64,000 nt of DNA from Haloarcula halobia (GTDB lineage: Archaea > Halobacteriota > Halobacteria > Halobacteriales > Haloarculaceae): contig NZ_CP119787.1 of assembly GCF_029338255.1 (NCBI RefSeq), forward strand, positions 1,550,001-1,614,000. Direction: 5' to 3'. The first letter of the stretch is position 1; every line of letters starts with the position of its first letter. A program made the translations under genes and the position numbers. This document shows, in pieces, positions 1 through 64,000 of this stretch. Below the pieces are notes generated by a model, which worked only from the letters and a program-made list of their open reading frames with translations, was not told the origin of the DNA and searched no databases.

Positions 1-782
1 CCCGGGATGCGGTACTGTTCGCGGACGAGGGTCCCGAAGGCGTCGCGGTCCGGCGCGACCGCCGTGGCGCCCACCTCGTGTGTGAATCGCTCCGTCGACG
101 GCCGGCCCCCGCTCCACACACGGAACCAGCGGTCCCGCCAGCGTACCCACAGCACGTCGCCGGTACCGGCGAACCGCGAGTTCTCGAGTCCATCCGGGTA
201 GGGGACCGGCGACTTCCGGACGGAGAGACCCTGCGCCGGGAGTTCGTCGCGACGTTCGGACCCGGCGCCGAAGACGAGCGTATCCAGCGCCCGCTGGTCG
301 ACCTGTGGGAGAGCCCCGAACTGGACGGTGGTCGCGTCGTCCGGGGGTGACTGTCCCTTCTGCCACTCGACGTTCAGGACGAGCGCGGTGACGGCCGTCG
401 TGTTGGTCGTGGTCGCATCCAGTCGGTAATAGCGGCCGCGGTGGGCGACGAACGCCCCGGACGGGACGGGCGGCCGGTGGGTGTACGACTCGACTGTCGT
501 CGTGCCGTCTTCGACGGCGCGCTCCACGAGCGCGAGGCGATCGCCCTCGAGGGACAGCGGCAGCTGCTCGACCGGGTCGAACCGCTCGGCGGAGACGTTC
601 ACCCCCTCGTCGCAGTCGGGCGTCTCCGTGTGGGTGTGCGTATCGGTGAGGCCCGCCGTCTCGCTCGGTTCGGACTCGGGAGGCGGAGCCGGCGACGTCT
701 CGGTGTCCCGACCGGCCGGTGCGACGCACCCGGCACCTACCGCCGAAGCGACCGTCGCGAGCAGCGCGCGCCTGTGGGGCAT
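1..782 (-). CDS. Putative secreted lipoprotein, C-terminus off the window
   Basis: Read on the minus strand from an ATG at 782 with no stop before the window edge, so at least 260 residues and incomplete. The start MPHRRALLATVASAVGAGCV has an RR pair, a short hydrophobic stretch and a Cys near residue 19, as in haloarchaeal Tat lipoproteins. A Thr/Glu/Pro-rich linker follows, then a soluble domain with WRDRW and YRIP segments that I do not recognise. The lipid anchor is inferred from the lipobox-like GAGC. Function unknown. Confidence 0.7.
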   Translation of the reverse strand, partial: MPHRRALLATVASAVGAGCVAPAGRDTETSPAPPPESEPSETAGLTDTHTHTETPDCDEGVNVSAERFDPVEQLPLSLEGDRLALVERAVEDGTTTVESYTHRPPVPSGAFVAHRGRYYRLDATTTNTTAVTALVLNVEWQKGQSPPDDATTVQFGALPQVDQRALDTLVFGAGSERRDELPAQGLSVRKSPVPYPDGLENSRFAGTGDVLWVRWRDRWFRVWSGGRPSTERFTHEVGATAVAPDRDAFGTLVREQYRIP

Positions 783-840
783 ATCCGGAGCGTGCGTCCG
801 GGACGGAAAAGGCCTTCTGGACGCTCAAAACGCCGCCGAG

Positions 841-1983
841 CTACTCGAGCAGCTGGTCGGCGATGGTGTTCCGGAGCACTTCGCTGGTCCCCTCGTATAT
901 CTCGTTGAGCTTGGCGTCCCGGAAGAACCGTTCGACGGGGAAGTCCTGGGTGTAGCCGTAGCCGCCGTGAATCTGGATGCCCTCGTTCGCGACCTCGCGG
1001 GAGACCTCGGAGGCGTAGAGCTTGGCCTGGGCGGCTTCCTTGACGAACCGCTCGCCGCGCATCTTCTTGTCCGCCGCGCGGTGCATCAGCATTCGCGCGG
1101 CCGTCGTCTTCGTGTCCATGTCGGCCAGCTTGTGCTGGATGGCCTGGAACTCCGCGATGGGCTGGTCGAACTGCTCGCGCTCCTGCGCGTACTCGATGGC
1201 CGCGTCGAGCGCGGCCTGTGCGATGCCGACCCCGCGGGCGGCGATGGTGATGCGCCCGCCGTTGAGCGTCTTCAGCGCGTGGACGAAGCCCCGTCCCTCC
1301 TCGCCGAGCCGTCGCGATTCGGGCAGTCGCAGGTCGTCGAAGCGCAGTTCCGCCGTCGGGCAGCCCTTGTCACCGAGTTTGTGCTCGGTCCCCTCGACGA
1401 CGAACCCGTCGTCGGTCTCGGGGCGGACGACGAACGAGGAGATGCCCCTGTTGCCCGCGTCGGGGTCCGTCTTCGCGAAGAGGACGACCGTATCGGCGAC
1501 CGACCCGTTCGAGATCCACAGTTTCCCGCCGTTGACGACGTACTCGTCGCCCTCGCGGCGCGCCGTCGTCTCCATCGCTGGCACGTCGCTGCCCGCGCCG
1601 GCCTCCGAGAGGGCGAAGGCACCGACGTCCTCGCCCTCGGCGAGCGGGACGAGGTACGCCTCCTTCTGGGCCTCGTCGCCGAACTCGTATATCATGTTGC
1701 AGGCCAGCGAGACGTGGGCGGCGACGATGGTCCCGAGGCCGCCGCTCCCGCGCGAGATCTCCTCTAAGGCCATCGCGTAACTGTGGTAGTCCAGGCCGGC
1801 GCCGCCGTACTCCTCGGGGATGGGCATCCCCAGCAGGCCGAGGTCGGCCATCTCCGAGACGAGGTCGGCGGGGAACTCGTCGTTCGCGTCGATGTCGCCG
1901 GCCCGGGGGACCACTTCCTCGTCGACGAACTCCGCGACCATCGCCCGTATCTGGCGCTGCTCCTGGGTCGGACTGAAATCCAT
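841..1983 (-). CDS. Acyl-CoA dehydrogenase
   Basis: 380 residues, a normal length for this FAD flavoenzyme family, which puts a trans-2,3 double bond into acyl-CoA esters in the first step of beta-oxidation and passes electrons to ETF. N-terminal helical domain (MDFSPTQEQRQIRAMVAEF), middle beta domain (SEAGAGSD, then WISNG) and C-terminal helical domain (QIHGGYGYTQDFPVERFFRD) are all present. IYEGTSE near the end carries the Glu in the usual catalytic position. It lies just downstream of a 3-hydroxyacyl-CoA dehydrogenase on the same strand, a natural pair for fatty-acid breakdown. The chain-length preference cannot be read. Confidence 0.93.
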   Translation of the reverse strand: MDFSPTQEQRQIRAMVAEFVDEEVVPRAGDIDANDEFPADLVSEMADLGLLGMPIPEEYGGAGLDYHSYAMALEEISRGSGGLGTIVAAHVSLACNMIYEFGDEAQKEAYLVPLAEGEDVGAFALSEAGAGSDVPAMETTARREGDEYVVNGGKLWISNGSVADTVVLFAKTDPDAGNRGISSFVVRPETDDGFVVEGTEHKLGDKGCPTAELRFDDLRLPESRRLGEEGRGFVHALKTLNGGRITIAARGVGIAQAALDAAIEYAQEREQFDQPIAEFQAIQHKLADMDTKTTAARMLMHRAADKKMRGERFVKEAAQAKLYASEVSREVANEGIQIHGGYGYTQDFPVERFFRDAKLNEIYEGTSEVLRNTIADQLLE

Positions 1984-2074
1984 GCGATCAAGTACCGACT
2001 TGCAACGCTTTACTGTTGGCCAACCGCCCGTCCGTTGTCGGGAATTGAACCGCGCGCGAGTGACGTCGCTCGGC

Positions 2075-2932
2075 CTACTCGTACTCGTAGAACCCGGCGC
2101 CGGTCTTCTTCCCGAGGTCGCCGGCGGCGACCTTCCGCTTGAGGAGGTACGCGGGCTGGTACCGGTCGCCGAGTTCCTCGTGGAGCGTCTCGCTCGCGTC
2201 GAGGACGACGTCCAGGCCGATGTGGTCGGCCAGCTCGAGCGGTCCCATCGGAACGTTGGTCCCCAGGGTCATCCCGCGGTCGATGTCGGCCTTCTCGGCG
2301 ACCCCTTCGTCGAGGGCACGGACCCCTTCGTTTATCCACGGCATCAGGATGCGGTTGACGACGAAGCCCGGTTTGTCGTCGGCCTCCCACGTCTCCTTGT
2401 CAAGGTCGGCCGCGAAGTCGTGCGCAAGGCGCAGCGTCTCGGCGCCCGTCCGCTCGCCGACGACCACCTCGACGCCTTTCATTATCGGGACCGGGTTCAT
2501 GAAGTGCAGCCCCAGCACGTGTTCGGGGTGGTCGGTGACGCTCGCGATGGTCGTCACCGAGAGCGTGCTGGTGTTGGTCGCCAGGACCGTCTCCGGCCCA
2601 CAGACCTCCGACAGCTCCTCGAAGACCGTCTGTTTGAGGTCCATGTCCTCGGTGACCGCCTCGACGACCAGGTCGGCGGCCGCCAGGTCGGCGAGATCCG
2701 TCGTGCCCTCGATGCGCTCGCGGGCGGCAGCCGACTCGCCCTCGGAGACGGCCCCGCGCGCGACCAGTCGGTTGAGACTCTCCTCGATGGCGTCGAACCC
2801 CTCCGAGACCAGCTGCTGGTTCACGTCGCGCATCACGACGTCGTAGTCTGCGGTCGCCGCGACCTGAGCGATACCGCTCCCCATCGTCCCCGTACCGACG
2901 ACACCGACGGTGTCTATCTGGTCCAGCTTCAT
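2075..2932 (-). CDS. 3-hydroxyacyl-CoA dehydrogenase family protein
   Basis: 285 residues from the ATG at 2932; the frame is open further upstream, but that part looks like untranslated leader and the family starts with the Rossmann strand. VGVVGTGTMGSGIAQVAA is the NAD-binding glycine-rich loop. VVEAVTEDMDLKQ, NTSTLSVT and GLHFMNPVP are typical of the HAD/HBDH family, and NRILMPWINEG begins the C-terminal helical domain. It oxidises (S)-3-hydroxyacyl-CoA to 3-ketoacyl-CoA. It is a short, single-domain form without a fused enoyl-CoA hydratase, so a 3-hydroxybutyryl-CoA dehydrogenase role is also possible. Same strand as the acyl-CoA dehydrogenase, 91 bases apart. Confidence 0.92.
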   Translation of the reverse strand: MKLDQIDTVGVVGTGTMGSGIAQVAATADYDVVMRDVNQQLVSEGFDAIEESLNRLVARGAVSEGESAAARERIEGTTDLADLAAADLVVEAVTEDMDLKQTVFEELSEVCGPETVLATNTSTLSVTTIASVTDHPEHVLGLHFMNPVPIMKGVEVVVGERTGAETLRLAHDFAADLDKETWEADDKPGFVVNRILMPWINEGVRALDEGVAEKADIDRGMTLGTNVPMGPLELADHIGLDVVLDASETLHEELGDRYQPAYLLKRKVAAGDLGKKTGAGFYEYE

Positions 2933-3189
2933 GTGGGAACTGTTCACAGGGCATTCGTGTAAGTCTGCCGACGTTCTCACGGCCCGTGAGGCGTGGCTTC
3001 TCTGCGACACTGTCGCAGGGCTGCAGCGCTCCGTCGAAAGGTTCACTCGGCTTGTAGTAAATGTCAGAGAAAAGATACTTATGGATGCCGTGAGTACGAC
3101 TGTTCGATGACAGACTTCGGACGACCTCCGACTCTCCCCTCGTCAGTCGGGCTCTCGGCGTCCGAAGCCGTCCGACACCTTCCCGACCA

Positions 3190-4065
3190 ATGAGCAAGTC
3201 ACTCGAAACCCCGACCAGTACGACCGACCGGACGATCGATACTATTCTCGACACCATCTCGTCGACGACGACGGACGTTCGCTCGGCTATCGCCGGCCAC
3301 CGGGAGGCGGCCGGGACGACCAACCCCACCGGCGACTCGCAGCTGGCCGCCGACGTCAGAGCAGACGAGCTGTTCGAGCGTCGCATGCTCGATATCGACG
3401 GCGTCGCCACCTACGCCAGCGAGGAGCGCGAGTCCCTCGCGACGGCCGACGGCCGTCTCCACGTCGCCATGGACCCCCTCGACGGCTCCTCGAACCTGGT
3501 CCCCAACAGCGGCATGGGCACCATCTTCGGCGTCTACAGCGAGCGCCCCCCGACGTCGGGCCGGAACCTGCTTGCCGCCGGGTTCGTCATCTACGGGCCG
3601 GCGACGACCATGGTGGTCGCCCGGGACGGCCACGTCCGCGAGTACATCGTCGAAGCGGGCGAGCAGCGCCTGGTCGACGACGACGTGACCCTCCCCGAGG
3701 ACCCGACGGTGTTCGGGTTCGGCGGCGGCGAGGACTCCTGGACCGACTCTTTCACCGGCTACGCCGACGAGATCCGCCAGGAACTCAAACTCCGCTACGG
3801 CGGCGCGATGATAGCGGACATCAGCCAGGTGCTCTCCTACGGCGGCGTCTTCGCGTACCCGGCGCTGCAGTCCCGGCCCGAGGGCAAGCTCCGTATCCAG
3901 TTCGAGGGCCAACCCATGGCCTACGTCATCGAGACGGCGGGCGGCCGCTCCAGCGACGGTACCCAGTCGCTGCTCGAGCCGGAGCCAGCCACGCTGCACG
4001 AGCGGACGCCGCTGCACCTCGGCAACGCGGCGCTCATCGATCGACTCGAGGCCTCGCTTCAGTAA
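3190..4065 (+). CDS. fbp: Fructose-1,6-bisphosphatase, class I
   Basis: 291 residues. It hydrolyses fructose 1,6-bisphosphate to fructose 6-phosphate, the committed step of gluconeogenesis. The metal-binding motif MDPLDGSSN is intact, preceded by ASEERE and followed by GTIFGVYS; near the C-terminus GGRSSDGTQSLL matches the family's GG.a..G...iL region. The class I enzyme is the usual gluconeogenic phosphatase of haloarchaea. Its stop overlaps the stop of the convergent surface-protein gene by a few bases. A TATA-like stretch (about 3072-3083, AGATACTTATGG) lies roughly 110 bases upstream, so a leader of about 80-90 bases is likely. Confidence 0.93.
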   Translation: MSKSLETPTSTTDRTIDTILDTISSTTTDVRSAIAGHREAAGTTNPTGDSQLAADVRADELFERRMLDIDGVATYASEERESLATADGRLHVAMDPLDGSSNLVPNSGMGTIFGVYSERPPTSGRNLLAAGFVIYGPATTMVVARDGHVREYIVEAGEQRLVDDDVTLPEDPTVFGFGGGEDSWTDSFTGYADEIRQELKLRYGGAMIADISQVLSYGGVFAYPALQSRPEGKLRIQFEGQPMAYVIETAGGRSSDGTQSLLEPEPATLHERTPLHLGNAALIDRLEASLQ

Positions 4066-6041
4066 CCTAAGTATATCGCGAGCGCCTTCAGGACGCCGTA
4101 GACGACGACAACCAGCCCGACGACTGCCGAGAGAATCGTCCCGACGATGCCGCCGGGCCACAGCGCCAGCGGACTGGGCACGCCCAGGTCGGGCAGCGAG
4201 AGTGACGGGAGCGACGGGCCGCCCCCGCCCGAACTGACGTTCGCGACCCGCCGGTTCGCCACGGCCAGCGTCCCGCCCTCCGGCACCGTCCGCGCGAACT
4301 CGGTCGTCCGCGTCTCGCCGGCCGGCACCGTCACCGTCCGACTCGTGAGCACGCTCCCGTTCAGGACGACGACGACGCGGCGGTCTCCGGTCGCGGTACC
4401 ACGGTTCGCCAGGACGACGGTCACGACCGCCTGGTCGCCCGCCGACAGCGTTTCGGGCGAGACGGTGACGTTCGTGACGACGACGTCCGGGTCGCCACTC
4501 TCGGTCGGTGCGGGCGTCGACTGTGCCCGTGCCTGCACCGTCGCGTCGGATTCGGGGCCGCTCGCGGGAGTGACTTCCCCGGTGCCGACGACGAACGTCG
4601 AGAGGCCGGGCGAGGACGCCTGGTAGATCACCCGCGAACCGGTGCGGTCGACGACGGCCGTCTCCAGCGGGACCCACCCGCCCTCGTCGCGGTAGAGCGT
4701 GACGCTCGCCGGGTCCGTGTCGGTGGCGTTCAGCGCCGCCGTCGGGACGGCGAACGTGAACGTGACGCCGCTGGCGGTGGCGTTGCCGTGTTCGAGGTCG
4801 AACCGGACCAGGCCCACCTCGCCGGTGGCCGTCGCGAACGACGGTGGGGTCCGGTCTCTGGCCCGGACGTCCAGTCTGACCGTCTCGTTCGTCGGGAACG
4901 TCGCCCGGATGCGCTCTACCGAGGCGTTCGCGCCGGTCACGAGCGACCCGTTCGCGCGCGTGATTCGCTGTGCGGTCCCGGTGCCGGTCAGGTTCACGAC
5001 GGCGCGCCGGGCGCCGGGCTTCCTGACGTTGGCGGACCCGTCGATGCCGGCACCGACGACCGCCACCCGGTGTGTCTCGACGGCCGTGTTCCCGAACGGG
5101 TCTGTCACCTCGACGGTGAGCTCGTGGGTCCCGGGACTGGCGAACGCCACCGTCACGGAGTCGCCCGGGAGGATGGTACCGCCGTCGACGCGCCACCGGT
5201 AGGACTCGATGCCCTGGTCGTCGGTCGCGTTCGCGGTGACGGTGACTGACTCGCCGACCGTCGCGTCGGTCGGTCCCGCGACGGTGACGGTGGGCGCCGA
5301 CCCGTCGTACCTGAACGTCCGCTGGTGGCCGAACCTGATTGCGTTGTCGTGACGGTCGACCACCGAGAGCAAGATCAGGGAGTACTCCCCCTCCTCCGGG
5401 AACGTGTACCGGGTGGTGTAGGTCACCGAGCCGTCCACGTCGACGCTGAAGTTCGAGCGGTAGAGCGTGTCTATCTGTGGGCCACCGATGGAGAGCGTGA
5501 GGTTGCCCAGGCGCTCGTTGACCGTGATCGCCATCTCGACGGTCGAGCTGTTCACCCGCGTCGTCTCGAAGGCCTGGTAGCGTGGCGTCACCGTGTCCAT
5601 CCCCGTCGCGGTCACCGTCCCGTCGGTGAGCGTGTTGCCTGCCTCGTCGGCGATGGCCGCGCCGCTTCGGAGACCGACGGTGACGTTGTTCACGTTCAGA
5701 CGCTCGGCTAAGTGCAGCGACACCCGCGCGCCCGTCCGGTTCGCGCCGGAGGCGTTGATGGACGTCACCGTGACGTTCTCGACGGTCCCGCTCGACAGCA
5801 GGAAGTCGTCGCTGGTGATGCTGCCGGTGTCTACCGCCCCGTTGTCGTAGACGGTGACCTCGATGGTCGTCGCGTTGCCCTTCGTGGCTGTCCCCCACTC
5901 GGGGGCCTCGGTGTCGGCGGCCGCGACGGTCCCGGTGAACGCCGGGAGGGCGACGAGCGCCACCAGCACACAGCATACCCCCAGACGCCACTGGCGATAC
6001 CGCCGTCCGGGGCCGTGCTCCCTCCTCGCCCTCCGGTGCAT
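4059..6041 (-). CDS. Secreted, membrane-anchored surface protein with PKD-like, PGF-pre-PGF and CARDB-like domains
   Basis: 660 residues. The N-terminus has an Arg-rich stretch, then a hydrophobic signal segment ending in TGTVAAADTEAP. A beta-rich region follows, then a PKD-like domain around residues 250-330 (DATVGESVTVTANATDDQG). At roughly 340-490 comes a segment ending ASSPGLSTFVVGTGE that resembles the PGF-pre-PGF domain of archaeal surface proteins. About residues 510-610 look like CARDB (VVVTNVTVSPETLSAGDQ), and a C-terminal membrane segment (VVGLVVVVYGVLKALAIYLGY) anchors it. Probably displayed at the cell surface; ligand unknown. Domain names are from memory of the families. Confidence 0.85.
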   Translation of the reverse strand: MHRRARREHGPGRRYRQWRLGVCCVLVALVALPAFTGTVAAADTEAPEWGTATKGNATTIEVTVYDNGAVDTGSITSDDFLLSSGTVENVTVTSINASGANRTGARVSLHLAERLNVNNVTVGLRSGAAIADEAGNTLTDGTVTATGMDTVTPRYQAFETTRVNSSTVEMAITVNERLGNLTLSIGGPQIDTLYRSNFSVDVDGSVTYTTRYTFPEEGEYSLILLSVVDRHDNAIRFGHQRTFRYDGSAPTVTVAGPTDATVGESVTVTANATDDQGIESYRWRVDGGTILPGDSVTVAFASPGTHELTVEVTDPFGNTAVETHRVAVVGAGIDGSANVRKPGARRAVVNLTGTGTAQRITRANGSLVTGANASVERIRATFPTNETVRLDVRARDRTPPSFATATGEVGLVRFDLEHGNATASGVTFTFAVPTAALNATDTDPASVTLYRDEGGWVPLETAVVDRTGSRVIYQASSPGLSTFVVGTGEVTPASGPESDATVQARAQSTPAPTESGDPDVVVTNVTVSPETLSAGDQAVVTVVLANRGTATGDRRVVVVLNGSVLTSRTVTVPAGETRTTEFARTVPEGGTLAVANRRVANVSSGGGGPSLPSLSLPDLGVPSPLALWPGGIVGTILSAVVGLVVVVYGVLKALAIYLGY

Positions 6042-6153
6042 TGGTACGTAGTTGCCAAGCGCCCGCTATCAATCGCACGGCGACATTACCTCGGTTGATA
6101 ATCGCGTGCCGGGAGGGGTAACTACTGAGACCCCTCCGGCCGTGAGGTGTGGT

Positions 6154-7911
6154 ATGAAGGTTCGCATCGCTGCGGAGGCCAGCCGGGACGAGGCCTCGGC
6201 CATCGCCGCCGCGGTCGCCGAACACGTCGGCGAGAGCGTCGAGGTGTACGTCGGCGACGCCCAGGAACCGACGCTGGTCCGGGAGGTCCTCGAGTCTGAC
6301 GACGCGGGCACGACGGCCGACGGGGACCTCGGCCCGACCGAGCGCGAGGCCCGCCTGCGCGAGGAGATCGCCGACATCGAACGCGGCGGCCCCGAGAAGT
6401 ACCGCGAGCGCCTCGCCGAACGGGGGAAGCTGTTCGTCCGCGACCGCCTCAGGCTCTGGTTCGGGGAGGACGGGCTGGACTTCGAGGACGGACGGTTCGC
6501 CAACTTCGACAGCTGGCATCCGGACAGCCCCGACGTCGAGGACGCGGACCCCGACATCCGCCTCCCGGCCGACGGCCTCGTCACGGGTGCGGGGACGCTC
6601 GACGGCCGGCAGGTCCACGTCGGCGCCAACGACTTCACCGTCAAGGCGGGCTCCGTCGCGGCCCGCGGCGTCGAGAAGTTCATCCGCCTCCAGGAGCGCG
6701 CCCTCAAGACCGGCCGGCCGGCGCTGTATCTGGTCGACTCGTCGGGCGGGCGAATCGACGAGCAACGGGGCTTTTTCGCCAACCGCGAGGGCATCGGGAA
6801 GTTCTACTACAACCACTCGCGCATCTCGGGGGTCGTCCCCCAGATCTGTGTCCTCTACGGTCCCTGTATCGCCGGGGCGGCCTACACGCCGGTGTTCTCT
6901 GACTTCACGGTGATGGTCCGCGGAATGAGCGCGCTCGCCATCGCCTCCCCGCGGATGGTCGAGATGGTCACCGGCGAGGACGTCGACCTGCAGGAACTCG
7001 GCGGCCCGGACGTCCACGCGAAGTACTCTGGTAGCGCAGACCTGGTCGCCGATGACGAGGAACACGCCCGCGACCTCGTGGCACAGCTCGTCACGTACCT
7101 GCCCGACAACTGCGAGGAGCGCCCGCCGCGTCGGGAGGGGACCCGCCCCGCGCACTCGCCGTCGGAGTTAGACGCCGTCGTGCCGGCCGAACCGAACAAG
7201 GGCTACGACATGCGCCGGGTCATCGAGCGCGTCGTCGACGCCGACTCCTTCTTCGAACTCCAGCCGGAGTACGGCAGAGAGGTCCTCACCGGGTTCGCCC
7301 GCATCGACGGCCGGTCGGTGGGCGTCGTGGCGAACCAGCCCAACCACCGTGCCGGCGCCATCTTCCCGGATTCGGCGCGCAAGGCCGCCGAGTTCGTCTG
7401 GAAGTGCGACGCGTTCAACGTCCCGCTGTTGTACCTCTGTGACACGCCGGGGTTCATGGCCGGCTCCGGTGTCGAGAAGGAGGGCATCCTCGAGGCGGGC
7501 AAGAAGATGATCTACGCCACCTCGGAGGCGACGGTGCCAAAGCAGTGTGTCGTCGTCCGCAAGGCCTACGGCGCGGGCATCTACGCGATGTCCGGGCCGG
7601 CCTACGACCCCGAGTCGACTATCGCGCTCCCGTCGGGTGAGATCGCGATCATGGGCCCGGAAGCCGCAATCAACGCCGTCTACGCGAACAAACTCGACGC
7701 CATCGACGACCCCGAGAAGCGGGCCGAGCGCGAGCAGGAACTCCGCGAGGCCTACCGCGAGGACATCGACGCCCACCGGATGGCCAGCGAGGTGGTCATC
7801 GACGAGATCGTCCCGCCGAGCGACCTCCGGGCGGAACTGGCCGCTCGCTTCGAGATGTACGAGACGGTCGACAAGGACCGCCCCGAGAAGAAACACGGGA
7901 CGATTCTCTGA
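6154..7911 (+). CDS. pccB: Acyl-CoA carboxylase, carboxyltransferase subunit (propionyl/acetyl-CoA), with extra N-terminal segment
   Basis: 585 residues from the ATG at 6154. The body is a biotin-dependent carboxyltransferase with both crotonase-like halves: SSGGRIDEQRGFF and GPCIAGAAYTPVFSDF in the first, CDTPGFMAGSG and YGAGIYAMSGPAYDPE in the second. It moves carboxyl from carboxybiotin to propionyl- or acetyl-CoA. About 60 residues (MKVRIAAEASRDEASAIAAA onward) precede the usual start near REARLREEIADIERGGPEKY and are joined by an acidic linker. The biotin carboxylase and biotin carrier genes are not in this window. Substrate cannot be settled; propionyl-CoA carboxylase fits a methylaspartate-cycle haloarchaeon. 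Confidence 0.9.
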   Translation: MKVRIAAEASRDEASAIAAAVAEHVGESVEVYVGDAQEPTLVREVLESDDAGTTADGDLGPTEREARLREEIADIERGGPEKYRERLAERGKLFVRDRLRLWFGEDGLDFEDGRFANFDSWHPDSPDVEDADPDIRLPADGLVTGAGTLDGRQVHVGANDFTVKAGSVAARGVEKFIRLQERALKTGRPALYLVDSSGGRIDEQRGFFANREGIGKFYYNHSRISGVVPQICVLYGPCIAGAAYTPVFSDFTVMVRGMSALAIASPRMVEMVTGEDVDLQELGGPDVHAKYSGSADLVADDEEHARDLVAQLVTYLPDNCEERPPRREGTRPAHSPSELDAVVPAEPNKGYDMRRVIERVVDADSFFELQPEYGREVLTGFARIDGRSVGVVANQPNHRAGAIFPDSARKAAEFVWKCDAFNVPLLYLCDTPGFMAGSGVEKEGILEAGKKMIYATSEATVPKQCVVVRKAYGAGIYAMSGPAYDPESTIALPSGEIAIMGPEAAINAVYANKLDAIDDPEKRAEREQELREAYREDIDAHRMASEVVIDEIVPPSDLRAELAARFEMYETVDKDRPEKKHGTIL

Positions 7912-8173
7912 TCGTGATTAGTGCCGGTCAGTTCGGTAGCGACCGCACGACGCCGGCCGGTCGCATCGGCACACAGGGACAGCGATCACTATGAGCCAGG
8001 CTCGTCGAACTCGTCACGTACTGTGTTCCTCGAGAATCCTGCTGAGTCGAGGGGCGTACATCTGGCAGATAATTCTCTGCCTGGGATTCTGTGGAGGACC
8101 ACCTTCTCTCGGTGTAAATATCAAACATAACAGTGGGTATAAAATTATTAGAACGGCAAACCAGTAGCAGGAC
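7912..8173. other. AT-richer intergenic stretch at the left edge of a two-gene islet
   Basis: No convincing gene is seen. Base composition drops clearly against the neighbours. A short inverted repeat GGCAG-8-CTGCC lies at 8064-8081, and a TATA box sits at the right end. No transposase fragment or attachment site could be recognised. Confidence 0.5.
8138..8147 (+). promoter_or_regulatory. TATA box of the 8174 membrane-protein gene
   Basis: TATAAAATTA, ending 26 bases before the ATG at 8174. This spacing fits a leaderless haloarchaeal transcript starting at or near the start codon. Confidence 0.65.
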
Positions 8174-9103
8174 ATGGTGCTGGAATCACAGTGGAAGCAG
8201 CTACGAGACGTATATCGGCAGTCCCGTGTTCGGCGTGGAACGAAAATCGTACTGCTCATTCTGCTCGGGTTAGTTGCGCTCACCATCGAGTTGGCGCCGA
8301 CGTATTTTTCGGTGCCACAGAACACACTGTACCTGGTCGCCTTCACGCTCCTCTCTCTGGAGGTTGTTGAGACAAAGCTTTACGATATCGAACAAGAGGT
8401 CGAGAGCGTACAGAGCAGTTTGGAATCTAGCTCTAAGATATTCACAAACACTAGAGATGCCTACCAGTACTTGGAGGAGCGAGCGTTCGACTACCCGAAC
8501 ACGACCGGCCCGGATCAGGAGGCGGTCAATAGCAATCGCATCTATCTAATCCACTATCTCGGCAGTTCCTTTTCGACCAGAAACGCGCTCACGTACGCGA
8601 AAGACTCCAATAGCGAGGTGTTCATCCTGCTGAAACACCCCTCCTCGATAGAGGTGGAGGAACTGCGCAATCAAGTGTATACGTTCATCGAGGAGACACT
8701 GCCTGCCTACTTCGGCACCTATGACAAACTGCACGTGCGGTTCTACCGCTTTCAGCCTTCGGTCAACGGTATCAAAATCGGATCACATAGCATCGGAGTC
8801 GGGTGGTACACCTTCCACGACGAGGGCGGGTTTCCACGAAAGGTGAACGACGATCTGAACCCCACGCTCATATACACGCGAGAGAACCCCAACAATTACA
8901 AGATCATCAATGAATGGTTCGTGGACGTCTTTACGAAGCTGTGGAAGGAAAGCGAAACGCTCTCCGATATGTACGACGCCGAATCTCCGGAGCGGATAAC
9001 CGACTGGGTAGAACAGTCGAACACCGAAGACAAAGAGGCGTTGTTGCGTCGCCACAGTGCGAACCACCCTGAAACGAAAGAGGCGCTTTTCCCGGACCAA
9101 TAA
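8174..9103 (+). CDS. Membrane-anchored protein of unknown function (islet gene 1)
   Basis: 309 residues, not recognised. Two hydrophobic segments at about residues 24-42 and 48-63 are followed by a likely coiled stretch (ETKLYDIEQEVESVQSSLES) and a cytosolic domain of about 200 residues. That domain alternates strands and helices: NRIYLIHYLGSS, EVFILLKHP, LHVRFYRFQP, GSHSIGVGWYTF, then a helix NYKIINEWFVDVFTKLWKES. The pattern recalls regulatory or effector domains with a PLD-like or nucleotide-sensing fold, but no HKD motif is visible. Codon use is more AT-rich than in the surrounding genes, suggesting transfer. A HAD phosphatase follows 106 bases later on the same strand. Confidence 0.8.
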   Translation: MVLESQWKQLRDVYRQSRVRRGTKIVLLILLGLVALTIELAPTYFSVPQNTLYLVAFTLLSLEVVETKLYDIEQEVESVQSSLESSSKIFTNTRDAYQYLEERAFDYPNTTGPDQEAVNSNRIYLIHYLGSSFSTRNALTYAKDSNSEVFILLKHPSSIEVEELRNQVYTFIEETLPAYFGTYDKLHVRFYRFQPSVNGIKIGSHSIGVGWYTFHDEGGFPRKVNDDLNPTLIYTRENPNNYKIINEWFVDVFTKLWKESETLSDMYDAESPERITDWVEQSNTEDKEALLRRHSANHPETKEALFPDQ

Positions 9104-9178
9104 CTGAACAGCGAGACAGTGTTCCTCCATCTGCGAGTATCTGCTACCGGAGAACACCTGGGTTCGACGCGAAAGATG

Positions 9179-9186
9179 TTTATATG
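9179..9186 (+). promoter_or_regulatory. TATA box of the HAD hydrolase gene
   Basis: TTTATATG ending 23 bases before the GTG at 9210, so the HAD gene has its own, probably leaderless, promoter and is not solely dependent on the upstream gene. The spacing supports the GTG as the true start. Confidence 0.65.
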
Positions 9187-9209
9187 TAATAATGTAAGAA
9201 GCAGCAAGA

Positions 9210-9845
9210 GTGACTGATTGGGTAGTTTTCGATTTTGACGGAACGCTCTGTACGAACCGGTCGGGGTGGACCGTTCTCGCTGCACTATTTGGAACAGAAT
9301 CGGAGTCACTCCGTCGAAAGCAGGCGTACTTTGACGGCGAGATGTCCTTCGACGAACGAATCGAGAGAGACGTGCGTGCCTGGAGACAGTATGACGTCAC
9401 GAAATCCGACGTCGAGCGGGCTGCAGAGGCCGTTAAACTTATGCCCGGGACGGAGTCGATGCTCCGGAAACTCGACGAATCGGGATTCGAGTTCGGCGTG
9501 TTGAGTGCGGGCGTGGCCGACCTGACGGCCAAAATAGAGCGGTTCGACCCAGCGTTTATTGTAGGAAACGAACTGCACTTCGAAAACGGACTGCTCGCAG
9601 ATGGCGAAACGAAGGTAAGCGCGACATCAAAGACGAATTGGCTGGCCAAGCTGGGTGCTGAACACGGATTCGATCCCGCAGAGATAACCTATATCGGCGA
9701 CTCGAACACGGACATCGAGCCGTTCAAGCTGGTCGAGAGGGCGATCCTCTTCAATCCCGACCCTGCACTCGATCCGACCGGCCACGAAGCCGCTGACGTG
9801 GTCAGGGAGTCACAAGATCTCTCGGATCTTGAAAGCCATTTCTGA
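9210..9845 (+). CDS. HAD-superfamily phosphatase, phosphoserine-phosphatase-like (islet gene 2)
   Basis: 211 residues from a GTG; no ATG is placed better. All four HAD motifs are visible: DFDGTL with the nucleophile Asp near residue 8, the Ser of LSAG, a Lys in the third motif region, and GDSNTDIEPF for metal binding. The helical cap between motifs I and II (about residues 18-85) is of the SerB/HAD-IB kind. It is likely a small-molecule phosphatase; the substrate is unknown. Being AT-rich and placed beside an unrecognised membrane protein, it may not be a housekeeping serine-biosynthesis enzyme. Confidence 0.85.
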   Translation: MTDWVVFDFDGTLCTNRSGWTVLAALFGTESESLRRKQAYFDGEMSFDERIERDVRAWRQYDVTKSDVERAAEAVKLMPGTESMLRKLDESGFEFGVLSAGVADLTAKIERFDPAFIVGNELHFENGLLADGETKVSATSKTNWLAKLGAEHGFDPAEITYIGDSNTDIEPFKLVERAILFNPDPALDPTGHEAADVVRESQDLSDLESHF

Positions 9846-9947
9846 AGCGTCGTTCGGGTTGCCCACGATTGAGAACCGTATTGAACAGAAGTAGCGTAGA
9901 GATTCCGCGAATAACGTTCGGAAATCGGTCGATGACAGCAGTCTCGA

Positions 9948-10307
9948 TCAGGATAGCAGCGACCCGACGGCGCCACCGACGGCCGAGTCCAGGGCGAGCA
10001 CGAACGCGATGAGGACGCCAACCACGAGGACGCTCAGCCCCGCCACCCCGCCGATGGGGCCAGCCCCGATGCCGCCGACGAGGGTGGCGACGACGCCGAA
10101 CAGGAGTGCGACGATCACGCCACCGATCGCGCCGGCCAGGAGCCCGTGCCACAGCCCGCTCCGGATGTTCCCGCCGGCGACGTAGCCCGCGGCGAAGCCC
10201 CCGATGAGGCCCGCGCCGATGTGGCCGACGACCGGGAGGAGGAATGCCAGGAGTCCCGCGACGATGCTTACAACGAACCCGATGCCGACCGCTCGCCAGT
10301 CAGTCAT
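9948..10307 (-). CDS. Small glycine-rich membrane protein (DUF5518-like)
   Basis: 119 residues, nearly all hydrophobic, with about four membrane segments rich in Gly and Ala (GHIGAGLIGGFAAGYVAGG near residues 28-46). It resembles the haloarchaeal integral membrane family DUF5518 (number from memory), whose function is unknown. The ATG at 10307 gives a short polar start MTDWRAVG before the first helix. It stands alone on the minus strand between the HAD gene and the DoxX gene. Confidence 0.8.
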   Translation of the reverse strand: MTDWRAVGIGFVVSIVAGLLAFLLPVVGHIGAGLIGGFAAGYVAGGNIRSGLWHGLLAGAIGGVIVALLFGVVATLVGGIGAGPIGGVAGLSVLVVGVLIAFVLALDSAVGGAVGSLLS

Positions 10308-10371
10308 ACCCGTCGGTACGACACCGACCGGATTAGCGGTTCTGCTTGCAGTGGCAGGGTCGGCGGTGGAC

Positions 10372-10773
10372 TCACTCGAGTGAGCGCACCAGGACGGCGG
10401 CCGCGAGTGCCGTCAGCCCCACGTCCCGGACCATCACGTCGAGGAAGACACCACCCTGTGTCACCCCGACCACGAGGAGGTACAGCGTCGTCGCGGCCAG
10501 CGAGACTGCGCCGACGGCCGCGGCCGCCGTCGTGTGCCGGTCCGCGATCAGCGCCGCGCCGAACCCCAGTTCCAGCACCCCGTTGGCGAGCATGAACCGG
10601 ACCGGCGTGACGACGAGCCAGGGTTCGAGCCAGGCGACGACGTAGGCGGCCCACGACGCGGGGTCGAGCAGTTTGTGGGCACCGGCGAGAAGCAACATCA
10701 CACCGAGCCCGACACGGGCCAACGTGTCGGCGTCCCACCTTCGGAGCGCCTCACGGGTGCGCGCGACGATCAT
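10372..10773 (-). CDS. DoxX-like integral membrane protein
   Basis: 133 residues with four predicted membrane segments. LARVGLGVMLLLAGAHKLLD is the DoxX-family first helix with the Lys-containing end. The ATG at 10773 overlaps the stop of the upstream MaoC gene (TGATG); a GTG one codon earlier is an alternative. This tight coupling indicates co-transcription with the hydratase. DoxX/DoxD proteins are linked to thiosulfate:quinone reduction and redox stress, but the role of short haloarchaeal members is not known. Confidence 0.82.
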   Translation of the reverse strand: MIVARTREALRRWDADTLARVGLGVMLLLAGAHKLLDPASWAAYVVAWLEPWLVVTPVRFMLANGVLELGFGAALIADRHTTAAAAVGAVSLAATTLYLLVVGVTQGGVFLDVMVRDVGLTALAAAVLVRSLE

Positions 10774-11222
10774 CACTCCAGCGACCGCTCGACCAGCGCC
10801 GTCCGCTCGAACGAACAGACGAGGGTGTCGTCCTGCCGGTAGACCTCGACTTCCATCGTGACCACGCCCCGTTCCTCGTCGCTCGTGAGTCGCGTCTCCG
10901 TCACCGTCGTCTCGGCCCGGACGGTGTCGCCGTGGAAGACCGGCGCGGGGTGCTCGACGTCGTCGTAGCCGAGGTTCGCCACGATGGTCCCGTCCGTCGT
11001 GTCCGGGACGGTGAGCCCGACGGCGAGCGACAGCGTGTAGAGGCCGTTGACGACGCGCTCGCCGAACTGCGTGTCGGCGGCGAACTCGGCGTCCAGGTGG
11101 AGCGGTTGCTGGTTCATCGACAGGTCACAGAAGCGCTGGTTGTCGCTCTCGCTTATGGTGCGGCGCGTCTCGTGGACGATGGTCTCGCCCTCGGTGAACG
11201 CCTCGAAGTACTTGCCGGCCAT
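10773..11222 (-). CDS. MaoC-like (R)-specific hydratase; possible mesaconyl-CoA-hydratase-related
   Basis: 149 residues with a single hot-dog fold. FCDLSMNQQPLHLDAEFA carries the Asp and His of the MaoC hydratase motif (normally D-x4-H), and FGERVVNGLYTLSLAVGL follows. The family hydrates enoyl-CoA esters. It is divergently placed from a CitE-type lyase that is followed by glutamate dehydrogenase, which suggests a role with C4/C5 acyl-CoA such as mesaconyl-CoA in the methylaspartate cycle. The best-described mesaconyl-CoA hydratases are longer, so (R)-3-hydroxyacyl-CoA hydration for fatty acid or PHA metabolism is an equal alternative. Confidence 0.85.
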   Translation of the reverse strand: MAGKYFEAFTEGETIVHETRRTISESDNQRFCDLSMNQQPLHLDAEFAADTQFGERVVNGLYTLSLAVGLTVPDTTDGTIVANLGYDDVEHPAPVFHGDTVRAETTVTETRLTSDEERGVVTMEVEVYRQDDTLVCSFERTALVERSLE

Positions 11223-11300
11223 GGCTGGCGTCAGGTGCGCGGCGGCCTTAGGGGTGCGGGACGGGCCGACACTTACGGTCCCGCCGGTCCAAGCGGGGGC

Positions 11301-12134
11301 ATGGTCCGCAGGAGTGTCCTCTTTTCGCCCGGCGACGACGGGGAGAAACTCCGGAAGGCCGTCGACAGCGACGCCGACACCGTGGTGTTCGACCTCGAGG
11401 ACGCGGTCGCGCCCGACGCGAAAGCGGCCGCTCGCGAGACGGTCCGCGACGCGCTGGGCGACGTGCTCCCGTGCGACCTCGAGGTGTGCGTCCGCGTCGA
11501 CCCCGTCGGGCAGGGCGCAGCAGCGGACCTCGACGTGGTGCTCTCCGGCCCGCACCCGGACGCCGTCGTCCTGCCGAAGACCAGCGGCCCGGCGGACGTC
11601 GACGGACTCGCGGCGCTGCTCGGCGACCACGGAGCGGCCCTGCCAGTGCTGGCGCTCGTCGAGTCGGCCGCGGGCATCCTCCACGCGGAGGCCATCGCCG
11701 CCGCCGACGCCACCGACGCGCTCGTCTTCGGCGCGGAGGACCTCGCGGGCGACATCGGGGCCACGCGGACGGCGGCGGGCGAGGAGGTGGCCTACGCCCG
11801 CCAGCACGTCGTGCTCGCCGCGCGGGCGGCGGACGTCGACCCCATCGACACGCTCTATCCAGCCTACGAGGACCGCGAGGGACTGCGCGCCGACACCGAG
11901 ACGGCCGTCGGGCTGGGCTACGAGGGCAAGCTCGCCATCCACCCGGCCCAGGCGACGGTCATCAACGACGTGTTCACGCCAACCGCGGAGCGACTCGCGT
12001 GGGCCGAGCGGATCCTGGCCGCCCGCGAGGAGGCCGACGGCGGCGTGTTCGTCGTCGACGGCGAGATGGTCGACGCACCGCAGGTCCGCCAGGCCGAACG
12101 GATCCTCGAACGCGCCGAGGCCGCCAGGAACTGA
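11301..12134 (+). CDS. HpcH/HpaI aldolase family (CitE-like) acyl-CoA lyase
   Basis: 277 residues from the ATG at 11301. RRSVLFSPGDDGEKLRKA is the CitE N-terminal phosphate/CoA-binding segment. VVFDLEDAV and FGAEDLAGDIGATR carry the acidic metal ligands, and LAIHPAQATVINDVF is the conserved C-terminal CoA-side motif. Family members cleave citryl-, malyl-, beta-methylmalyl- or citramalyl-CoA. In methylaspartate-cycle haloarchaea CitE paralogues make glyoxylate and propionyl-CoA from beta-methylmalyl-CoA. Neighbouring MaoC and glutamate dehydrogenase genes fit this, but the sequence alone does not fix the substrate. Confidence 0.88.
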   Translation: MVRRSVLFSPGDDGEKLRKAVDSDADTVVFDLEDAVAPDAKAAARETVRDALGDVLPCDLEVCVRVDPVGQGAAADLDVVLSGPHPDAVVLPKTSGPADVDGLAALLGDHGAALPVLALVESAAGILHAEAIAAADATDALVFGAEDLAGDIGATRTAAGEEVAYARQHVVLAARAADVDPIDTLYPAYEDREGLRADTETAVGLGYEGKLAIHPAQATVINDVFTPTAERLAWAERILAAREEADGGVFVVDGEMVDAPQVRQAERILERAEAARN

Positions 12135-12200
12135 CCGCGTGTTACGGGGCGACCATGGCCGGCGGTATCCTTTTGCCGTCTCTGTGTCAATCGCTACGGT

Positions 12201-13457
12201 ATGCCCACCGAGGTGAACCCGTTCGAGAGTCTGCAGGAGCAGATCGACGACGCGGCGGCGTATCTTGAATACTCGACCGACGTCCTCGAACGGCTGAAAC
12301 ACCCGGAGCGGGTACTCGAGACGAACCTCTCCGTCGAGATGGACGACGGCTCCATCGAGGTGTTCCGCGCGTACCGGTCGCAGTTCAACGGCGACCGCGG
12401 TCCCTACAAGGGCGGCATCCGCTATCACCCGCAGGTCTCGCGCGACGAGGTGAAGGCGCTCTCGGGGTGGATGGTCTACAAGTGCGCCGCCGTCAACATC
12501 CCCTACGGCGGCGGGAAGGGGGGCGTCCGAATCGACCCGCGCCAGTACTCCGACAGCGAGATAGAGCGCATCACCCGCTCGTTCGGCAAGGAACTGCGCC
12601 CCATCATTGGCGAGGACCGCGACATCCCAGCACCGGACGTCAACACCGGTCAGCGCGAGATGAACTGGATCAAGGACACCTACGAGACGCTGGAGAACAC
12701 GACCGAACCGGGCGTCATCACGGGCAAGGCGCCCGAGTCCGGCGGGAGCGCCGGCCGCGTCGAGGCCACCGGCCGCTCGGTGATGCTCGTCACCCGCGAG
12801 GCCTTCGACTACCTCGACCGGGACATCGAGGACGCGACCGTCGCCGTCCAGGGCTACGGCAACGCCGGCTCGGTCGCCGCGAAACTCATCGACGACCTGG
12901 GAGCCAACGTCGTCGCCGTCTCGGACTCCTCCGGCGCGGTGTACAACGCGGACGCCCTCGATACCCGCGCGGCCAAGGAGCACAAGCGCGAGACGGGGTC
13001 GCTGGCCGGGTTCGAGGGCGCGACCGAGAAACTGACCAACGAGGAACTCCTGAAGATGGACGTCGACCTGCTCGTCCCGGCGGCGCTGGAGAACGCCATC
13101 GACGGCGACCTCGCGACGTCGGTCGAGGCAGACATGGTCGTGGAGGCCGCGAACGGGCCGCTCACCCCGCGAGCCGACGACGTCCTCACCGACCGCGACG
13201 TCCACGTCTTCCCCGACATCCTCGCGAACGCCGGCGGCGTGACCGTCTCGTACTTCGAGTGGGTCCAGAACCGCCAGCGGTTCTACTGGTCCGAAAAGCG
13301 GGTCAACGACGAACTGGAGACCGTCATCACCAGCGCCTTCGACGACCTGGTCGACACCTACGAGCGGACGGGCGCGCCGAACTTCCGGACGGCGATGTAC
13401 GTGGTCGCCATCGAGCGCGTCGTCTCGGCGGCCGAAGAGGGCGGTATCTGGCCGTAG
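12201..13457 (+). CDS. gdh: Glutamate dehydrogenase (Glu/Leu/Phe/Val family)
   Basis: 418 residues. It catalyses reversible oxidative deamination of glutamate to 2-oxoglutarate and ammonia. [13 protein letters not shown] holds the catalytic Lys; [11 protein letters not shown] precedes it; the NAD(P)-binding domain starts at [26 protein letters not shown] and [21 protein letters not shown] are family signatures. It lies 66 bases after the CitE-like lyase. In this context it may feed glutamate into glutamate mutase for the methylaspartate cycle, besides nitrogen metabolism. NAD versus NADP preference is not decidable by eye. Confidence 0.95.
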
Positions 13458-13504
13458 CTCGCCGGGACCGCCGCCGTTTTCCGCGCGCCGTCCCACGGAC
13501 CGAT

Positions 13505-13990
13505 ATGGACACCTACGAGCGGTCGGTTCGCGTGAAGGCCCCGTTCGAGACCGTCTGGGAGTTCCACTCGACCGGCCAGGGCCTCGTCGCGCTGACGCCC
13601 GACTGGATGAACCTCCGTATCGAATCCGAGACGGGCCCGGACGGCGAGTCCGACCCCGAGGTGCTCGACGCGGGGTCGACCGTGGTCTCCTCCATCAGAC
13701 CGTTCGGCGTCGGCCCGCGCCAGCGGTGGGTCTCGGACATCGTGGCCCGCGAGGACGGAGAGGACGAAGCCATGTTCAGGGATGTGATGCGGGAGGGTCC
13801 GTTCCCGCACTGGGAACACACCCACCGGTTCCGCGCCGACGGCCCTGACGCCACCATCGTCGAGGACCACGTCGAGTACGAGCTCCCCGGGGGACCGCTG
13901 GGTCGTGCGGTGGGGCCGCTCGGCTTCCTCGGGTTCGAACCGATGTTCCGGTACCGCCATCGGGAGACCAAACGGCTCCTCGAGGCCTAG
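13505..13990 (+). CDS. SRPBCC (START-like) family protein
   Basis: 161 residues. MDTYERSVRVKAPFETVWEF is the first strand and helix of the SRPBCC ligand-binding fold, and the last helix (FRYRHRETKRLLEA) fits too. Such proteins bind hydrophobic ligands or act as cyclases or lipid carriers; nothing narrower can be said. The start is the ATG at 13505. It follows glutamate dehydrogenase by 47 bases and its stop overlaps that of the convergent gene. Confidence 0.85.
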   Translation: MDTYERSVRVKAPFETVWEFHSTGQGLVALTPDWMNLRIESETGPDGESDPEVLDAGSTVVSSIRPFGVGPRQRWVSDIVAREDGEDEAMFRDVMREGPFPHWEHTHRFRADGPDATIVEDHVEYELPGGPLGRAVGPLGFLGFEPMFRYRHRETKRLLEA

Positions 13991-14517
13991 AGGTACTGGG
14001 CCTCGGTCTCCTCGACGCCGACGGGGACCTCGCGGCGCGCCGTCCGGCCGTCGAGCTCGACCGTCACGGTCACCGTCCGTGGGGCGACAGACAGCACGCG
14101 GTCGAGCGGGACGGACGGCTCGGCGACGACCGTGCCGTCCCTGTCGCGCGTGACGCCGTAGTCGACGGTGACGACCGACCCGAACACGAGGCTCCTGATG
14201 CCCCGGCCGAGGCCGGTGTCGGACTCGCCCAGGCGGTCCTCGACGACCGGAACCACCGTCTCGGTGGCGTGTTCAAACGCCGTGCGGCGAAGCCACGCGG
14301 CGAACGGGTGGGTCCCATCCCCGTCGCGGACCCCATCTCGCTCGGTGAGGAACGTGGCGTCGTCGCGGACCGCCCGCGTCGAAACGGGTGCCCCCCTCGG
14401 TCGGTGGAGGCCGCGCTCGGCGGCGACGTCCGCTCTGGTGGCGTCCCCCACTGCCGCCACGCCGAGGAGGGCGGCGAGGGCAGCACCGACGCCTGACAGG
14501 TAGCGTCGTCGGTTCAC
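13987..14517 (-). CDS. Tat-exported protein of unknown function
   Basis: 176 residues if started at the GTG at 14517, which gives the typical haloarchaeal form MNRRRYLSGVGAALAALLG with a twin-Arg signal; another GTG lies four codons upstream at 14529. The mature part is polar, with a repeating Val/Thr strand pattern at the end (TVTVTVELDGRTARREVPVG). No family recognised. Likely secreted or surface-bound. Stop overlaps the stop of the SRPBCC gene. Confidence 0.75.
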   Translation of the reverse strand: MNRRRYLSGVGAALAALLGVAAVGDATRADVAAERGLHRPRGAPVSTRAVRDDATFLTERDGVRDGDGTHPFAAWLRRTAFEHATETVVPVVEDRLGESDTGLGRGIRSLVFGSVVTVDYGVTRDRDGTVVAEPSVPLDRVLSVAPRTVTVTVELDGRTARREVPVGVEETEAQYL

Positions 14518-14614
14518 GGTCGCTACCACGTGGCCACCGGGAATGAAGATTCAGATGACTCAAGCGTCGTTTGTAGCGTCCCGCGCTCGTGGACCGGGTC
14601 CGACAGGGCCTACA

Positions 14615-14620
14615 TTTATC
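14615..14620 (+). promoter_or_regulatory. TATA box of the small FAD protein gene
   Basis: TTTATC ending 23 bases before the ATG at 14644, which suits a leaderless transcript and supports that start over upstream in-frame codons. Confidence 0.6.
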
Positions 14621-14643
14621 TGTCAAACGACCCACTATATCGT

Positions 14644-15198
14644 ATGCCTGATGTACTCGTGGTCGGCGGTGGCGCCGCCGGCCTCAGCGCGGCGCTGTTC
14701 ACTGCGAAGAACGGACTCGAGACCGTCGTCTACGACACGGACGGGACGTGGCTGCACAAGGCGCACCTGTTCAACTATCTCGGCATCGAGTCGCGAGACG
14801 GCACCGAGTTCGTCGAGGACGCCCGCAAGCAGGTCGAGTCGTTCGGCGCCGACCGCCGCGAGGCGACGGTCACCGCCGTCGAGGCCACCGACGACGGCTT
14901 CACCGCGACGACCGACGAGGGCGAGGTCTCGGCGACCTACCTGATCCTCGCGACGGGCGCGAAACGCGACCTGGCCGAGGACCTGGGCTGTGCGACGACC
15001 GACGAGGGCGTCGTCGACGTGGACGTCTCGATGGAGACCAGCGTGGCGGACGCCTACGCGACGGGCGCGATGGTCCGCGCCGAGGAGTGGCAGGCCATCA
15101 TCTCCGCGGGCGACGGCGCGGCGGCCGCGCTGAACGTCCTCTCAAAGGAGAAGGGCGAACACTTCCACGACTTCGACACCCCCGACGACGCGCCGTGA
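14644..15198 (+). CDS. Small FAD/NAD(P)-dependent oxidoreductase (thioredoxin-reductase-like)
   Basis: 184 residues. VLVVGGGAAGLSAALFTAKN is the FAD-binding Rossmann loop, TYLILATGAKRDL the second conserved strand, and the end shows the FAD-contacting pattern DAYATGAM followed by WQAIISAGDGAAAALNVL. It is far shorter than a full thioredoxin reductase (about 310-340) because the NAD(P)-binding domain and CxxC are missing. This compact form seems to be an intact haloarchaeal type rather than a truncation, since both FAD regions are kept. Role unknown. Confidence 0.83.
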   Translation: MPDVLVVGGGAAGLSAALFTAKNGLETVVYDTDGTWLHKAHLFNYLGIESRDGTEFVEDARKQVESFGADRREATVTAVEATDDGFTATTDEGEVSATYLILATGAKRDLAEDLGCATTDEGVVDVDVSMETSVADAYATGAMVRAEEWQAIISAGDGAAAALNVLSKEKGEHFHDFDTPDDAP

Positions 15199-15213
15199 GC
15201 GCCTGCCGGCGAG

Positions 15214-16026
15214 TCACGTCCCGTCGCTGTCCAGTGCCCGCTTCTCGACGGCCCCGCGAATCGCGGCAGCGTCGAAGTCGTGGTCCGGTCGCAGGTTGAC
15301 GAAGTCGAGGAACTCCTCGGCGGCCAGCAGTTCGCCGGCGTCGTAGTACTGCGCGGCCGCGGCGACGGCCACCGGCGCACCGACGAGCGGTTCCAGCGCG
15401 CCCAGCGCACACGCGAGGTCGTAGGCACGGGCGTCCGCGATGGCGTCCGCCCGGACGCTCGTCGCGTCGATGAAGTACACCTCGTCGTCGGCGACCAGGA
15501 CGTTCTCACACCGGAAGTCGCCGTGGGCGAGGCCGTGTTCGTGCATCCGGTGCAGGTCGTGGAAGACTGTCGGCGTGTGGCGTTCTATCTGCTCGCGCGG
15601 CAGGTCGTCGAGCGTCTCGAAGTCGGGGAGATACGACAGCACCACGACGCCCATCCCCTCGTACTCGAAGGCCTCGACGGGGTCGGGGGCGTTGACGCCC
15701 AGTTCGCGCATCCGCTCCGTGGCCGCGAGTTCGTGTTCGGCCATCTCGTACGGGGTCCCGAAGTGCTCGAAGAAGCCCTCGGTCCCCGAGGAGAACGCAC
15801 CGAGGTTCCGCCCCGTGGTCAGCAGGCCGTGGACCAGCGAGTTCTGCTGGGTGATGAGCTTCACGAACCACCGGTCGTTGACGACGAAGGGCGTCGAGAG
15901 CCAGTTGTCCGCGTTCAGGAACGTCACGCGGGCCGACGGTTCGTCGTAGCGGTCCATGACCGCCCGAACGACCCCCTCCAGTTGCTCCCAGGGGACCGAC
16001 CCGCGCAGGAACCGTCGGAACGCCAT
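15214..16026 (-). CDS. RIO-like atypical protein kinase
   Basis: 270 residues. WFVKLI gives the ATP-binding Lys, LAHGDFRCENVLV the catalytic loop (HGD with Asn), and VYFIDAT the metal-binding Asp. This is the minimal RIO/kinase-like arrangement seen in archaea. The N-terminal 90 residues are not a known domain. Targets are unknown; ribosome maturation, typical of Rio1/Rio2, should not be assumed for this divergent member. Convergent with the small flavoprotein gene. Confidence 0.8.
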   Translation of the reverse strand: MAFRRFLRGSVPWEQLEGVVRAVMDRYDEPSARVTFLNADNWLSTPFVVNDRWFVKLITQQNSLVHGLLTTGRNLGAFSSGTEGFFEHFGTPYEMAEHELAATERMRELGVNAPDPVEAFEYEGMGVVVLSYLPDFETLDDLPREQIERHTPTVFHDLHRMHEHGLAHGDFRCENVLVADDEVYFIDATSVRADAIADARAYDLACALGALEPLVGAPVAVAAAAQYYDAGELLAAEEFLDFVNLRPDHDFDAAAIRGAVEKRALDSDGT

Positions 16027-16106
16027 CGTCAGAACGGAGGGAGGGCGCGGGCAAATGGCTTGTGACCGGCCCCGTGGTATTTGTTCACAGAACCCCTACG
16101 ACGGAT

Positions 16107-17291
16107 ATGGACTTCACGCTCCCCGACGAACACCGGATGATACGGGATTCGGTCCGCGAGTTCTGCGAGCAGGAGATCGCGCCTATCGCCCAGGACATCG
16201 AGGACGACCACCGGTTTCCGGCGGAGATATTCGACCAACTGGCCGACCTGGACGTGATGGGCGTCCCCATCGACGAGGAGTGGGGCGGCCTGGGGAGCGA
16301 CACGTTGACCTACGCGCTGGTCGCCGAGGAACTGGGTCGGGTCTCGGGGAGCGTCGGCCTCTCGTACGTCGCGCACACGTCGCTGGGGTCGAAACCCATC
16401 GAACAGTTCGGGACCGACGCGCAACGCGACCGGTGGCTCCGCCCGCTGGCGACGGGCGAGTACCTCGGCGCGTGGGCGCTGACCGAACCCGGGAGCGGGA
16501 GCGACGCCAGCGACATGGACACACGCGCCGTGCGGGACGGCGACGAGTACGTCATCGACGGCACCAAGCAGTTCATCACCAACGCCTCCATCGCGGGGTC
16601 GGTGCTGGTGAAGGCCGTCACCGACCCGGACGCGGGGTACGACGGGGTCTCGACGTTCGTCGTCTCGCCGGACGACGAGGGCTGGGCGGTCACCACCGAG
16701 TGGGAGAAGATGGGGCTGAACGCCTCGCCGACCTGCGAGCTGCAGTTCACGGACTGCCGGATCCCCGCCGACCGACTGCTGGGCGAGGAAGGCGAGGGCT
16801 GGGACCAGACCCTCACGACGCTCAACGGGGGGCGCATCTCCATCGCCGCGCTCTCGGTTGGCCTGGCACAGGGCGCGTTCGAGGCCGCCCGCGAGTACGC
16901 CACGGAACGCGAGCAGTTCGACCGCCCCATCTCGAAGTTCGACGCCGTCCGCGACAAGCTCGTCGAGATGGACCGCAAGATCGAACGCGCACGCCTGCTC
17001 ACACACAAGGCCGCGACGATGTACGACGCGGGTGAGGATAGCGCTGGGCCGAAGGGCCAGCGAGGCGGCGGCGAAGCCGCCAGCCTCACACGCATGTCCT
17101 CGCTGGCGAAGCTCGACGCCAGCGAGATTTGCCGGGAGGTCGCCGAGGAGGCCGTCCAGGTGCTCGGGGGCTACGGCTACACCACGGACTTCGCGCCCCA
17201 GCGGTTCTACCGGGACGCGAAACTGATGGAGATCGGCGAGGGAACCAGCGAGATTCAGCGCCTGGTGCTGGGTCGCGAACTCGGCCTGTAG
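16107..17291 (+). CDS. Acyl-CoA dehydrogenase with in-frame insertion
   Basis: 394 residues from the ATG at 16107. Second acyl-CoA dehydrogenase of the window, only moderately like the first. LTEPGSGSDASDMDT and QFITNAS mark the middle domain, VQVLGGYGYTTDFAPQRFYRD the C-terminal domain, and IGEGTSE carries the catalytic Glu. Between the two C-terminal helices, about residues 309-330 (GEDSAGPKGQRGGGEAASL) form an insertion that the first enzyme lacks, coded by two adjacent GAA-loop hairpins. The insertion keeps the frame and sits where a short loop is normal, so the enzyme is probably active. Confidence 0.93.
   Translation: MDFTLPDEHRMIRDSVREFCEQEIAPIAQDIEDDHRFPAEIFDQLADLDVMGVPIDEEWGGLGSDTLTYALVAEELGRVSGSVGLSYVAHTSLGSKPIEQFGTDAQRDRWLRPLATGEYLGAWALTEPGSGSDASDMDTRAVRDGDEYVIDGTKQFITNASIAGSVLVKAVTDPDAGYDGVSTFVVSPDDEGWAVTTEWEKMGLNASPTCELQFTDCRIPADRLLGEEGEGWDQTLTTLNGGRISIAALSVGLAQGAFEAAREYATEREQFDRPISKFDAVRDKLVEMDRKIERARLLTHKAATMYDAGEDSAGPKGQRGGGEAASLTRMSSLAKLDASEICREVAEEAVQVLGGYGYTTDFAPQRFYRDAKLMEIGEGTSEIQRLVLGRELGL
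17043..17087. repeat. Two adjacent GAA-loop hairpins inside the acyl-CoA dehydrogenase gene
   Basis: At 17043-17061 GCTGG and CC pair with GG and CCAGC around a GAA loop, with one G-G mismatch. At 17062-17087 an 11-bp stem (GAGGC plus GGCGGC) closes on a GAA loop with one bulged A. They abut exactly and together encode the Gly/Ala/Ser-rich insertion. Confidence 0.8.
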
Positions 17292-17497
17292 TCGGCCCCA
17301 CGGTGCCGGTAGTGCGTGGCCGGACTCGGGGCGCGTCGGCCGACTGCGAGTGCCCGCCCGGCACGTTGCCGGATCCCCCCCGACAGATCGCAGACTACGT
17401 ACCACTCCGGTGCGGATGGGGTCGCTCACTGGCCACTCGCCGTCTGGTAGGTACCCACAAGAAGAACGGTTTTGAGGGTATGTTCGTCTTACCCGCT

Positions 17498-17782
17498 ATG
17501 GACCTGGACCGACTGTCGCCGCTCGACACCGACTCGCTCGACCAACTCGCCGCGTTCACCGGCCTCGGATGGACGACCTCGCTGTGTGGCTTCCTCGCTC
17601 TCAGCCTCGGCTACGGCCCCGGCGTCTTCCACCGGGCCCTGGTCGACTCTCGCCTCCTGCTGTACGTGAGTGCCGGCTGTTTCCTCGCGACGCTGGGGCT
17701 CGACCGCCTGGCGAGGCGGCTCGCCGACCGGGCCGACCCAGCAGAGGGCCACGCCGACGCAGGGGCCCAGCCGGCCGACTAA
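17498..17782 (+). CDS. Small two-helix membrane protein of unknown function
   Basis: 94 residues from the ATG at 17498 (an in-frame ATG at 17480 would add six). Two hydrophobic segments: SLCGFLALSLGYGPGVFHRA and LLLYVSAGCFLATLGLDRLA. The tail is polar and acidic. No family recognised. It is convergent with the universal stress protein gene, the two stops being 7 bases apart. Confidence 0.65.
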   Translation: MDLDRLSPLDTDSLDQLAAFTGLGWTTSLCGFLALSLGYGPGVFHRALVDSRLLLYVSAGCFLATLGLDRLARRLADRADPAEGHADAGAQPAD

Positions 17783-17789
17783 GGTGGGC

Positions 17790-18197
17790 TTACTCCACTT
17801 CGGGGACGATGGTCACCGGCACCGACACCGTATCGAGGACGGCGAAGGCGGCGGTCCCGCCGGTCAGCCGGTCTTTGAGTCCCTTGTGTCTGTGCCCCAT
17901 CACGATGTGGGTGATGTCGACGTCGGCGGCCAGTTCCAGCAGTTCCTGTGCGACACGGGTACCGTTGCGCCGACCCGACCGGCCGACGTACTCCAGTGCC
18001 ACCGTGGCGACGACGGGCGCGTCCCCGAGGCGCTGTCTGAGTTCTTCGCGGAGCTGTCTCGCGCCGGCGTCTGCGAGTTCCTCCTCGAGCAGGTGGACGA
18101 CGTACAGTTCCTCGTCTAAGCCCTCGGCGAGCGTTATCGCGGTGTCGAGGACGTCGTCCGACACGGCGTCTGGTGCGATGGCCACCAGGATTGTCAT
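17790..18197 (-). CDS. Universal stress protein (UspA family)
   Basis: 135 residues, a normal single-domain length. MTILVAIAPDAVSDDVLDTA begins the Usp fold, VVHLLEEE is strand two, and IVMGHRHKGLKDRLTGGTA replaces the usual ATP-binding G-x2-G-x9-G(S/T) loop with a close variant. A TATA-like GTATTTG lies about 28 bases before the ATG. Probably a nucleotide-binding stress regulator; no specific signal can be named. Confidence 0.88.
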   Translation of the reverse strand: MTILVAIAPDAVSDDVLDTAITLAEGLDEELYVVHLLEEELADAGARQLREELRQRLGDAPVVATVALEYVGRSGRRNGTRVAQELLELAADVDITHIVMGHRHKGLKDRLTGGTAAFAVLDTVSVPVTIVPEVE

Positions 18198-18246
18198 ACG
18201 CTAGCCACGTGCGCCAGCAGCAAATACGTTTCATCGCACCGCCCGC

Positions 18247-19704
18247 TCAGGTCGTGGCTTTCAGGTTGTGGACCGGGTCGAGACGCTCTATTACCTCGGC
18301 GGTCGGTTCCAGGGCCCGGCGGATGACCTCCGCGTCCTTGTAGGCCATCGGTGCCTCGTCGCGGACCGCCTCGACGACCGACTCCGAGTAGACCCCGTCC
18401 ATCGCCTCGGCGAAGGCGTCCATGTCGACAACGTCGTGAGCGCGCCCCCTGCTCATCACCCGGCCGGCCCCGTGGGGAGCGGTCTGGTGGTACGCGTCGT
18501 TGCCCTTTCCGCGGGCGATGACCGACCCATCGGCCATGTTGAACGGGACGACGAGGCGCTGGCCCTCGCGTGCCGGCGTCGCACCCTTGCGAACCGTGAG
18601 GTCCCGGAAGTCGATGTAGTTGTGGATACTCTGGAACCGGTCGACCGGGTCGACGCCAAGCGCCTCGCAGATGGCGTCGCTCATCAGATCGCGGTTCCAG
18701 CGAGCGTACTGCTGGGCGAACAGCATGTCGACGTAGTACCCGTGTGCCGCCCGTCCCTCGAGCCAGTCGAGGTCGGTGTTCCGGTCGTCGCCCGCGCCGA
18801 CGTGGGGGCCCAGCGACCCGAGCGCGTCGAAGGCGTCTTCGATGTCGTTCCCCTCCAGTTCCCGTCGCAGTTTGCCCTTCCGGATGTGTGACTCGCCTTT
18901 GCCGCCGGTGACCCACTCGTAGAGGTCGGCGTCGCTGACCGTCTCCGGATCGAATTTCAGGTAGTCGGCGTACTCGTCGGGGATCGACTCGCGGATGGCC
19001 CCGACCGCCCTGCGGTCGGTCGCCTTCGACTGCCAGTACTCCGCGACGGACTTGCCCAGGTACCGGGACCCGCTGTGGACGACGAGCCAGTAGGCGCCCG
19101 AGTCGCGGGCGCGGGCGAACTCGACGAAGTGGTTGCCCCCGCCCAGGGTGCCGGCGCTCCGGATGACGTGGCCCATCCCCTGGCGCTGGTCGGCCAGCAC
19201 GCGCGCACAGAGCGACTCGAAGTACTCGCCGTCGTAACCGTCGAAGTCGAACTCGACGGGGTCGACGTGCTCCCCGAACCGCTCCGCGACGGCCGCGTTG
19301 AACTGCTCGAACACCCGGTTGGCCCGCTCGAAGGGGAACTCCTCGACCAGGTGCGGGGCGTCGTCGTAGTCGTGGACGGACCGCCCCATCGGAACTGCCT
19401 CGCGCACGCGGTGCTCGCGCTCCGGGTCGGTCAGGGGCAACTCGTCCCCGAGGTCGGTCGCGGCCATGCCACACCCCACGTCGACGCCCACCACGTTCGG
19501 GACGATGCGGTCGCCCAGCGGCATCGTGAACCCGATGGGTGCGCCCGCCCCCCAGTGGGTGTCGGGCATGATTCGGACCGGTTCGGTGAACGCCGGGTGG
19601 TCGATGAGCGCCTGTATCTGGGCGCGACACTCCGTCTCCAGTAGTGACTCGTCGTCCACCATCACGCGCGCCGTGGTGTGCTCGCCGACCAGTTCGATGG
19701 GCAT
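18247..19704 (-). CDS. rtcB: RtcB RNA ligase family protein
   Basis: 485 residues from the ATG at 19704 (in-frame ATG 13 codons earlier at 19743). RtcB joins RNA 2',3'-cyclic phosphate and 5'-OH ends, the step that seals archaeal tRNA exons. GVDVGCGM holds the metal-ligand Asp and Cys, GGGNHFVEF the Asn/His pair, HSGSRYLGK a further His, and HNYIDFRDL plus GAGRVMSRGRAHD the GMP-binding His region. The canonical HSGSRGLG reads HSGSRYLG here, as in the haloarchaeal branch. Monocistronic on the minus strand. Confidence 0.92.
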   Translation of the reverse strand: MPIELVGEHTTARVMVDDESLLETECRAQIQALIDHPAFTEPVRIMPDTHWGAGAPIGFTMPLGDRIVPNVVGVDVGCGMAATDLGDELPLTDPEREHRVREAVPMGRSVHDYDDAPHLVEEFPFERANRVFEQFNAAVAERFGEHVDPVEFDFDGYDGEYFESLCARVLADQRQGMGHVIRSAGTLGGGNHFVEFARARDSGAYWLVVHSGSRYLGKSVAEYWQSKATDRRAVGAIRESIPDEYADYLKFDPETVSDADLYEWVTGGKGESHIRKGKLRRELEGNDIEDAFDALGSLGPHVGAGDDRNTDLDWLEGRAAHGYYVDMLFAQQYARWNRDLMSDAICEALGVDPVDRFQSIHNYIDFRDLTVRKGATPAREGQRLVVPFNMADGSVIARGKGNDAYHQTAPHGAGRVMSRGRAHDVVDMDAFAEAMDGVYSESVVEAVRDEAPMAYKDAEVIRRALEPTAEVIERLDPVHNLKATT

Positions 19705-19875
19705 CTCTGTCGAGGGTAGTCGAGACGGTGTGTTGAACTTCACGGTGGCGACTGCCCCTCGGCCCGGGCGGGCACGGAAAGATGCACGGCCGAACGCGGC
19801 CAGAATTCTAAATGTCCGATAATTCGGGTTCTCGACCCCTCAGAATCGTTTTCAGTTGCTGGGAACACGTGGCTG

Positions 19876-19881
19876 TTTATA
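19876..19881 (+). promoter_or_regulatory. TATA box of the DoxX operon
   Basis: TTTATA about 40 bases before the ATG at 19922, leaving a short leader that contains a GAGGTA ribosome-binding site (19910-19915). Unlike most genes here, this transcript is not leaderless. Confidence 0.6.
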
Positions 19882-19921
19882 TGGAGTTGCTCCACACACA
19901 TCCACATGTGAGGTAACGACG

Positions 19922-20446
19922 ATGTCCTACCAAGCAACCAACCCACTGGCCGACGAGTTCACGCTCGACCTGGACGGCCCACTGACGGCGTACTGGCTGG
20001 CCTTCCTGCGCATCGTCACCGGATGGTGGTTCTTCCACGCCGGTGTGACCAAACTGATCGAGGACGGCCTGGCCTTCACCTACGGACCGGCCTACATGCA
20101 GCAGATGACCGGTACCGCGCTGGGCCCCATCCCGGTCTGGATGGGGAACAACCTCGCGTGGCTCATCAAGCCCGGCGTCCCGCTGTTCGAGACGCTCATC
20201 GGCCTGGCGCTGATGGCCGGCGTCCTGGTCCGGCTCGCCTCCCTCGGGGGCATGATATTCATGACCCTGTTCTGGATCGGCAACGCCGGCTTCGGCCACG
20301 GCCTCGTCAACGGCGACCTCATGGGCCTGCTGCTGTTCGCCACGATGCTCATCCTGGGCACGGGGCGATACTACGGGCTCGACGCCATCATCGAGAAGCT
20401 CGAGTTCGTCAAGCAGCATCCACGCCTGAAATACATCCTCGGCTGA
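19922..20446 (+). CDS. DoxX family membrane protein (DoxD-like)
   Basis: 174 residues with four membrane segments. RIVTGWWFFHAGVTKLIEDG is the family's first helix with its conserved Lys, and PLFETLIGLALMAGVLVRLA and TLFWIGNAGFGHGLVNGDLM follow. DoxD in Acidianus is part of thiosulfate:quinone oxidoreductase; the haloarchaeal role is unproven. It forms an operon with a 96-residue membrane protein 14 bases downstream and has a close paralogue at 62287-62859. Confidence 0.87.
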   Translation: MSYQATNPLADEFTLDLDGPLTAYWLAFLRIVTGWWFFHAGVTKLIEDGLAFTYGPAYMQQMTGTALGPIPVWMGNNLAWLIKPGVPLFETLIGLALMAGVLVRLASLGGMIFMTLFWIGNAGFGHGLVNGDLMGLLLFATMLILGTGRYYGLDAIIEKLEFVKQHPRLKYILG

Positions 20447-20454
20447 GGAGGTGA
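20445..20454 (+). promoter_or_regulatory. Strong Shine-Dalgarno sequence
   Basis: GAGGAGGTGA overlaps the stop codon of the DoxX gene and lies 6 bases before the ATG at 20461. It nearly fully matches the 16S anti-SD, unusual in this mostly leaderless genome, and marks translation from within an operon. Confidence 0.8.
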
Positions 20455-20460
20455 CACAAA

Positions 20461-20751
20461 ATGACTAACGACATCATCGACAAAGCGGCAATGGCACTGA
20501 GCGGCGGACTGATGCTGCTGGGCATCGTCGGGCTCGGCATCGTCGAGATCCTCGCCGGCAAGCCCTACGGGGCGGCACCGATGACGAACGACGCCGGAGA
20601 GGTCATCGCGACTCCGATGGTCGACCCGGCGCTCCGGACCGGCCTGGTCCTGCTCGGGCTGGCCATCCTGGCACTGTACGGAGCCTACCGGTTCACGGCC
20701 CAGATAGAAGAGGAAGCGGCTGCGGCTGGCCACGAAGTGACGGCCGACTGA
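20461..20751 (+). CDS. Small two-helix membrane protein, DoxX partner
   Basis: 96 residues. Two membrane helices (ALSGGLMLLGIVGLGIVEIL and GLVLLGLAILALYGAYRF) flank an outer loop carrying Met and Pro residues; an acidic tail follows. No family recognised, but its coupling to the DoxX gene (14-base gap, strong SD) suggests a small subunit of the same membrane complex, as DoxA accompanies DoxD in some archaea. This is inference from position only. Confidence 0.75.
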   Translation: MTNDIIDKAAMALSGGLMLLGIVGLGIVEILAGKPYGAAPMTNDAGEVIATPMVDPALRTGLVLLGLAILALYGAYRFTAQIEEEAAAAGHEVTAD

Positions 20752-20877
20752 CCGAGTGCATCGGACACACTCGTTCCCGCGGATTTTCGGACGGTCCTGA
20801 CCTGGTAGCGACAGCGTCGTCTCGTCGCCGACCGAAGTGACCGTGGATTTATCGGTCGGTCGACCCTCGGTCGGACC

Positions 20878-21339
20878 ATGCTCGACGTGGGCGACCCCGC
20901 ACCGGACTTCGACCTCGACGGCACCGCCGGCGCGGGCTCTGGGTCCTACCGCCTCTCGGCCGCCGCCGACCGGGTCCCGGTGCTGGTGGCCTTCTACACC
21001 GAGGACTTCGCGCCGGCCTGTGCGGGCTACCTCGAGGCGCTCCGGGACGCCGACTGGGGCGCGCTGACCGACGGCATCGGTGTCTTCGGCGTCGCCCCCG
21101 GAACGATGGCATCCCACCGCGAGTTCGCGACCGAACTCGACCTGCCTTTCCCCTTGCTCGTCGACGACCCCGGCGTCGACGCCCAGTTCGGCGTCCAGCG
21201 ACCCGACGGGACGACCCGCCGCTCGGCGTTCCTCGTCGACCGGCGGGTTCGAGTCGCGTTCCGCTGGGCCGACGAGCGCGAGGCACCCGACACCGCGCCC
21301 GACGTCGACCCCATCCTGGACGCGGTCGGTCGCCTCTAA
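20878..21339 (+). CDS. Peroxiredoxin-like protein with altered active-site motif
   Basis: 153 residues with an AhpC/TSA thioredoxin fold (MLDVGDPAPDFDLDGTAG; PFPLLVDDPG; SAFLVDRRVRV). Peroxiredoxins reduce peroxides through a Cys in P-x3-T-x2-C. Here the segment reads FYTEDFAPAC: Cys48 is kept, but the Pro is Thr41 and the Thr is Ala45. No clear resolving Cys is visible. Either an unusual peroxiredoxin or a derived protein without peroxidase activity. It is followed 44 bases later by endonuclease III. Confidence 0.82.
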   Translation: MLDVGDPAPDFDLDGTAGAGSGSYRLSAAADRVPVLVAFYTEDFAPACAGYLEALRDADWGALTDGIGVFGVAPGTMASHREFATELDLPFPLLVDDPGVDAQFGVQRPDGTTRRSAFLVDRRVRVAFRWADEREAPDTAPDVDPILDAVGRL

Positions 21340-21383
21340 GGCGAGAACGACACGCCAAAGTCCGGGCGGACCAGGGAACGGGT

Positions 21384-22070
21384 ATGGGCACGCCCCTGGA
21401 TTCACGTACGGCACAGGCCGCCGAAGTCGTCGACAGACTCCACGATGAGTACCCCGACTCCACCATCTCGCTCGACTACTCGACCCGCCTGGAGCTGCTG
21501 GTCGCCGTCGTCCTCTCGGCGCAGTGTACCGACGAGCGGGTCAACGAGGTCACCGGGGACCTGTTCGAGAAGTACCAGACGGCGGCGGACTACGCCGAAG
21601 CCAGCGAGGAGCAGCTCGCCGAGGACATCTACGGCATCACCTTCCACAACAACAAGGGCGGTTACCTGAAGGGCATCGGCGAGCAGCTCGTCGAGAACCA
21701 CGACGGCGAGGTGCCCGACACCATGGCGGCGCTGACCGAGCTGCCGGGGGTGGGGCGCAAGACGGCCAACGTCGTCCTCCAGCACGGCCACGACGTCGTC
21801 GAGGGCATCGTCGTCGATACCCACGTCCAGCGCCTCTCGCGGCGCCTCGGACTGACCGAGGCGGAACGGCCCGAGACCATCGAGCAGGACCTCCTCGATG
21901 TCGTCCCGGCGGACGAGTGGCAGCAGTTCACCCACCTGCTCATCGACCACGGGCGAGCGGTCTGTGGGGCGCGGTCGGCCGACTGCGAGGCCTGCGTGCT
22001 CGCCGACATCTGTCCGTCGGAGCAGGGCGACAGCGACGTCGACCTCGCCAGCGGCGAGGCCTGGGCCTGA
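21384..22070 (+). CDS. nth: Endonuclease III
   Basis: 228 residues. A bifunctional DNA glycosylase/AP lyase for oxidised pyrimidines in base-excision repair. The helix-hairpin-helix ELPGVGRKTANVVL is followed by VDTHVQRLSRRLGL with the catalytic Asp, the Lys lying in GRKTA of the HhH. The C-terminal iron-sulfur cluster motif C-x6-C-x2-C-x5-C is complete in CGARSADCEACVLADIC. The acidic tail after it is typical of halophiles. Confidence 0.95.
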   Translation: MGTPLDSRTAQAAEVVDRLHDEYPDSTISLDYSTRLELLVAVVLSAQCTDERVNEVTGDLFEKYQTAADYAEASEEQLAEDIYGITFHNNKGGYLKGIGEQLVENHDGEVPDTMAALTELPGVGRKTANVVLQHGHDVVEGIVVDTHVQRLSRRLGLTEAERPETIEQDLLDVVPADEWQQFTHLLIDHGRAVCGARSADCEACVLADICPSEQGDSDVDLASGEAWA

Positions 22071-22091
22071 TTCTGGACGCCCCACCGGCAC

Positions 22092-22574
22092 TCAGACGAC
22101 GTACCGGAGGACGTACCGCGCCGCGCCGACGACGTACGCCAGCATCCAGAAGATGACGTAGCCGAACACGCCGATGCGCAGTCGCGAGCGCCAGTGACTC
22201 ATCTGCTCACCGCCGATCTCCTCGAGGAGCAGGTCCTGGTCGTAGTCGTTGTAGAGGTCGTGTTCCCGCTTGGCCCGGAAGATGCGGACGATGCCCGTGC
22301 CGCCGAACAGCAGGAGAGCGTAGGCCTGCAGGCCCAGATAGGCGTGGACCGCCGAGAGGCCACCGAGCTGGTCCGGGAGCCGTGGCACCATCCAGCCCAG
22401 CATGGGCACCGTCGTCAGCGTCAGGCCCGTCGTGACGAACTTCAGGTGGTGGACCAGCACGTCCCACGTGACCGGGTCGGACTCGATGATGTAGTACGCG
22501 CCGTAGACGAAACAGGGGAAGCTGAGCGTCACCGACGCCAGCACCACTGTCGCGATGGCGCTCTCGGACACCAT
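22092..22574 (-). CDS. Four-helix membrane protein linked to the bc complex (DUF7321-like)
   Basis: 160 residues with four membrane segments; His residues (VLVHHLKFV near residue 42 and AVHAYLGLQAYALLLFGG near 76) could bind haem, but this is speculative. It is divergent from the respiratory cluster and, in my memory, similar proteins (catalogued DUF7321) accompany haloarchaeal halocyanin/bc operons. Function unknown. Confidence 0.78.
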   Translation of the reverse strand: MVSESAIATVVLASVTLSFPCFVYGAYYIIESDPVTWDVLVHHLKFVTTGLTLTTVPMLGWMVPRLPDQLGGLSAVHAYLGLQAYALLLFGGTGIVRIFRAKREHDLYNDYDQDLLLEEIGGEQMSHWRSRLRIGVFGYVIFWMLAYVVGAARYVLRYVV

Positions 22575-22602
22575 AACCCCGGCTTAGGACCCGACGGCAA
22601 AA

Positions 22603-22629
22603 GGGGCGCGGTTCCGAGATTCGCGCCCC
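22603..22629. repeat. Inverted repeat in a divergent promoter region
   Basis: GGGGCGCG and CGCGCCCC, perfect 8-bp arms around an 11-base loop, between the divergent 22574 and 22727 genes. A second, smaller hairpin (GGGGC-TTT-GCCCC, 22700-22712) lies just before the RBS of the 22727 gene. They could be an operator or RNA structure. Confidence 0.6.
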
Positions 22630-22726
22630 GGGCCGGCCGGCGCCCGCCGCCGATGGCACGCGGCGTCGTGGCGAGGAGCGCCCACAATCGTCACCCTAAG
22701 GGGCTTTGCCCCCCTAGAGGAGCGTG

Positions 22727-23533
22727 ATGAGTGATTCCTCGGACAAGCGGTCTCGCCCGGACCGGCCGACCGATACGCCCGACACCGACTCCGAGGACGT
22801 CGAGGCGCTCCGGAAACAGGTCGAGGAGAAGTACGACTTCGACAACTTCGGACCGGCGGACATGGCCGATATGACCGCCGAGGAGTGGGACGTCGCTTTC
22901 GACCCCGACACCTGGATCACCGGGGACGAACTGCTCGACCGCGTCGATCGCGACCTCCGGAACCGGGTCGCCCAGCGGGACGTCTTCGCCCGCATCGAGC
23001 GCCACGAGGACCCGCCGCGGGTGCTCGCCTACTCGGACGAGGGCTACGCGCTGGTGTACCCCGACGGCAGCGTCGAAGGCGAGGGCACGGTCATGCGGGA
23101 CGTGAAACCGACGGTGGCGCTCGCGTCGATGGACTCCTACGACGTTCCCGAGACGGTCCCGGACAACCCCCTGCCCGAACCCGAGGCCGTCCCCGAGGGC
23201 GGCGGCGAACTGGGCAACCGGATGCTCCAGGTCATCGCCGGCGCGCAGCTGCTGGCCGGTCTCGGCCTCCTGCTCGGTGGCGTGCTCGCGGTGGCGAACC
23301 TCATCGGCGGGCCCGGCGTCAACACCGTCTTCCTGTTCGTCGCCGGCCTGGCCTTCATCGCCATCGCGCTCGTCCTCTTTTTCACCGTGGCCAACGCCCG
23401 GCTCTCGGATACGTTCCGCGCCGAGGAGTACCGCGAGCGACTGCGCGCAATCGGCCTCGAGGACGGCGAACGTCCCGACTTCGTCCCCGAACTGGACCCC
23501 CAGGCGGCCGGGGAGCGAGAGGAGACGGAGTAG
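22727..23533 (+). CDS. Membrane protein of the bc cluster (DUF7319-like)
   Basis: 268 residues from the ATG at 22727 (a GTG one codon earlier is possible). Acidic N-terminal 60 residues, a soluble domain (residues about 60-145) with the pattern LAYSDEGYALVYPDGSVEGEG, then two membrane helices (QLLAGLGLLLGGVLAVANLI; VFLFVAGLAFIAIALVLFF) and an acidic tail. I recall it as the haloarchaeal family DUF7319, found with halocyanin and Rieske genes. It probably assembles or regulates the complex; no catalytic motif is seen. Confidence 0.78.
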   Translation: MSDSSDKRSRPDRPTDTPDTDSEDVEALRKQVEEKYDFDNFGPADMADMTAEEWDVAFDPDTWITGDELLDRVDRDLRNRVAQRDVFARIERHEDPPRVLAYSDEGYALVYPDGSVEGEGTVMRDVKPTVALASMDSYDVPETVPDNPLPEPEAVPEGGGELGNRMLQVIAGAQLLAGLGLLLGGVLAVANLIGGPGVNTVFLFVAGLAFIAIALVLFFTVANARLSDTFRAEEYRERLRAIGLEDGERPDFVPELDPQAAGEREETE

Positions 23534-23580
23534 CACACCGGAGGAGGCCAAGACGGTGCCTGCGGGCGGTATCCGGTGGG

Positions 23581-23586
23581 TTTATA
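23581..23586 (+). promoter_or_regulatory. TATA box of the halocyanin-bc operon
   Basis: TTTATA ending 28 bases before the ATG at 23615. Its position indicates a leaderless mRNA for the halocyanin-Rieske-cytochrome b operon. Confidence 0.68.
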
Positions 23587-23614
23587 CAAACTCAGTCCTG
23601 ACTTTCCGTTGTAT

Positions 23615-24268
23615 ATGAACAGGCGGGAGTTCGTCCGGACTGCCGGGGGTGCCGCCGGTGCGACGGCGGCCCTCAGTGCGACCGGCACAGCCGCGGCCCA
23701 GGAGGAGGGTGGCGGCGGCGAGACAGTCCCGGATTACGGCGGTTTCCTGGATCAAGTTGGGAACTTCGACGGCACGACCGTCGACGCGACCGGGCAGGAC
23801 GAAGTGACAGTCGCCGTCGGTGCGCAGGGCAACGGCGGCGCGTTCGCGTTCGACCCACCTGCGGTACACGTCGACAACGGTGCCACCGTCAAGTTCGAAT
23901 GGACCGGCGAGGGCGGCGGCCACAACGTCGTCTCGGACGGCGACGGCCCGCTCGACTCCGGCGACCCGGTGTCGAACGCCGGCGTCAACTACGAACACAC
24001 CTTCGAGGAAGACGGCATCTATCCGTACGTCTGTATCCCACACGAAGGACTGGGGATGAAAGCCGCCATCGTCGTCGGCGAGGACTACCCCACACAGACC
24101 GTCGGCGGTGGCGGCCCGGTAGAGGTCGACCCCCACAAGGCGGGGGTCCCCATCCAGCCCCACTTCGTCGGCTTCGGCGCGGGACTGGCCGTCGTCATCT
24201 CGCTGGTGTTCACCTTCTTCCTCCTGAAGTACGGTGAGTCGCCACACACGAGCGGGGGGAACAACTGA
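23615..24268 (+). CDS. Halocyanin (membrane-anchored blue copper protein)
   Basis: 217 residues. NRREFVRTAGGAAGA is a Tat signal. The cupredoxin domain carries the copper ligands: His in GGGHNVVSDG, then Cys, His and Met in YVCIPHEGLGM. A C-terminal helix (GFGAGLAVVISLVFTFFLLK) anchors it, which differs from lipid-anchored halocyanins. It likely takes the place of cytochrome c or c1 as electron acceptor from the Rieske/cytochrome b complex that follows. Its stop overlaps the next start by one base. Confidence 0.92.
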   Translation: MNRREFVRTAGGAAGATAALSATGTAAAQEEGGGGETVPDYGGFLDQVGNFDGTTVDATGQDEVTVAVGAQGNGGAFAFDPPAVHVDNGATVKFEWTGEGGGHNVVSDGDGPLDSGDPVSNAGVNYEHTFEEDGIYPYVCIPHEGLGMKAAIVVGEDYPTQTVGGGGPVEVDPHKAGVPIQPHFVGFGAGLAVVISLVFTFFLLKYGESPHTSGGNN

Positions 24269-24687
24269 TGTCCTCCGAAGGCTCCACCTACGGCGACATC
24301 CACCGGTACGAACCGCCCCGCGAGAGCACGGCCGCCGCCGTCGGCATCGTGTTGCTCACCGTCATCCAGATCGTCCTCGTCGGGCTCTTCACCTACGGGA
24401 TGCTCGCCGGCTGGGCGTCCGGCATCGGCACCTCGCTGACCCTCCGACTCATCGAGGCCAACATGTTTTTGGGCGGCGTCCTGACGGCCATCTTCATCGA
24501 CCTGGCCTTCATCATGATGCTGTATCGCAAGGAGTTCCTCCCCGACGTGATGATCGTCAAGAAGCGCCGTCGGAAGTGGGAGGACCTCTACATCGAACAG
24601 GACGACGTCGACGGGACCACCGTCCTCGACAACGAGGCGCTCGTCGAGAACATCAAACGTGCGGTCTACCCATACTACAAGAAATAA
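24268..24687 (+). CDS. Two-helix membrane subunit of the bc cluster (DUF7318-like)
   Basis: 139 residues with helices AAAVGIVLLTVIQIVLVGLF and MFLGGVLTAIFIDLAFIMML, then a basic stretch (VKKRRRKWEDL) and a polar tail. It starts on the last base of the halocyanin stop and ends within the Rieske start (TAATG), so it is translationally coupled on both sides. I recall it as DUF7318. Likely a structural subunit. Confidence 0.8.
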   Translation: MSSEGSTYGDIHRYEPPRESTAAAVGIVLLTVIQIVLVGLFTYGMLAGWASGIGTSLTLRLIEANMFLGGVLTAIFIDLAFIMMLYRKEFLPDVMIVKKRRRKWEDLYIEQDDVDGTTVLDNEALVENIKRAVYPYYKK

Positions 24688-25550
24688 TGCCACTGGACGA
24701 AGACAAATATCCATCCGAGACAGGTCGGCGCCGTTTCGTGAAAGGCGTCGTCGGGAGCGCAGCACTGTCGAGTGTCGGTGTCGGTGGCGCGGCCGCCGTC
24801 GACGCGACGACCGACGCGGCCGGTGAAGGCGGCGGGACGACCACGTTCGTCGGCGTCGAGAACACCGACGGACCCGCCCCGCGCGGGATGCCCATCATCC
24901 CCATCGAGATCAACGGCGGCGAACTGAGCGGGATCTGGCCGGAGTACGACCCCGCACAGGGCGTGGCCGTCCAGCAGGACTTCGGCGGGAGCGGCATCGA
25001 CTACTCGTCGGCCTGGTTCCAGTACTGCGGCGTCCAGAGCGACGGCGCGATCTACCCGCAGGCCGAGCGAAACAACAGTTTCAACAACAACACCGGGTCG
25101 TTCGCCTGGCAGAGCGAGTACGAGAGCGGCGTGACGCTCACGGTCGACATGTTCTCGGACTACAAGGAGTGGGGCAACGGCATCGGACGGTCCGGGGTCG
25201 GCAAACCGGCGAGCGTCAACTGGCGGTCGAACAGTGACGGTACCGGCGGCGTGCCGGTCCAGATCATCCGCTCCGTCGAGGTCGAGAAGATGGCAAACGG
25301 CGAGGGCAAGTACGGCGACCTGCCGGGACCGGTCCAGTCGTTCGTCTCGGCGGCGACCCAGGAGGGCTTCATCGCCTGGCTGAACAAGTGTACCCACTTC
25401 TGCTGTGTCCCGGGCTTCAAGACACAGGCGGGGAGCGCGAACTTCGGGGCCGCCGACGAGATCTACTGCCAGTGTCACCAGTCGGTGTACGACCCGTTCA
25501 GTCCCGTCCAGAAACAGTTCGTGTCGCTCCCGCGGCCACCACAGGAGTAA
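24687..25550 (+). CDS. Rieske iron-sulfur protein of a bc-type complex
   Basis: 287 residues. Tat-type start with GRRRFVKGVVGSAALSSVG as anchor. The 2Fe-2S ligands are in CTHFCC (about residues 235-240) and CQCH (about 261-264), each giving one Cys and one His, with extra Cys for the stabilising disulfide. It takes electrons from menaquinol and hands them to halocyanin. The domain between anchor and cluster is longer than in mitochondrial forms. Cytochrome b follows 3 bases after its stop. Confidence 0.93.
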   Translation: MPLDEDKYPSETGRRRFVKGVVGSAALSSVGVGGAAAVDATTDAAGEGGGTTTFVGVENTDGPAPRGMPIIPIEINGGELSGIWPEYDPAQGVAVQQDFGGSGIDYSSAWFQYCGVQSDGAIYPQAERNNSFNNNTGSFAWQSEYESGVTLTVDMFSDYKEWGNGIGRSGVGKPASVNWRSNSDGTGGVPVQIIRSVEVEKMANGEGKYGDLPGPVQSFVSAATQEGFIAWLNKCTHFCCVPGFKTQAGSANFGAADEIYCQCHQSVYDPFSPVQKQFVSLPRPPQE

Positions 25551-25553
25551 CCA

Positions 25554-26357
25554 ATGAGTCTCGAACGCAAAGACGACCACGACCACAAAGGCTGGATGGA
25601 ATCGCGTGAGCTGACACCGATAGAGACGGTGTACCTCACGGCGCTGATCTGGCTCGACAAGCGGCTGCGCATCGTTGACTACCTCGAGATCCTCGAGGAC
25701 CTCTACTACAAGGTCAACATGCAGATGCCAAAGAGCCACACCGAACAGTACAACCTCGACAACAAGTTCTGGTACTGGTACCCGCTGTACGCGCTGGGGT
25801 CGTTCTCGACGCTCGCGTACATCGTCGCTGCCATCTCCGGTGCCCTGCTGGGCTTTTACTACGCGCCGGCCGCGGCGGCCGCCGACGGCTCGCCGACGGT
25901 CGCGTACGACTCCGTGATGCTCATCATGGGCCAGTTGAACCTCGGGTTCTTCCTGCGCTCGGTCCACCGCTGGTCCGCGCAGGTGATGGTCGCGGCCGTG
26001 TTCCTGCACATGCTGCGGGTCTACTTCACGGGCGCGTACAAGGAACCGCGGGAACTCAACTGGATCATCGGCATCGTCCTCATCTCGCTGACCCTGGTCT
26101 TCGGGTACACGGGCTACCTGCTCCCCTGGAGCCAGCTGTCGTTCTGGGCCGGCCAGATCGGCGTCGAGATGTCGCTGTCGATCCCACTCATCGGCGAGTG
26201 GGTCGCCCAGCTGATGTTCGGTGGCTTCACGCTGAGCCAGTCGACGCTCGTGCGGATGTACATCCTGCACGTGTTCGTCCTGCCGTTCGTCACGACGGCG
26301 GTCATCGCCGTGCACATCGGCATCGTCTGGATGCAGGGCATCGCGGAACCACACTGA
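25554..26357 (+). CDS. Cytochrome b, N-terminal (b6-like) subunit
   Basis: 267 residues with four core helices. The bis-histidine haem ligands appear as two pairs, VHRWSAQVMVAAVFLHM and LHVFVLPFVTTAVIAVHIG, each with His 14 apart as in b6 proteins. GYLLPWSQLSFWA is the Qo-side PW motif region. A cytosolic N-terminal extension of about 70 residues precedes the helices. It forms the quinol-oxidising core with the next gene, a split cytochrome b as in b6f-type complexes. Confidence 0.94.
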   Translation: MSLERKDDHDHKGWMESRELTPIETVYLTALIWLDKRLRIVDYLEILEDLYYKVNMQMPKSHTEQYNLDNKFWYWYPLYALGSFSTLAYIVAAISGALLGFYYAPAAAAADGSPTVAYDSVMLIMGQLNLGFFLRSVHRWSAQVMVAAVFLHMLRVYFTGAYKEPRELNWIIGIVLISLTLVFGYTGYLLPWSQLSFWAGQIGVEMSLSIPLIGEWVAQLMFGGFTLSQSTLVRMYILHVFVLPFVTTAVIAVHIGIVWMQGIAEPH

Positions 26358-26361
26358 TACA

Positions 26362-27129
26362 ATGAGCGACAACGACACCAACGACGACGTTCGCACAGAC
26401 GGCGGCGGTACCGGCATCGTCCCGCCGGACGACGAGACCCCGACGTGGTCCGAACGCAAGCAGCGGACCCAGGGACTCTCCCGGCTGACCTACGAGTACT
26501 TCGAGCGGTCCCGCCGCGAGGACCAGGACCTCCGCCAGGAGTCCGACTACGTCGAGCGCGACGTGCTGGCGTTCCCGGCTTGGCCCCACGAGATGATCCG
26601 CAACCTCGCGCTGTCGGCCTTCTTCGTCGGCATGATCCTGTTCGTCTCCGCGGCGCTCCCGCCGGAGATGCCGAACCCGGCCAACTCCAGCGTCACGCCG
26701 GCCATCATCCTGCCCGACTGGTACCTCTACTGGTCCTTTGGCCTGCTGAAACTCGGCCCGCTGAACCCCGATCTGAGCATCCTGGGCGGGCAGAAGCTGA
26801 TGGCCGACCGGACCTACGGCGTGCTCGCCAACGTGGTTGTCGTCGGCTTCGTCGCCATCGTCCCCTTCCTCAACAAGGGGTCGGCCCGGCGCCCCGTCGA
26901 GCAGCCGTTCTGGGCCGCCGTCGGGATGTCCGGCGTCATCTTCAGCCTGACCATCGCCGCGCTGTCCATCAAGAACCTCATTCCGATGGACTCCCACCTG
27001 CTGTTCGACCTGACCTTCCTCCTGCCCGTCGTCAGCGCCACCATCACCTACGCGGTGCTGAAGACGATGCGCGAGGGGTACATGTTTGACCTCAACCGGC
27101 GGTACTACCGCTTGCGCCCACCGAAGTAG
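26362..27129 (+). CDS. Cytochrome b, C-terminal (subunit IV-like) subunit
   Basis: 255 residues. After an acidic N-terminal tail the segment VLAFPAWPHEMIRNLALSAF leads into helices, then PDWYLYWSFGLLKL, which corresponds to the PEWY motif at the Qo site (Pro-Asp-Trp-Tyr here). Further helices follow (NVVVVGFVAIVPFLN; VIFSLTIAALSI; LTFLLPVVSATITYAVLK). It begins 4 bases after the stop of the b6-like gene. The Glu-to-Asp change in PEWY is worth noting. Confidence 0.92.
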   Translation: MSDNDTNDDVRTDGGGTGIVPPDDETPTWSERKQRTQGLSRLTYEYFERSRREDQDLRQESDYVERDVLAFPAWPHEMIRNLALSAFFVGMILFVSAALPPEMPNPANSSVTPAIILPDWYLYWSFGLLKLGPLNPDLSILGGQKLMADRTYGVLANVVVVGFVAIVPFLNKGSARRPVEQPFWAAVGMSGVIFSLTIAALSIKNLIPMDSHLLFDLTFLLPVVSATITYAVLKTMREGYMFDLNRRYYRLRPPK

Positions 27130-27153
27130 ACCCTCGGTTCGAGACTCCTCCTG

Positions 27154-27158
27154 TTTTT
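27154..27158 (+). terminator. T-rich terminator after cytochrome b
   Basis: A TTTTT run within CTGTTTTTCG, 25 bases after the stop, no stem needed; archaeal termination typically uses such runs. Confidence 0.45.
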
Positions 27159-27286
27159 CGTCGGTACATCTTTCGACGTTCTTCGAACCTCGGTTTCGGC
27201 TGGCAGCGTCTCTCAGGCGACGACCGGTCGGTCTCCGAGAGCGGCGTCTCGCCGCAGTAAAGTAGGTCGCGCCCCTAGCCGCGGTG

Positions 27287-27595
27287 ATGACCGAGGACGA
27301 CTCGAAGCCGACGGCGGACCGACGTGACGTCGTCGTCCCGTTGCGCGTGTACAAGACTGTCACCGTGTTCTCGACGCTCTTTGCCGTCCTCTGTGTGGTC
27401 GGGGGGTTCATCCTCGTCGACACGGCGACCCAGCGCGCGTCGGTCCCGGCCTCGGAGATCGACGTGCCCGTCGCCATCGCGGGGCTGGGACTCATCCTCG
27501 CCGGAGCCGTGGTCTATGCCTTCTCGACGCGCTTTCGGACCGAGGAAATGGGAAAGTCTAAAGACGACGCTACCGAAGAATCAGGTAATGGCTGA
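27287..27595 (+). CDS. Two-helix membrane protein of the bc cluster (DUF7315-like)
   Basis: 102 residues from the ATG at 27287 (GTG at 27284 is possible). Helices VFSTLFAVLCVVGGFILVDT and VAIAGLGLILAGAVVYAFST; short acidic ends. From memory it matches the haloarchaeal DUF7315 family. It overlaps the next gene by 8 bases, so both are probably made together as accessory subunits. Confidence 0.75.
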   Translation: MTEDDSKPTADRRDVVVPLRVYKTVTVFSTLFAVLCVVGGFILVDTATQRASVPASEIDVPVAIAGLGLILAGAVVYAFSTRFRTEEMGKSKDDATEESGNG

Positions 27596-27857
27596 CGAAT
27601 TCATCAAGGGGTTCGGTATCCTCATGGTCGGCGGGCTCGCCTGGATGACCTTCGCGGGCTGGTACCGCACGCCGAGCTTCGAGGAGGCACAGCTCACCGG
27701 TGAGGTCACCATCGAGAACCCGACCGTCTTCGACCAGATCGGACTCGTCCTGATGGACGCGTTCTTCTGGTTCGCCATCATCGGCGCGCTGACGTTCTGG
27801 GTGATCATCCCGCTCATCGGCGAAGCCCGCGAGTATCTCGACGAGCGCTCGGCCTGA
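27588..27857 (+). CDS. Two-helix membrane protein of the bc cluster (DUF7314-like)
   Basis: 89 residues. Helices GFGILMVGGLAWMTFAGWY and GLVLMDAFFWFAIIGALTFWVIIP flank a short soluble loop (EEAQLTGEVTIENP). Starts inside the end of the previous gene (8-base overlap). From memory DUF7314. Role unknown, presumably in the quinol oxidase complex. Confidence 0.75.
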   Translation: MADEFIKGFGILMVGGLAWMTFAGWYRTPSFEEAQLTGEVTIENPTVFDQIGLVLMDAFFWFAIIGALTFWVIIPLIGEAREYLDERSA

Positions 27858-28244
27858 TTCTCCGTTCGCCGTCCACGCAGGGGGCTGTGACCCCGCCGCC
27901 CTCGCCACGACGTTCTCCCGAGTAGCCGACGGCACGTACACGTGACGTGCGTGTCGGGTGGCGTCGCGGCGCCGGTCCGAAACGGACAGCGTCCCCGGGG
28001 CAGGTTTGGACGCCCGTCGGTGCGAGAGGGCAGACAGCACCGTCGTCGGGCGTTGTCTGCGGGCCACGCGGGTGGGGAATCGGCCTCGCTACGCGGTAGC
28101 CGGTACCGTCTCGGTGGTACCGTAGTCACGCCCCGACGACGATCTGAGACACGTTCGAGAGTCACCCGCCCGTCGGAGGCCGGCCGGTCGACAGCAGTCC
28201 GGTCGTGGATGCTTCGGTCGGGAAAAGACCTCGTCCGTGTCGCG
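27858..28244. other. 387-base gap without a gene
   Basis: Both strands have open frames here, but none has halophile codon bias or a recognisable product. Short palindromes occur: GTCCGAAACGGAC at 27976-27988 and CGGTACC-8-GGTACCG at 28101-28122. No promoter or RNA family was recognised. Confidence 0.5.
28101..28122. repeat. Inverted repeat with KpnI-like arms
   Basis: CGGTACC and GGTACCG, perfect 7-bp arms around 8 bases, in the gap between the convergent DUF7314-like and DUF7313-like genes. Purpose unknown. Confidence 0.5.
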
Positions 28245-28706
28245 TCAGACGATGGCGTTCCAGGGCGAGGCGATTATCCAGAAGAGGCTCTGGAAGCCGG
28301 CATAGAGGAGGACGAGCATCGAGGCGACGATAGACCCTTTCGGCCGTTCGAGGGGAATGTCGCGGCGTGCCTCGACCTTGCGGGACTCGAACTCGAAGAA
28401 GTCCGTGATGACAGCACCGAGGACGAGTACCGACATCACCATCCCGCCGTGGTGGGCCAGCGTCATGTAGTAAAACGAGGCGACGACCAGCTGCACGTTC
28501 GTCCCCACGTGGAGGGGCATGCGTGTGATGGCGTCCACACCGCCCTCGCTGTACTGCTTGACGTGTTGTCGGTGGGCCAGCTGCCGGGTCAGCAGGTTCG
28601 CGACCACCAGGACCATGATGACGTACTCGATGACGAGGACGCCGCCGGGGCCCGTGCTCCCGAAGATGGTGTCCAGCGGCCCGAAGAGCGTGACTGATGG
28701 CTGCAT
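28245..28706 (-). CDS. Membrane protein near the bc cluster (DUF7313-like)
   Basis: 153 residues from the ATG at 28706 (a GTG three codons earlier is possible). Four hydrophobic segments, the first two around VLVIEYVIMVLVVANLLTRQ and NVQLVVASFYYMTLAHHGGM; paired His residues in the second could bind metal or haem. From memory the haloarchaeal family DUF7313. Oriented toward the bc operon from the other side, so it completes the cluster. Confidence 0.75.
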   Translation of the reverse strand: MQPSVTLFGPLDTIFGSTGPGGVLVIEYVIMVLVVANLLTRQLAHRQHVKQYSEGGVDAITRMPLHVGTNVQLVVASFYYMTLAHHGGMVMSVLVLGAVITDFFEFESRKVEARRDIPLERPKGSIVASMLVLLYAGFQSLFWIIASPWNAIV

Positions 28707-28756
28707 ACGAGACACTGTGTTCGGTCCCCATTAGTGTCTTTCCAATTCTCGCCCGC

Positions 28757-29482
28757 TCAGTCGAAGCGCGACCGGCTCGCGTCGACGACGGCGGCCCGCC
28801 AGGTCCCGTCCCTGGCGAGTGTCACCGATCTGGCGTAGTCGACCGCCCCCGCCTCCGCTCCATCGACGAACAGCGAGACGGTGGCCTCGTCACGGTCGAC
28901 GGTCACCGTGACGGTCTCGGCGGGGAGCACCCAGTGGTCGGGGTTCGTCGCGAACGGAGCGATTGGGGCCACGACGCTGACGGGTGCGGGTTCGACCACC
29001 GGCCCACCGATGCGCCGCGCGTAGCCGGGCGACCCCGCCGGCGTCGCGACGGCGACGCCGTCGGCCCTGAAGGTCCCGACGTGGTCCGTCGGGCTGGCGA
29101 CGGTGTACTCGGAGATGTGGGCCGCGTCCGCCGTGACGAGAATCGCGTCCCGGACGGCCGTCCCGACCGGCTCCTCGTCGAGCGTGACCGACAGGAGCGG
29201 GTGGCGTTCGACCCGGGCCGACCCGAGCGAGCGGACCGCGTCCGGGACCGCTTCGCGGGACACCGACCGGACGCCCCGTCCGGCCGCGACCGGCAGGATC
29301 AGCGGGTCGTGGTCGGCCCGCGCGGCGGCGGTCACGGCGGCCTCGCCGACGGCGACGACGCCCTCCGTCGACGGGACTGCGCCGGTCGTCTCCGTCTCGA
29401 CCGGCACGCCGGCCGACTCGAGGCGCGCCGCCACGTCGCCGTCGCCGACGACCCCGACGGTGTCGCTCGGGTTCGCGGTCAT
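28757..29482 (-). CDS. NAD(+)-kinase-like protein lacking the GGDGT loop
   Basis: 241 residues from the ATG at 29482 (GTG one codon earlier). The C-terminal half has the all-beta NAD-kinase domain: ATPAGSPGYARRIGGPVVEP corresponds to the TPTGSTAYSLSAGGPI motif, and VVAPIAPFATNPDHWVLP follows as in the family. The N-terminal half is Rossmann-like (GVVGDGDVAARLESAG) but has no GGDGT motif, which in true NAD kinases binds ATP. It is therefore probably not an ordinary kinase; it may bind NAD(H) as a regulator. Confidence 0.78.
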   Translation of the reverse strand: MTANPSDTVGVVGDGDVAARLESAGVPVETETTGAVPSTEGVVAVGEAAVTAAARADHDPLILPVAAGRGVRSVSREAVPDAVRSLGSARVERHPLLSVTLDEEPVGTAVRDAILVTADAAHISEYTVASPTDHVGTFRADGVAVATPAGSPGYARRIGGPVVEPAPVSVVAPIAPFATNPDHWVLPAETVTVTVDRDEATVSLFVDGAEAGAVDYARSVTLARDGTWRAAVVDASRSRFD

Positions 29483-29549
29483 CACTGGAGGATCCGACCG
29501 ACCGGCAAAAAGCCTGCCGCACTGCCCCCACAGCGGGCGCTCTGTCGCC

Positions 29550-30782
29550 TCAGTTCAGGAACCGATTCCGTGCGTACTCGAACAGCGTCGGGAGGTCGTC
29601 GAGGTGCAAGAGCTGTGCCATCGCGAGCTTGTCGCCCCGGTTGGCCCGCTGGAGGACGTCGTCGTCGCGTGCACGGAGGTCCGCCATCAGGCGGTCGTAG
29701 CGCTCGTTGGGGACGAGATAGAGCAGCTCGGTCAGCGTCAGGCGCGCCCGCGCCCGCGGGGCCACGTCCCGGTGCCAGAGGTCCTGGTAGACCGAGAGGT
29801 GCTCGGCCGAGGTGTCGCGCCCGTCCGGGGTGAGCGCCGAATCGACGGTGATGGCGGCCGCGCGGGCGGACTTCATGCCCGTGTGGATACCCTCACCCCA
29901 GAGCGGGTCGATACTGGGGACGGTGTCCCCGATGGCCAGGAAGCCGTCCGTGTACATCTGTCCCGGCGACTGGATGTGGGCCGACCCGCGGTGCTGTTTG
30001 CCCTCGATGCGTTCGGCGTCTTCGAAGCGCGGATCCGTCTCGAGCCAGTACTCCAGGTAGTCGTCGATGCCCATCCCCTCCGTGGCGTACTGCTGGTGGG
30101 AGTCGTTCTGGATGTAACAGAGGCCGACCTTGGCCGTGTCCGCGCCGGTGTGGAAGAGCCAGGAGTAGCCGCCCGGCGCCAGGTCGTGGTCGAGGCGGAG
30201 CATCATCGCGTCGGTGAGGTCCGCGTAGTCGTCGTGGTCGACGTCGACGCCCTCGAACTCCCACTCGACGCCGATGGCCTGGTGGTCACGAGCGAGGTCG
30301 GTGACGCCGAGTTTCTTCGCCAGCGGTGCCGCCGGCCCGGTCGCGTCGATGACGACGTCGGCGTACACTTCCTCGTCGCCGTCGTAGCGGACGCCGACGA
30401 TTTCGCCGTCCTCCATGATGGGCGCCGAGACCCGTGAGTCGAAGCGGTAGGTCGCGCCGTTCTCCCGACCCTCCCGGACGAGAAAGCGCTTGAAGTCTGC
30501 GAACTCCAGCACCGCGCCGGTCTGTTCGCGGACGTAGTGGTCGTTGGGCGACTCGAGGACGACGCTGTCGGTGTAATTCATGACGACGTCGTCGGGGATA
30601 CCGAAGGACGCCATCATGGAGGGGAACGTGCCTGCGGTCGACTTGTTGCTCTGACGCGGGAACTGGGCTTCCGGTTCCGTCTCGAGGACGAGGACGTCGT
30701 AGCCCCGCTCTGCTATGTCGCGGGCACACTGGGCTCCGGCAGGCCCGGCCCCGGCTATCACCACGTCAAAGCGGTCGCGCAT
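29550..30782 (-). CDS. Geranylgeranyl reductase family flavoprotein
   Basis: 410 residues from the ATG at 30782. Family members saturate the isoprenoid chains of archaeal membrane lipids. VVIAGAGPAGAQCARDIAERG is the FAD-binding loop, VVIDATGPAAP the middle motif, and AIGDTVPSIDPLWGEGIHTG the second FAD/product motif. SNKSTAGTFPS near residue 45 fits the flavin-side loop. It is divergent from a helical protein with a prenyl-synthase-like motif. A role in carotenoid or menaquinone chain reduction is also possible. Confidence 0.88.
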   Translation of the reverse strand: MRDRFDVVIAGAGPAGAQCARDIAERGYDVLVLETEPEAQFPRQSNKSTAGTFPSMMASFGIPDDVVMNYTDSVVLESPNDHYVREQTGAVLEFADFKRFLVREGRENGATYRFDSRVSAPIMEDGEIVGVRYDGDEEVYADVVIDATGPAAPLAKKLGVTDLARDHQAIGVEWEFEGVDVDHDDYADLTDAMMLRLDHDLAPGGYSWLFHTGADTAKVGLCYIQNDSHQQYATEGMGIDDYLEYWLETDPRFEDAERIEGKQHRGSAHIQSPGQMYTDGFLAIGDTVPSIDPLWGEGIHTGMKSARAAAITVDSALTPDGRDTSAEHLSVYQDLWHRDVAPRARARLTLTELLYLVPNERYDRLMADLRARDDDVLQRANRGDKLAMAQLLHLDDLPTLFEYARNRFLN

Positions 30783-30892
30783 AGTCCAACGTGCCTCCTG
30801 TGCGTAATCAGTCTTGCTGAATGCACCGACGGGGCTCTCGAAAGCGTAAAGGAGCCCCCAGTCACAGCACCGCCAACGCGGAGATTCGACAG

Positions 30893-32059
30893 ATGGTCCT
30901 GCAAACTGCGGCGGGCGTCCTCGCGAACCGGCGGCGAGTACCGACAGCCCTGCGAGCGGTTCTGGGGTACTACGCCGACACCGGCGTCTTCGACTACGCG
31001 AGCCTCTCGCTGAAGTCCGAGATAGACGACCGGACGGAACGGATGGTCGCAGACGTGAACGCACGCGTCGAGGACGCGCTGGCCGACGAGTTCGGCCACC
31101 CCGTCGACTTCGAGTACGACACCAAGCTCATCCTGCCGGCCCAGCTCACGCTGGGGTACGTCTACCGGGCGGCCCGCCGGGCGGCCGACGGCGACCCGGT
31201 TCGAGAGCCAATCGCCGACGGCGTCCCGCCGGTCGACGAGACGGCACTCGAACGGGGGCCGGACCAGGACCTCTCGCCCCGCGAGATGGTCGTCCGGGCC
31301 GAACAGATGACCCGTCTCTCTATCGAGGCACTCGTCGACGGCGACATGCGCGACGCCATCAACGACGACGAGTTCGAGGACTTCGAGGTGGACTTCGACG
31401 CCGACGAAGCCGACCGGCGACGGGTCGCCGAGGTCGCCCAGGCGGCCCTGCAGGACCACCTCGAGGGTCTGCTCGAGGAGATGCCGCCGGTCGTCGCTGA
31501 GGCCTACCAGTGGGCCGTCGACTACAGCGAGGCCCACCAGGACCGCGACGAGCACTTCCGGGACCTGATGGCCGACGCGGAGGCCGGCGACGAGGCGGCA
31601 CTTGCCGCCATCCGCGAGGAGTACAAGTTCGCCGACTTCGACGAGGAACCGCCGACGTTCGGCGAGCGCGAGATGGGGCTGCCATACAGCAAGACCCAGT
31701 ACGCACGCGTGGGGGTCATCTACGACGGCATGCTGGATCTCTATCGTCTGGCCGGCCTCGACGTCGACGAGACGTTCGCGAAGGCCATCGTCCTGGCCAT
31801 CGTCGGCGCGCAGGTGTGGCTCGACGACGTCGACGACTACGCCGACGACCGGGCGAACGGCCAGCTGACGCCGGTCACCGCCGAGTACCTGCTCGCGCCC
31901 GACGACGAGGCCGCCTACCGGCACGTCGTCGACATCACCGAGCAGTACCTCGACCTCGCGGAATCGTATGCCACCGCGGCCGACTCGCCGCTGACCGGCA
32001 TCGCCGCCGAGTACATCTACCGCTCCGGCGACCCGCTGGTGCTCCCCGGCTCGTTCTGA
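30893..32059 (+). CDS. Alpha-helical protein with prenyl-synthase-like Asp motif, function unknown
   Basis: 388 residues from the ATG at 30893 (also open to 30821). Predicted almost wholly helical. Near residue 315 the stretch IVGAQVWLDDVDDYADD matches the second Asp-rich motif of polyprenyl synthases (G-x2-FQ-x2-DD-x2-D). The first DDxxD is not clear, and acidic insertions (NDDEFEDFEVDFDADEADRR) fill the middle. It is divergent from geranylgeranyl reductase, which supports a link to isoprenoids. I do not recognise a named family. Confidence 0.78.
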   Translation: MVLQTAAGVLANRRRVPTALRAVLGYYADTGVFDYASLSLKSEIDDRTERMVADVNARVEDALADEFGHPVDFEYDTKLILPAQLTLGYVYRAARRAADGDPVREPIADGVPPVDETALERGPDQDLSPREMVVRAEQMTRLSIEALVDGDMRDAINDDEFEDFEVDFDADEADRRRVAEVAQAALQDHLEGLLEEMPPVVAEAYQWAVDYSEAHQDRDEHFRDLMADAEAGDEAALAAIREEYKFADFDEEPPTFGEREMGLPYSKTQYARVGVIYDGMLDLYRLAGLDVDETFAKAIVLAIVGAQVWLDDVDDYADDRANGQLTPVTAEYLLAPDDEAAYRHVVDITEQYLDLAESYATAADSPLTGIAAEYIYRSGDPLVLPGSF

Positions 32060-32065
32060 GGTGCC

Positions 32066-33436
32066 CTACCGCTTGCCCAGTGCCGTCTCGAAGACGCGCT
32101 GTGCCCGCTCGTAGGCCACGTTCCGGTCGACGATAGGGTGGGGGTACTCCGGGGCCAGGCGCTCGCGCTCGGCGTCCGAGAGGTTCGGCCACTCGACGAT
32201 CGTCTCGGCGTCGACCCCCCGGAGTTCGGGGACGTACGCCGTCACGTAATCGGCACCGGCGTCGTACTTCGCCATCTGTGCGACGGGGTCGAAGATGCGC
32301 ACGTCGACGGAGTCGGTCCCCGTCGAGGCGGTCCACTGCCAGTTCGCCGCGTTGTTCGCGGGGTCGTAGTCGACCAGCTGCTCGGCGAAGTAGCGCTCGC
32401 CGATTCGCCAGTCGGTCAGCAGATGCTTCGTGAGAAACGAGGCGACGTTCTGCCGGGGCCGGTTGTGGACGTAGCCTTCCTCGTGCAGCTGGCGCATTCC
32501 GGCGTCGACCAGCGGGTAACCCGTCTCGCCCGTCTTCCATGCCGCGACGTGCTCGGGGTCGTTCGCCCACGGGATGGCGTTCGGGAACGACCTGTAGTTG
32601 TCCGTCGGGAGCGTCGGGTTGTGATACAGCAGGTGGTAGTTCCCCTCGCGCCAGGACAGCTCGTACCGGAACTTCTGGACGTTGCGCTCCGGATCTCCGT
32701 CGACGGCGCGGTACCGGTCGGTGGCGTCGGCCCACACCTCGCGGACGCCGAGCATCCCCGTCGCCAGGTACGGCGAGAGGCGCGACACCGCGCCGACGGG
32801 GCGCGCGACGGCCGCCGCCATGTCGTCGCGCGTGTCGGCGTACGTCTCGATGCCGTCGGCGAGGAACCGGTCGTAGCGCTCCCTGGCGGCGTCGTAGCCC
32901 GCCGCCGGCAGGTCGACGTCGGCCTCGGTTGCCGGCGGCGCCTCGTCGTCCGCCACCGCCTCCAGCGCCCCGTCGGCGGGGTCGTCCGCGGGCGGCATTT
33001 TCTCCCGGGTCTGCCAGTCCTCGAAGAACCGACTGTGGTTCCGGTAGCGCTCCGCGAGCGTGCCAGGGTCGACGAGGACGCGGTCGACGACCGACCGGGT
33101 CGGCACTGCCTCGTCGACTCGCCGCTGTCGCTCACGTCGCTCGGGGTGGTAGTGTTCGTTGTAGTAGACGCAGTCGGCGCCGTACTCATCGAGGACGTCC
33201 GCGAGGACGTCGGCGGCCGGGCCGGTCCGCACCAGGAGGTCGCTCCCTCGCTCGCGGTAGGCCTGTTTCAGCGCCCGGACGCCGTCGAAGACGAACGCCC
33301 GCTGTCGTGTGCCGACCCGGTCCAGGACGTCGGTGTCGACGACGAAGACCGGGAGAACCCGGTCCTCGCTCGCCGCGCGTACCAGGCCCCGGTTGTCCGG
33401 AACGCGGAGGTCGCGCTGGTGCCAGAAGACGTGCAT
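32066..33436 (-). CDS. phr: Deoxyribodipyrimidine photolyase (class I)
   Basis: 456 residues from the ATG at 33436. Light-driven repair of cyclobutane pyrimidine dimers. N-terminal antenna domain (MHVFWHQRDLRVPDNRGL; VYYNEHYHPERRER), then the FAD-binding helical domain with LSPYLATGMLGVREVW, PLVDAGMRQL and NNAANWQWTASTGTDS. The Trp-rich electron path and the C-terminal IVDRNVAYERAQRVF are conserved. The acidic linker of about 40 residues between domains (EAVADDEAPPATEADVD) is a halophile trait. Confidence 0.93.
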   Translation of the reverse strand: MHVFWHQRDLRVPDNRGLVRAASEDRVLPVFVVDTDVLDRVGTRQRAFVFDGVRALKQAYRERGSDLLVRTGPAADVLADVLDEYGADCVYYNEHYHPERRERQRRVDEAVPTRSVVDRVLVDPGTLAERYRNHSRFFEDWQTREKMPPADDPADGALEAVADDEAPPATEADVDLPAAGYDAARERYDRFLADGIETYADTRDDMAAAVARPVGAVSRLSPYLATGMLGVREVWADATDRYRAVDGDPERNVQKFRYELSWREGNYHLLYHNPTLPTDNYRSFPNAIPWANDPEHVAAWKTGETGYPLVDAGMRQLHEEGYVHNRPRQNVASFLTKHLLTDWRIGERYFAEQLVDYDPANNAANWQWTASTGTDSVDVRIFDPVAQMAKYDAGADYVTAYVPELRGVDAETIVEWPNLSDAERERLAPEYPHPIVDRNVAYERAQRVFETALGKR

Positions 33437-33601
33437 ACTCCATACAGGGAACCGCGCGGTATGGGTTCGTCCCCAACTCTGTTGTGTGTGCCAGGTGTGA
33501 ACGCGGACCGCTTCGCCCCCTGGGTTGCCGAAAGCACGACCGTCCCGCGAGCGACCCAAGTGGGTCCCGCTCGGTTCGAACCCGGGGCAGAAACGGGTGA
33601 G

Positions 33602-34465
33602 CTAGTAGAACTCGCGGACCAGGTCCATCGCGCCCTCGGGGGCGCCGTCGGGGACGTCGTTCATCGGGGCCTCGATGCCCTCGCGTTCCTCGAAGGGTAC
33701 GGAGGAGTCGTCCTGGTAGAGGACGCCCATGTACTCCTTGTCGGACTCCAGGATCTTGTCCTTGGCCTGGTCGCGGTTGCTCGGGTCGTGGTCGGTGTCG
33801 GCCAGGTCCACGATGGAGTCCCGGAAGTAGTCGTAGGTGTCGACGTCGTTGAACGTGACACAGGGCGAGTAGACGTTGACGAAGCCAAAGCCGTCGTGCT
33901 CGATGGCCTGCTTGACGATCTCGGCGTGGCGCTGGGCGTTCGAGGAGAACGACTGGGCGATGAACGTCGCGCCGGACGCCAGCGCGAGCGCCTTCGGATT
34001 GACCGGCGGCTGGCCGGGGCCATCCGGCGTCGTCGCCGTCTCGAAGTCCTCCCGGGAGGTCGGCGAGGCCTGCCCCTTCGTCAGGCCGTAGATTCGGTTG
34101 TCCATGACGACGTAGGACATGTCGACGTTGCGCCGGACGGCGTGGATGAAGTGGCCCGCACCGATGGAGTAGCCGTCGCCGTCGCCGCCGGCGACCATCA
34201 CTTCCAGTTCGGGGTTGGCCATCTTCACGCCGATGCCGACCGGGAGCGCGCGGCCGTGGACGCCGTGCAGGGCGTAGCTGTGCATGTAGGTCCCGATCTT
34301 CCCGGAACAGCCGATGCCGGCGACCACGAACGTGTTGTCGGGGTCGTTGCCGGTCTCGGCCAGGGCTTTCATCATGCCGTTCATGGTCCCGAAGTCGCCA
34401 CACCCGGGACACCAGGTCGGTTGCTTGTCGGACTTGAAGTCTGTGAATCGGACGTCTGAGCTCAT
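33602..34465 (-). CDS. korB: 2-oxoacid:ferredoxin oxidoreductase, beta subunit (2-oxoglutarate type likely)
   Basis: 287 residues. It holds the thiamine diphosphate: WCPGCGDFG provides the first Cys pair, and GGDGDGYSIGAGHF with MDNRIYGLTKGQ is the TPP/Mg motif. Overlaps the alpha gene by four bases (ATGA). It oxidises a 2-oxoacid plus CoA to acyl-CoA, passing electrons to ferredoxin. The short beta size (about 287) fits haloarchaeal 2-oxoglutarate enzymes (pyruvate forms are nearer 312), judged from memory. Confidence 0.88.
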   Translation of the reverse strand: MSSDVRFTDFKSDKQPTWCPGCGDFGTMNGMMKALAETGNDPDNTFVVAGIGCSGKIGTYMHSYALHGVHGRALPVGIGVKMANPELEVMVAGGDGDGYSIGAGHFIHAVRRNVDMSYVVMDNRIYGLTKGQASPTSREDFETATTPDGPGQPPVNPKALALASGATFIAQSFSSNAQRHAEIVKQAIEHDGFGFVNVYSPCVTFNDVDTYDYFRDSIVDLADTDHDPSNRDQAKDKILESDKEYMGVLYQDDSSVPFEEREGIEAPMNDVPDGAPEGAMDLVREFY

Positions 34466-36234
34466 TGTGTGGCCTCCTGTGTGCCGGCTTCGCCGGCGAG
34501 TTGCTGCTTGATCTCCTCCGCGAGTTCGTCGGCCTTGAATCGCACGCCGTCGTACTTGTTGATGCGGTCGACCCGCTGGAGGACGTCGTGTTCGACGACG
34601 TCGGCGAACTGGCCGGTGGCGTTACACTCGACGACGATGACGTCCTCGGCCGCCTGGACCTCGTCGGTCAGGTCAGGGCGTGGGAAGATGTAGGGCACGG
34701 AGATGAATCGAATGTCGTACCCCTCGTCGTCGAGGAGGTCGAGCCCCTCGCGGAGCGCGCCTTCGTTGGAGCCCCACGAGATGACCAGCGTGTCTGCGTC
34801 GGGATCGCCGAACTCGCGGTAGTCGAAGTCCTCCTGCTCGCGGGCGGTCTCGACTTTCTGCTGGCGCTTGTCGACCTGCTCGATGCGGACCTCCTGGTCC
34901 TCGGTTCGCCGGCCGAGTTCGTCGTGTTCGAGGCCGGTGGTCATGTGTGCCCCGTCTGTCGTCCCGGGGAAGGCCCGCGGGGAGATGCCGTCGGCGGCCG
35001 CGAAGTGCGCCTGGAAGCGCCCCTTCTCGTCCAGCCAGGCGTCGACCTCCTCCTCGTCGACGACCTTCCCGCGGTCGATCTCGACCTCGTCCATGTCGAA
35101 CGTCTCGGGTGGGAACGTCTGTTCGGTGACCGCGAGCGCGAGGTCCGAGACCAGGAAGACCGGCGTCTGGTACTTCTCCGCGAGGTTGAACGCCTCGACG
35201 GTCTTCCAGAAGCACTCGGAGATGGTCGTCGGCGCGACGACGAAGCGCGGTATCTCGCCGTGGCCGCCGTACAGCGTCAGGTTCAGGTCGCCCTGTTCCT
35301 GCTTGGTCGGCATCCCCGTCGAGGGGCCCGAGCGCATCACGTCACAGATGACCAGCGGCGTCTCGCTGGTCGCGACCAGGCCGAACGTCTCGGTCATCAG
35401 GTCGATGCCCGGGCCGGAGGTGGCCGTCATCGAGCGCGCGCCAGCGCGGGCCGCGCCAAGCGCCATGTTGATGGCCGCGAGTTCGTCTTCGGCCTGGACG
35501 ACCTTCCCGCCGAACTGGTCGATGCGGCCGGTCAGATACTCCATGACGTCCGTCGCCGGCGTGATCGGGTAGCCAGAGTAGAACTTGCAGCCGGCGGCCA
35601 GCGCGCCCATCCCGATTGCCTCGTCGCCGTTCAGCAGCACGTAGTCGGCGTCGGTACACTCGAGGTCGAAGCCGAAGTCGTGGTCGTACTCCTCGCGGAC
35701 GTACTCCTGGCCCTTGCGGGCGGCCGTCTTGTTGTTCTCGACGATGGCCTCGCCCTTGTCCCCGAAGCGCTTCTCGAGGCTCTCGTCTAGGTTCTCGATG
35801 GGGAAGTTCGTCACCTCGCAGGCCGCGCCCAGCGCGACGACGTTGAGCATGATGGCGCCGCCCGCGTCCTCCGCCAGGCGCTTGAGCGGGACTTCGAGTG
35901 CCGTCGCGTCGCCGGGCACCTCGACGTCCTGCATGGTCGAGCGCTCGCCGTCGTAGATGATGACCGAGTCGTCGTGCAGCTCGTCCTCGTTCTCGTGGAT
36001 GGTGCGCTCGGTCAGCGCGATGAGGATGTCGAGGCGGTCGACTACGCTCTCGACGCGGTCGACCGACGTGCGGACCTTGTAGGCGGTGTAGCCGCCTCGA
36101 ATCCGCGAGGCGAAGTCCTTCGACGTGAAGACGTGTCGACCGGCCCGGGAGAGTGCTTGCGCAAAAATCTTCCCCGTGGAGTCGATACCATCGCCGGCTT
36201 CCCCGCCGATGGCCCAATTGAGGTCGTCTGGCAT
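34462..36234 (-). CDS. korA: 2-oxoacid:ferredoxin oxidoreductase, alpha subunit (gamma-alpha fusion)
   Basis: 590 residues from the ATG at 36234. The N-terminal quarter is the fused gamma domain (GGEAGDGIDSTGKIFAQALS; TSKDFASRIRGGYTA), then the alpha domain begins about residue 195 with NGDEAIGMGALAAGCKFY and GYPITPATDVMEYL. ATSGPGIDLMTETFG is the pyrimidine-binding part. With KorB it makes acyl-CoA and reduced ferredoxin for the TCA cycle. A TATA-like CCTTTT lies about 25-30 bases before the ATG, suggesting a leaderless transcript. Confidence 0.9.
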   Translation of the reverse strand: MPDDLNWAIGGEAGDGIDSTGKIFAQALSRAGRHVFTSKDFASRIRGGYTAYKVRTSVDRVESVVDRLDILIALTERTIHENEDELHDDSVIIYDGERSTMQDVEVPGDATALEVPLKRLAEDAGGAIMLNVVALGAACEVTNFPIENLDESLEKRFGDKGEAIVENNKTAARKGQEYVREEYDHDFGFDLECTDADYVLLNGDEAIGMGALAAGCKFYSGYPITPATDVMEYLTGRIDQFGGKVVQAEDELAAINMALGAARAGARSMTATSGPGIDLMTETFGLVATSETPLVICDVMRSGPSTGMPTKQEQGDLNLTLYGGHGEIPRFVVAPTTISECFWKTVEAFNLAEKYQTPVFLVSDLALAVTEQTFPPETFDMDEVEIDRGKVVDEEEVDAWLDEKGRFQAHFAAADGISPRAFPGTTDGAHMTTGLEHDELGRRTEDQEVRIEQVDKRQQKVETAREQEDFDYREFGDPDADTLVISWGSNEGALREGLDLLDDEGYDIRFISVPYIFPRPDLTDEVQAAEDVIVVECNATGQFADVVEHDVLQRVDRINKYDGVRFKADELAEEIKQQLAGEAGTQEATQ

Positions 36235-36375
36235 ATATCTCAGGGGTAGCCTGCGGGGTGGGAAAAGGCTTCTGTGTGTGCCCGCCCGCGCGTAGACTCG
36301 AATGTGAAACAATTTCCCCGACAGCCGGCAGAATCGACCGAAACCCCCTTGGCGAGTCCCTGCCACCACCTCGGC

Positions 36376-37011
36376 ATGGACGAACGTTCACTCACGGTCG
36401 CCGCCGTCCGGTCCGTCGGCCCCGACAGCGTCGCCATCGACATCGAGACGCCGCCCGAGTTCGAGGCCCAGCCGGGCCAGTTCGTCAAGCTCACCCTCGC
36501 CGTCGACGGCGAGGACCACGCCCGGTTCTACACCATCTCCTCGCCGGACGTCGACGACGAGTTCGAGATAACCGTCGGCATCGACCCCGAGGGGGCGGTC
36601 GCGCCCCACCTGGCGAACCTCGAGGCCGGCGACGAGGTACGCATCGAGGGTCCCTTCGGCTCGGACTACTACGAGGGCGAGGCGCGGGCTGTGATTCTCG
36701 CCGGCGGGCCCGGCGTCGGCCCGGCCGTCGGCATCGCCGAGCGCGCCCTGCAGGACGGCAACGAGGCCGCCGTCGTCTACCGCGACAGCGACCCGATTCA
36801 CGTCGAGCGCCTCGAGGCGCTCGCGACGGCCGGGGCAGAGGTCCGGGTGCTGGCGGCCGAGGAGGACCTGACCGACGCCGTCGCGGCGGCCGTCGCCGAC
36901 GGGGGGCAGGTCTTCGTCTACGGCTTCGCGGACTTCCTCGACGCGGCCACGGCGGCCATGGAGGCCGCCGGCGTGGACACGGAGGACATCAAGGTCGAGA
37001 ACTTCGGCTAG
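36376..37011 (+). CDS. FAD/NAD-binding oxidoreductase (ferredoxin-reductase-like)
   Basis: 211 residues from the ATG at 36376. FAD-binding barrel (HARFYTISSP with Arg and Tyr as usual) and a NAD(P) domain with VILAGGPGVGPAVGIAERAL. No iron-sulfur domain. It is divergent from korAB, so it could move electrons between ferredoxin and NAD(P)H, but a partner is not encoded beside it. The family is the FNR/phenol-hydroxylase reductase type. Confidence 0.87.
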   Translation: MDERSLTVAAVRSVGPDSVAIDIETPPEFEAQPGQFVKLTLAVDGEDHARFYTISSPDVDDEFEITVGIDPEGAVAPHLANLEAGDEVRIEGPFGSDYYEGEARAVILAGGPGVGPAVGIAERALQDGNEAAVVYRDSDPIHVERLEALATAGAEVRVLAAEEDLTDAVAAAVADGGQVFVYGFADFLDAATAAMEAAGVDTEDIKVENFG

Positions 37012-37257
37012 TCGCCGGCGCCGTCGTCGACGAGGCTCGGGTGCATCGTCGGTTCGCCCGGCATCGGTTCCTCGAAGTACCGCTGCATCACCTCGAGTGA
37101 CTCCTGTTCGCGCCGCTCGCGCTCGGCCTCGTCGATCTCCTCACACCCCGGCGGAGACGATTCGCGTCGAGACGCCGGCCCGGGCGGTGAATATCGCCGC
37201 CGAGAGTCCGGCGACGCCGCCACCGACCACGATGACCGATGCAGGTTCGTCCGTCAT
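37008..37257 (-). pseudogene. Fossil of a flavoprotein gene with internal deletion
   Basis: From the ATG at 37257 about 37 residues read as a clean FAD loop (VIVVGGGVAGLSAAIFTARA) ending in VSAGV and a TGA at 37143-37141. The next frame, continuing directly, reads CEEIDEAERERREQES and a proline-rich tail to a stop at 37008. The two parts look like the front and end of one longer flavoprotein joined out of frame. Not likely to make an active enzyme. It lies just before the PAN promoter. Confidence 0.6.
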
Positions 37258-37401
37258 ACCCGTCGGTAGCAAATCGGCTGACAGAAGTCTGCCGATTTCG
37301 GCCTGCGTCGTCGCTCGCGTGCACTCTGGCGTCCGGCCGCGGGCGGTCGAACATGGCACTACCCGAAGCCTCATAACGGTCCATCTACTAAGGGGGGTGT
37401 A

Positions 37402-38616
37402 ATGACCGACACCGTCGATGAGGTGGACTTACCATACGACGACGACGCCTCTCAACAGAAGAAGATAGAGGCGCTGCAGGAGCGACTCGAGGTCTTAGAG
37501 TCGCAAAACGAGGACATGCGGGACAAGCTGCTCGACGCGAACGCCGAGAACAACAAGTACCAGCAGAAGCTCGAACGACTGACCCACGAGAACAAGAAAC
37601 TCAAGCAGTCGCCGCTGTTCGTGGCGACGGTTCAGGAGGTCGGGGACGACGGTGTCATTATCAAGCAACACGGGAACAACCAGGAGGCAGTCACGGAGGT
37701 CACCGACGAGATGCGGGAGACCCTCCAGCCCGACGACCGGGTTGCGGTCAACAACTCCCTCTCTATCGTCAAGCAACTCGACAGCGAGACCGACGTCCGC
37801 GCTCGCGTGATGCAGGTCGACCAGTCGCCCGACGTCACGTTCGCCGACATCGGTGGCATCGAAGACCAGATGGCCGAGGTCCGCGAGACCGTCGAGATGC
37901 CGCTGACGAGCCCGGAGATGTTCGAGGACGTGGGCATCGACCCGCCGAGCGGCGTCCTGCTGCACGGCCCGCCCGGCACCGGGAAGACGTTGCTGGCGAA
38001 GGCCGTCGCCAACGAGACGGACGCGACGTTCATCAAGATGGCCGGGTCGGAACTCGTCCACAAGTTCATCGGCGAGGGCTCGAAGCTCGTCCGCGACCTC
38101 TTCGAACTCGCCCGCCAGGAGGAACCGGCGGTCGTCTTCATCGACGAGATCGACGCCATCGCCGCCAAGCGGACCGACTCGAAGACCTCCGGGGACGCCG
38201 AGGTCCAGCGGACGATGATGCAGCTGCTCTCGGAGATGGACGGCTTCGACGACCGCGGCGAGATCCGCCTCATCGCGGCCACCAACCGCTTCGACATGCT
38301 CGACCGCGCCATCCTGCGGCCGGGCCGGTTCGACCGCCTCATCGAGGTGCCCAAGCCCGACGCCGAGGGCCGCACCCAGATCTTCCAGATCCACACCCGC
38401 AAGATGAACGTCGCCGACGACGTCGACTTCGAGGAACTGGCCGAGGAAGTCGAGAACGCGTCGGGCGCCGACGTGAAGGCCATCTGCACCGAGGCCGGGA
38501 TGTTCGCCATCCGCGACGACCGGACCGAGGTCACGATGGACGACTTCCGGGACGCCTGGGAGAAGATCCAGCAGGAGGAGGCCGAAGACGATGACGTCTC
38601 CCGGACGTTCGCCTGA
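37402..38616 (+). CDS. pan: Proteasome-activating nucleotidase
   Basis: 404 residues. AAA+ ATPase ring that unfolds proteins for the 20S proteasome. N-terminal coiled coil (about residues 12-70; [20 protein letters not shown]), OB domain, then the AAA+ module with Walker [19 protein letters not shown], Walker B FIDEIDAI, and sensor/Arg-finger region [12 protein letters not shown]. The end is VSRTFA, which lacks an obvious HbYX tail used to open the 20S gate. A GGGGGGTG stretch before the ATG may act as ribosome-binding site. Confidence 0.95.
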
Positions 38617-38679
38617 CCCGGTCCCGGTTTCCCCGATTCGTTCCAGAACACAGAAACCCGTCCGTTCCTGAGAGTGCAT

Positions 38680-39312
38680 ATGGCCGTCGCAGAGAAACTC
38701 CAGTCGCGCGTGCGCGCCTCGCCGCGGCGCGTCACCGCCCTCATCTCGCTCGTCGGATACGCGCTGGTCTTTGCTACGTTCGGCGGCGTACTGCCCTTTC
38801 CGGACATCAGCGACCAGACAGTCATCCTCCTGAGCGACGCCATCGCCGTCGTCAACGCCACCGCGCTGACGGCTATCGTCGCCGGAGTGTATTTCATCAA
38901 GACGGACCAGATCCGCAGACACCGGGCCGCGATGCTGACTGCCTTCGTCCTCATCCTCGCCTTCCTCGTGATGTACCTCCTGAAGGTCGGCGGGGGGTTC
39001 GAGAAGGAGATCCTCGCCGACGGGTTCGTCTGGACGGCCTACATCGTGATGCTGGCCGTCCACGTCGTCCTGTCCGCGATTTCCGTCCCCGTGGTGGTCC
39101 ACGCCGTCGTCCTCGGCCTGACCCACTCGGTGTCGGATCTGCGCGAGTCCGCCCACGCCCGCGTCGGCCGCATCGCCGTCGCCGCCTGGGGCCTGAGCCT
39201 CTTTCTCGGACTGGTGACCTACGTGATGCTCAACCACATCTACGGGTGGGTGCCGAGGGGGACAGAGGCGGCGCTCCTGCTCGCGGTCGTCGGCCCGTCG
39301 ATTCGTCGCTGA
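38680..39312 (+). CDS. DUF420 family membrane protein
   Basis: 210 residues with six hydrophobic segments. ISDQTVILLSDAIAVVNATA and FIKTDQIRRHRAAMLTAFVL match the DUF420 (CtaM/YozB-like) pattern with conserved His and Arg; a bacterial relative helps haem-copper oxidase assembly. AVHVVLSAISVPVVVHAVVL carries further His residues. A link to cytochrome oxidase fits the haem synthase and CoxB genes 3 kb away. Start at ATG 38680; a GTG two codons earlier is possible. Confidence 0.82.
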   Translation: MAVAEKLQSRVRASPRRVTALISLVGYALVFATFGGVLPFPDISDQTVILLSDAIAVVNATALTAIVAGVYFIKTDQIRRHRAAMLTAFVLILAFLVMYLLKVGGGFEKEILADGFVWTAYIVMLAVHVVLSAISVPVVVHAVVLGLTHSVSDLRESAHARVGRIAVAAWGLSLFLGLVTYVMLNHIYGWVPRGTEAALLLAVVGPSIRR

Positions 39313-39331
39313 GTGCGGTCGCCGCCCGCGG

Positions 39332-40072
39332 TCAGTCCGTCCGGGGGAGGAGTCGTGCGCCGACGGTGACGGCGACGACGGCACAGACCGCGAGGACGAC
39401 GAGCGGCACTGCCGGGTCGCCGGTCCCCGTGGTGACCGTGCGAACGCCCCGCGAGAAGTAGGTCAGCGGTGAGAGCCACGTCGGGAGCCAGGCCGGCAGC
39501 AGCGCGGGCGGGACGAACGTCTCAGAGAGGAACAGGAGCGGGAGCGCGATGCCGTTGCTCGCCGAGATGACGCCGTCCTGGGAGCTCGCGAGGGACCCGA
39601 GCATCGCGCCGACGCCACAGAACAGCGCGACGCCGAGGACGACGAACGGGACCAAAAGCGGCGAGGGCTGGATCGTCGCGCCCGTCAGGACGACCATCAG
39701 GCCCAGGATGAGCAGGCCGGCCAGGCCGATGACGACGACGTTGACCAGCGTCTGGGCGAGCAGCCACTCCGGCCGGGTCAGCGGCGTCGTCGCCAGCTTC
39801 TCGAACCGGTTGCCGTCCCGGTGGCGGGCCACCTCGCTGCCGACCCGCGAGAGTGGCGTGAACAGCACGACGACGGCCAGGTAGCCGGGGACGTAGTAGG
39901 CCGGCGGTTCGGTGAACAGCCCCCCATCCCCGGGGCGCGTCTGGACGAGGACGCCGAAGATGACGACGATGATGACGGGGAAGAAGAACGTGAAAAAGAC
40001 TGCGGTCCGCCGCCGGAGGAAGGCGAGCGCCGCGGCCCGCGTCTCGGCCCGCAGGCGACCGGTCCAGCTCAC
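39332..40072 (-). CDS. ABC-2 type transporter permease
   Basis: 246 residues with six membrane helices, starting at a GTG that overlaps the stop of the ATPase gene by 4 bases. FRRR-type start (ALAFLRRRTAVFFTFFFPVI), RFEKLATTPLTRPEWLLAQT and LPLLFLSETFVPP are features of ABC-2 exporters (drug, haem or antibiotic efflux). Works with the ATPase just upstream. Substrate unknown. Confidence 0.88.
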   Translation of the reverse strand: MSWTGRLRAETRAAALAFLRRRTAVFFTFFFPVIIVVIFGVLVQTRPGDGGLFTEPPAYYVPGYLAVVVLFTPLSRVGSEVARHRDGNRFEKLATTPLTRPEWLLAQTLVNVVVIGLAGLLILGLMVVLTGATIQPSPLLVPFVVLGVALFCGVGAMLGSLASSQDGVISASNGIALPLLFLSETFVPPALLPAWLPTWLSPLTYFSRGVRTVTTGTGDPAVPLVVLAVCAVVAVTVGARLLPRTD

Positions 40073-41010
40073 GCGAGGCCCTCCGCCGGGCGCTCGTCCG
40101 CTCGCGGTTCACCCCGCTGGCCGACCGCCGTCCCCGTCAGTTCGAGGTAGACGTCCTCCAGGTCCGGCTGACGCCAGGTGAGGCTGTCGTAGGCGACCCC
40201 CGCGTCCTCGAGCGTGTCGACGACGCTGGCGATGGCCTCCGGGCGGACGCCGGCGACGACCAGGCTGCCGTTCCTGACGGCCATCTCGGCGGGGTAGTCG
40301 ATTCGGTCGGGCGTCGACTCGTCGAAGGTGCCCTCGACGACGAGCTGGCTTGACCCGCCGTGCTCGGCGACGAGCGCGTCGGGGTCGTCGAGCGCGACCA
40401 GCCGTCCGTCGGCGAGCAGCCCAACCCTGTCGGCCAGCCGGTGGGCCTCCTCCATGTAGTGGGTCGTGACGACGATGGTCACGCCGCGGTCTGCCAGCCC
40501 CTCGAGGAGGTCCCACAGCGCCCGCCGGCCCGCCGGGTCGATGCCCGTGGTCGGTTCGTCCAGCACGAGCAGGTCCGGGTCGTTGATGAGTGCGGTGGCC
40601 ACGCAGACGCGCCGCTGCTGGCCGCCCGAGAGGTTCTCGTAGGCCGTTCCGGCGCTGCCCGCCAGGCCGACGTCGGCCAGCACGTCGTCGACGGCCAGCG
40701 TCTCGTCGTAGAGGCCGGCGTAGTACGTGAGCAGTTCCCGCGCCGTGAGGCGCTCGGCGGGCGTGAACGACTGGGGGAGCAGGCCGATTCGGTCGCGGTC
40801 GACCGCCGTCGGGGGCGTGCCGAACAGCTCGACCTCGCCTTCGGCGTCAGTCGTCCCCGTCAGCGCCCGGACCAGCGTCGTCTTTCCGGCGCCGTTGGGG
40901 CCGACCAGCGCGAGCACCTCGCCCGCGTGGGCCGACAGCGACACGCCGTCGAGTGCCACCGTCTCGTCGTACGCACGGCGGACGCCGGTGGCGACCAGTA
41001 CCTCGTCCAT
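40069..41010 (-). CDS. ABC transporter ATP-binding protein
   Basis: 313 residues. Walker A LVGPNGAGKTTLVRAL, signature LSGGQQRRVCVATAL, Walker B LLVLDEPTTGIDP, followed by a switch His (TTHYMEEAHRLADR). The extra C-terminal 90 residues are usual for ABC-2 drug/daunorubicin-type ATPases. Forms the exporter with the downstream permease (4-base overlap). Confidence 0.92.
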   Translation of the reverse strand: MDEVLVATGVRRAYDETVALDGVSLSAHAGEVLALVGPNGAGKTTLVRALTGTTDAEGEVELFGTPPTAVDRDRIGLLPQSFTPAERLTARELLTYYAGLYDETLAVDDVLADVGLAGSAGTAYENLSGGQQRRVCVATALINDPDLLVLDEPTTGIDPAGRRALWDLLEGLADRGVTIVVTTHYMEEAHRLADRVGLLADGRLVALDDPDALVAEHGGSSQLVVEGTFDESTPDRIDYPAEMAVRNGSLVVAGVRPEAIASVVDTLEDAGVAYDSLTWRQPDLEDVYLELTGTAVGQRGEPRADERPAEGLA

Positions 41011-41052
41011 GGTGGGGCGTCTGTTCCCGCCGCCGAAAGCCGTTCCGTTCTC

Positions 41053-41283
41053 CTACAGGCGGGCCCGGACATCGCGGACGATGTCGTCGACGTCGTAGTC
41101 GTCCTCGCTCTTCTCGTAGACTGTCTCGCCGTCCACGGCGACCCGAAACACGCCGTGGTCGCCGGTGACCAGGCTGACGCGGTCGAGGTCCCGTTCCAGC
41201 CCGTTCAGTATCGCCCGCTGGACGTCTAGCGCTCGCTCTCTGAACCCACAGGGCACGCAGTACTCGATGGTGACGTCGCTCAT
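41053..41283 (-). CDS. Rdx/SelT/SelW-like thioredoxin-fold protein
   Basis: 76 residues. VTIEYCVPCGFRERALDVQR has the CxxC of the selenoprotein-W-like family, with Cys in place of selenocysteine. Small redox proteins of this type act in thiol metabolism; partners unknown. It lies 35 bases downstream of the four-helix membrane protein on the same strand and may be cotranscribed with the haem-synthesis genes. Confidence 0.85.
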   Translation of the reverse strand: MSDVTIEYCVPCGFRERALDVQRAILNGLERDLDRVSLVTGDHGVFRVAVDGETVYEKSEDDYDVDDIVRDVRARL

Positions 41284-41318
41284 ACCTGCTCCTTCGGGGC
41301 CAGCGACAAAGGTCTGTC

Positions 41319-42008
41319 CTACCGCCTGAGCCACCCGACGAGCGTGACGTCGAAGCGGTTGACGGCATAGAGGAGGCCGACCGAGACGAGGAAGACGGCC
41401 GTGGACGCGCCGTAGGACTGGTTCGTCGCGACGGCCGAGAGCGTCGCGCTCGCCCCGACGACGCCGCCGACCACCGAGGCGACGATGGGCAGGACACAGC
41501 TCACACACGAAAACAGGCCGAGGACACCGCCGGCGAGGCCGCCGCTGGCGTTCAGCACCGTGATGTAGACCAGGTACGACAGCGTGAGGTAACCCAGGAC
41601 CTTCCACGGCATCAACACGACGGCCAGCGGCGACCCGCTGTAGACGACGGTCGGCGAGAACCCGGGCGGGGCCGCCAGCACGAACCGGAGGCCGGTGCCC
41701 TGGCCCCCGAGGCCGGCGACGCCGCCGATCCAGGCCAGCAGGAGGCCGTAGCCGACCGCCACGGCCAGGCCGACGAACCGGCGTCGCCGTGGCACCGAGG
41801 GTGGACGGACCCGCCAGAACACCAGCGCGGCGACGTTGAGCCAGACGAACGGAAAGGCGAGCAGGAACCAGTCGGTGGCCGGGTCCGGAACCAGCGTGAG
41901 ATACAGGAAGACCGCCAGCAGCTCGGCGTTCAGGACAGCCGCGACGACGAACAGCGACTGGCCGTCGGGGACGAACCTGCGCGGGTCGATACTGGTGGTG
42001 GTGCTCAT
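41319..42008 (-). CDS. Membrane protein coupled to haem synthase (DUF7546-like)
   Basis: 229 residues from the ATG at 42008, overlapping the stop of the ctaB gene by 4 bases (ATGA). Seven hydrophobic segments; LFSCVSCVLPIVASVVGG contains a CxxC next to a helix, a possible metal- or thiol-binding site. The translation coupling suggests a role in haem A or oxidase assembly. I recall similar haloarchaeal proteins as DUF7546. Function unproven. Confidence 0.8.
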   Translation of the reverse strand: MSTTTSIDPRRFVPDGQSLFVVAAVLNAELLAVFLYLTLVPDPATDWFLLAFPFVWLNVAALVFWRVRPPSVPRRRRFVGLAVAVGYGLLLAWIGGVAGLGGQGTGLRFVLAAPPGFSPTVVYSGSPLAVVLMPWKVLGYLTLSYLVYITVLNASGGLAGGVLGLFSCVSCVLPIVASVVGGVVGASATLSAVATNQSYGASTAVFLVSVGLLYAVNRFDVTLVGWLRR

Positions 42009-43408
42009 AGGACGAGTGCGTCGACGACGACGGCCAGCAGCAGCGCCCCCAAGTACGCGTTTGAGGCGTGGAACGCCCGGAAGGCCGCCTGCTCGGTCTG
42101 CTCGCGGTGGAGGCGGACGACCGCCCACAGGAACACCGCGCCCAGCACCGCCGAGGTCAGCGAGTACAGCGCGCCCAGCGACGTCAGCGCCGCCAGCACG
42201 CCGGAGGCGACCAGCGTCGCCCCGAGGTAGTAGACGATGTGTTTCCGGGTGACCGTCTCGCCGCGGACGACGGGCATCATCGGGAAGCCACCGGCCTCGT
42301 AGTCGTCCTTGTACGCCAGCGCGAGGTTGTAGAAGTGTGCGGGCGTCCACAGGAAGATGACGCCGGCGAGCACCAGGCCCGGCAGTCCGATCGTCCCCTC
42401 GACGGCGGCCCACCCGATGAGCGCCGGGAGCGACCCCGCCGCACCGCCAAGTACCGTGTTCTGGACGGTGTTGGGCTTCAGCACCAGCGTGTAGATGACG
42501 CTGTAGAACAGGATGGCCGCCAGCCCGAGCGCGGCCGCCAGTGGGTTGACCAGCCAGAACAGCGCGAGCGAGGCGACCGCCAGCGCGACGCCGAAGGACA
42601 TCGCGTTTCGGACCGGTATCTGGTGGGTCGCGATGGGCCGGTCGGAGGTCCGGTCCATGCGCTTGTCGACGTCACGCTCCAGCACGTGGTTGAACGTGCC
42701 CGACGAGCCGATGGCCAGGACCCCGCCGCCCAGGGTCAAAAGCACCGTCCTGAGCGACAGCTGCGGGCCGGCGGCCAGCGCCATCGCGGCGGCGGCGACC
42801 AGACACAGCAGCCACATCAGCCGCGGCTTTGTCAGCCGGACGTACGCCGACGCCGTGGCGACGAGGCGTTCGCGCGTGGTCAACGACGCCGGCGGCGACG
42901 GGGCCGGGTCGTCGGCGCCGTCGGCCGGCATCGGGTCCGGCGAGGGGTTCCGCACGGGGTCCTCGTCGTCGCTCCCTGTCTCGGCCTCCAGGTGCCAGGC
43001 CAGCGCCAGGACGAACGCGGTGAAGATTCCCATCCCGACGGCGAGGTGTGCGCCGGGGAGCTGGCCGGTGGCTCCGGACGTGGCGACGAACGCACCGAGG
43101 GCCACCTGCACGGGATAGAGGCCGAGCGCGAGCACCAGTGCGGCTTTCACCCGTGGCCGGGTCGCGGCTCTGAGCCCGGCCACGACCGTCGCGAGTGCGA
43201 GGACGCCCACGACGGCCGCCGTCAGTCGGTGGCCGCGGGCGATCAGCAGTGCCGGGTCGTTCAGGCTCACGGGACCTCGACACAGCGGCCAGGTCGTACA
43301 GGCGGTCACGGCGTCGGTGACCGCGCTCGTCGCGCCGGCGATGACCAGGAGGTAGACGCCGACAGCGGTGGCCGCCAGCAGTCCGGAGAACCGCCGGGTC
43401 TCTGCCAT
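42005..43408 (-). CDS. ctaB: Fused CtaA-like / protohaem IX farnesyltransferase (haem O synthase)
   Basis: 467 residues. The N-terminal 150 residues form four helices like half of haem A synthase (CTTWPLCRGP with a Cys pair; ARGHRLTAAVVGVLA; QVALGAFVATSGATG). After an acidic linker, the UbiA-type prenyltransferase starts near residue 190: SYVRLTKPRLMWLL-like start, NHVLERDVDKRMDRTSDRPI with the Asp-rich motif, and YKDDYEAGGFPMMP near the second Asp site. It attaches a farnesyl chain to haem B for the oxidase. Divergent from coxB, 131 bases apart. Confidence 0.92.
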   Translation of the reverse strand: MAETRRFSGLLAATAVGVYLLVIAGATSAVTDAVTACTTWPLCRGPVSLNDPALLIARGHRLTAAVVGVLALATVVAGLRAATRPRVKAALVLALGLYPVQVALGAFVATSGATGQLPGAHLAVGMGIFTAFVLALAWHLEAETGSDDEDPVRNPSPDPMPADGADDPAPSPPASLTTRERLVATASAYVRLTKPRLMWLLCLVAAAAMALAAGPQLSLRTVLLTLGGGVLAIGSSGTFNHVLERDVDKRMDRTSDRPIATHQIPVRNAMSFGVALAVASLALFWLVNPLAAALGLAAILFYSVIYTLVLKPNTVQNTVLGGAAGSLPALIGWAAVEGTIGLPGLVLAGVIFLWTPAHFYNLALAYKDDYEAGGFPMMPVVRGETVTRKHIVYYLGATLVASGVLAALTSLGALYSLTSAVLGAVFLWAVVRLHREQTEQAAFRAFHASNAYLGALLLAVVVDALVL

Positions 43409-43511
43409 TAGTCGTTTCTTCGGTCCGGTGCACTTAGACCCCGCGCTTTTTCCCGCGCGACTGGAATCCGGAAGCCCGAGACGGGACCCGCCAGATGGAA
43501 GACAGCAGTTA

Positions 43512-43517
43512 TTTATC
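43512..43517 (+). promoter_or_regulatory. TATA box of coxB
   Basis: TTTATC ending 22 bases before the ATG at 43540, in the divergent ctaB/coxB region; leaderless start expected. Confidence 0.6.
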
Positions 43518-43539
43518 TCCCAACTCCTAACCCGCGAAT

Positions 43540-44265
43540 ATGACTCGGAAACGTGCCGGCCTGGTCGCGCTGTTCGGCGTGGCGTTGCTCGCGCTCGCCG
43601 TCGAACCGGCCGCCGCGCAGACAGCGGACTCGACGACGGAGAGTCTCATCTGGGGCCTGAACCAGAACCTGCTTTACGTCGCGATTCCCATCACCGTACT
43701 CGTCGAAGGGATTCTCGTCTACACCGTCTGGCGGTTCCGGAACAAGGAAGAAGCGCTCCCGACCATGGAGAACCGCCGCCTCGAGATCACCTGGACCATC
43801 GCGACGGCCATCATCCTGCTGTTCGTCGGCGTCGCCTCCTACCAGGTGATGGCGAGTCCCTACGTGACCGCCTCGGCCGGAGACAGCGCCGAACTGGCCG
43901 ATCAGGACCCCGAACGCATCGAAGTCGTCGCCCAGCGCTACGGCTGGACGTTCAACTACGGGCAGACCGACGTCTCGACGCAGGGCACCCTGCGCATCCC
44001 GGCCGACCAGGAGGTGGTCCTGCGGATAACCTCGACCGACTGGCTCCACGCGTTCCACGTCCCGGGCCTGGGCCTGAAGTCCGACGCGTTCCCCGGCCAG
44101 CACAACACCATCCGGACGGTCGCCAACGGCCCCGGCACGTACCAGCTCTACTGTGCGGAGTACTGTGGCTCCGGCCACTCCCAGATGCTGGGCACCGTCG
44201 AGGTGCTGCCCCAGGACGAGTACGACCAGTGGCTCCAGAGCCAGCAAAACGAGACCGCGAACTGA
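43540..44265 (+). CDS. coxB: Cytochrome c oxidase subunit II
   Basis: 241 residues. N-terminal signal-like stretch, two membrane helices (LLYVAIPITVLVEGILVYTV; ITWTIATAIILLFVGVASYQ) and the CuA domain with His in DWLHAFHVPG and the CuA loop CAEYCGSGHSQM giving two Cys, His and Met. The soluble domain takes electrons, here probably from halocyanin, and passes them to haem in subunit I. No subunit I gene is in the window. Downstream is a MaoC gene on the same strand, 45 bases away. Confidence 0.93.
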   Translation: MTRKRAGLVALFGVALLALAVEPAAAQTADSTTESLIWGLNQNLLYVAIPITVLVEGILVYTVWRFRNKEEALPTMENRRLEITWTIATAIILLFVGVASYQVMASPYVTASAGDSAELADQDPERIEVVAQRYGWTFNYGQTDVSTQGTLRIPADQEVVLRITSTDWLHAFHVPGLGLKSDAFPGQHNTIRTVANGPGTYQLYCAEYCGSGHSQMLGTVEVLPQDEYDQWLQSQQNETAN

Positions 44266-44310
44266 TTTTCCCGGCCAAACCGTTACCTCGGTCCCGGCCG
44301 TGACCCCGAC

Positions 44311-44745
44311 ATGGAGTTCTACGACGACCTCTCGGTCGGTGATACGTCGTCTTTCGGCACCTACCAGGTCACGCGCGACGAGATCGTCTCCTTCGCCCGG
44401 CAGTACGACCCCCAGCCGTTCCACACCGACGAAGCCGCCGCCGAGTCCTCGATGTTCGGTGGCCTGGTCGCCAGCGGGTGGCACACGGCCGCGATGACGA
44501 TGCGCCTGCTCGTCGACAACTACCTCTCCGGGTCCGGGGCGCTGGGCGCCCTGGGCGTCGACGAGCTCCGCTGGCCCACCCCGGTCGAACCGGGCGACGA
44601 GCTCGCGGTACGTATCGAGATCCTCGAGAAGGATGTCTGGGACGAAACCAGGGGGCGCGTCGCCACCGAGATCACGACGACGAACGACGACGGGGCCGTC
44701 GTCCTCTCGATGGTCGCGCAGGTCCTGTGGCGTCGCCGAGACTAA
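44311..44745 (+). CDS. MaoC family hydratase
   Basis: 144 residues, single hot-dog fold. FARQYDPQPFHTDEAAA carries the catalytic Asp and His, SGWHTAAMTMRLLVDN follows. Of the two MaoC proteins in the window, this is nearer the common (R)-specific enoyl-CoA hydratase length and motif. Likely substrate is a 2-enoyl-CoA; placement beside coxB gives no hint. Its stop abuts the stop of the convergent CAP-domain gene. Confidence 0.87.
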   Translation: MEFYDDLSVGDTSSFGTYQVTRDEIVSFARQYDPQPFHTDEAAAESSMFGGLVASGWHTAAMTMRLLVDNYLSGSGALGALGVDELRWPTPVEPGDELAVRIEILEKDVWDETRGRVATEITTTNDDGAVVLSMVAQVLWRRRD

Positions 44746-45513
44746 TCAGCCACAGACGTTCGCCGTCGCGTAGACGTTCCCGGTGTTGGTGATGGTGACG
44801 CCAACACCCATGCGCTCGATGCCCGGGAGGAGGAGTCGATCGCGGTAGATGTTGGAGGCCATCCAGTCGTCGACGATGGCCCTGGCCACCGCGCGGTCGT
44901 CCTCGAGGAACCGCTCCTCACCGTCGACCGTGTAGGTCTGTCCGGCCACGACCTTCCCGATGGCCTCGAACTGGTTGCGCTCGGGGTTGTCGGGCTTGAC
45001 GACGTAACTCCCCTTCTCGGACTCGTAGACGCAGGTCTCGTAGAGGTCGTGTTGGCGGTACCGGTCGGCGCTCGAGACACCGTCGATCTCGTGAACGACG
45101 CGCCCGGCCGACGCCATGTCGGTGCTGTGGTCCATCGCGAGGTCGTTCAGCTCACCGGCGGTCGTGCCGGTAATCTGGAGCGGGTCCAGCCCCCTGGACT
45201 GTCGCTCCTCGTTGATGAACTGCTCGACGTACTCGGTGACGTTGTCGTCGTTGAACTGGCGCGGCGAGACCGGAGTCTGAGCCGTCTCAGTCTCCGTTTC
45301 GGCCGGTTCGTCGTCTGACGTCGGCGTCTCGGTCGCCGCTGTGCCGTCGCTGTCGTTACCCGTCGGTGTCTGCGTCGGTTCGTCGGGCGCGCCGCCGTCG
45401 GCCACTGCCGGCGCCGGACTGCCACCGCCGATCTGCATACCGATGAGGGCGCCGACACCGACCGCAGAGAGCAGGACGATTATCCCGACCACGATGATAC
45501 CCTTGTTAACCAT
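44746..45513 (-). CDS. CAP-domain membrane-anchored extracellular protein
   Basis: 255 residues. One membrane segment (IIVVGIIVLLSAVGVGALIG) at the N-terminus, a Thr/Glu-rich linker of about 60 residues, then a CAP (CRISP/PR-1-like) domain: VEQFINEERQSRGLDPLQI, AMDHSTDMASAGRVVH, and a final MGVGVTITNTGNVYAT. It keeps His and Glu in the cavity positions. Probably faces outside; the role of archaeal CAP proteins is unknown. Confidence 0.87.
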   Translation of the reverse strand: MVNKGIIVVGIIVLLSAVGVGALIGMQIGGGSPAPAVADGGAPDEPTQTPTGNDSDGTAATETPTSDDEPAETETETAQTPVSPRQFNDDNVTEYVEQFINEERQSRGLDPLQITGTTAGELNDLAMDHSTDMASAGRVVHEIDGVSSADRYRQHDLYETCVYESEKGSYVVKPDNPERNQFEAIGKVVAGQTYTVDGEERFLEDDRAVARAIVDDWMASNIYRDRLLLPGIERMGVGVTITNTGNVYATANVCG

Positions 45514-45651
45514 CTCGAAACCGGGTAGACGACGTGAGTATGTAAGTGTAAGGTCGATTCTACCGCGGTGACGAGGTCCTCCCTAAGTTGCGACCCGGAA
45601 CCCACCTGTCGGTTCGGAAAGGCACATAAGGGTACGGTGGCGACGTTCGGT

Positions 45652-45930
45652 ATGGTCGACAACGTCATCTGGCCGGCGGCGCTCGACGCCGGGGCCACCC
45701 GAAGCGAAGGGCGACGCGTCGCCCTGGACCTCGCGGTGGAGGACCCCACCGTCGACGAGATCGCCAAGGCGGTCCAGCAAGTCGGGTACGACTCGGTCAT
45801 CGAACGGGACAAGACGTACCCGCGCGAGTACGAACAGCGGGGCCGGGTGCTGGTGAAAAACGCCGACGACGCGAGCAAGAGCGATCTGCTCGGTGCCGTG
45901 GCGGCGTACCTCCAGGTACTGCGCGAATGA
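45652..45930 (+). CDS. srp19: Signal recognition particle protein SRP19
   Basis: 92 residues from the ATG at 45652. It binds the tips of SRP RNA helices 6 and 8 to let SRP54 join. [20 protein letters not shown] and [15 protein letters not shown] are the conserved archaeal blocks. TATA-like CATAAGGGTA about 28 bases upstream. The stop overlaps the Gar1 start (ATGA), giving a small RNA-binding operon. Confidence 0.94.
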
Positions 45931-46154
45931 GACGCGTCGGGGCCGTCGTCCGGACTGCACAGGGCCTGGCCGTCGTCCGGGCACCCGACGAGACCTACGC
46001 GGACGTCGGGACGGGCGTCCTCGACGAGGACTTGCGCCGGGTCGGCACCGTCGTCGACGTCTTCGGGCCGGTCGAGCGACCCTACCTCGCGGTCGACCCG
46101 ACGGACGCGGTGCACCTGCCCGGCCTGCTCGGACAGACGCTGTACGCCCGCTGA
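45927..46154 (+). CDS. gar1: H/ACA RNP protein Gar1
   Basis: 75 residues. Small beta-barrel of the H/ACA ribonucleoprotein that directs pseudouridylation. [20 protein letters not shown] and [20 protein letters not shown] match archaeal Gar1. It starts inside the SRP19 stop, a known gene order in haloarchaea. Confidence 0.9.
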
Positions 46155-46200
46155 GTCGTGGCTTCGAAACGCTGAAACCGACGCTCGCCGACCGTCCGGT

Positions 46201-47232
46201 ATGGACACGCGCTGGCGAGTGGCCGCCGCGAGCGGGCTCATCGCACTCATCTTCCTGGTCGTCCAGCTGGGGGCGCTGGCGCTGGTCGAGCCCTTCCAGT
46301 CGGCGGGCTACCAGGCCGTCGAGGACCCGTCGGACCCGACCAACAGCCTCGCGTACGTCTTCGCCATCCTCGTCGCGACGGCGGTGATGCTGGCGGCGTT
46401 CAAGTTCAACGTCGACCAGCTCATCCGCGCGGTCATCGTCTTCTCGGGCGCCTGGCTCTCGCTGTTCGTCTTCCGGGTGGTGGTCCCCCCGGTCCTGACC
46501 GTCGGCGGGCTCAACGTCGTCGCCTGGGGCCTCGCGGCACTGATCGCGGTCGGCCTGCTGGTCTACCCGGAGTGGTACGTCATCGACGCCGCCGGCGCGG
46601 TGATGGGTGCGGCGGCCGCGGGCCTGTTCGGTATCAGCTTCGGCGTCCTCCCGGCGCTCGTCTTACTCACTGTCCTGGCCGTCTACGACGCCATCAGCGT
46701 CTACGGGACCGAGCACATGCTGACGCTGGCCTCCGGCGTGATGGACCTGCGCGTCCCCGTGGTGCTGGTGATTCCCCTCTCGCTCTCGTACTCGTTCCTC
46801 GACGCCGAGACGCCCGCACCTGACGAGGACGACGACGCGGACGGGCCCAGCGCCGACCCGGCTCTCGCCGACGGCGAGGGAGCATCCGGGCCCGACGAGA
46901 GCCGGGCCGACGCGAGTACCGGCGGGCCACTGGACCGGGACGCGCTCTTTATCGGCCTCGGCGACGCGGTCATCCCGTCGGTGCTGGTCGCGAGTTCGGC
47001 GTTCTTCGCCCCGGCGGGCGTCGCCACCGTCCTGGGCGTCCCCTTGCCGGCCGTGACGGCGATGGTCGGCACCTTCGCCGGCCTGGCGGTGCTGCTCTGG
47101 ATGGTCCTCAAGGGCCGGGCCCACGCCGGGCTCCCGCTGTTGAACGGCGGGACCATCGCGGGGTACCTCGTCGGTGCGCTCGCGGCGGGTATCACGCTGG
47201 TCGACGCGCTGGGGCTCGCGCCGTACCTGTGA
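46201..47232 (+). CDS. Presenilin-like intramembrane aspartyl protease (PSH)
   Basis: 343 residues with about nine helices. The first catalytic Asp is in VYDAISVYGTEHML and the second in IGLGDAVIPS; GLPLLNGG is the PAL-like motif near the third catalytic helix. Between the two Asp helices an acidic loop of about 60 residues (TPAPDEDDDADGPSAD onward) is cytosolic. It cleaves membrane protein segments; substrates unknown. It follows Gar1 by 46 bases on the same strand. Confidence 0.92.
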   Translation: MDTRWRVAAASGLIALIFLVVQLGALALVEPFQSAGYQAVEDPSDPTNSLAYVFAILVATAVMLAAFKFNVDQLIRAVIVFSGAWLSLFVFRVVVPPVLTVGGLNVVAWGLAALIAVGLLVYPEWYVIDAAGAVMGAAAAGLFGISFGVLPALVLLTVLAVYDAISVYGTEHMLTLASGVMDLRVPVVLVIPLSLSYSFLDAETPAPDEDDDADGPSADPALADGEGASGPDESRADASTGGPLDRDALFIGLGDAVIPSVLVASSAFFAPAGVATVLGVPLPAVTAMVGTFAGLAVLLWMVLKGRAHAGLPLLNGGTIAGYLVGALAAGITLVDALGLAPYL

Positions 47233-47240
47233 GTCTCCGG

Positions 47241-48248
47241 TTACCGGCCGGTGAGCGCCTGGCTCGCCGGGGCGAACGCGATCTCCTCGCCCAGTCCCGC
47301 TTCGAGCGCGCGGTCGTAGAGCAACTTACCGGCCGCCACCGTCTCGATGGCCGTCCCGCCGGAGTCGAAGACGGTCACGTCGTCGCGTGACTCCCTGCCG
47401 GGGGCCGAGCCGGCGACGACGTCGCCCAGTTCGGCGTGGACGTGGTCCTCGTCGACCACGCCCGCCTCCAGCGCCGCGATGAACGACCCGGCGTCCCGCG
47501 TGACGCGGGCCCGGAGGTCGGGTACGTACGTCGCCCGCGCGACAGTCTCGGCGTCGAGCTCGCGCTTCTCGGGATGGTACTGTCCCATCGCTGTGACGTG
47601 CGCGCCGTCCTCGAGCACCGCCCCGTCGAAGACCGGTTCGCTCGCGGTGGTCGCGGTGACGACCACGTCGGCCCCCTCGACGGCGGCGGCGGAGGACGCC
47701 ACGGCCGCCACCGTCGGGTCGAGCTCCTCGTTCAGCTCCGCGGCGAACGCCTGGCGGTGCTCCGGGGTCGGGGAGTACACCTCGACCCGGTCGAAGTCCC
47801 GCACCGTGACGGCCGCGCGGACCTGACCCCGGGCCTGTGCGCCGCTGCCGATGATCGCGAGGTCAGTGGCGTCAGCACGCGCGAGCGCGTCGATTCCGAC
47901 CGCGCCGGCCGCGCCCGTCTTGAACGGGTTCATGCTCGCCCCGTCGACGAGGGCCAGCGGCGCGCCCGACTCGGCGTCGAATATCGGGAGCGCGAAGTGG
48001 GCGTCCTGGGCCCCGAAGCCGGCGGCGTAGGTGTACCCGCCCATCGCGCCCGTCTCCGGGAGGATAGCGAGGTAGCCGGTCAGCATGCCACCGGGGGCAT
48101 CGTTGAACAGCGTCGTGCGTGGCTCTGCCGGGGCGCCCTCGCCCCGCTCGCGGTACCCCTCACGGACCGCGTCGACGTACTCGGCGGGCGTCGCCAGGTC
48201 GGCGACGTCGTCGCTGGTGAGAAATAGCGCGGTCGAATCAGCTGTCAT
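47241..48248 (-). CDS. Ornithine cyclodeaminase / mu-crystallin family protein
   Basis: 335 residues from the ATG at 48248. LAIIGSGAQARGQVRAAV is the NAD(P) Rossmann loop; GGYTYAAGFGAQDA and DGASMNPFKTGAAGAVG form the substrate half with a conserved Lys. The family includes ornithine cyclodeaminase, alanine dehydrogenase (archaeal) and ketimine reductases, so it likely acts on a small amino acid; the archaeal alanine dehydrogenase role is a good alternative. Confidence 0.88.
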   Translation of the reverse strand: MTADSTALFLTSDDVADLATPAEYVDAVREGYRERGEGAPAEPRTTLFNDAPGGMLTGYLAILPETGAMGGYTYAAGFGAQDAHFALPIFDAESGAPLALVDGASMNPFKTGAAGAVGIDALARADATDLAIIGSGAQARGQVRAAVTVRDFDRVEVYSPTPEHRQAFAAELNEELDPTVAAVASSAAAVEGADVVVTATTASEPVFDGAVLEDGAHVTAMGQYHPEKRELDAETVARATYVPDLRARVTRDAGSFIAALEAGVVDEDHVHAELGDVVAGSAPGRESRDDVTVFDSGGTAIETVAAGKLLYDRALEAGLGEEIAFAPASQALTGR

Positions 48249-48363
48249 GTGTCGGTGTTTGCCCGAGCGGGCCTTAACCCATGTGGCGGGTGATCGAACG
48301 GGAAAATTCTCGAGCAATCGCTCGGAACTGGACGGAGGAAAGAACGCTGACGGGTTCAGCGAC

Positions 48364-48582
48364 TCAGTCGGCGGTCTGGAGCGACTCTGCCTGCGAGGTG
48401 TCGGTCGGGGTCGGGTCGACCGGGGCACGGACGAACATCGCGTGACCGATGAGGCCGACGGCGACGACTGACGCCAGCGGAATCGCGGTCGTGAGTTCGA
48501 AGCCGGAGAGCGTGAGCCCACCAGTGATGCCTGCCATCGCGAGCGGGATGAGACCGAGGACAACGTCGTAGTAACCCGTCAT
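48364..48582 (-). CDS. Small two-helix membrane protein under a palindrome-covered promoter
   Basis: 72 residues from the ATG at 48582. Two helices (VVLGLIPLAMAGITGGLTLS; AIPLASVVAVGLIGHAMFVR) and a Thr/Glu/Asp tail. No function known. Its probable TATA box (ACTTATGT read on the minus strand, about 30 bases upstream) lies inside the 19-base palindrome 48598-48616, so it is probably repressed by a DNA-binding protein. Confidence 0.7.
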   Translation of the reverse strand: MTGYYDVVLGLIPLAMAGITGGLTLSGFELTTAIPLASVVAVGLIGHAMFVRAPVDPTPTDTSQAESLQTAD

Positions 48583-48597
48583 GAGTACGATTATTCC

Positions 48598-48616
48598 TAT
48601 GTACCATGGGTACATA
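48598..48616. promoter_or_regulatory. Palindromic operator candidate
   Basis: TATGTACC-ATG-GGTACATA, perfect 8-bp arms, 3-base centre, overlapping the likely TATA box of the minus-strand gene that starts at 48582. A homodimeric repressor site is the simplest reading. Confidence 0.6.
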
Positions 48617-48690
48617 AGTGTTTCCCGTAGCCAACAGATAGTATTCTCAGTAGGTACTAAGTAGTTATTGTGTACCCAAGGAAAAACTAA

Positions 48691-48705
48691 CTCATAACTT
48701 ATGAG
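48691..48705. promoter_or_regulatory. Second palindrome, operator candidate
   Basis: CTCATAA-C-TTATGAG, perfect 7-bp arms with one central base, 75 bases from the first palindrome and of different sequence. Confidence 0.5.
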
Positions 48706-49081
48706 TCGAATCTGTGTGGAAACTTCCGGTAACGTCCTCCTACCGTTTATATTGTGCCGGGTGAGCGGCACCCGGACTGGGGCGGGCGCACTCGCACACA
48801 GTGGAGTTCGCGTTCTATCTGGTCGTCGGACCAGTGGATCTGGGGGGCGGCCGCCAGTGCCAGCGGAGGACACAGCGTATCGAGGCGTAAGAACAGCCCC
48901 CTGGACACTCTCAGCGGTTCGCAGGCGACGAGGACGTCCCTCGGTTCCGTCGCGGTCGGGCCCGCCACTCGTCGCGGGAGCCGATTTTCCCCGCTGATAA
49001 TCGGGAAGGAGCGCTTATTATGTGAGACCGGATACCACGATATGGAGGGACAGTGCGGCAAGGGACCTGTCCTCAGCATCA

Positions 49082-49246
49082 ATGAGCACCAACGCTACGG
49101 ACGATACCGCCGACGTCGCGGGGAACGCGAAGACGCGATACGCCGAGTTGAGCATCGGAGACGACGAGTTCGTCATCTACGACCGTGAGAACCACCAGGC
49201 GTGGATCCAGTCCTCGAAGACAGTCCCGGTAGGCGACCTTCGATAG
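49082..49246 (+). CDS. Small acidic protein (DUF7331-like)
   Basis: 54 residues: a polar N-terminus, then YAELSIGDDEFVIYDRENHQ and AWIQSSKTVPVGDLR, a compact beta pattern. I recall haloarchaeal proteins of this type as DUF7331. It carries no cysteine. Function unknown. A poly-T stretch follows 83 bases after its stop. Confidence 0.75.
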   Translation: MSTNATDDTADVAGNAKTRYAELSIGDDEFVIYDRENHQAWIQSSKTVPVGDLR

Positions 49247-49329
49247 CCACGTCACCCCTGGCGTGGGGCCGGGCCCCGGCGACAGCCGCCGCCGGACGCT
49301 GCGTGTGACACCCCCTTCCCGGAGCCACC

Positions 49330-49336
49330 TTTTTTT
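49330..49336 (+). terminator. Poly-T terminator after the small acidic protein gene
   Basis: Seven T in a row (49330-49336), right at the stop of the convergent DUF3054 gene. Intrinsic archaeal terminator for the + strand. Confidence 0.5.
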
Positions 49337-49754
49337 ACTCTGATAAGATCAGCGTCGCGAGCAGGCGCCACCCACAGAGGAGCGCCCCCCCGACGACCGT
49401 CGAGACGAGCGCGAACGTGAGCGCGGCGTCCCCGTGGAACACCGCGGTGGCCCGGAGCAGCTGGGCGACGACCACGGCGACGACCCACCCGCCGAACGTC
49501 GCCGCGAGGGTCCGCCCCGGTGGCAAGTGCGACCGGGCGGCGTAGAACCCGCCGGCGACGGCGACGAGTCCCCACCCGACGAGAAACGGGGCCAGCGTCC
49601 CGCCGACCCGGCCGGGGTTTACCAGCGGGTCGATGCCGTGTGAGTACTCGCCGGCGACGACGAAGACCAGGAGCGCGAGCACGTCCCCGAGCGCGAGCAC
49701 GGCGGTCCTGGACGACAGTTCGACTCGACCGCTCTCGACCGTCGAGACGCTCAT
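49335..49754 (-). CDS. DUF3054 family membrane protein
   Basis: 139 residues with four helices. LALGDVLALLVFVVAGEYSH is the conserved start of DUF3054 (Asp in the first helix), PFLVGWGLVAVAGGFYAARS and LLRATAVFHGDAALTFALVS follow. Function unknown; it occurs in actinobacteria and haloarchaea. Confidence 0.85.
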   Translation of the reverse strand: MSVSTVESGRVELSSRTAVLALGDVLALLVFVVAGEYSHGIDPLVNPGRVGGTLAPFLVGWGLVAVAGGFYAARSHLPPGRTLAATFGGWVVAVVVAQLLRATAVFHGDAALTFALVSTVVGGALLCGWRLLATLILSE

Positions 49755-49790
49755 ACCCGCCGTTGGGGATGGCGGTACTTTGCTCTCCCG

Positions 49791-50354
49791 CTATCGACGG
49801 CCGGCGACCGTGTAGGCGAACCCACCCTCGACGACCGTCGGTGTCAGTCCGGCGTCGTTCATCGCGGACGAGAGGTCCGACGGCGTGTAGAACGCCGAGT
49901 CGAACCCGACGAGCCGCTCGGCGGCGACCAGGCCCCGGCCGCGCACGGTGGTCGGGTCGAACTCCCTGACGACGAGGACGCCACCGGGGCGCAGGACCCG
50001 GGCCGCCTCGGCGAACACCGCGTCCACCTCCCGGATGTGATGGAGCGCGTCGACCACGAAGACGGCGTCGACGGCCGCCGAGCGAACCGGCAGTCGCGTG
50101 GCGTCGCCGACGACCCCGGCGATGCCGTTCTCGTGCGCCCGGGCGATCATCCCCGGCGCGGCGTCGACCACCGTCCGTTCGGGGACGTCAAGTCGCCTGA
50201 CGGCCCGCCCCGGGCCCCCGCCCACGTCCAGCGCGTGTGCTATCTCCCGGTCGGCGACGGCGAGTCCCGCACGGAGCTTGCTCACGCGTGCGCGGGGCAT
50301 CACCAGGTCGTAGGCTCGTGCGAACCGGTCGAACCGGTCGACGTCGGCGTGCAT
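49791..50354 (-). CDS. Class I SAM-dependent methyltransferase
   Basis: 187 residues from the ATG at 50354. ALDVGGGPGRAVRRL is SAM motif I, DAVFVVDALHHI motif IV region, ARVLRPGGVLVVREFDP motif V. It resembles UbiE-type small-molecule methyltransferases, but the substrate is not identifiable. Convergent with nothing; the DUF3054 gene lies downstream on the same strand. Confidence 0.85.
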   Translation of the reverse strand: MHADVDRFDRFARAYDLVMPRARVSKLRAGLAVADREIAHALDVGGGPGRAVRRLDVPERTVVDAAPGMIARAHENGIAGVVGDATRLPVRSAAVDAVFVVDALHHIREVDAVFAEAARVLRPGGVLVVREFDPTTVRGRGLVAAERLVGFDSAFYTPSDLSSAMNDAGLTPTVVEGGFAYTVAGRR

Positions 50355-50479
50355 GTCCCCTCGTTCGCGACCCGGGTACTTACAGGCCCGTCCCCCGGCG
50401 GCGGCCGCGGTCACAGTGAGAGCGGGTCCCGCCCAGCAGGCCCATAACCGCCCGGCCCGTAGCATCTCGCGCTCCCCAC

Positions 50480-50632
50480 ATGATTCCACCACTCGCCCGG
50501 CGCTGTCCCGCGTGTGGCTACTGGACCTGGAGCCGGCGGTTCGCCGCGGTTCCGGACGCGGACCCGCGACGCGTGACCTGTCCCGCCTGTGGCCACCAGT
50601 TCCAGGTGCCCGACGACCCGCGGGTGCTCTGA
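50480..50632 (+). CDS. Small double zinc-ribbon protein
   Basis: 50 residues. CPACGYWTWS and CPACGHQF supply two CxxC pairs forming one zinc-binding site. The start ATG at 50480 gives MIPPLARRCPACG. Such micro-zinc proteins are common in haloarchaea, and their roles are mostly unknown. Confidence 0.7.
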   Translation: MIPPLARRCPACGYWTWSRRFAAVPDADPRRVTCPACGHQFQVPDDPRVL

Positions 50633-50699
50633 GCGGTGCGAGGGTTCTCGTCGTCTTCGGACTCCAAACGTACTTTTCGCCGGGCGACGACTCCCGGAT

Positions 50700-51221
50700 A
50701 TGGAGTTCGCCCTGCTGGGCTGGCCAGAGGACGGCCATCGCCTCCGTCTGGACCACGAGCACTTCGCCTACGCCGGGAAGTTCGTGATGACCACGACGGG
50801 GAAGGCCGTCGTCGGCGACGACGGCGTCGTCGCGGCCGCCGCGTTCGATGCCGACCGGACCGACCCTGACACCCTCTGTATCCGCTACGTCACGGTCCGT
50901 GAGGACCGGCGGGGCGAGGGAATCGGGAGCGAGTTGCTCCGCTTCGTCAGGGGGCGGGCTGTCGACCGGGGCTACGAGCGGGTCACGATCGGCGTCAACA
51001 ACCCCTTCTCGTACCAGGCTGCCTACAAGGCTGAGTTTGCCTACACCGGGACCGAGCAGGGACTGGGCGAACTCGAACTCGCGTGGCCGGGTGACCGATC
51101 CGCCGGGCGCTATCAGGCGGGCCTCGATGCGTTCCGCGAGCGTGACCTCTCCCAGGAAGAAGCGGCCTTCCTGCGCGCACACGAGGGGACCGCTCCGCCG
51201 CACGCAGACGAGGGTGGGTGA
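50700..51221 (+). CDS. GNAT-family N-acetyltransferase
   Basis: 173 residues from the ATG at 50700. The acetyl-CoA binding motif A reads [20 protein letters not shown] (R-x2-G-x-G/A), with [20 protein letters not shown] after it. N-terminal half holds AFDADRT, unlike ribosomal acetylases. Substrate unknown. Confidence 0.87.
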
Positions 51222-51237
51222 GGGGCGGCCACGATCG

Positions 51238-51254
51238 GCGACGCCTCGCGTCGC
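51238..51254. repeat. Inverted repeat between GNAT and fen1
   Basis: GCGACGC-CTC-GCGTCGC, perfect 7-bp arms around a 3-base loop. Possible terminator-like hairpin after the GNAT gene, though no T run follows. Confidence 0.6.
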
Positions 51255-51281
51255 TCCAACATCCTGCACTGCCCTCCACGG

Positions 51282-51333
51282 CTCCCTTCGGTCGCCGTTC
51301 CGGTTCGAGACGCCGACCGAAGGGAGGCGTCTC
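51282..51333. repeat. Two mutually exclusive hairpins before fen1
   Basis: CTCCCTTCGGTCG (51282-51294) pairs with CGACCGAAGGGAG (51314-51326), a perfect 13-bp stem. GAGACGCC (51307-51314) pairs with GGCGTCTC (51326-51333), a perfect 8-bp stem. They share bases 51314 and 51326, and the second stem's 5' arm lies in the first stem's loop. The second ends 43 bases before the fen1 start at 51377. Confidence 0.7.
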
Positions 51334-51376
51334 GCTACCCGGGAGCTTCAAACCGATGTCGGCCCAACCTCCGCCG

Positions 51377-52357
51377 ATGGGAAACGCAGACCTCCGCTCG
51401 CTCGCAGTCATCGAGGACGTCTCGTTCGACGACCTGGACGGGAGCGTCGTCGCCGTCGACGCCCACAACTGGCTCTACCGGTATCTCACGACCACGGTGA
51501 AGTTCACCGGCGACGGGAAGTACACCACCGCCGACGGCGAGGAGGTGGCCAACCTCATCGGCGTCGTCCAGGGCCTGCCGAAGTTCTTCGAGCACGACCT
51601 GACGCCCGTGTTCGTCTTCGACGGGGCCGTCACCGACCTCAAGGACGACGAGGTCCAGAAGCGACGCGAGCAACGCGAGCGATACGAGGCGGAATTAGAG
51701 GCGGCCCGTGAGGCCGGCGACGCCGTGCGCGCGGCGAAGCTCGACTCGCGGACCCAGCGCCTGACCGCGACCATCGTCGAGACCACCCGTGACCTGCTCG
51801 ACCTGCTCGACGTGCCCGTCGTCGACGCGCCCGCCGAGGGTGAAGGCCAGGCCGCCTACATGGCGCGAAAGGGCGACGTCGACTACGCCGGCACCGAGGA
51901 CTACGACGCGCTGTTGTTCGGGGCGCCGTTCACGCTTCGCCAGCTCACCTCGAGTGGCGACCCCGAACTGATGGACTTCGAGGCGACCCTGGAGCGCCAC
52001 GACCTCACCTGGGAGCAACTCGTCGACGCCGCCATCCTCATGGGGACGGACTTCAACGAGGGCGTCGCCGGCATCGGACCCAAGACGGCCGTCAAGACAC
52101 TCCACGAGCACGGCGACCTCTATGGCGTCCTGGAGGCCCGCGGCGAGCACATCGACCACGCCGACCGCATCCGCGACCTCTTTCTCGACCCCGCGGTCAC
52201 CGACGACTACAGCGTCCGGACGGACCTGGACCCGGACGTCGACGCGGCCCGGCGGTTCGTCACCGAGGAGTGGGAGGTCGACGCCGACGAGGTCGCTCGC
52301 GGGTTCGAACGCATCGAGGAGTCGATGGTCCAGACCGGGCTGGACCGCTGGACGTGA
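51377..52357 (+). CDS. fen: Flap endonuclease 1
   Basis: 326 residues from the ATG at 51377, giving the family start MGNADLRSL; an ATG at 51357 is the alternative. It removes 5' flaps in replication and repair. [14 protein letters not shown] is the N block with metal-binding Asp, FVFDG and [10 protein letters not shown] hold other acidic ligands, [16 protein letters not shown] the helix-two-turn-helix. It ends QTGLDRWT, a PCNA-box-like tail with Thr where the last aromatic usually stands. Confidence 0.94.
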
Positions 52358-52515
52358 TGCGCAAACCCGCCGGGAGACTGGGTAATACGACCTTACTCCG
52401 GGTTTGAACGTCATTACTCCAGTTCCGTTGACGCAAACTATCTAGCGGGTCAGACGCGGGGGTTCTATACACATAGCGACCACGCTCATACGCCTCTCCC
52501 CGTTCTATACAGTTG

Positions 52516-52659
52516 ATGAGTGACGCAGTGTACCTGGTCCAGAACAACGGCGAAACCCGAATCGAGCTCGACGAAGAGAGTTATGATCGGATTATCGACA
52601 GCCCCCGGGCGAAGGTTATCGGGCACCGCCGCAACGGTCCCATCGTGAAGATCCGGTAA
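52516..52659 (+). CDS. Small protein of unknown function
   Basis: 47 residues, too short to classify: VYLVQNNGETRIELDEESYD then VIGHRRNGPIVKIR. It has strong halophile codon bias and ends in a clean TAA. Two copies of GTTCTATACA lie upstream (52462-52471 and 52502-52511). Not a domain that I recognise. Confidence 0.6.
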   Translation: MSDAVYLVQNNGETRIELDEESYDRIIDSPRAKVIGHRRNGPIVKIR

Positions 52660-52708
52660 CCACCTCTCGTCGCCCTGCGGCACCGCTCGCGAAGTACCGA
52701 CGCCACCC

Positions 52709-53266
52709 TCAGGATTCCTCGATCAGCTGGTCCCTGAGCTGTCGTATTCGCTGCTGGAGGCGCTCGACCTGTTCGTCGACCTGGCTCTCCGCCTCCCGCT
52801 GGATCCCCTCGAGCTGGCGTTCGGTCTCCTCGAGGAACGACAGCGTCTGTGACTCGAAGTCTTCGTGGACCGCAAGCAGCATCTCGAGTTGCTTATCGAC
52901 CGTCTCGAGGTACGACGCCGACGCGTCCTCGAGGCCCTCCACGCTCGACTCCGCGGCCTCGACGGCCTGCTGTCCGGCTTCGCTCGCCGCGTCGAACTGC
53001 CCGTCGATGGCCGTCCTGACCTGGTCGATGCCCGCCGCCGATTCCGGGACGAGCTGTTCGATAACGTCGAGGGTCTGGTGGAGCGTCTCTCGGGTGGTCT
53101 CGGCACCGCGCTCGTTCATGTCCGCCCCGCTCTCGAGGCCCGAAAGCATCGCGCGATTGAGCTGGCGCTGGAACTCGAGGCTGTGTGTCAGTGCGCGCTG
53201 GCTCCCCTCTATGGTCTGGCGCTGGAACTCGAAGGCCGACTGGAACGGGTTCGTGTCGTCCGCCAT
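52709..53266 (-). CDS. Coiled-coil, phasin-like protein
   Basis: 185 residues, predicted to be helical throughout. NPFQSAFEFQRQTIEGSQRA and HSLEFQRQLNRAMLSGLESG look like the N-terminal segment of phasin-type proteins that coat polyhydroxyalkanoate granules; the last 60 residues are a Gln/Glu coiled coil (QVERLQQRIRQLRDQ). No membrane segment. PHA biology is plausible in this organism but PHA synthase is not in the window, so the assignment is tentative. Confidence 0.7.
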   Translation of the reverse strand: MADDTNPFQSAFEFQRQTIEGSQRALTHSLEFQRQLNRAMLSGLESGADMNERGAETTRETLHQTLDVIEQLVPESAAGIDQVRTAIDGQFDAASEAGQQAVEAAESSVEGLEDASASYLETVDKQLEMLLAVHEDFESQTLSFLEETERQLEGIQREAESQVDEQVERLQQRIRQLRDQLIEES

Positions 53267-53353
53267 ACGGGGCCGTAACGCCGCGATATCACATCAAGCC
53301 TCGCCTGGAGGCCGACCGTGCGGCCAGACGGACGTGCCGTCCTCGGCCGTCGG

Positions 53354-54491
53354 TCAGACCGCCGACTCGATCTGCTCGACCGTGTCCATGTCACGGTTCA
53401 GGATGGCCTCGCCGGTCGCTCCGTCGAAGACGTGGATCGCCTCCTCGGGGAACCGGACGGTGACCGCGTCGCCGGCCGTCACGGTCCGCATCCCCTCGAC
53501 CGTCGCGATGAACGACTCGTGGTCGCCGGCCGCGAAGTGGAGGTGGACCGTGTTCACGTTCCCGCGGGGCTCGACGACGTCGACGACGGCGTCGTAGTCG
53601 CGGTCGTTGTCCGCTCCGTCGACGAGTTCGACGTCCTCCGGCCGGATGCCGAGCGTGAGGCCCGTCTCGTCACCGAGGCTCTCTGCGACCGACGCCGAAA
53701 GCGGGTACTCGAAGTCGCCGGCGACGAGCGTCGCGCCCTCCCGGGTCACCCCGAAGAAGTTCATCGCCGGTTCGCCGACGAACCCGGCGACGAAGCGGTT
53801 GTTCGGTTCTAACACTCGAGCGGCGTCGCACACTGCTGGAGCGTCCCGCCGTCGAGGATGGCGATGCGGTCCGACATCGTCATCGCCTCGGTCTGGTCGT
53901 GGGTGACATAGACCGTCGTCACGGCCAGGTCCTCCTGGAGGTGCTGGAGTTCGGTGCGCATGTCGGCGCGCAGTTTGGCGTCCAGGTTCGCCAGCGGCTC
54001 GTCCATCAGGAACACCTCCGGATCCCGGACGATGGCACGGCCCAGCGCGACGCGCTGTTGCTGGCCACCCGAGAGTTCGCCGGGCTTGCGATCGATGAGG
54101 TCGTCGATGCCCAGCAGCTGGGCCGTTTCGTCGACGCGCTCCCGTAGCTCGTCTTTCGGGAGGTCCGTCGACTGCTCAAGCCCGAACGCCATGTTCCGCG
54201 GATGGTCATGTGAGGGTACAGCGCGTACGACTGGAACACCATCGCGACGTCGCGCTGGGCCGGCGGTTGGTCGTTGATGACCCGATCTCCGAGCCGTATC
54301 TCGCCGCTGGTGACGTCCTCCAGGCCGGCGATCATCCGGAGCGTGGTCGACTTCCCACAGCCGGAGGGACCGACCACACAGAGGAACTCGCCGTCCTCGA
54401 TGTCGACCGACACCTCGTCGACCGCGCGGATCTCTCCCTCGTCGTCGTCGTAGAATATCTTCGTGATGTCGTCGAGTGTCAGTTGTGCCAT
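53354..54491 (-). pseudogene. Sugar-type ABC transporter ATPase with two frameshifts (MsmX/UgpC-like)
   Basis: Begins cleanly at the ATG at 54491 with MAQLTLDDITKIFYDDDEGE, Walker A VVGPSGCGKSTTLRMIAG and Q-loop VFQSYALYPHMTI. One base is missing near 54197, after which the frame continues as AFGLEQ with LSGGQQQRVALGRAI and FLMDEPLANLDAKL. About four bases are missing near 53811; the third frame then gives EPNNRFVAGFVGEPAMNFFG and the regulatory TOBE region to a stop at 53354. The three pieces restore one protein of about 380 residues, so this is a recent wreck of a carbohydrate-importer ATPase. Confidence 0.85.
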
Positions 54492-54498
54492 CGGTAGA

Positions 54499-54897
54499 TC
54501 ACTCCGCGACTCCCCTCGCGAACTGTTCGCCGAAGACGATGTACACGAGCAGGGTGGGCAGCGCCGCGATGACCGCGCCGGCCATCGTCAGCGTGAAGTC
54601 CTGCTGGACCCCGCCGGTCAGCCGGACCAGGCGCTGGGTCGCCACCTGCGTGTTCGGGTCGTTCAGCAGGACGAGCGCGAACAGCAGGTCGTTGTACACC
54701 TGCGTGAACTGGTCGATGAGCGTCACCGCGAACATCGGCAGCGACAGCGGGAAGATGATGGTCTTGGAGATGCTGAACGCCGTCGCCCCGTCGAGGCGGG
54801 CGGCCTCTACCATCTCGTCGCTGATGGCCTGGTAGTACGCCCGGAACAGCGGCCTACAGATGGGGATGCCGTAGGCCGCGTGCGTGATGGTGATCGA
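54499..54897 (-). pseudogene. Truncated sugar ABC permease (MalG/UgpE-like) fragment
   Basis: Only the C-terminal half remains. It starts abruptly about 54897 with ITITHAAYGIPICRPLF, then FRAYYQAISDEMVEAARLDG, the EAA motif contacting the ATPase, and three helices to a stop at 54499. The upstream 30 residues of the frame have no similarity, so the N-terminal half (about 150 residues) was lost. It precedes the frameshifted ATPase by 7 bases. No substrate-binding or first permease gene remains. Confidence 0.8.
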
Positions 54898-55217
54898 AGG
54901 CCGTGCGGGCGCGAACCCGCCCGGCGTGGTGCCTGCGGTCCGCGCGGGTCGCCCCCGGACTGCGAACTCACCGTGCGTCGAGACAGGTGACACTTAACGA
55001 TTCCGAATGGTAATGCACAATTCTACGGGGTTTAGACGGTGCAATTCGAGTGATTCGCGGTTCTCGACTCCGCTCGGGGGCCTGCCACATCGAGGTCGTC
55101 CGGCGGCGGTCCGGGACGATGGCAGGTGAGCGTTTCTCCCCGTGGACATCGACGTCTCGCTGCACAGTTCGGGTGTACCGGTGGCTTTTACGACCCGGCC
55201 GTCGACCGTCCAGCTGT
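54898..55217. other. 320-base stretch at the deletion edge, no gene seen
   Basis: Between the broken permease and fumC. It has an AT-richer spot at 54985-55050 and a likely fumC TATA (CTTTTAC near 55185, about 28 bases upstream of the ATG). No further transporter remnant could be found on either strand. Confidence 0.5.
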
Positions 55218-56624
55218 ATGACCGACGAGTTCCGGACCGAACAGGACAGTCTCGGTGAGATGGCGGTCCCCGCGGACGCGTACTGGGGGGCACAGACACA
55301 ACGAGCGGTCGAGAACTTCCCCATCAGCGGCGAGACGTTCGGTCGGCGGTTCGTCCGTGCGCTGGGCGTGGTGAAGAAGGCGGCCGCCCGGGCCAACCGC
55401 GACCTGGAGGCGATTCCCGAGGACAAGGCCGACTGTATCCTCGAGGCCGCAGACGAGGTCATCGCCGGCGAGCACGACGACCAGTTCCCGGTCGACGTCT
55501 TCCAGACCGGTTCGGGCACCTCCTCGAACATGAACGCCAACGAGGTCATCGCCAACCGCGCGACCGAACTGTACGGCGGCGAGGTCGGAACCCGGGAGAT
55601 CCACCCGAACGACCACGTCAACTTCGGGCAGTCGAGCAACGACGTCATCCCGACGGCCATGCACGTCGCCGCCCTCGAGGCCGTCGAGAAGGACGTCATC
55701 CCCGGGCTGAAGGTCCTGCGCGACGAACTCGCCGCGAAGGAAGCCGAGTTCGACGACGTCGTCAAGACCGGTCGCACCCACCTCCAGGACGCCACGCCAA
55801 TCACGCTGGGCCAGGAGTTCTCCGGCTACCGGACCCAGATAGAGAAGGGCATCTCCCGGGTGCAGGACACCCGTGGCCGACTCGCCGAACTCGCGCTCGG
55901 GGGGACCGCCGTCGGGACGGGACTCAACACCCTGCCTGAGTTCCCCGGGAAGGCCGCCGAGTACATCAGCGAGGAGACGGGCATCGAGTTCCGGGAGGCC
56001 GACAACCACTTCGAGGCCCAGGCCGCCCACGACGCCATGGCCGAGGCCCACGGGGCGCTCCGGACCGTCGCCGGGTCGATGAACAAGATCGCCAACGACC
56101 TCCGGTTGCTCGCGTCGGGGCCACGCAACGGGCTCGGCGAACTCGACCAGCCCGAGAACCAGCCCGGTTCCTCGATCATGCCCGGGAAGATAAACCCGGT
56201 CGTCGCCGAGTCCGTCAACCAGATCCACAAGCAGGTCGTCGGCAACGACGCCGCCGTCTCGGCCGGCGCCGCCGAGGGGCAGATCGACCTCAACCTCTAC
56301 AAGCCCGTGCTCGCCCACAACTTCCTCCAGTCGGCCCGCCTCGTCGCGAACGGCAGCGAGGTGTTCGGCGAGAAGTTCGTCGCCAAGCTCGAGGCCGACC
56401 GCGAGCACTGCGCCGAGCGCGTCCAGCAGAGCATGGCGCTGGCGACGGCGCTCAACCCGGCCATCGGCTACGACAAGGCCAGCAAGGTCGCCAAGCGCGC
56501 CCTCGCCGAGGGCAAGACCATCCGGGAGGTCGTCCTCGAGGAGGGGTATCTCGACGAGGACGAGGTCGACGAGGTGCTCGACCCCGTGAAGATGACGAAA
56601 CGCGGCGTCCTCGGCGACGACTGA
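55218..56624 (+). CDS. fumC: Fumarate hydratase, class II
   Basis: 468 residues from the ATG at 55218. Interconverts fumarate and (S)-malate in the TCA cycle. Signature GSSIMPGKINPVVAES is intact, with TGSGTSSNMNANEV and GRTHLQDATPITLGQEF before it, and the C-terminal domain LNPAIGYDKASKVAK. Normal length. Its promoter lies in the deletion-edge region left of it. Confidence 0.95.
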   Translation: MTDEFRTEQDSLGEMAVPADAYWGAQTQRAVENFPISGETFGRRFVRALGVVKKAAARANRDLEAIPEDKADCILEAADEVIAGEHDDQFPVDVFQTGSGTSSNMNANEVIANRATELYGGEVGTREIHPNDHVNFGQSSNDVIPTAMHVAALEAVEKDVIPGLKVLRDELAAKEAEFDDVVKTGRTHLQDATPITLGQEFSGYRTQIEKGISRVQDTRGRLAELALGGTAVGTGLNTLPEFPGKAAEYISEETGIEFREADNHFEAQAAHDAMAEAHGALRTVAGSMNKIANDLRLLASGPRNGLGELDQPENQPGSSIMPGKINPVVAESVNQIHKQVVGNDAAVSAGAAEGQIDLNLYKPVLAHNFLQSARLVANGSEVFGEKFVAKLEADREHCAERVQQSMALATALNPAIGYDKASKVAKRALAEGKTIREVVLEEGYLDEDEVDEVLDPVKMTKRGVLGDD

Positions 56625-56658
56625 GCGAGGGGCAGACGACAGTCTGGTCGCGGTAGCG

Positions 56659-57486
56659 TCAGTCCCCCGCCGTTTCGTTGGCGGTGTCGATCCGCGTTTT
56701 CGCCTCCCCGAGCCACCCCGGCGGTTCGACGGTCGTCCCGCCCAGCGCCTCGTAGCGGAAGCTGTAGCGTATCTCCTCTCTGGCCGTGACGTAGCGGATG
56801 TCCATGCGGGAGACGAGTCCCGTGACGTCGACGAGCAGCGCCACCCGGTAGGTCTCGGGTTCCGACAGCAGCGAGGCCCAGGGCGGCGCGCCGCCGGCGC
56901 CCACGACCCGGACGTACTGGCGCCCGTCGCGCTGGACGCGCGCGGTCCAGGTCTCGTTCGTGACGAGGTACCGGTCGACGTAGAAGGCGGTCTCGTAGGC
57001 GTACTGGTCGCGGTCGAAGTGTATCTCGCCGCCACGGTAGGTGACCGACCCGCCGGTGGCGCGGCGCTCGTACCACTGCTCGCCGTCGCCGTACGTCGAC
57101 TGTCGGTACTCGGTGTGGTTGCCGTCGGCCGAAGTCCGGACCCGCTCCAGGTCGTGTCGGTACGTCCGCACTCCGGTGACGACCGTCGTCTCGTTGCGCC
57201 GGAGCGTCGTGGTCGTTCCGTTGTCCAGCGTCCGCGTCGCGACGTACCGCTCGTGCATCGTGTACGAGCGGTTCTCGAGGGCGTCCCGGTGGGCCGTCGC
57301 GAGCGTCTGCGCGCTGTGCAGACCGTCCTCCGAGATGCCCGGGGGCCACACCGGGGGCGGCGACGCGGCGGTCGGGACCGGGGCCGGCGTGACGGTCCTC
57401 GCAGGCTGCTCGCCGACCCCCGCGAGGGACGTACACCCGGCGGTGACGACGAGGACGGCCAACGCGGCCCAGTAGTGCCACCGCAT
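56659..57486 (-). CDS. Lipoprotein of unknown function (DUF7537-like)
   Basis: 275 residues from the ATG at 57486. MRWHYWAALAVLVVTAGCTS has a clean lipobox TAGC. After a Pro/Thr linker, an outer soluble domain in which YRHDLERVRTSADGNHTEY, QWYERRATGGSVTY and FYVDRYLVTNETWT form a repetitive beta pattern. I recall this as the haloarchaeal DUF7537 lipoproteins. Convergent with fumC. Confidence 0.82.
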   Translation of the reverse strand: MRWHYWAALAVLVVTAGCTSLAGVGEQPARTVTPAPVPTAASPPPVWPPGISEDGLHSAQTLATAHRDALENRSYTMHERYVATRTLDNGTTTTLRRNETTVVTGVRTYRHDLERVRTSADGNHTEYRQSTYGDGEQWYERRATGGSVTYRGGEIHFDRDQYAYETAFYVDRYLVTNETWTARVQRDGRQYVRVVGAGGAPPWASLLSEPETYRVALLVDVTGLVSRMDIRYVTAREEIRYSFRYEALGGTTVEPPGWLGEAKTRIDTANETAGD

Positions 57487-57568
57487 ACCACGCCGTTGGG
57501 CCCAGGGAGGAAAAAGGCGTCCGCCGGAAGGGTGCGTTTTTTGGCCCCCGGTCACGGACACGCTGACA

Positions 57569-59443
57569 ATGACTGCCGCCGACTTCGACTACGAGGAGCT
57601 GGGGCTCGTGGCCGGGCTGGAGATCCACCAGCAGCTTGACACCGAGACCAAGCTGTTCTGTAACTGCCCGACCGCCCTGCGCGAACCCGATGCCGCCGAG
57701 CGGTCGTTCACCCGGTACCTCCACCCGACCAAGAGCGAACTCGGCGAGATAGACGAGGCCGCCCTCGAGGAGAGCATGGTCGACCGGGAGTTCGAGTACC
57801 TGGCCTACGACACGACCTGCCTGGTCGAGGAGGACGACGAACCCCCCCACCGCATCGACCGGGAGGCGATGGACACCGCCATCGAGATCGCACAACTGCT
57901 CGACATGGACGTCGTCGATCAGGTCAACGTCATGCGCAAGATCGTCGTCGACGGCTCGAACACGACGGGGTTCCAGCGCTCGATGCTGGTCGGCAACGAC
58001 GGCGAGATCGAGACCAGCGAGGGGGTGGTCGGGGTCGAGGACATCCTCCTGGAGGAGGAGTCCTGCCAGCGTATCGAGGAGACCGCGGACGGGGTCCGCT
58101 TCTCGCTGGACCGCCTGGGGATCCCGCTGGTCGAAATCGGCACGAAACCGGACATCAGCACGCCGGCACAGGCCCGCGAGGCCGCCGAGCGCATCGGGAT
58201 GTTGCTCCGGTCGACCGGGAAGGTCAAACGCGGCCTGGGTACCATCCGTCAGGACGTCAACGTCTCCATCGCCGACGGGGCCCGCATCGAGCTGAAGGGC
58301 GTCCAGAGCCTCGACGACATCGAGGCTCTGGTCCGCAACGAGGTCCGGCGGCAGGTCGAACTGCTGGCCATCCGCGACGAGCTCCAGGCACGGGACGCGA
58401 GCGTCGGCGACCCACGGGACGTCACCGAGGTCTTCGAGGAGACAGACTCGGGCGTCATCGAGGGCGCGCTCTCCTCGGGTGGGCGCGTCCGGGCCGTCCT
58501 GCTGTCCGGGTTCGACGGGCTCGTGGGTCGCGAGATTCAGCCCGACCGTCGCCTCGGGACGGAGCTGTCCGACCACGCCAAACGCCACGGCGCCGGCGGC
58601 ATCTTCCACACCGACGAGCTGCCGGCCTACGGGGTCACCGAGCCCGAGGTCGAGGCCCTCCACGAGGCGGTCGGGGCCGGCCCCGAGGACGCCGTCGCCA
58701 TCGTCGCCGACGACCCCGAGACGGCCGAACTGGCCATCGAAGCCGTCGTCGACCGGGCCGAGACGGCCCTGGAGGGCGTCCCGGAGGAGACCCGCGACGC
58801 CACCGCCGAGGCCACCTCCCGGTACCTCCGTCCGCTCCCCGGCGCGGCCCGCATGTACCCCGAGACGGACGTGCCGCCGGTCGAACCGGACCCCAGCGAC
58901 GTGGCGACGCCGGAACTGCTGACCGAGAAGGTCGAGCGCTACCAGGCCGAGTACGACCTCGACGAGGGACTGGCTCGCCAGGTGGCCTACGGCCAGCGCT
59001 GGCCGCTGTTCGAGTCGGTCGTCGCCGACGGCGTCGACGCCACGCTCGCCGCGGGGGTGCTGGAGTCGAGGCTGACCGAACTCCGCCGCGACGACGTGCC
59101 GATCGACGCCCTGACCGACGCCCACCTCGGGGACACGCTGAGACTGGTCGACGGCGGCGAGGTTCCACGGGAGGGTATCGAGGATCTCCTGACCGCGCTC
59201 GCCGAGACGCCGTCGCTGTCGGCCGAGGAGGCCGTCGACCAAGAGGGCCTGGGCGGCGTCGACGAGGACGAGGTCCGCGAGGCCATCGTCGAGGTGGTCG
59301 AGCGCAACGCCGACCAGGTCGAGACGGAGGGCATGGGCGCGTTCTCGGCGCTGATGGGCGAGTGCATGGGTGCGCTCCGCGGGAAGGCCGACGGCGACGT
59401 GGTCAGCGACGTGCTCCGCGAGGAGATACAGAAGCGCACCTGA
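57569..59443 (+). CDS. gatE: Glu-tRNA(Gln) amidotransferase subunit E
   Basis: 624 residues. With GatD it amidates Glu-tRNA(Gln) to Gln-tRNA(Gln), the archaeal route. The N-terminal cradle (GLEIHQQLDTETKLFCNCPT) with its Cys pair, the GatB-like core (RQDVNVSIADGARIELKGVQ), an AspRS-like GAD insertion at about residues 305-410, and the tRNA-binding Yqey tail (ALMGECMGALRGKADGDVVS) are all present. Promoter region is shared with the divergent lipoprotein gene. Confidence 0.95.
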   Translation: MTAADFDYEELGLVAGLEIHQQLDTETKLFCNCPTALREPDAAERSFTRYLHPTKSELGEIDEAALEESMVDREFEYLAYDTTCLVEEDDEPPHRIDREAMDTAIEIAQLLDMDVVDQVNVMRKIVVDGSNTTGFQRSMLVGNDGEIETSEGVVGVEDILLEEESCQRIEETADGVRFSLDRLGIPLVEIGTKPDISTPAQAREAAERIGMLLRSTGKVKRGLGTIRQDVNVSIADGARIELKGVQSLDDIEALVRNEVRRQVELLAIRDELQARDASVGDPRDVTEVFEETDSGVIEGALSSGGRVRAVLLSGFDGLVGREIQPDRRLGTELSDHAKRHGAGGIFHTDELPAYGVTEPEVEALHEAVGAGPEDAVAIVADDPETAELAIEAVVDRAETALEGVPEETRDATAEATSRYLRPLPGAARMYPETDVPPVEPDPSDVATPELLTEKVERYQAEYDLDEGLARQVAYGQRWPLFESVVADGVDATLAAGVLESRLTELRRDDVPIDALTDAHLGDTLRLVDGGEVPREGIEDLLTALAETPSLSAEEAVDQEGLGGVDEDEVREAIVEVVERNADQVETEGMGAFSALMGECMGALRGKADGDVVSDVLREEIQKRT

Positions 59444-59513
59444 GCGCTCGGAATCGGGATCCGAGGAGCGATCGAGGCGATATCTTTCTATCCCCGGGGG
59501 GTCTACACCCGGT

Positions 59514-60986
59514 ATGTACGACGTAGGGGACCTGCTACCAGTCGATGGCCTCGACCCGGGCTCGACGCTCCTGCTGGTCGGGCCACCGATGACCGGGAAG
59601 CGACTCCTCGGCATGCGGCTGCTGGAACGGGGGTTCGCCGACGGGGAAGCGGCAGCGCTCGTCTCGACGGACTCGAGCGCCGTCGACGTCCGCGAGATGC
59701 TGGGACAGATCCACGGCGAGTCCGTCGACGGGCTCCCCTTCGGCGTCGTGGACTGCGTCGGGGAGATGCAGAGCCGCGACGAACTCGGCCCGCTGGACCA
59801 CCGGGTCGGCTCGCCGGCCGACCTCACGGGCATCGGGATGGAACTGACCGACCTGCTCGAGACTCTCTACACCGAGCACTCGACCCGCCTCCGTCTCGGT
59901 CTCTTCTCGCTGACGACCATGTCGATGTACGCTTCCGTCGAGCAGGTCGTCCGCTTCCTGCACGTCCTCAGCAATCGCGTCTCGGAAGTCGAGGGCGTCG
60001 GCTTCGTCGTCGCCCACTCGGATACGATGGACGACGAGGCCCTCACCCAGCTCCGGTCGTTCGTCGACGGCGTCGTCGAGGTCCGGGAGGACGACGGGAC
60101 CACCGAGCTCAGGGTCCTGGGCGTGACCGACGAACCCACCGACTGGGTTCCGTTCGCGAGCTCGCTCGAGCGCGAGCCGTCGGTGATAACCCCCGCCGAC
60201 GGGTCGGCCGACGTCGACGTCCCTGCGTCGCTCCAGGCGGTCATGGACGAGATACAGATGGGGCGACCCACGCTGAGTATCTGCAACTACGACCGGGCCC
60301 CGGAGACCCTCTCGGAGATCGAGCGGTACTTCGACCGTCACAACGTCGCGGTCCGGGAGGCGACACTCGACGTCGACGAGCCCCGTTCGTTTGCCCTGCT
60401 TCACCACGGCGACGACCTGCTGGCCTCGGAGAACGTCCAGTCGCTCCGGAGCGCCATCGAGATCGACTCCGGCGAGACAGCCGCGTTCGCCGAACGCCGG
60501 GCCTCGGACCTGCTGACGCGGCTCGAGGAGTCCATCTTCGGCGCTTCGGCGGCCGACAAGTCGCTGCTCATCGACGTCAGCCACAACATCGAGCTGCTGG
60601 CCGAGCGCAACGGCGGCGGCCGACTGCACGCCGGGTTCCAGCGCTTCTCACGCCTCGTCGACGACGAGCGAAGCGCCCGCATCTACCGGAAGCTCTCCCG
60701 TGCGGGGACCGACGTACACGTCTACGGCGTGCCGGACGCCGACATCGACCTGAACGGGGTCGTGCCCCACGGCCACGACGTGCCGGAGATCGCCAACTCC
60801 TGGTTCGTCGTCTACGACGGCAACGGCGACCCGGACCAGCAGGCTGCCCTCCTCGCCTTCGAGACCGGCGACAACGAGTACAACGGGTTCTGGACGTACG
60901 ACAGCGAAATCGCCAGTCGCCTCGACGCCTACCTCACCGAGACGTACGTCGACGCCGCGTCGGAGGCGGACCTCCCGACCGACTGA
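59514..60986 (+). CDS. KaiC-like ATPase domain fused to a DICT sensory domain
   Basis: 490 residues from the ATG at 59514. About residues 20-235 are RecA/KaiC-like: Walker A region LLLVGPPMTGKRLLGMRLLE, and FVVAHSDTMDDEAL near the Walker B/sensor part. About 245-480 are a DICT domain: TLSICNYDRAPETLSEIERY, ADKSLLIDVSHNIELLAERN and IANSWFVVYDGNGDPDQQAA. DICT domains are linked to signal sensing in cyanobacteria and haloarchaea. Probably a signalling protein; no output kinase is fused. Confidence 0.85.
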   Translation: MYDVGDLLPVDGLDPGSTLLLVGPPMTGKRLLGMRLLERGFADGEAAALVSTDSSAVDVREMLGQIHGESVDGLPFGVVDCVGEMQSRDELGPLDHRVGSPADLTGIGMELTDLLETLYTEHSTRLRLGLFSLTTMSMYASVEQVVRFLHVLSNRVSEVEGVGFVVAHSDTMDDEALTQLRSFVDGVVEVREDDGTTELRVLGVTDEPTDWVPFASSLEREPSVITPADGSADVDVPASLQAVMDEIQMGRPTLSICNYDRAPETLSEIERYFDRHNVAVREATLDVDEPRSFALLHHGDDLLASENVQSLRSAIEIDSGETAAFAERRASDLLTRLEESIFGASAADKSLLIDVSHNIELLAERNGGGRLHAGFQRFSRLVDDERSARIYRKLSRAGTDVHVYGVPDADIDLNGVVPHGHDVPEIANSWFVVYDGNGDPDQQAALLAFETGDNEYNGFWTYDSEIASRLDAYLTETYVDAASEADLPTD

Positions 60987-60993
60987 GAGCGAC

Positions 60994-61713
60994 TCACTCC
61001 TCGCTGTCGAGGCGGAGACGCCCCTTCCGAAAGAGCCCCCGGAGCGTCTTCGCCTCGCGTCCGGTCGGGTGCGCGCGCCCGAGCAGGCGCCTGAACATCC
61101 GCCGGGCCTTGGGCTGTTTCTCTGCGGGGTGGCCCACGGCCTCGAGGAAGGCGGCGAACTCGTCGTGGACGCCCTCGAGGGCCCGCTCGTCCGCTCGTGC
61201 GTGCAGCGAGTCGGGGTGCTGGTCGCGCTCGACGGTCACGTCCCGAAGTTCGTAGAGGACGATCGTCGCCGCCTGACCGAGATTCAGGACCGGGTAGTCC
61301 TCGCTCGCGGGAATCGAACAGATCTCGTCCAGGCGTGCGAGCTCGTCGTTGATCAGCCCCACGCGCTCGCGGCCGAAGACGATGCACGTGTCGCTTTCCA
61401 CACCGGCCAGCGCGTCGGCCAGGTCCCGCGGCGTCGTCGCAGGATACCTGACGTGGTTCCGGTCGTCCTCGTTGGGAACGGCCGTACAGCCGACGGTGTG
61501 GTAGTTCTCGACCAGGTGGTCGAACGTCACCTCGCGTGCGTCCGGCAGGATGTCCTCGCGGGCCTGCCCGGCGAAGCCGTAGGCCTCGCCCTCGGGGTCT
61601 AACTCCGGCGGGTCGACGAGCAACAGGTCCGAGAGGCCGAAGTTCTTCATCGAGCGGGCGATGGTGCCGACGTTGCCCGGCGTCTCGGCGTCGACGACGG
61701 CGACCGATATCAT
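60994..61713 (-). CDS. trmJ: SPOUT-family RNA 2'-O-methyltransferase (TrmJ-like)
   Basis: 239 residues from the ATG at 61713. Knot-type SPOUT fold: VAVVDAETPGNVGTIARSMKNFG (Arg and Asn conserved), FGRERVGLINDEL, and the knotted tail IPASEDYPVLNLGQAATIVL. TrmJ methylates position 32 of several tRNAs. The archaeal tail of about 80 residues is helical and basic at its end. Its start overlaps the stop of the upstream gene (ATGA), giving a two-gene operon. Confidence 0.88.
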   Translation of the reverse strand: MISVAVVDAETPGNVGTIARSMKNFGLSDLLLVDPPELDPEGEAYGFAGQAREDILPDAREVTFDHLVENYHTVGCTAVPNEDDRNHVRYPATTPRDLADALAGVESDTCIVFGRERVGLINDELARLDEICSIPASEDYPVLNLGQAATIVLYELRDVTVERDQHPDSLHARADERALEGVHDEFAAFLEAVGHPAEKQPKARRMFRRLLGRAHPTGREAKTLRGLFRKGRLRLDSEE

Positions 61714-62234
61714 ACGTCCAGGTCGTCGAGGTTCACGTCGATGGCCTCGAGGTCCGACTCGTCCATCTGCTCGAGTTCCTCCTCGAGCCCCGGGATGGCC
61801 TCGGATCGACTCGGCGCTTCCGGGAGGGCCGTCGGGTCCTCGTCGACGTGTTCGAGGCCCTCGTAGCCCGCCGGCGCGCGCCCGCCGTCGACGAACCACT
61901 CGTGGAACGCCTCCTGCATGGCGGTGTCGCCGGCGTACTGCTCGCCGCCTTCCTCGCGGAACCAGTAGAGGAAGTCCGGTTCGTGCTCCGAACAGAGGAC
62001 CACCTCGCCGAGCGGTTCGCCGTAGATGACCTCGGCGACGTTACACTCCTCCGGGTGCTCGCGCCCCATCGAGAGCCAGCAGGCGTCACACGGGTCGACC
62101 ACCCGGTCTGCCAGCACCAGGATGCGCTGGCGTGTATCGGGTTCCATGGTCTTCAGCGGGCGGACGCGCCCGTTGGAGTCCAGGACGTCCGCGTCGAACC
62201 GCCAGCCCCGCAGACCGATGCTCACCTTGTCCAT
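61710..62234 (-). CDS. Cysteine-containing protein of unknown function, coupled to TrmJ (DUF7095-like)
   Basis: 174 residues. Central CDACWLSMGREHPEECNVAE has three Cys and a His that could bind zinc, then VVLCSEHEPDFLYWFREEG. The C-terminal 40 residues are highly acidic. Overlaps TrmJ by 4 bases, so it may help tRNA modification. From memory a haloarchaeal DUF7095-type protein; the number is uncertain. Confidence 0.75.
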   Translation of the reverse strand: MDKVSIGLRGWRFDADVLDSNGRVRPLKTMEPDTRQRILVLADRVVDPCDACWLSMGREHPEECNVAEVIYGEPLGEVVLCSEHEPDFLYWFREEGGEQYAGDTAMQEAFHEWFVDGGRAPAGYEGLEHVDEDPTALPEAPSRSEAIPGLEEELEQMDESDLEAIDVNLDDLDV

Positions 62235-62286
62235 ACCGGTGGCTAGTCGGTTGCGAGACTAAAAGAGCGCGATGTGGCTGCTGGTA

Positions 62287-62859
62287 CTAGCCCAGCAGGA
62301 GTTTCAACCACTTGTTGTTCTGCACGAACGACAACTGCTCGATGCGGCTGTCGAGCCCGAGGATGCGGCCGGAGCCGAACGCGCCGAGACCGAACAGCAG
62401 GGCGGCGTAGACGATGTGGTCGTCGACGACCCAGCCGTGTGCTAGCGGGAGACCGGCCAGCAGACCGCCCTGGAGCGCAGCCATCCAGTAGAATATCATC
62501 ATCACGGCGCCCCAGAACGCGGCGAACCGGACCGCCGCGCCCAACAGGAGTGCCAGGCCAGCCAACGTCAGGCCGAGCATGTTCAGCCAGTCGATGAGCG
62601 GGTTGCCGGCCATCGCGGCGAACAGGCCCGTGAAGGGGTTGCCCTCGGGGACAGCGTTCAACAGGAACCCGGCGGCTGTCCAGTTGTTCTCCGGGTTCGC
62701 GTCCATGTAGGTGACGAGTTTCGTGATGCCGCCCTGGAACAGCGTCCAGCCCATCACGATGCGCATGAAGAACAGGGAGTAGCCGACCCAGTTCTCCGAA
62801 TAGTCGAACTGTACGTCTCGGCCGAGGATTTCCGACTGTAGGGTTTGGCGAGTCGCCAT
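62287..62859 (-). CDS. DoxX family membrane protein
   Basis: 190 residues with four helices. YSLFFMRIVMGWTLFQGGIT is the family's first helix with the Lys after it, and LTLAGLALLLGAAVRFAAFW and ILGLDSRIEQLSFVQNNKWL close it. It is a paralogue of the DoxX gene at 19922 (RYYGLD/RILGLD and the basic tail correspond). Role unknown, possibly thiosulfate or sulfide redox at the quinone pool. Confidence 0.87.
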   Translation of the reverse strand: MATRQTLQSEILGRDVQFDYSENWVGYSLFFMRIVMGWTLFQGGITKLVTYMDANPENNWTAAGFLLNAVPEGNPFTGLFAAMAGNPLIDWLNMLGLTLAGLALLLGAAVRFAAFWGAVMMIFYWMAALQGGLLAGLPLAHGWVVDDHIVYAALLFGLGAFGSGRILGLDSRIEQLSFVQNNKWLKLLLG

Positions 62860-62880
62860 GTATAGTAGTTCAACAAGTCA

Positions 62881-62890
62881 GTATATTATT
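62881..62890 (-). promoter_or_regulatory. TATA box of the DoxX gene at 62859
   Basis: AATAATATAC on the minus strand, 22 to 31 bases upstream of the ATG; leaderless expected. Confidence 0.62.
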
Positions 62891-63168
62891 CTTTTTCCCG
62901 TTCTCGGTGCCTGAGAAGAGAACTCGACGGGTGATTTCGTCCCTCAATAGTGCGGTTTCGGCTGGTCTCGGGGCTTTCTGTGCCCGCCGCGACGGCTCGA
63001 TCGCCGATGTGTGCGTCGCCGGGCCTCGACCGGCCACGCGCTTCTCGCTCGCACCGGTCGTATGACCGATGCTCCCTCGTTGAATGCGCTGACGACGCTA
63101 CACGGCCGTATCAGAATACTGGTAACTAATCCGAACGTTCAGGACAAACAGGTGGCAGTAAGAGAAAA

Positions 63169-63174
63169 CTTATA
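63169..63174 (+). promoter_or_regulatory. TATA box upstream of the hairpin unit
   Basis: CTTATA; a transcript would start about 63195-63199. No gene start follows at a leaderless distance, so an RNA product is possible. Confidence 0.45.
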
Positions 63175-63196
63175 CCGGTGGCCTCGAAAACGTGTG

Positions 63197-63250
63197 ATGA
63201 AAGCCGAAAGGGCACCCGGGTAGGGGTACACGGACGTGCCACTTCGGCTC
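63197..63250 (+). ncRNA. Candidate small RNA with a long hairpin
   Basis: After a TATA at 63169 lies a hairpin: GCCGAA (63203-63208) pairs with TTCGGC (63243-63248) and GGCAC (63211-63215) with GTGCC (63236-63240) around a 20-base loop; the internal bulge is AG/AC. GTGATGA at 63194-63200 resembles a C box. It may be a small RNA or part of the mptE leader. Only 11-bp pairing and promoter position support it. Confidence 0.28.
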
Positions 63251-63259
63251 AAAACTCAC

Positions 63260-63265
63260 TTTATC
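63260..63265 (+). promoter_or_regulatory. TATA box of mptE
   Basis: TTTATC ending 26 bases before the ATG at 63292; leaderless start expected. Confidence 0.62.
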
Positions 63266-63291
63266 GAGAGACGACCCTGAGAGCACCTGCT

Positions 63292-63975
63292 ATGGAGTTC
63301 GAGACGTGGGAGCCGGTCTACGAATCGCTGCTCGCCGACTTCGGGTATCCGCGGCCCGGCGACGAACGCGCCCGTGACCGACTGGCGACGCTCCTGGCCG
63401 ACCAGTCGACCTACGACCTCGCGGACCTGTCGCTGGAGGGCGCGAGGGTGGCCATCGCCGGCGCCGGCCCCTCGCTCGAGGCCGAGGCCGACCGTGCCAG
63501 CGCCGCCGACGTCGTCCTCGCGGCCTCGACGGCGACTGACCGCCTCGAGAGAGTCGGTATCGCCGTCGACTGCATGGTGACCGACCTGGACAAGAACCCC
63601 GGGACCGGGCGGCAACTGACGGCGTCCGGACGTCCGGTCGTCGTCCACGCCCACGGCGACAACGTCCCGGCCCTCGAGCGGTGGGTCCCCGAGTACGACC
63701 CCGCGTTCGTCGTGCCGACGACGCAGGCCACACCGGCGGGACCGGTCCGGAACTTCGGGGGGTTCACCGACGGCGACCGGGCGGCGTTCCTCGCGGACCA
63801 CTTCGGCGCCGCAGAACTCGAGTTCGTGGGCTGGGACTTCGAGGACCCGAGCGTCGACGCAGCGAAGCGGCACAAACTCCGGTGGGCGGAACGCCTGCTC
63901 CACTGGCTCGAGCGGCGCCGCGGCGAACGCTTTCCCGTCCTGGACGGCCGGCGCGACGCCATCGACCCGATCTGA
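63292..63975 (+). CDS. mptE: 6-hydroxymethylpterin diphosphokinase (MptE-like)
   Basis: 227 residues from the ATG at 63292. Makes 6-hydroxymethyl-7,8-dihydropterin diphosphate for folate or methanopterin-type cofactor synthesis. IAGAGPSLEAEADRA is the glycine-rich diphosphate loop, VDCMVTDLDKNP the Asp motif, RNFGGFTDGDRAAFLADHFG and EFVGWDFEDPS the conserved C-terminal part. Such genes lie next to dihydropteroate synthase in haloarchaea, which fits the convergent stop at the right edge. Confidence 0.9.
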   Translation: MEFETWEPVYESLLADFGYPRPGDERARDRLATLLADQSTYDLADLSLEGARVAIAGAGPSLEAEADRASAADVVLAASTATDRLERVGIAVDCMVTDLDKNPGTGRQLTASGRPVVVHAHGDNVPALERWVPEYDPAFVVPTTQATPAGPVRNFGGFTDGDRAAFLADHFGAAELEFVGWDFEDPSVDAAKRHKLRWAERLLHWLERRRGERFPVLDGRRDAIDPI

Positions 63976-63976
63976 G

Positions 63977-64000
63977 TCAGGGCGCGAGGACGTCCATGGT
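63977..64000 (-). CDS. C-terminal end of a convergent gene (partial)
   Basis: A minus-strand frame enters from the right edge and stops at 63977 with the residues TMDVLAP. Only seven codons and the stop are visible. The place after mptE suggests a folate gene such as dihydropteroate synthase; this is a guess from neighbourhood alone. Confidence 0.3.
   Translation of the reverse strand, partial: TMDVLAP

Follow-up and report, generated by a model that had tools for sequence, protein, structure and literature searches.

The 15 extra codons in an acyl-CoA dehydrogenase (ACAD) gene of Haloarcula halobia are most probably a single copy of a DNA element dispersed through haloarchaea, a counterpart of the protein-coding palindromes. 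The gene lies in the window, by which is meant the whole 64-kb stretch of DNA that was analysed, and the features of the site are as follows.

16107..17291, + strand: ACAD host gene (open reading frame; Pfam Acyl-CoA_dh_N, _M and _1; solved relatives).
17040..17084, + strand: in-frame insert, 45 nt = 15 codons, coding SAGPKGQRGGGEAAS, missing from most orthologues.
17042..17062, + strand: hairpin 1, stem 17042-17050 / 17054-17062, loop GAA 17051-17053 (sequence, folds, family structure).
17063..17086, + strand: hairpin 2, stem 17063-17072 / 17076-17086, loop GAA 17073-17075 (sequence, folds, family structure).
17037..17084, + strand: family covariance model match (R2 51.6 bits, R1 59.2 bits).

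Covariance model R1 was built from 14 copies, the ACAD copy included, and R2 from a set of 101 copies with ACAD left out, against circularity. The ACAD start was taken as the ATG at 16107, in a frame open from the GTG at 16062. A sequence-only reading of this DNA had described two abutting hairpins, both GAA-looped, in frame within an acyl-CoA dehydrogenase, and sequence, folds and Pfam matches agreed with it; the stems, given there as 7 bp with a mismatch and 11 bp with a bulged A, do contain the mismatch and the bulge and are 8 and 10 bp long. Hairpin 1 has 8 bp and one G.G mismatch, in a column that is the weak point family-wide (no standard pair in 22/97 distinct copies). Hairpin 2 has 10 bp and one bulged A at 17082, with its last two bases in the host gene, and only its inner 6 bp (here 17067-17072 / 17076-17081) form the family-wide core. 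The 70-nt ACAD segment out-folded 200/200 shuffles, with z scores of -4.6 as RNA and -5.1 as DNA.

By protein alignment, the insert was present in 2/30 aligned orthologues, from this genome and its sister G013 (Halomicroarcula sp. SYNS111), while exactly the 45-base segment was missing from the other 28, which read straight through the site (GED-VTR and similar). In a second orthologue collection 79/80 ACAD genes were without it, the sole carrier being the same sister species. The earlier picture of an insertion was thus right but its size, about 63 bases, was not, since orthologue alignment puts the extra DNA at 45. Between the two sisters 45/45 bases of the insert are identical, and third codon positions outside it differ at 35/335. 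In the sister assembly, ACAD (L022 about 2560) and methionyl-tRNA synthetase (MetRS; L053) are each frameshifted, probably through sequencing errors. An AlphaFold model of ACAD (30 sequences; mean pLDDT 77.6) showed the inserted residues 307-320 as a loop that joins two helices and has pLDDT <50, as seen in this one model.

BLAST of the own genome with the ACAD insert gave weak partial matches only, and a search of 32 genomes of the genus yielded a single match of 76%, which lies within MetRS of the sister genome (L053). This copy has the ACAD layout with different stem letters, and it was through it that the family first became visible. At one MetRS loop the element was present in 4/30 congener loci and absent from 26/30. 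A near-exact search with hairpin 1 led to topoisomerase I (TopA), occupied at one point in 8/30 congeners and empty in 22/30, and to a peptidase; the TopA copy in G006 has a decayed second hairpin. Presence/absence spans were 45-48 nt at the three sites (ACAD, MetRS, TopA). Inspection of these sites by eye showed no target-site duplication of the kind that goes with the terminal inverted repeats of a MITE, the exact ends being uncertain by a codon. In the own genome, R1 found copies in MetRS, ACAD, isoleucyl-tRNA synthetase (IleRS; two copies) and one more gene. The MetRS, IleRS and TopA genes are what we take them to be from recognition of their sequences. R2, run over a 400-kb sample of the own genome, detected another in-frame tandem hairpin (L426:9629-9682, 35.3 bits; G000:C1 about 649629-649682, minus strand) with a longer second stem, DSVGSKTPRADGTGGSVD. 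No general excess of GAA triloop hairpins was seen in 464 kb of this genome.

These copies bear on the idea that the ACAD palindrome arose by local duplication or by chance in this gene alone. Just 3′ of the insert, a native 10-bp hairpin at 17099-17126, formed by conserved SLAKLDASE codons, has words in common with it, and such an origin would also fit the weak matches of the first BLAST. However, R2, built without the ACAD copy, scored the insert at 51.6 bits, against 20.5 for the runner-up in the window, and the layout recurs in more than 30 genes. We rule this origin out on the MetRS, TopA and other copies and on the R2 score, leaving it virtually no probability, and we take the word-sharing to be coincidence. 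The sequence-only reading had named conservation in all distant orthologues, or a lack of other copies, as outcomes that would speak against a mobile element. The insert occurs in 2/30 and 1/80 orthologues and the same layout, with different stems, in many other genes; this patchiness and these copies support a small palindromic element that lodges inside proteins and is presumably mobile.

The set of 101 copies represents 100 loci (the top 20 of an order-wide search plus 80 others from its list; L244-L253 and ACAD were excluded) and scored at least 57.8 bits, except one at 38.3. In the element, which is 45-51 nt long, a 9-bp hairpin closed by a GNA loop is joined through a short linker to a 6-bp hairpin whose loop is GAA. 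Copies were 51 nt (99) or 48 nt (2) long, all 101 lengths being divisible by three. Conservation drops sharply at the element ends; on the 5′ side, GA-rich codons are the exception. Standard pairs filled 97.3% of the pair cells, a fraction that is biased upward because the model that selected the copies favours pairing; the presence/absence evidence is independent of the model. Both sides changed in 11/15 pairs, and two-sided compensated cells numbered 200 (62 in shuffles), with 9 one-sided cells of the G-U type. Near-perfect pairing, drifting letters and few G-U steps together point to a process at the level of DNA. A strong RNA fold and covariation are also what would be seen if the hairpins acted in mRNA and were selected for stability or translation control. 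However, the 9 one-sided against 200 two-sided cells fit a DNA constraint or hairpin-templated correction better, the copies sit inside many unrelated coding regions, and Rfam held no match to the element, all of which makes an RNA element very unlikely.

Comparison of flanks grouped the copies into 34 clusters, 33 of genes and one intergenic site; two clusters merge different sites, and MetRS accounts for two clusters and two sites, as read from the flanks. Pfam domains were matched in 20/21 proteins scanned, ACAD among them, and 1/21 had no match. Pfam matches in the others included:

AAA/superfamily 1 helicase, CbiC, tetrapyrrole methylase, glutaredoxin + pyridine nucleotide-disulphide oxidoreductase, and NIR_SIR.
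AMP-binding, SufB/D, glycine cleavage P, GXGXG, aconitase C-terminal, CobN, and urocanase.
GAPDH C-terminal, NAD kinase, aminotransferase, CTP-dependent riboflavin kinase, and lumazine binding.
Oligo_HPY and topoisomerase zinc ribbon.

Genes hold 100/101 copies, in one common frame. With the GC-poorest class as the second codon position, this frame was recovered on both sides in 91/101 copies, and in 94/101 when the sides were pooled. Six of the 7 exceptions are CbiC copies directly after the start codon, so that only their 3′ side is host gene; that side fits the frame. The remaining copy, L225, is intergenic, flanked by the ends of a convergent pair of open frames, and at 79.5 bits scored second best of all. 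A near-consensus copy outside genes argues for a DNA element, and the restriction of the others to genes and a single frame argues for selection against the other frames. A well-formed 52-nt tandem hairpin at L353 (G183:C1:1409668-1409719), with no coding periodicity around it, is possibly a second non-coding copy. Two tandem triloop hairpins of the own genome, at L428:19637-19686 and L426:10286-10330, have no clear coding signature and are possibly intergenic relatives or terminators.

In all genes the coded peptide is acidic and Gly-rich (consensus about [DE]SVAPEEQRxGGGEAA[EG]), as would also be the case if acidic flexible loops had been selected on the protein as a halophilic adaptation and the hairpins came from codon choice. 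There is a precedent in the CysRS of Halobacterium, in which, according to the accessible text of the report, a 19-residue insertion is believed to aid the enzyme in salt (PMC3940603). However, the paired bases change together in DNA, the same sites are empty in close relatives, and one near-consensus copy is intergenic. The CysRS insertion was also examined as a fossil copy: at 30 CysRS loci (of 56 genomes with a match) nothing rose above background and 0/30 gave a convincing match (best 16.6 bits). Adaptation of the peptide as the origin of the inserts is therefore quite unlikely.

Across 392 Halobacteriales genomes, R1 matched about 207 at E<=1e-6 (hand count) and 328 at E<=0.01, background included. 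In a control sample of the same phylum, comprising 311 genomes outside the order, the counts were 0 at E<=1e-6 and 22 at E<=0.01 (hand split), and the best E value was 2.4e-5, versus 5e-18 inside the order. R1 E values are too optimistic in GC-rich DNA (55 matches at E<=1 in the 64-kb window, where background reaches about 20 bits). Copy numbers per genome are lower bounds because only 15 candidates in each were scored, and weaker matches of three genomes (E > about 1e-4), which look like chance, were excluded from counts. A loose hairpin pattern matched every genome and was uninformative. Exact pattern matches numbered 0 in viral contigs, and phage records gave none; plasmid records gave one match, in a gene annotated in Halorientalis sp. 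IM1011 as a biotin carboxylase subunit, the gene's name resting on this annotation and on sequence recognition.

The history of the sites was followed on a tree of 31 species built from the three genes (ACAD, MetRS, TopA) without the insert, on which gain and loss are indistinguishable; the occupied state changed at least once at ACAD, at least 3 times at MetRS and at least 4 times at TopA. A single clade of occupied species was rejected for TopA (p-AU 1e-41) and for MetRS (p-AU 0.004). In the 101-copy set, with family labels assigned by hand, similarity was 0.75 between copies within one genome versus 0.76 across families (permutation p 0.74), and copies at one host site in different families were more alike (0.81) than in other comparisons. 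A recent burst within a genome is not indicated, because copies of the same genome resemble one another no more closely than copies across families do. From these comparisons, insertion at many sites may go back a long way, with the copies inherited or transferred along with the host gene. The ACAD copy, which is confined to two sisters, is the best candidate for a recent gain.

As to how the element moves, size and two-hairpin layout would fit a terminal-only IS605-type remnant, with left and right end hairpins fused, that is moved in trans by a Y1 transposase. The PATEs of Haloquadratum offer a model: in the accessible text of PMC3119063, they are described as having near-terminal palindromes related to IS605 ends, with one 52-bp terminal-only form, and such core-deleted versions seem mobile. 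However, at 30 Y1 transposase loci of the genus the best model match had an E value of 0.036, which is background, and this search brought out no mobilising enzyme; we consider a remnant of this type unlikely. PATEs and the SMRs of Haloquadratum are, as described there, haloarchaeal, short and transposase-free like our element, and PATEs bear palindromes. Whereas PATEs have their link to transposons of the IS605 type and SMR-As favour other mobile elements as targets, our element occupies conserved enzymes in frame, and no connection to Y1 was seen at the 30 loci. Membership in the PATEs was rejected on the lack of any match above background at the 30 Y1 loci, a comparison in which PATEs were taken by description and TnpB-only loci were excluded.

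The preferred reading remains a dispersed element that codes in the host frame. It would arrive at many genomic places and be retained almost only where one frame gives an acidic, Gly-rich peptide, inside host-protein loops that tolerate this harmless addition. Alleles with and without it would then persist, disappear or pass from one species to another together with the host gene. Such an element would be selfish and its coded loops mostly neutral, while a DNA-level process or selection would keep the stems paired, either through a mobilising enzyme that selects the hairpin or through hairpin-templated correction.

Coding palindromes have been described before. Those of Rickettsia and Wolbachia (RPE) are in-frame palindromes in unrelated conserved genes, according to the accessible text of two reports (PMC3767692, PMC2229807). 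Our element likewise lies in frame in unrelated genes, with hairpin DNA conserved and the site empty in some orthologues. The RPE are stem-loops of 100-150 bp in alphaproteobacteria (Rickettsiales), whereas ours are double hairpins of 45-51 nt with sequence-diverse, compensated stems in an archaeal order; the two are set apart by length and host group, not by sequence comparison, and membership in the RPE proper was rejected because neither the length nor Halobacteriales as hosts fits. To our knowledge, no transposase is known for the RPE. In Methanocaldococcus jannaschii, archaeal palindromic repeats fused into protein genes were reported by Suyama 2005, as cited in PMC2996958 and PMC2229807; these belong to one methanogen and are compared here by their description as cited. 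The earlier suggestion that such an element was undescribed here holds for haloarchaea, for which no coding palindrome was described in the literature searched (most subscription papers lay outside its reach), but not for archaea as a whole, given the cited M. jannaschii repeats.

PARCELs, in the available text of PMC2996958, are palindromic DNA coding a repeated peptide and thought mobile, and their authors found none in the archaeal genomes then available. They differ in forming tandem arrays of 25 residues in open reading frames without assigned function. REP elements are, like ours, short palindromes repeated in a genome, but by definition, as given in the available text of PMC12306157, they seldom overlap coding regions. 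With only 1/101 copies intergenic, membership in this mainly extragenic class was rejected. On the comparisons made here, the haloarchaeal element is best explained as a counterpart of the palindromes in Rickettsia, Wolbachia and Methanocaldococcus.

Y1 transposases (TnpA) at L408:1795-1860, L409 and L410 (G029, G003 and G028) carry about 17 extra residues of the SGGTEGPADLAEQGSAQ type, coded in L408 by another tandem hairpin; L416 is without them. The TnpB gene of L408 also contains tandem GAA-loop hairpins, and a second family of coding palindromes is likely.

Coding palindromes were previously known mainly from Rickettsia and Wolbachia, and their occurrence across salt-loving archaea suggests that DNA parasites inside protein genes are not peculiar to intracellular bacteria. 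How such elements move and whether they shape proteins are questions that have stood since the Rickettsia reports. Both are testable here because close relatives include several pairs of empty and occupied sites, in a free-living order with genetic tools (Haloferax, Haloarcula). Annotators also gain an explanation for unusual acidic inserts in enzymes of haloarchaea. A broader reading, which we regard as possible though somewhat doubtful, is that Halobacteriales are infested by more than one family of selfish coding palindromes, their stems remaining paired as the letters drift, possibly through mismatch repair for which the hairpin serves as its own template (quasi-palindrome correction). Such elements would repeatedly have added short acidic loops to core enzymes (aminoacyl-tRNA synthetases, topoisomerases, biotin carboxylase, cobalamin enzymes), so that certain loops now interpreted as salt adaptation may be relics of DNA parasites.
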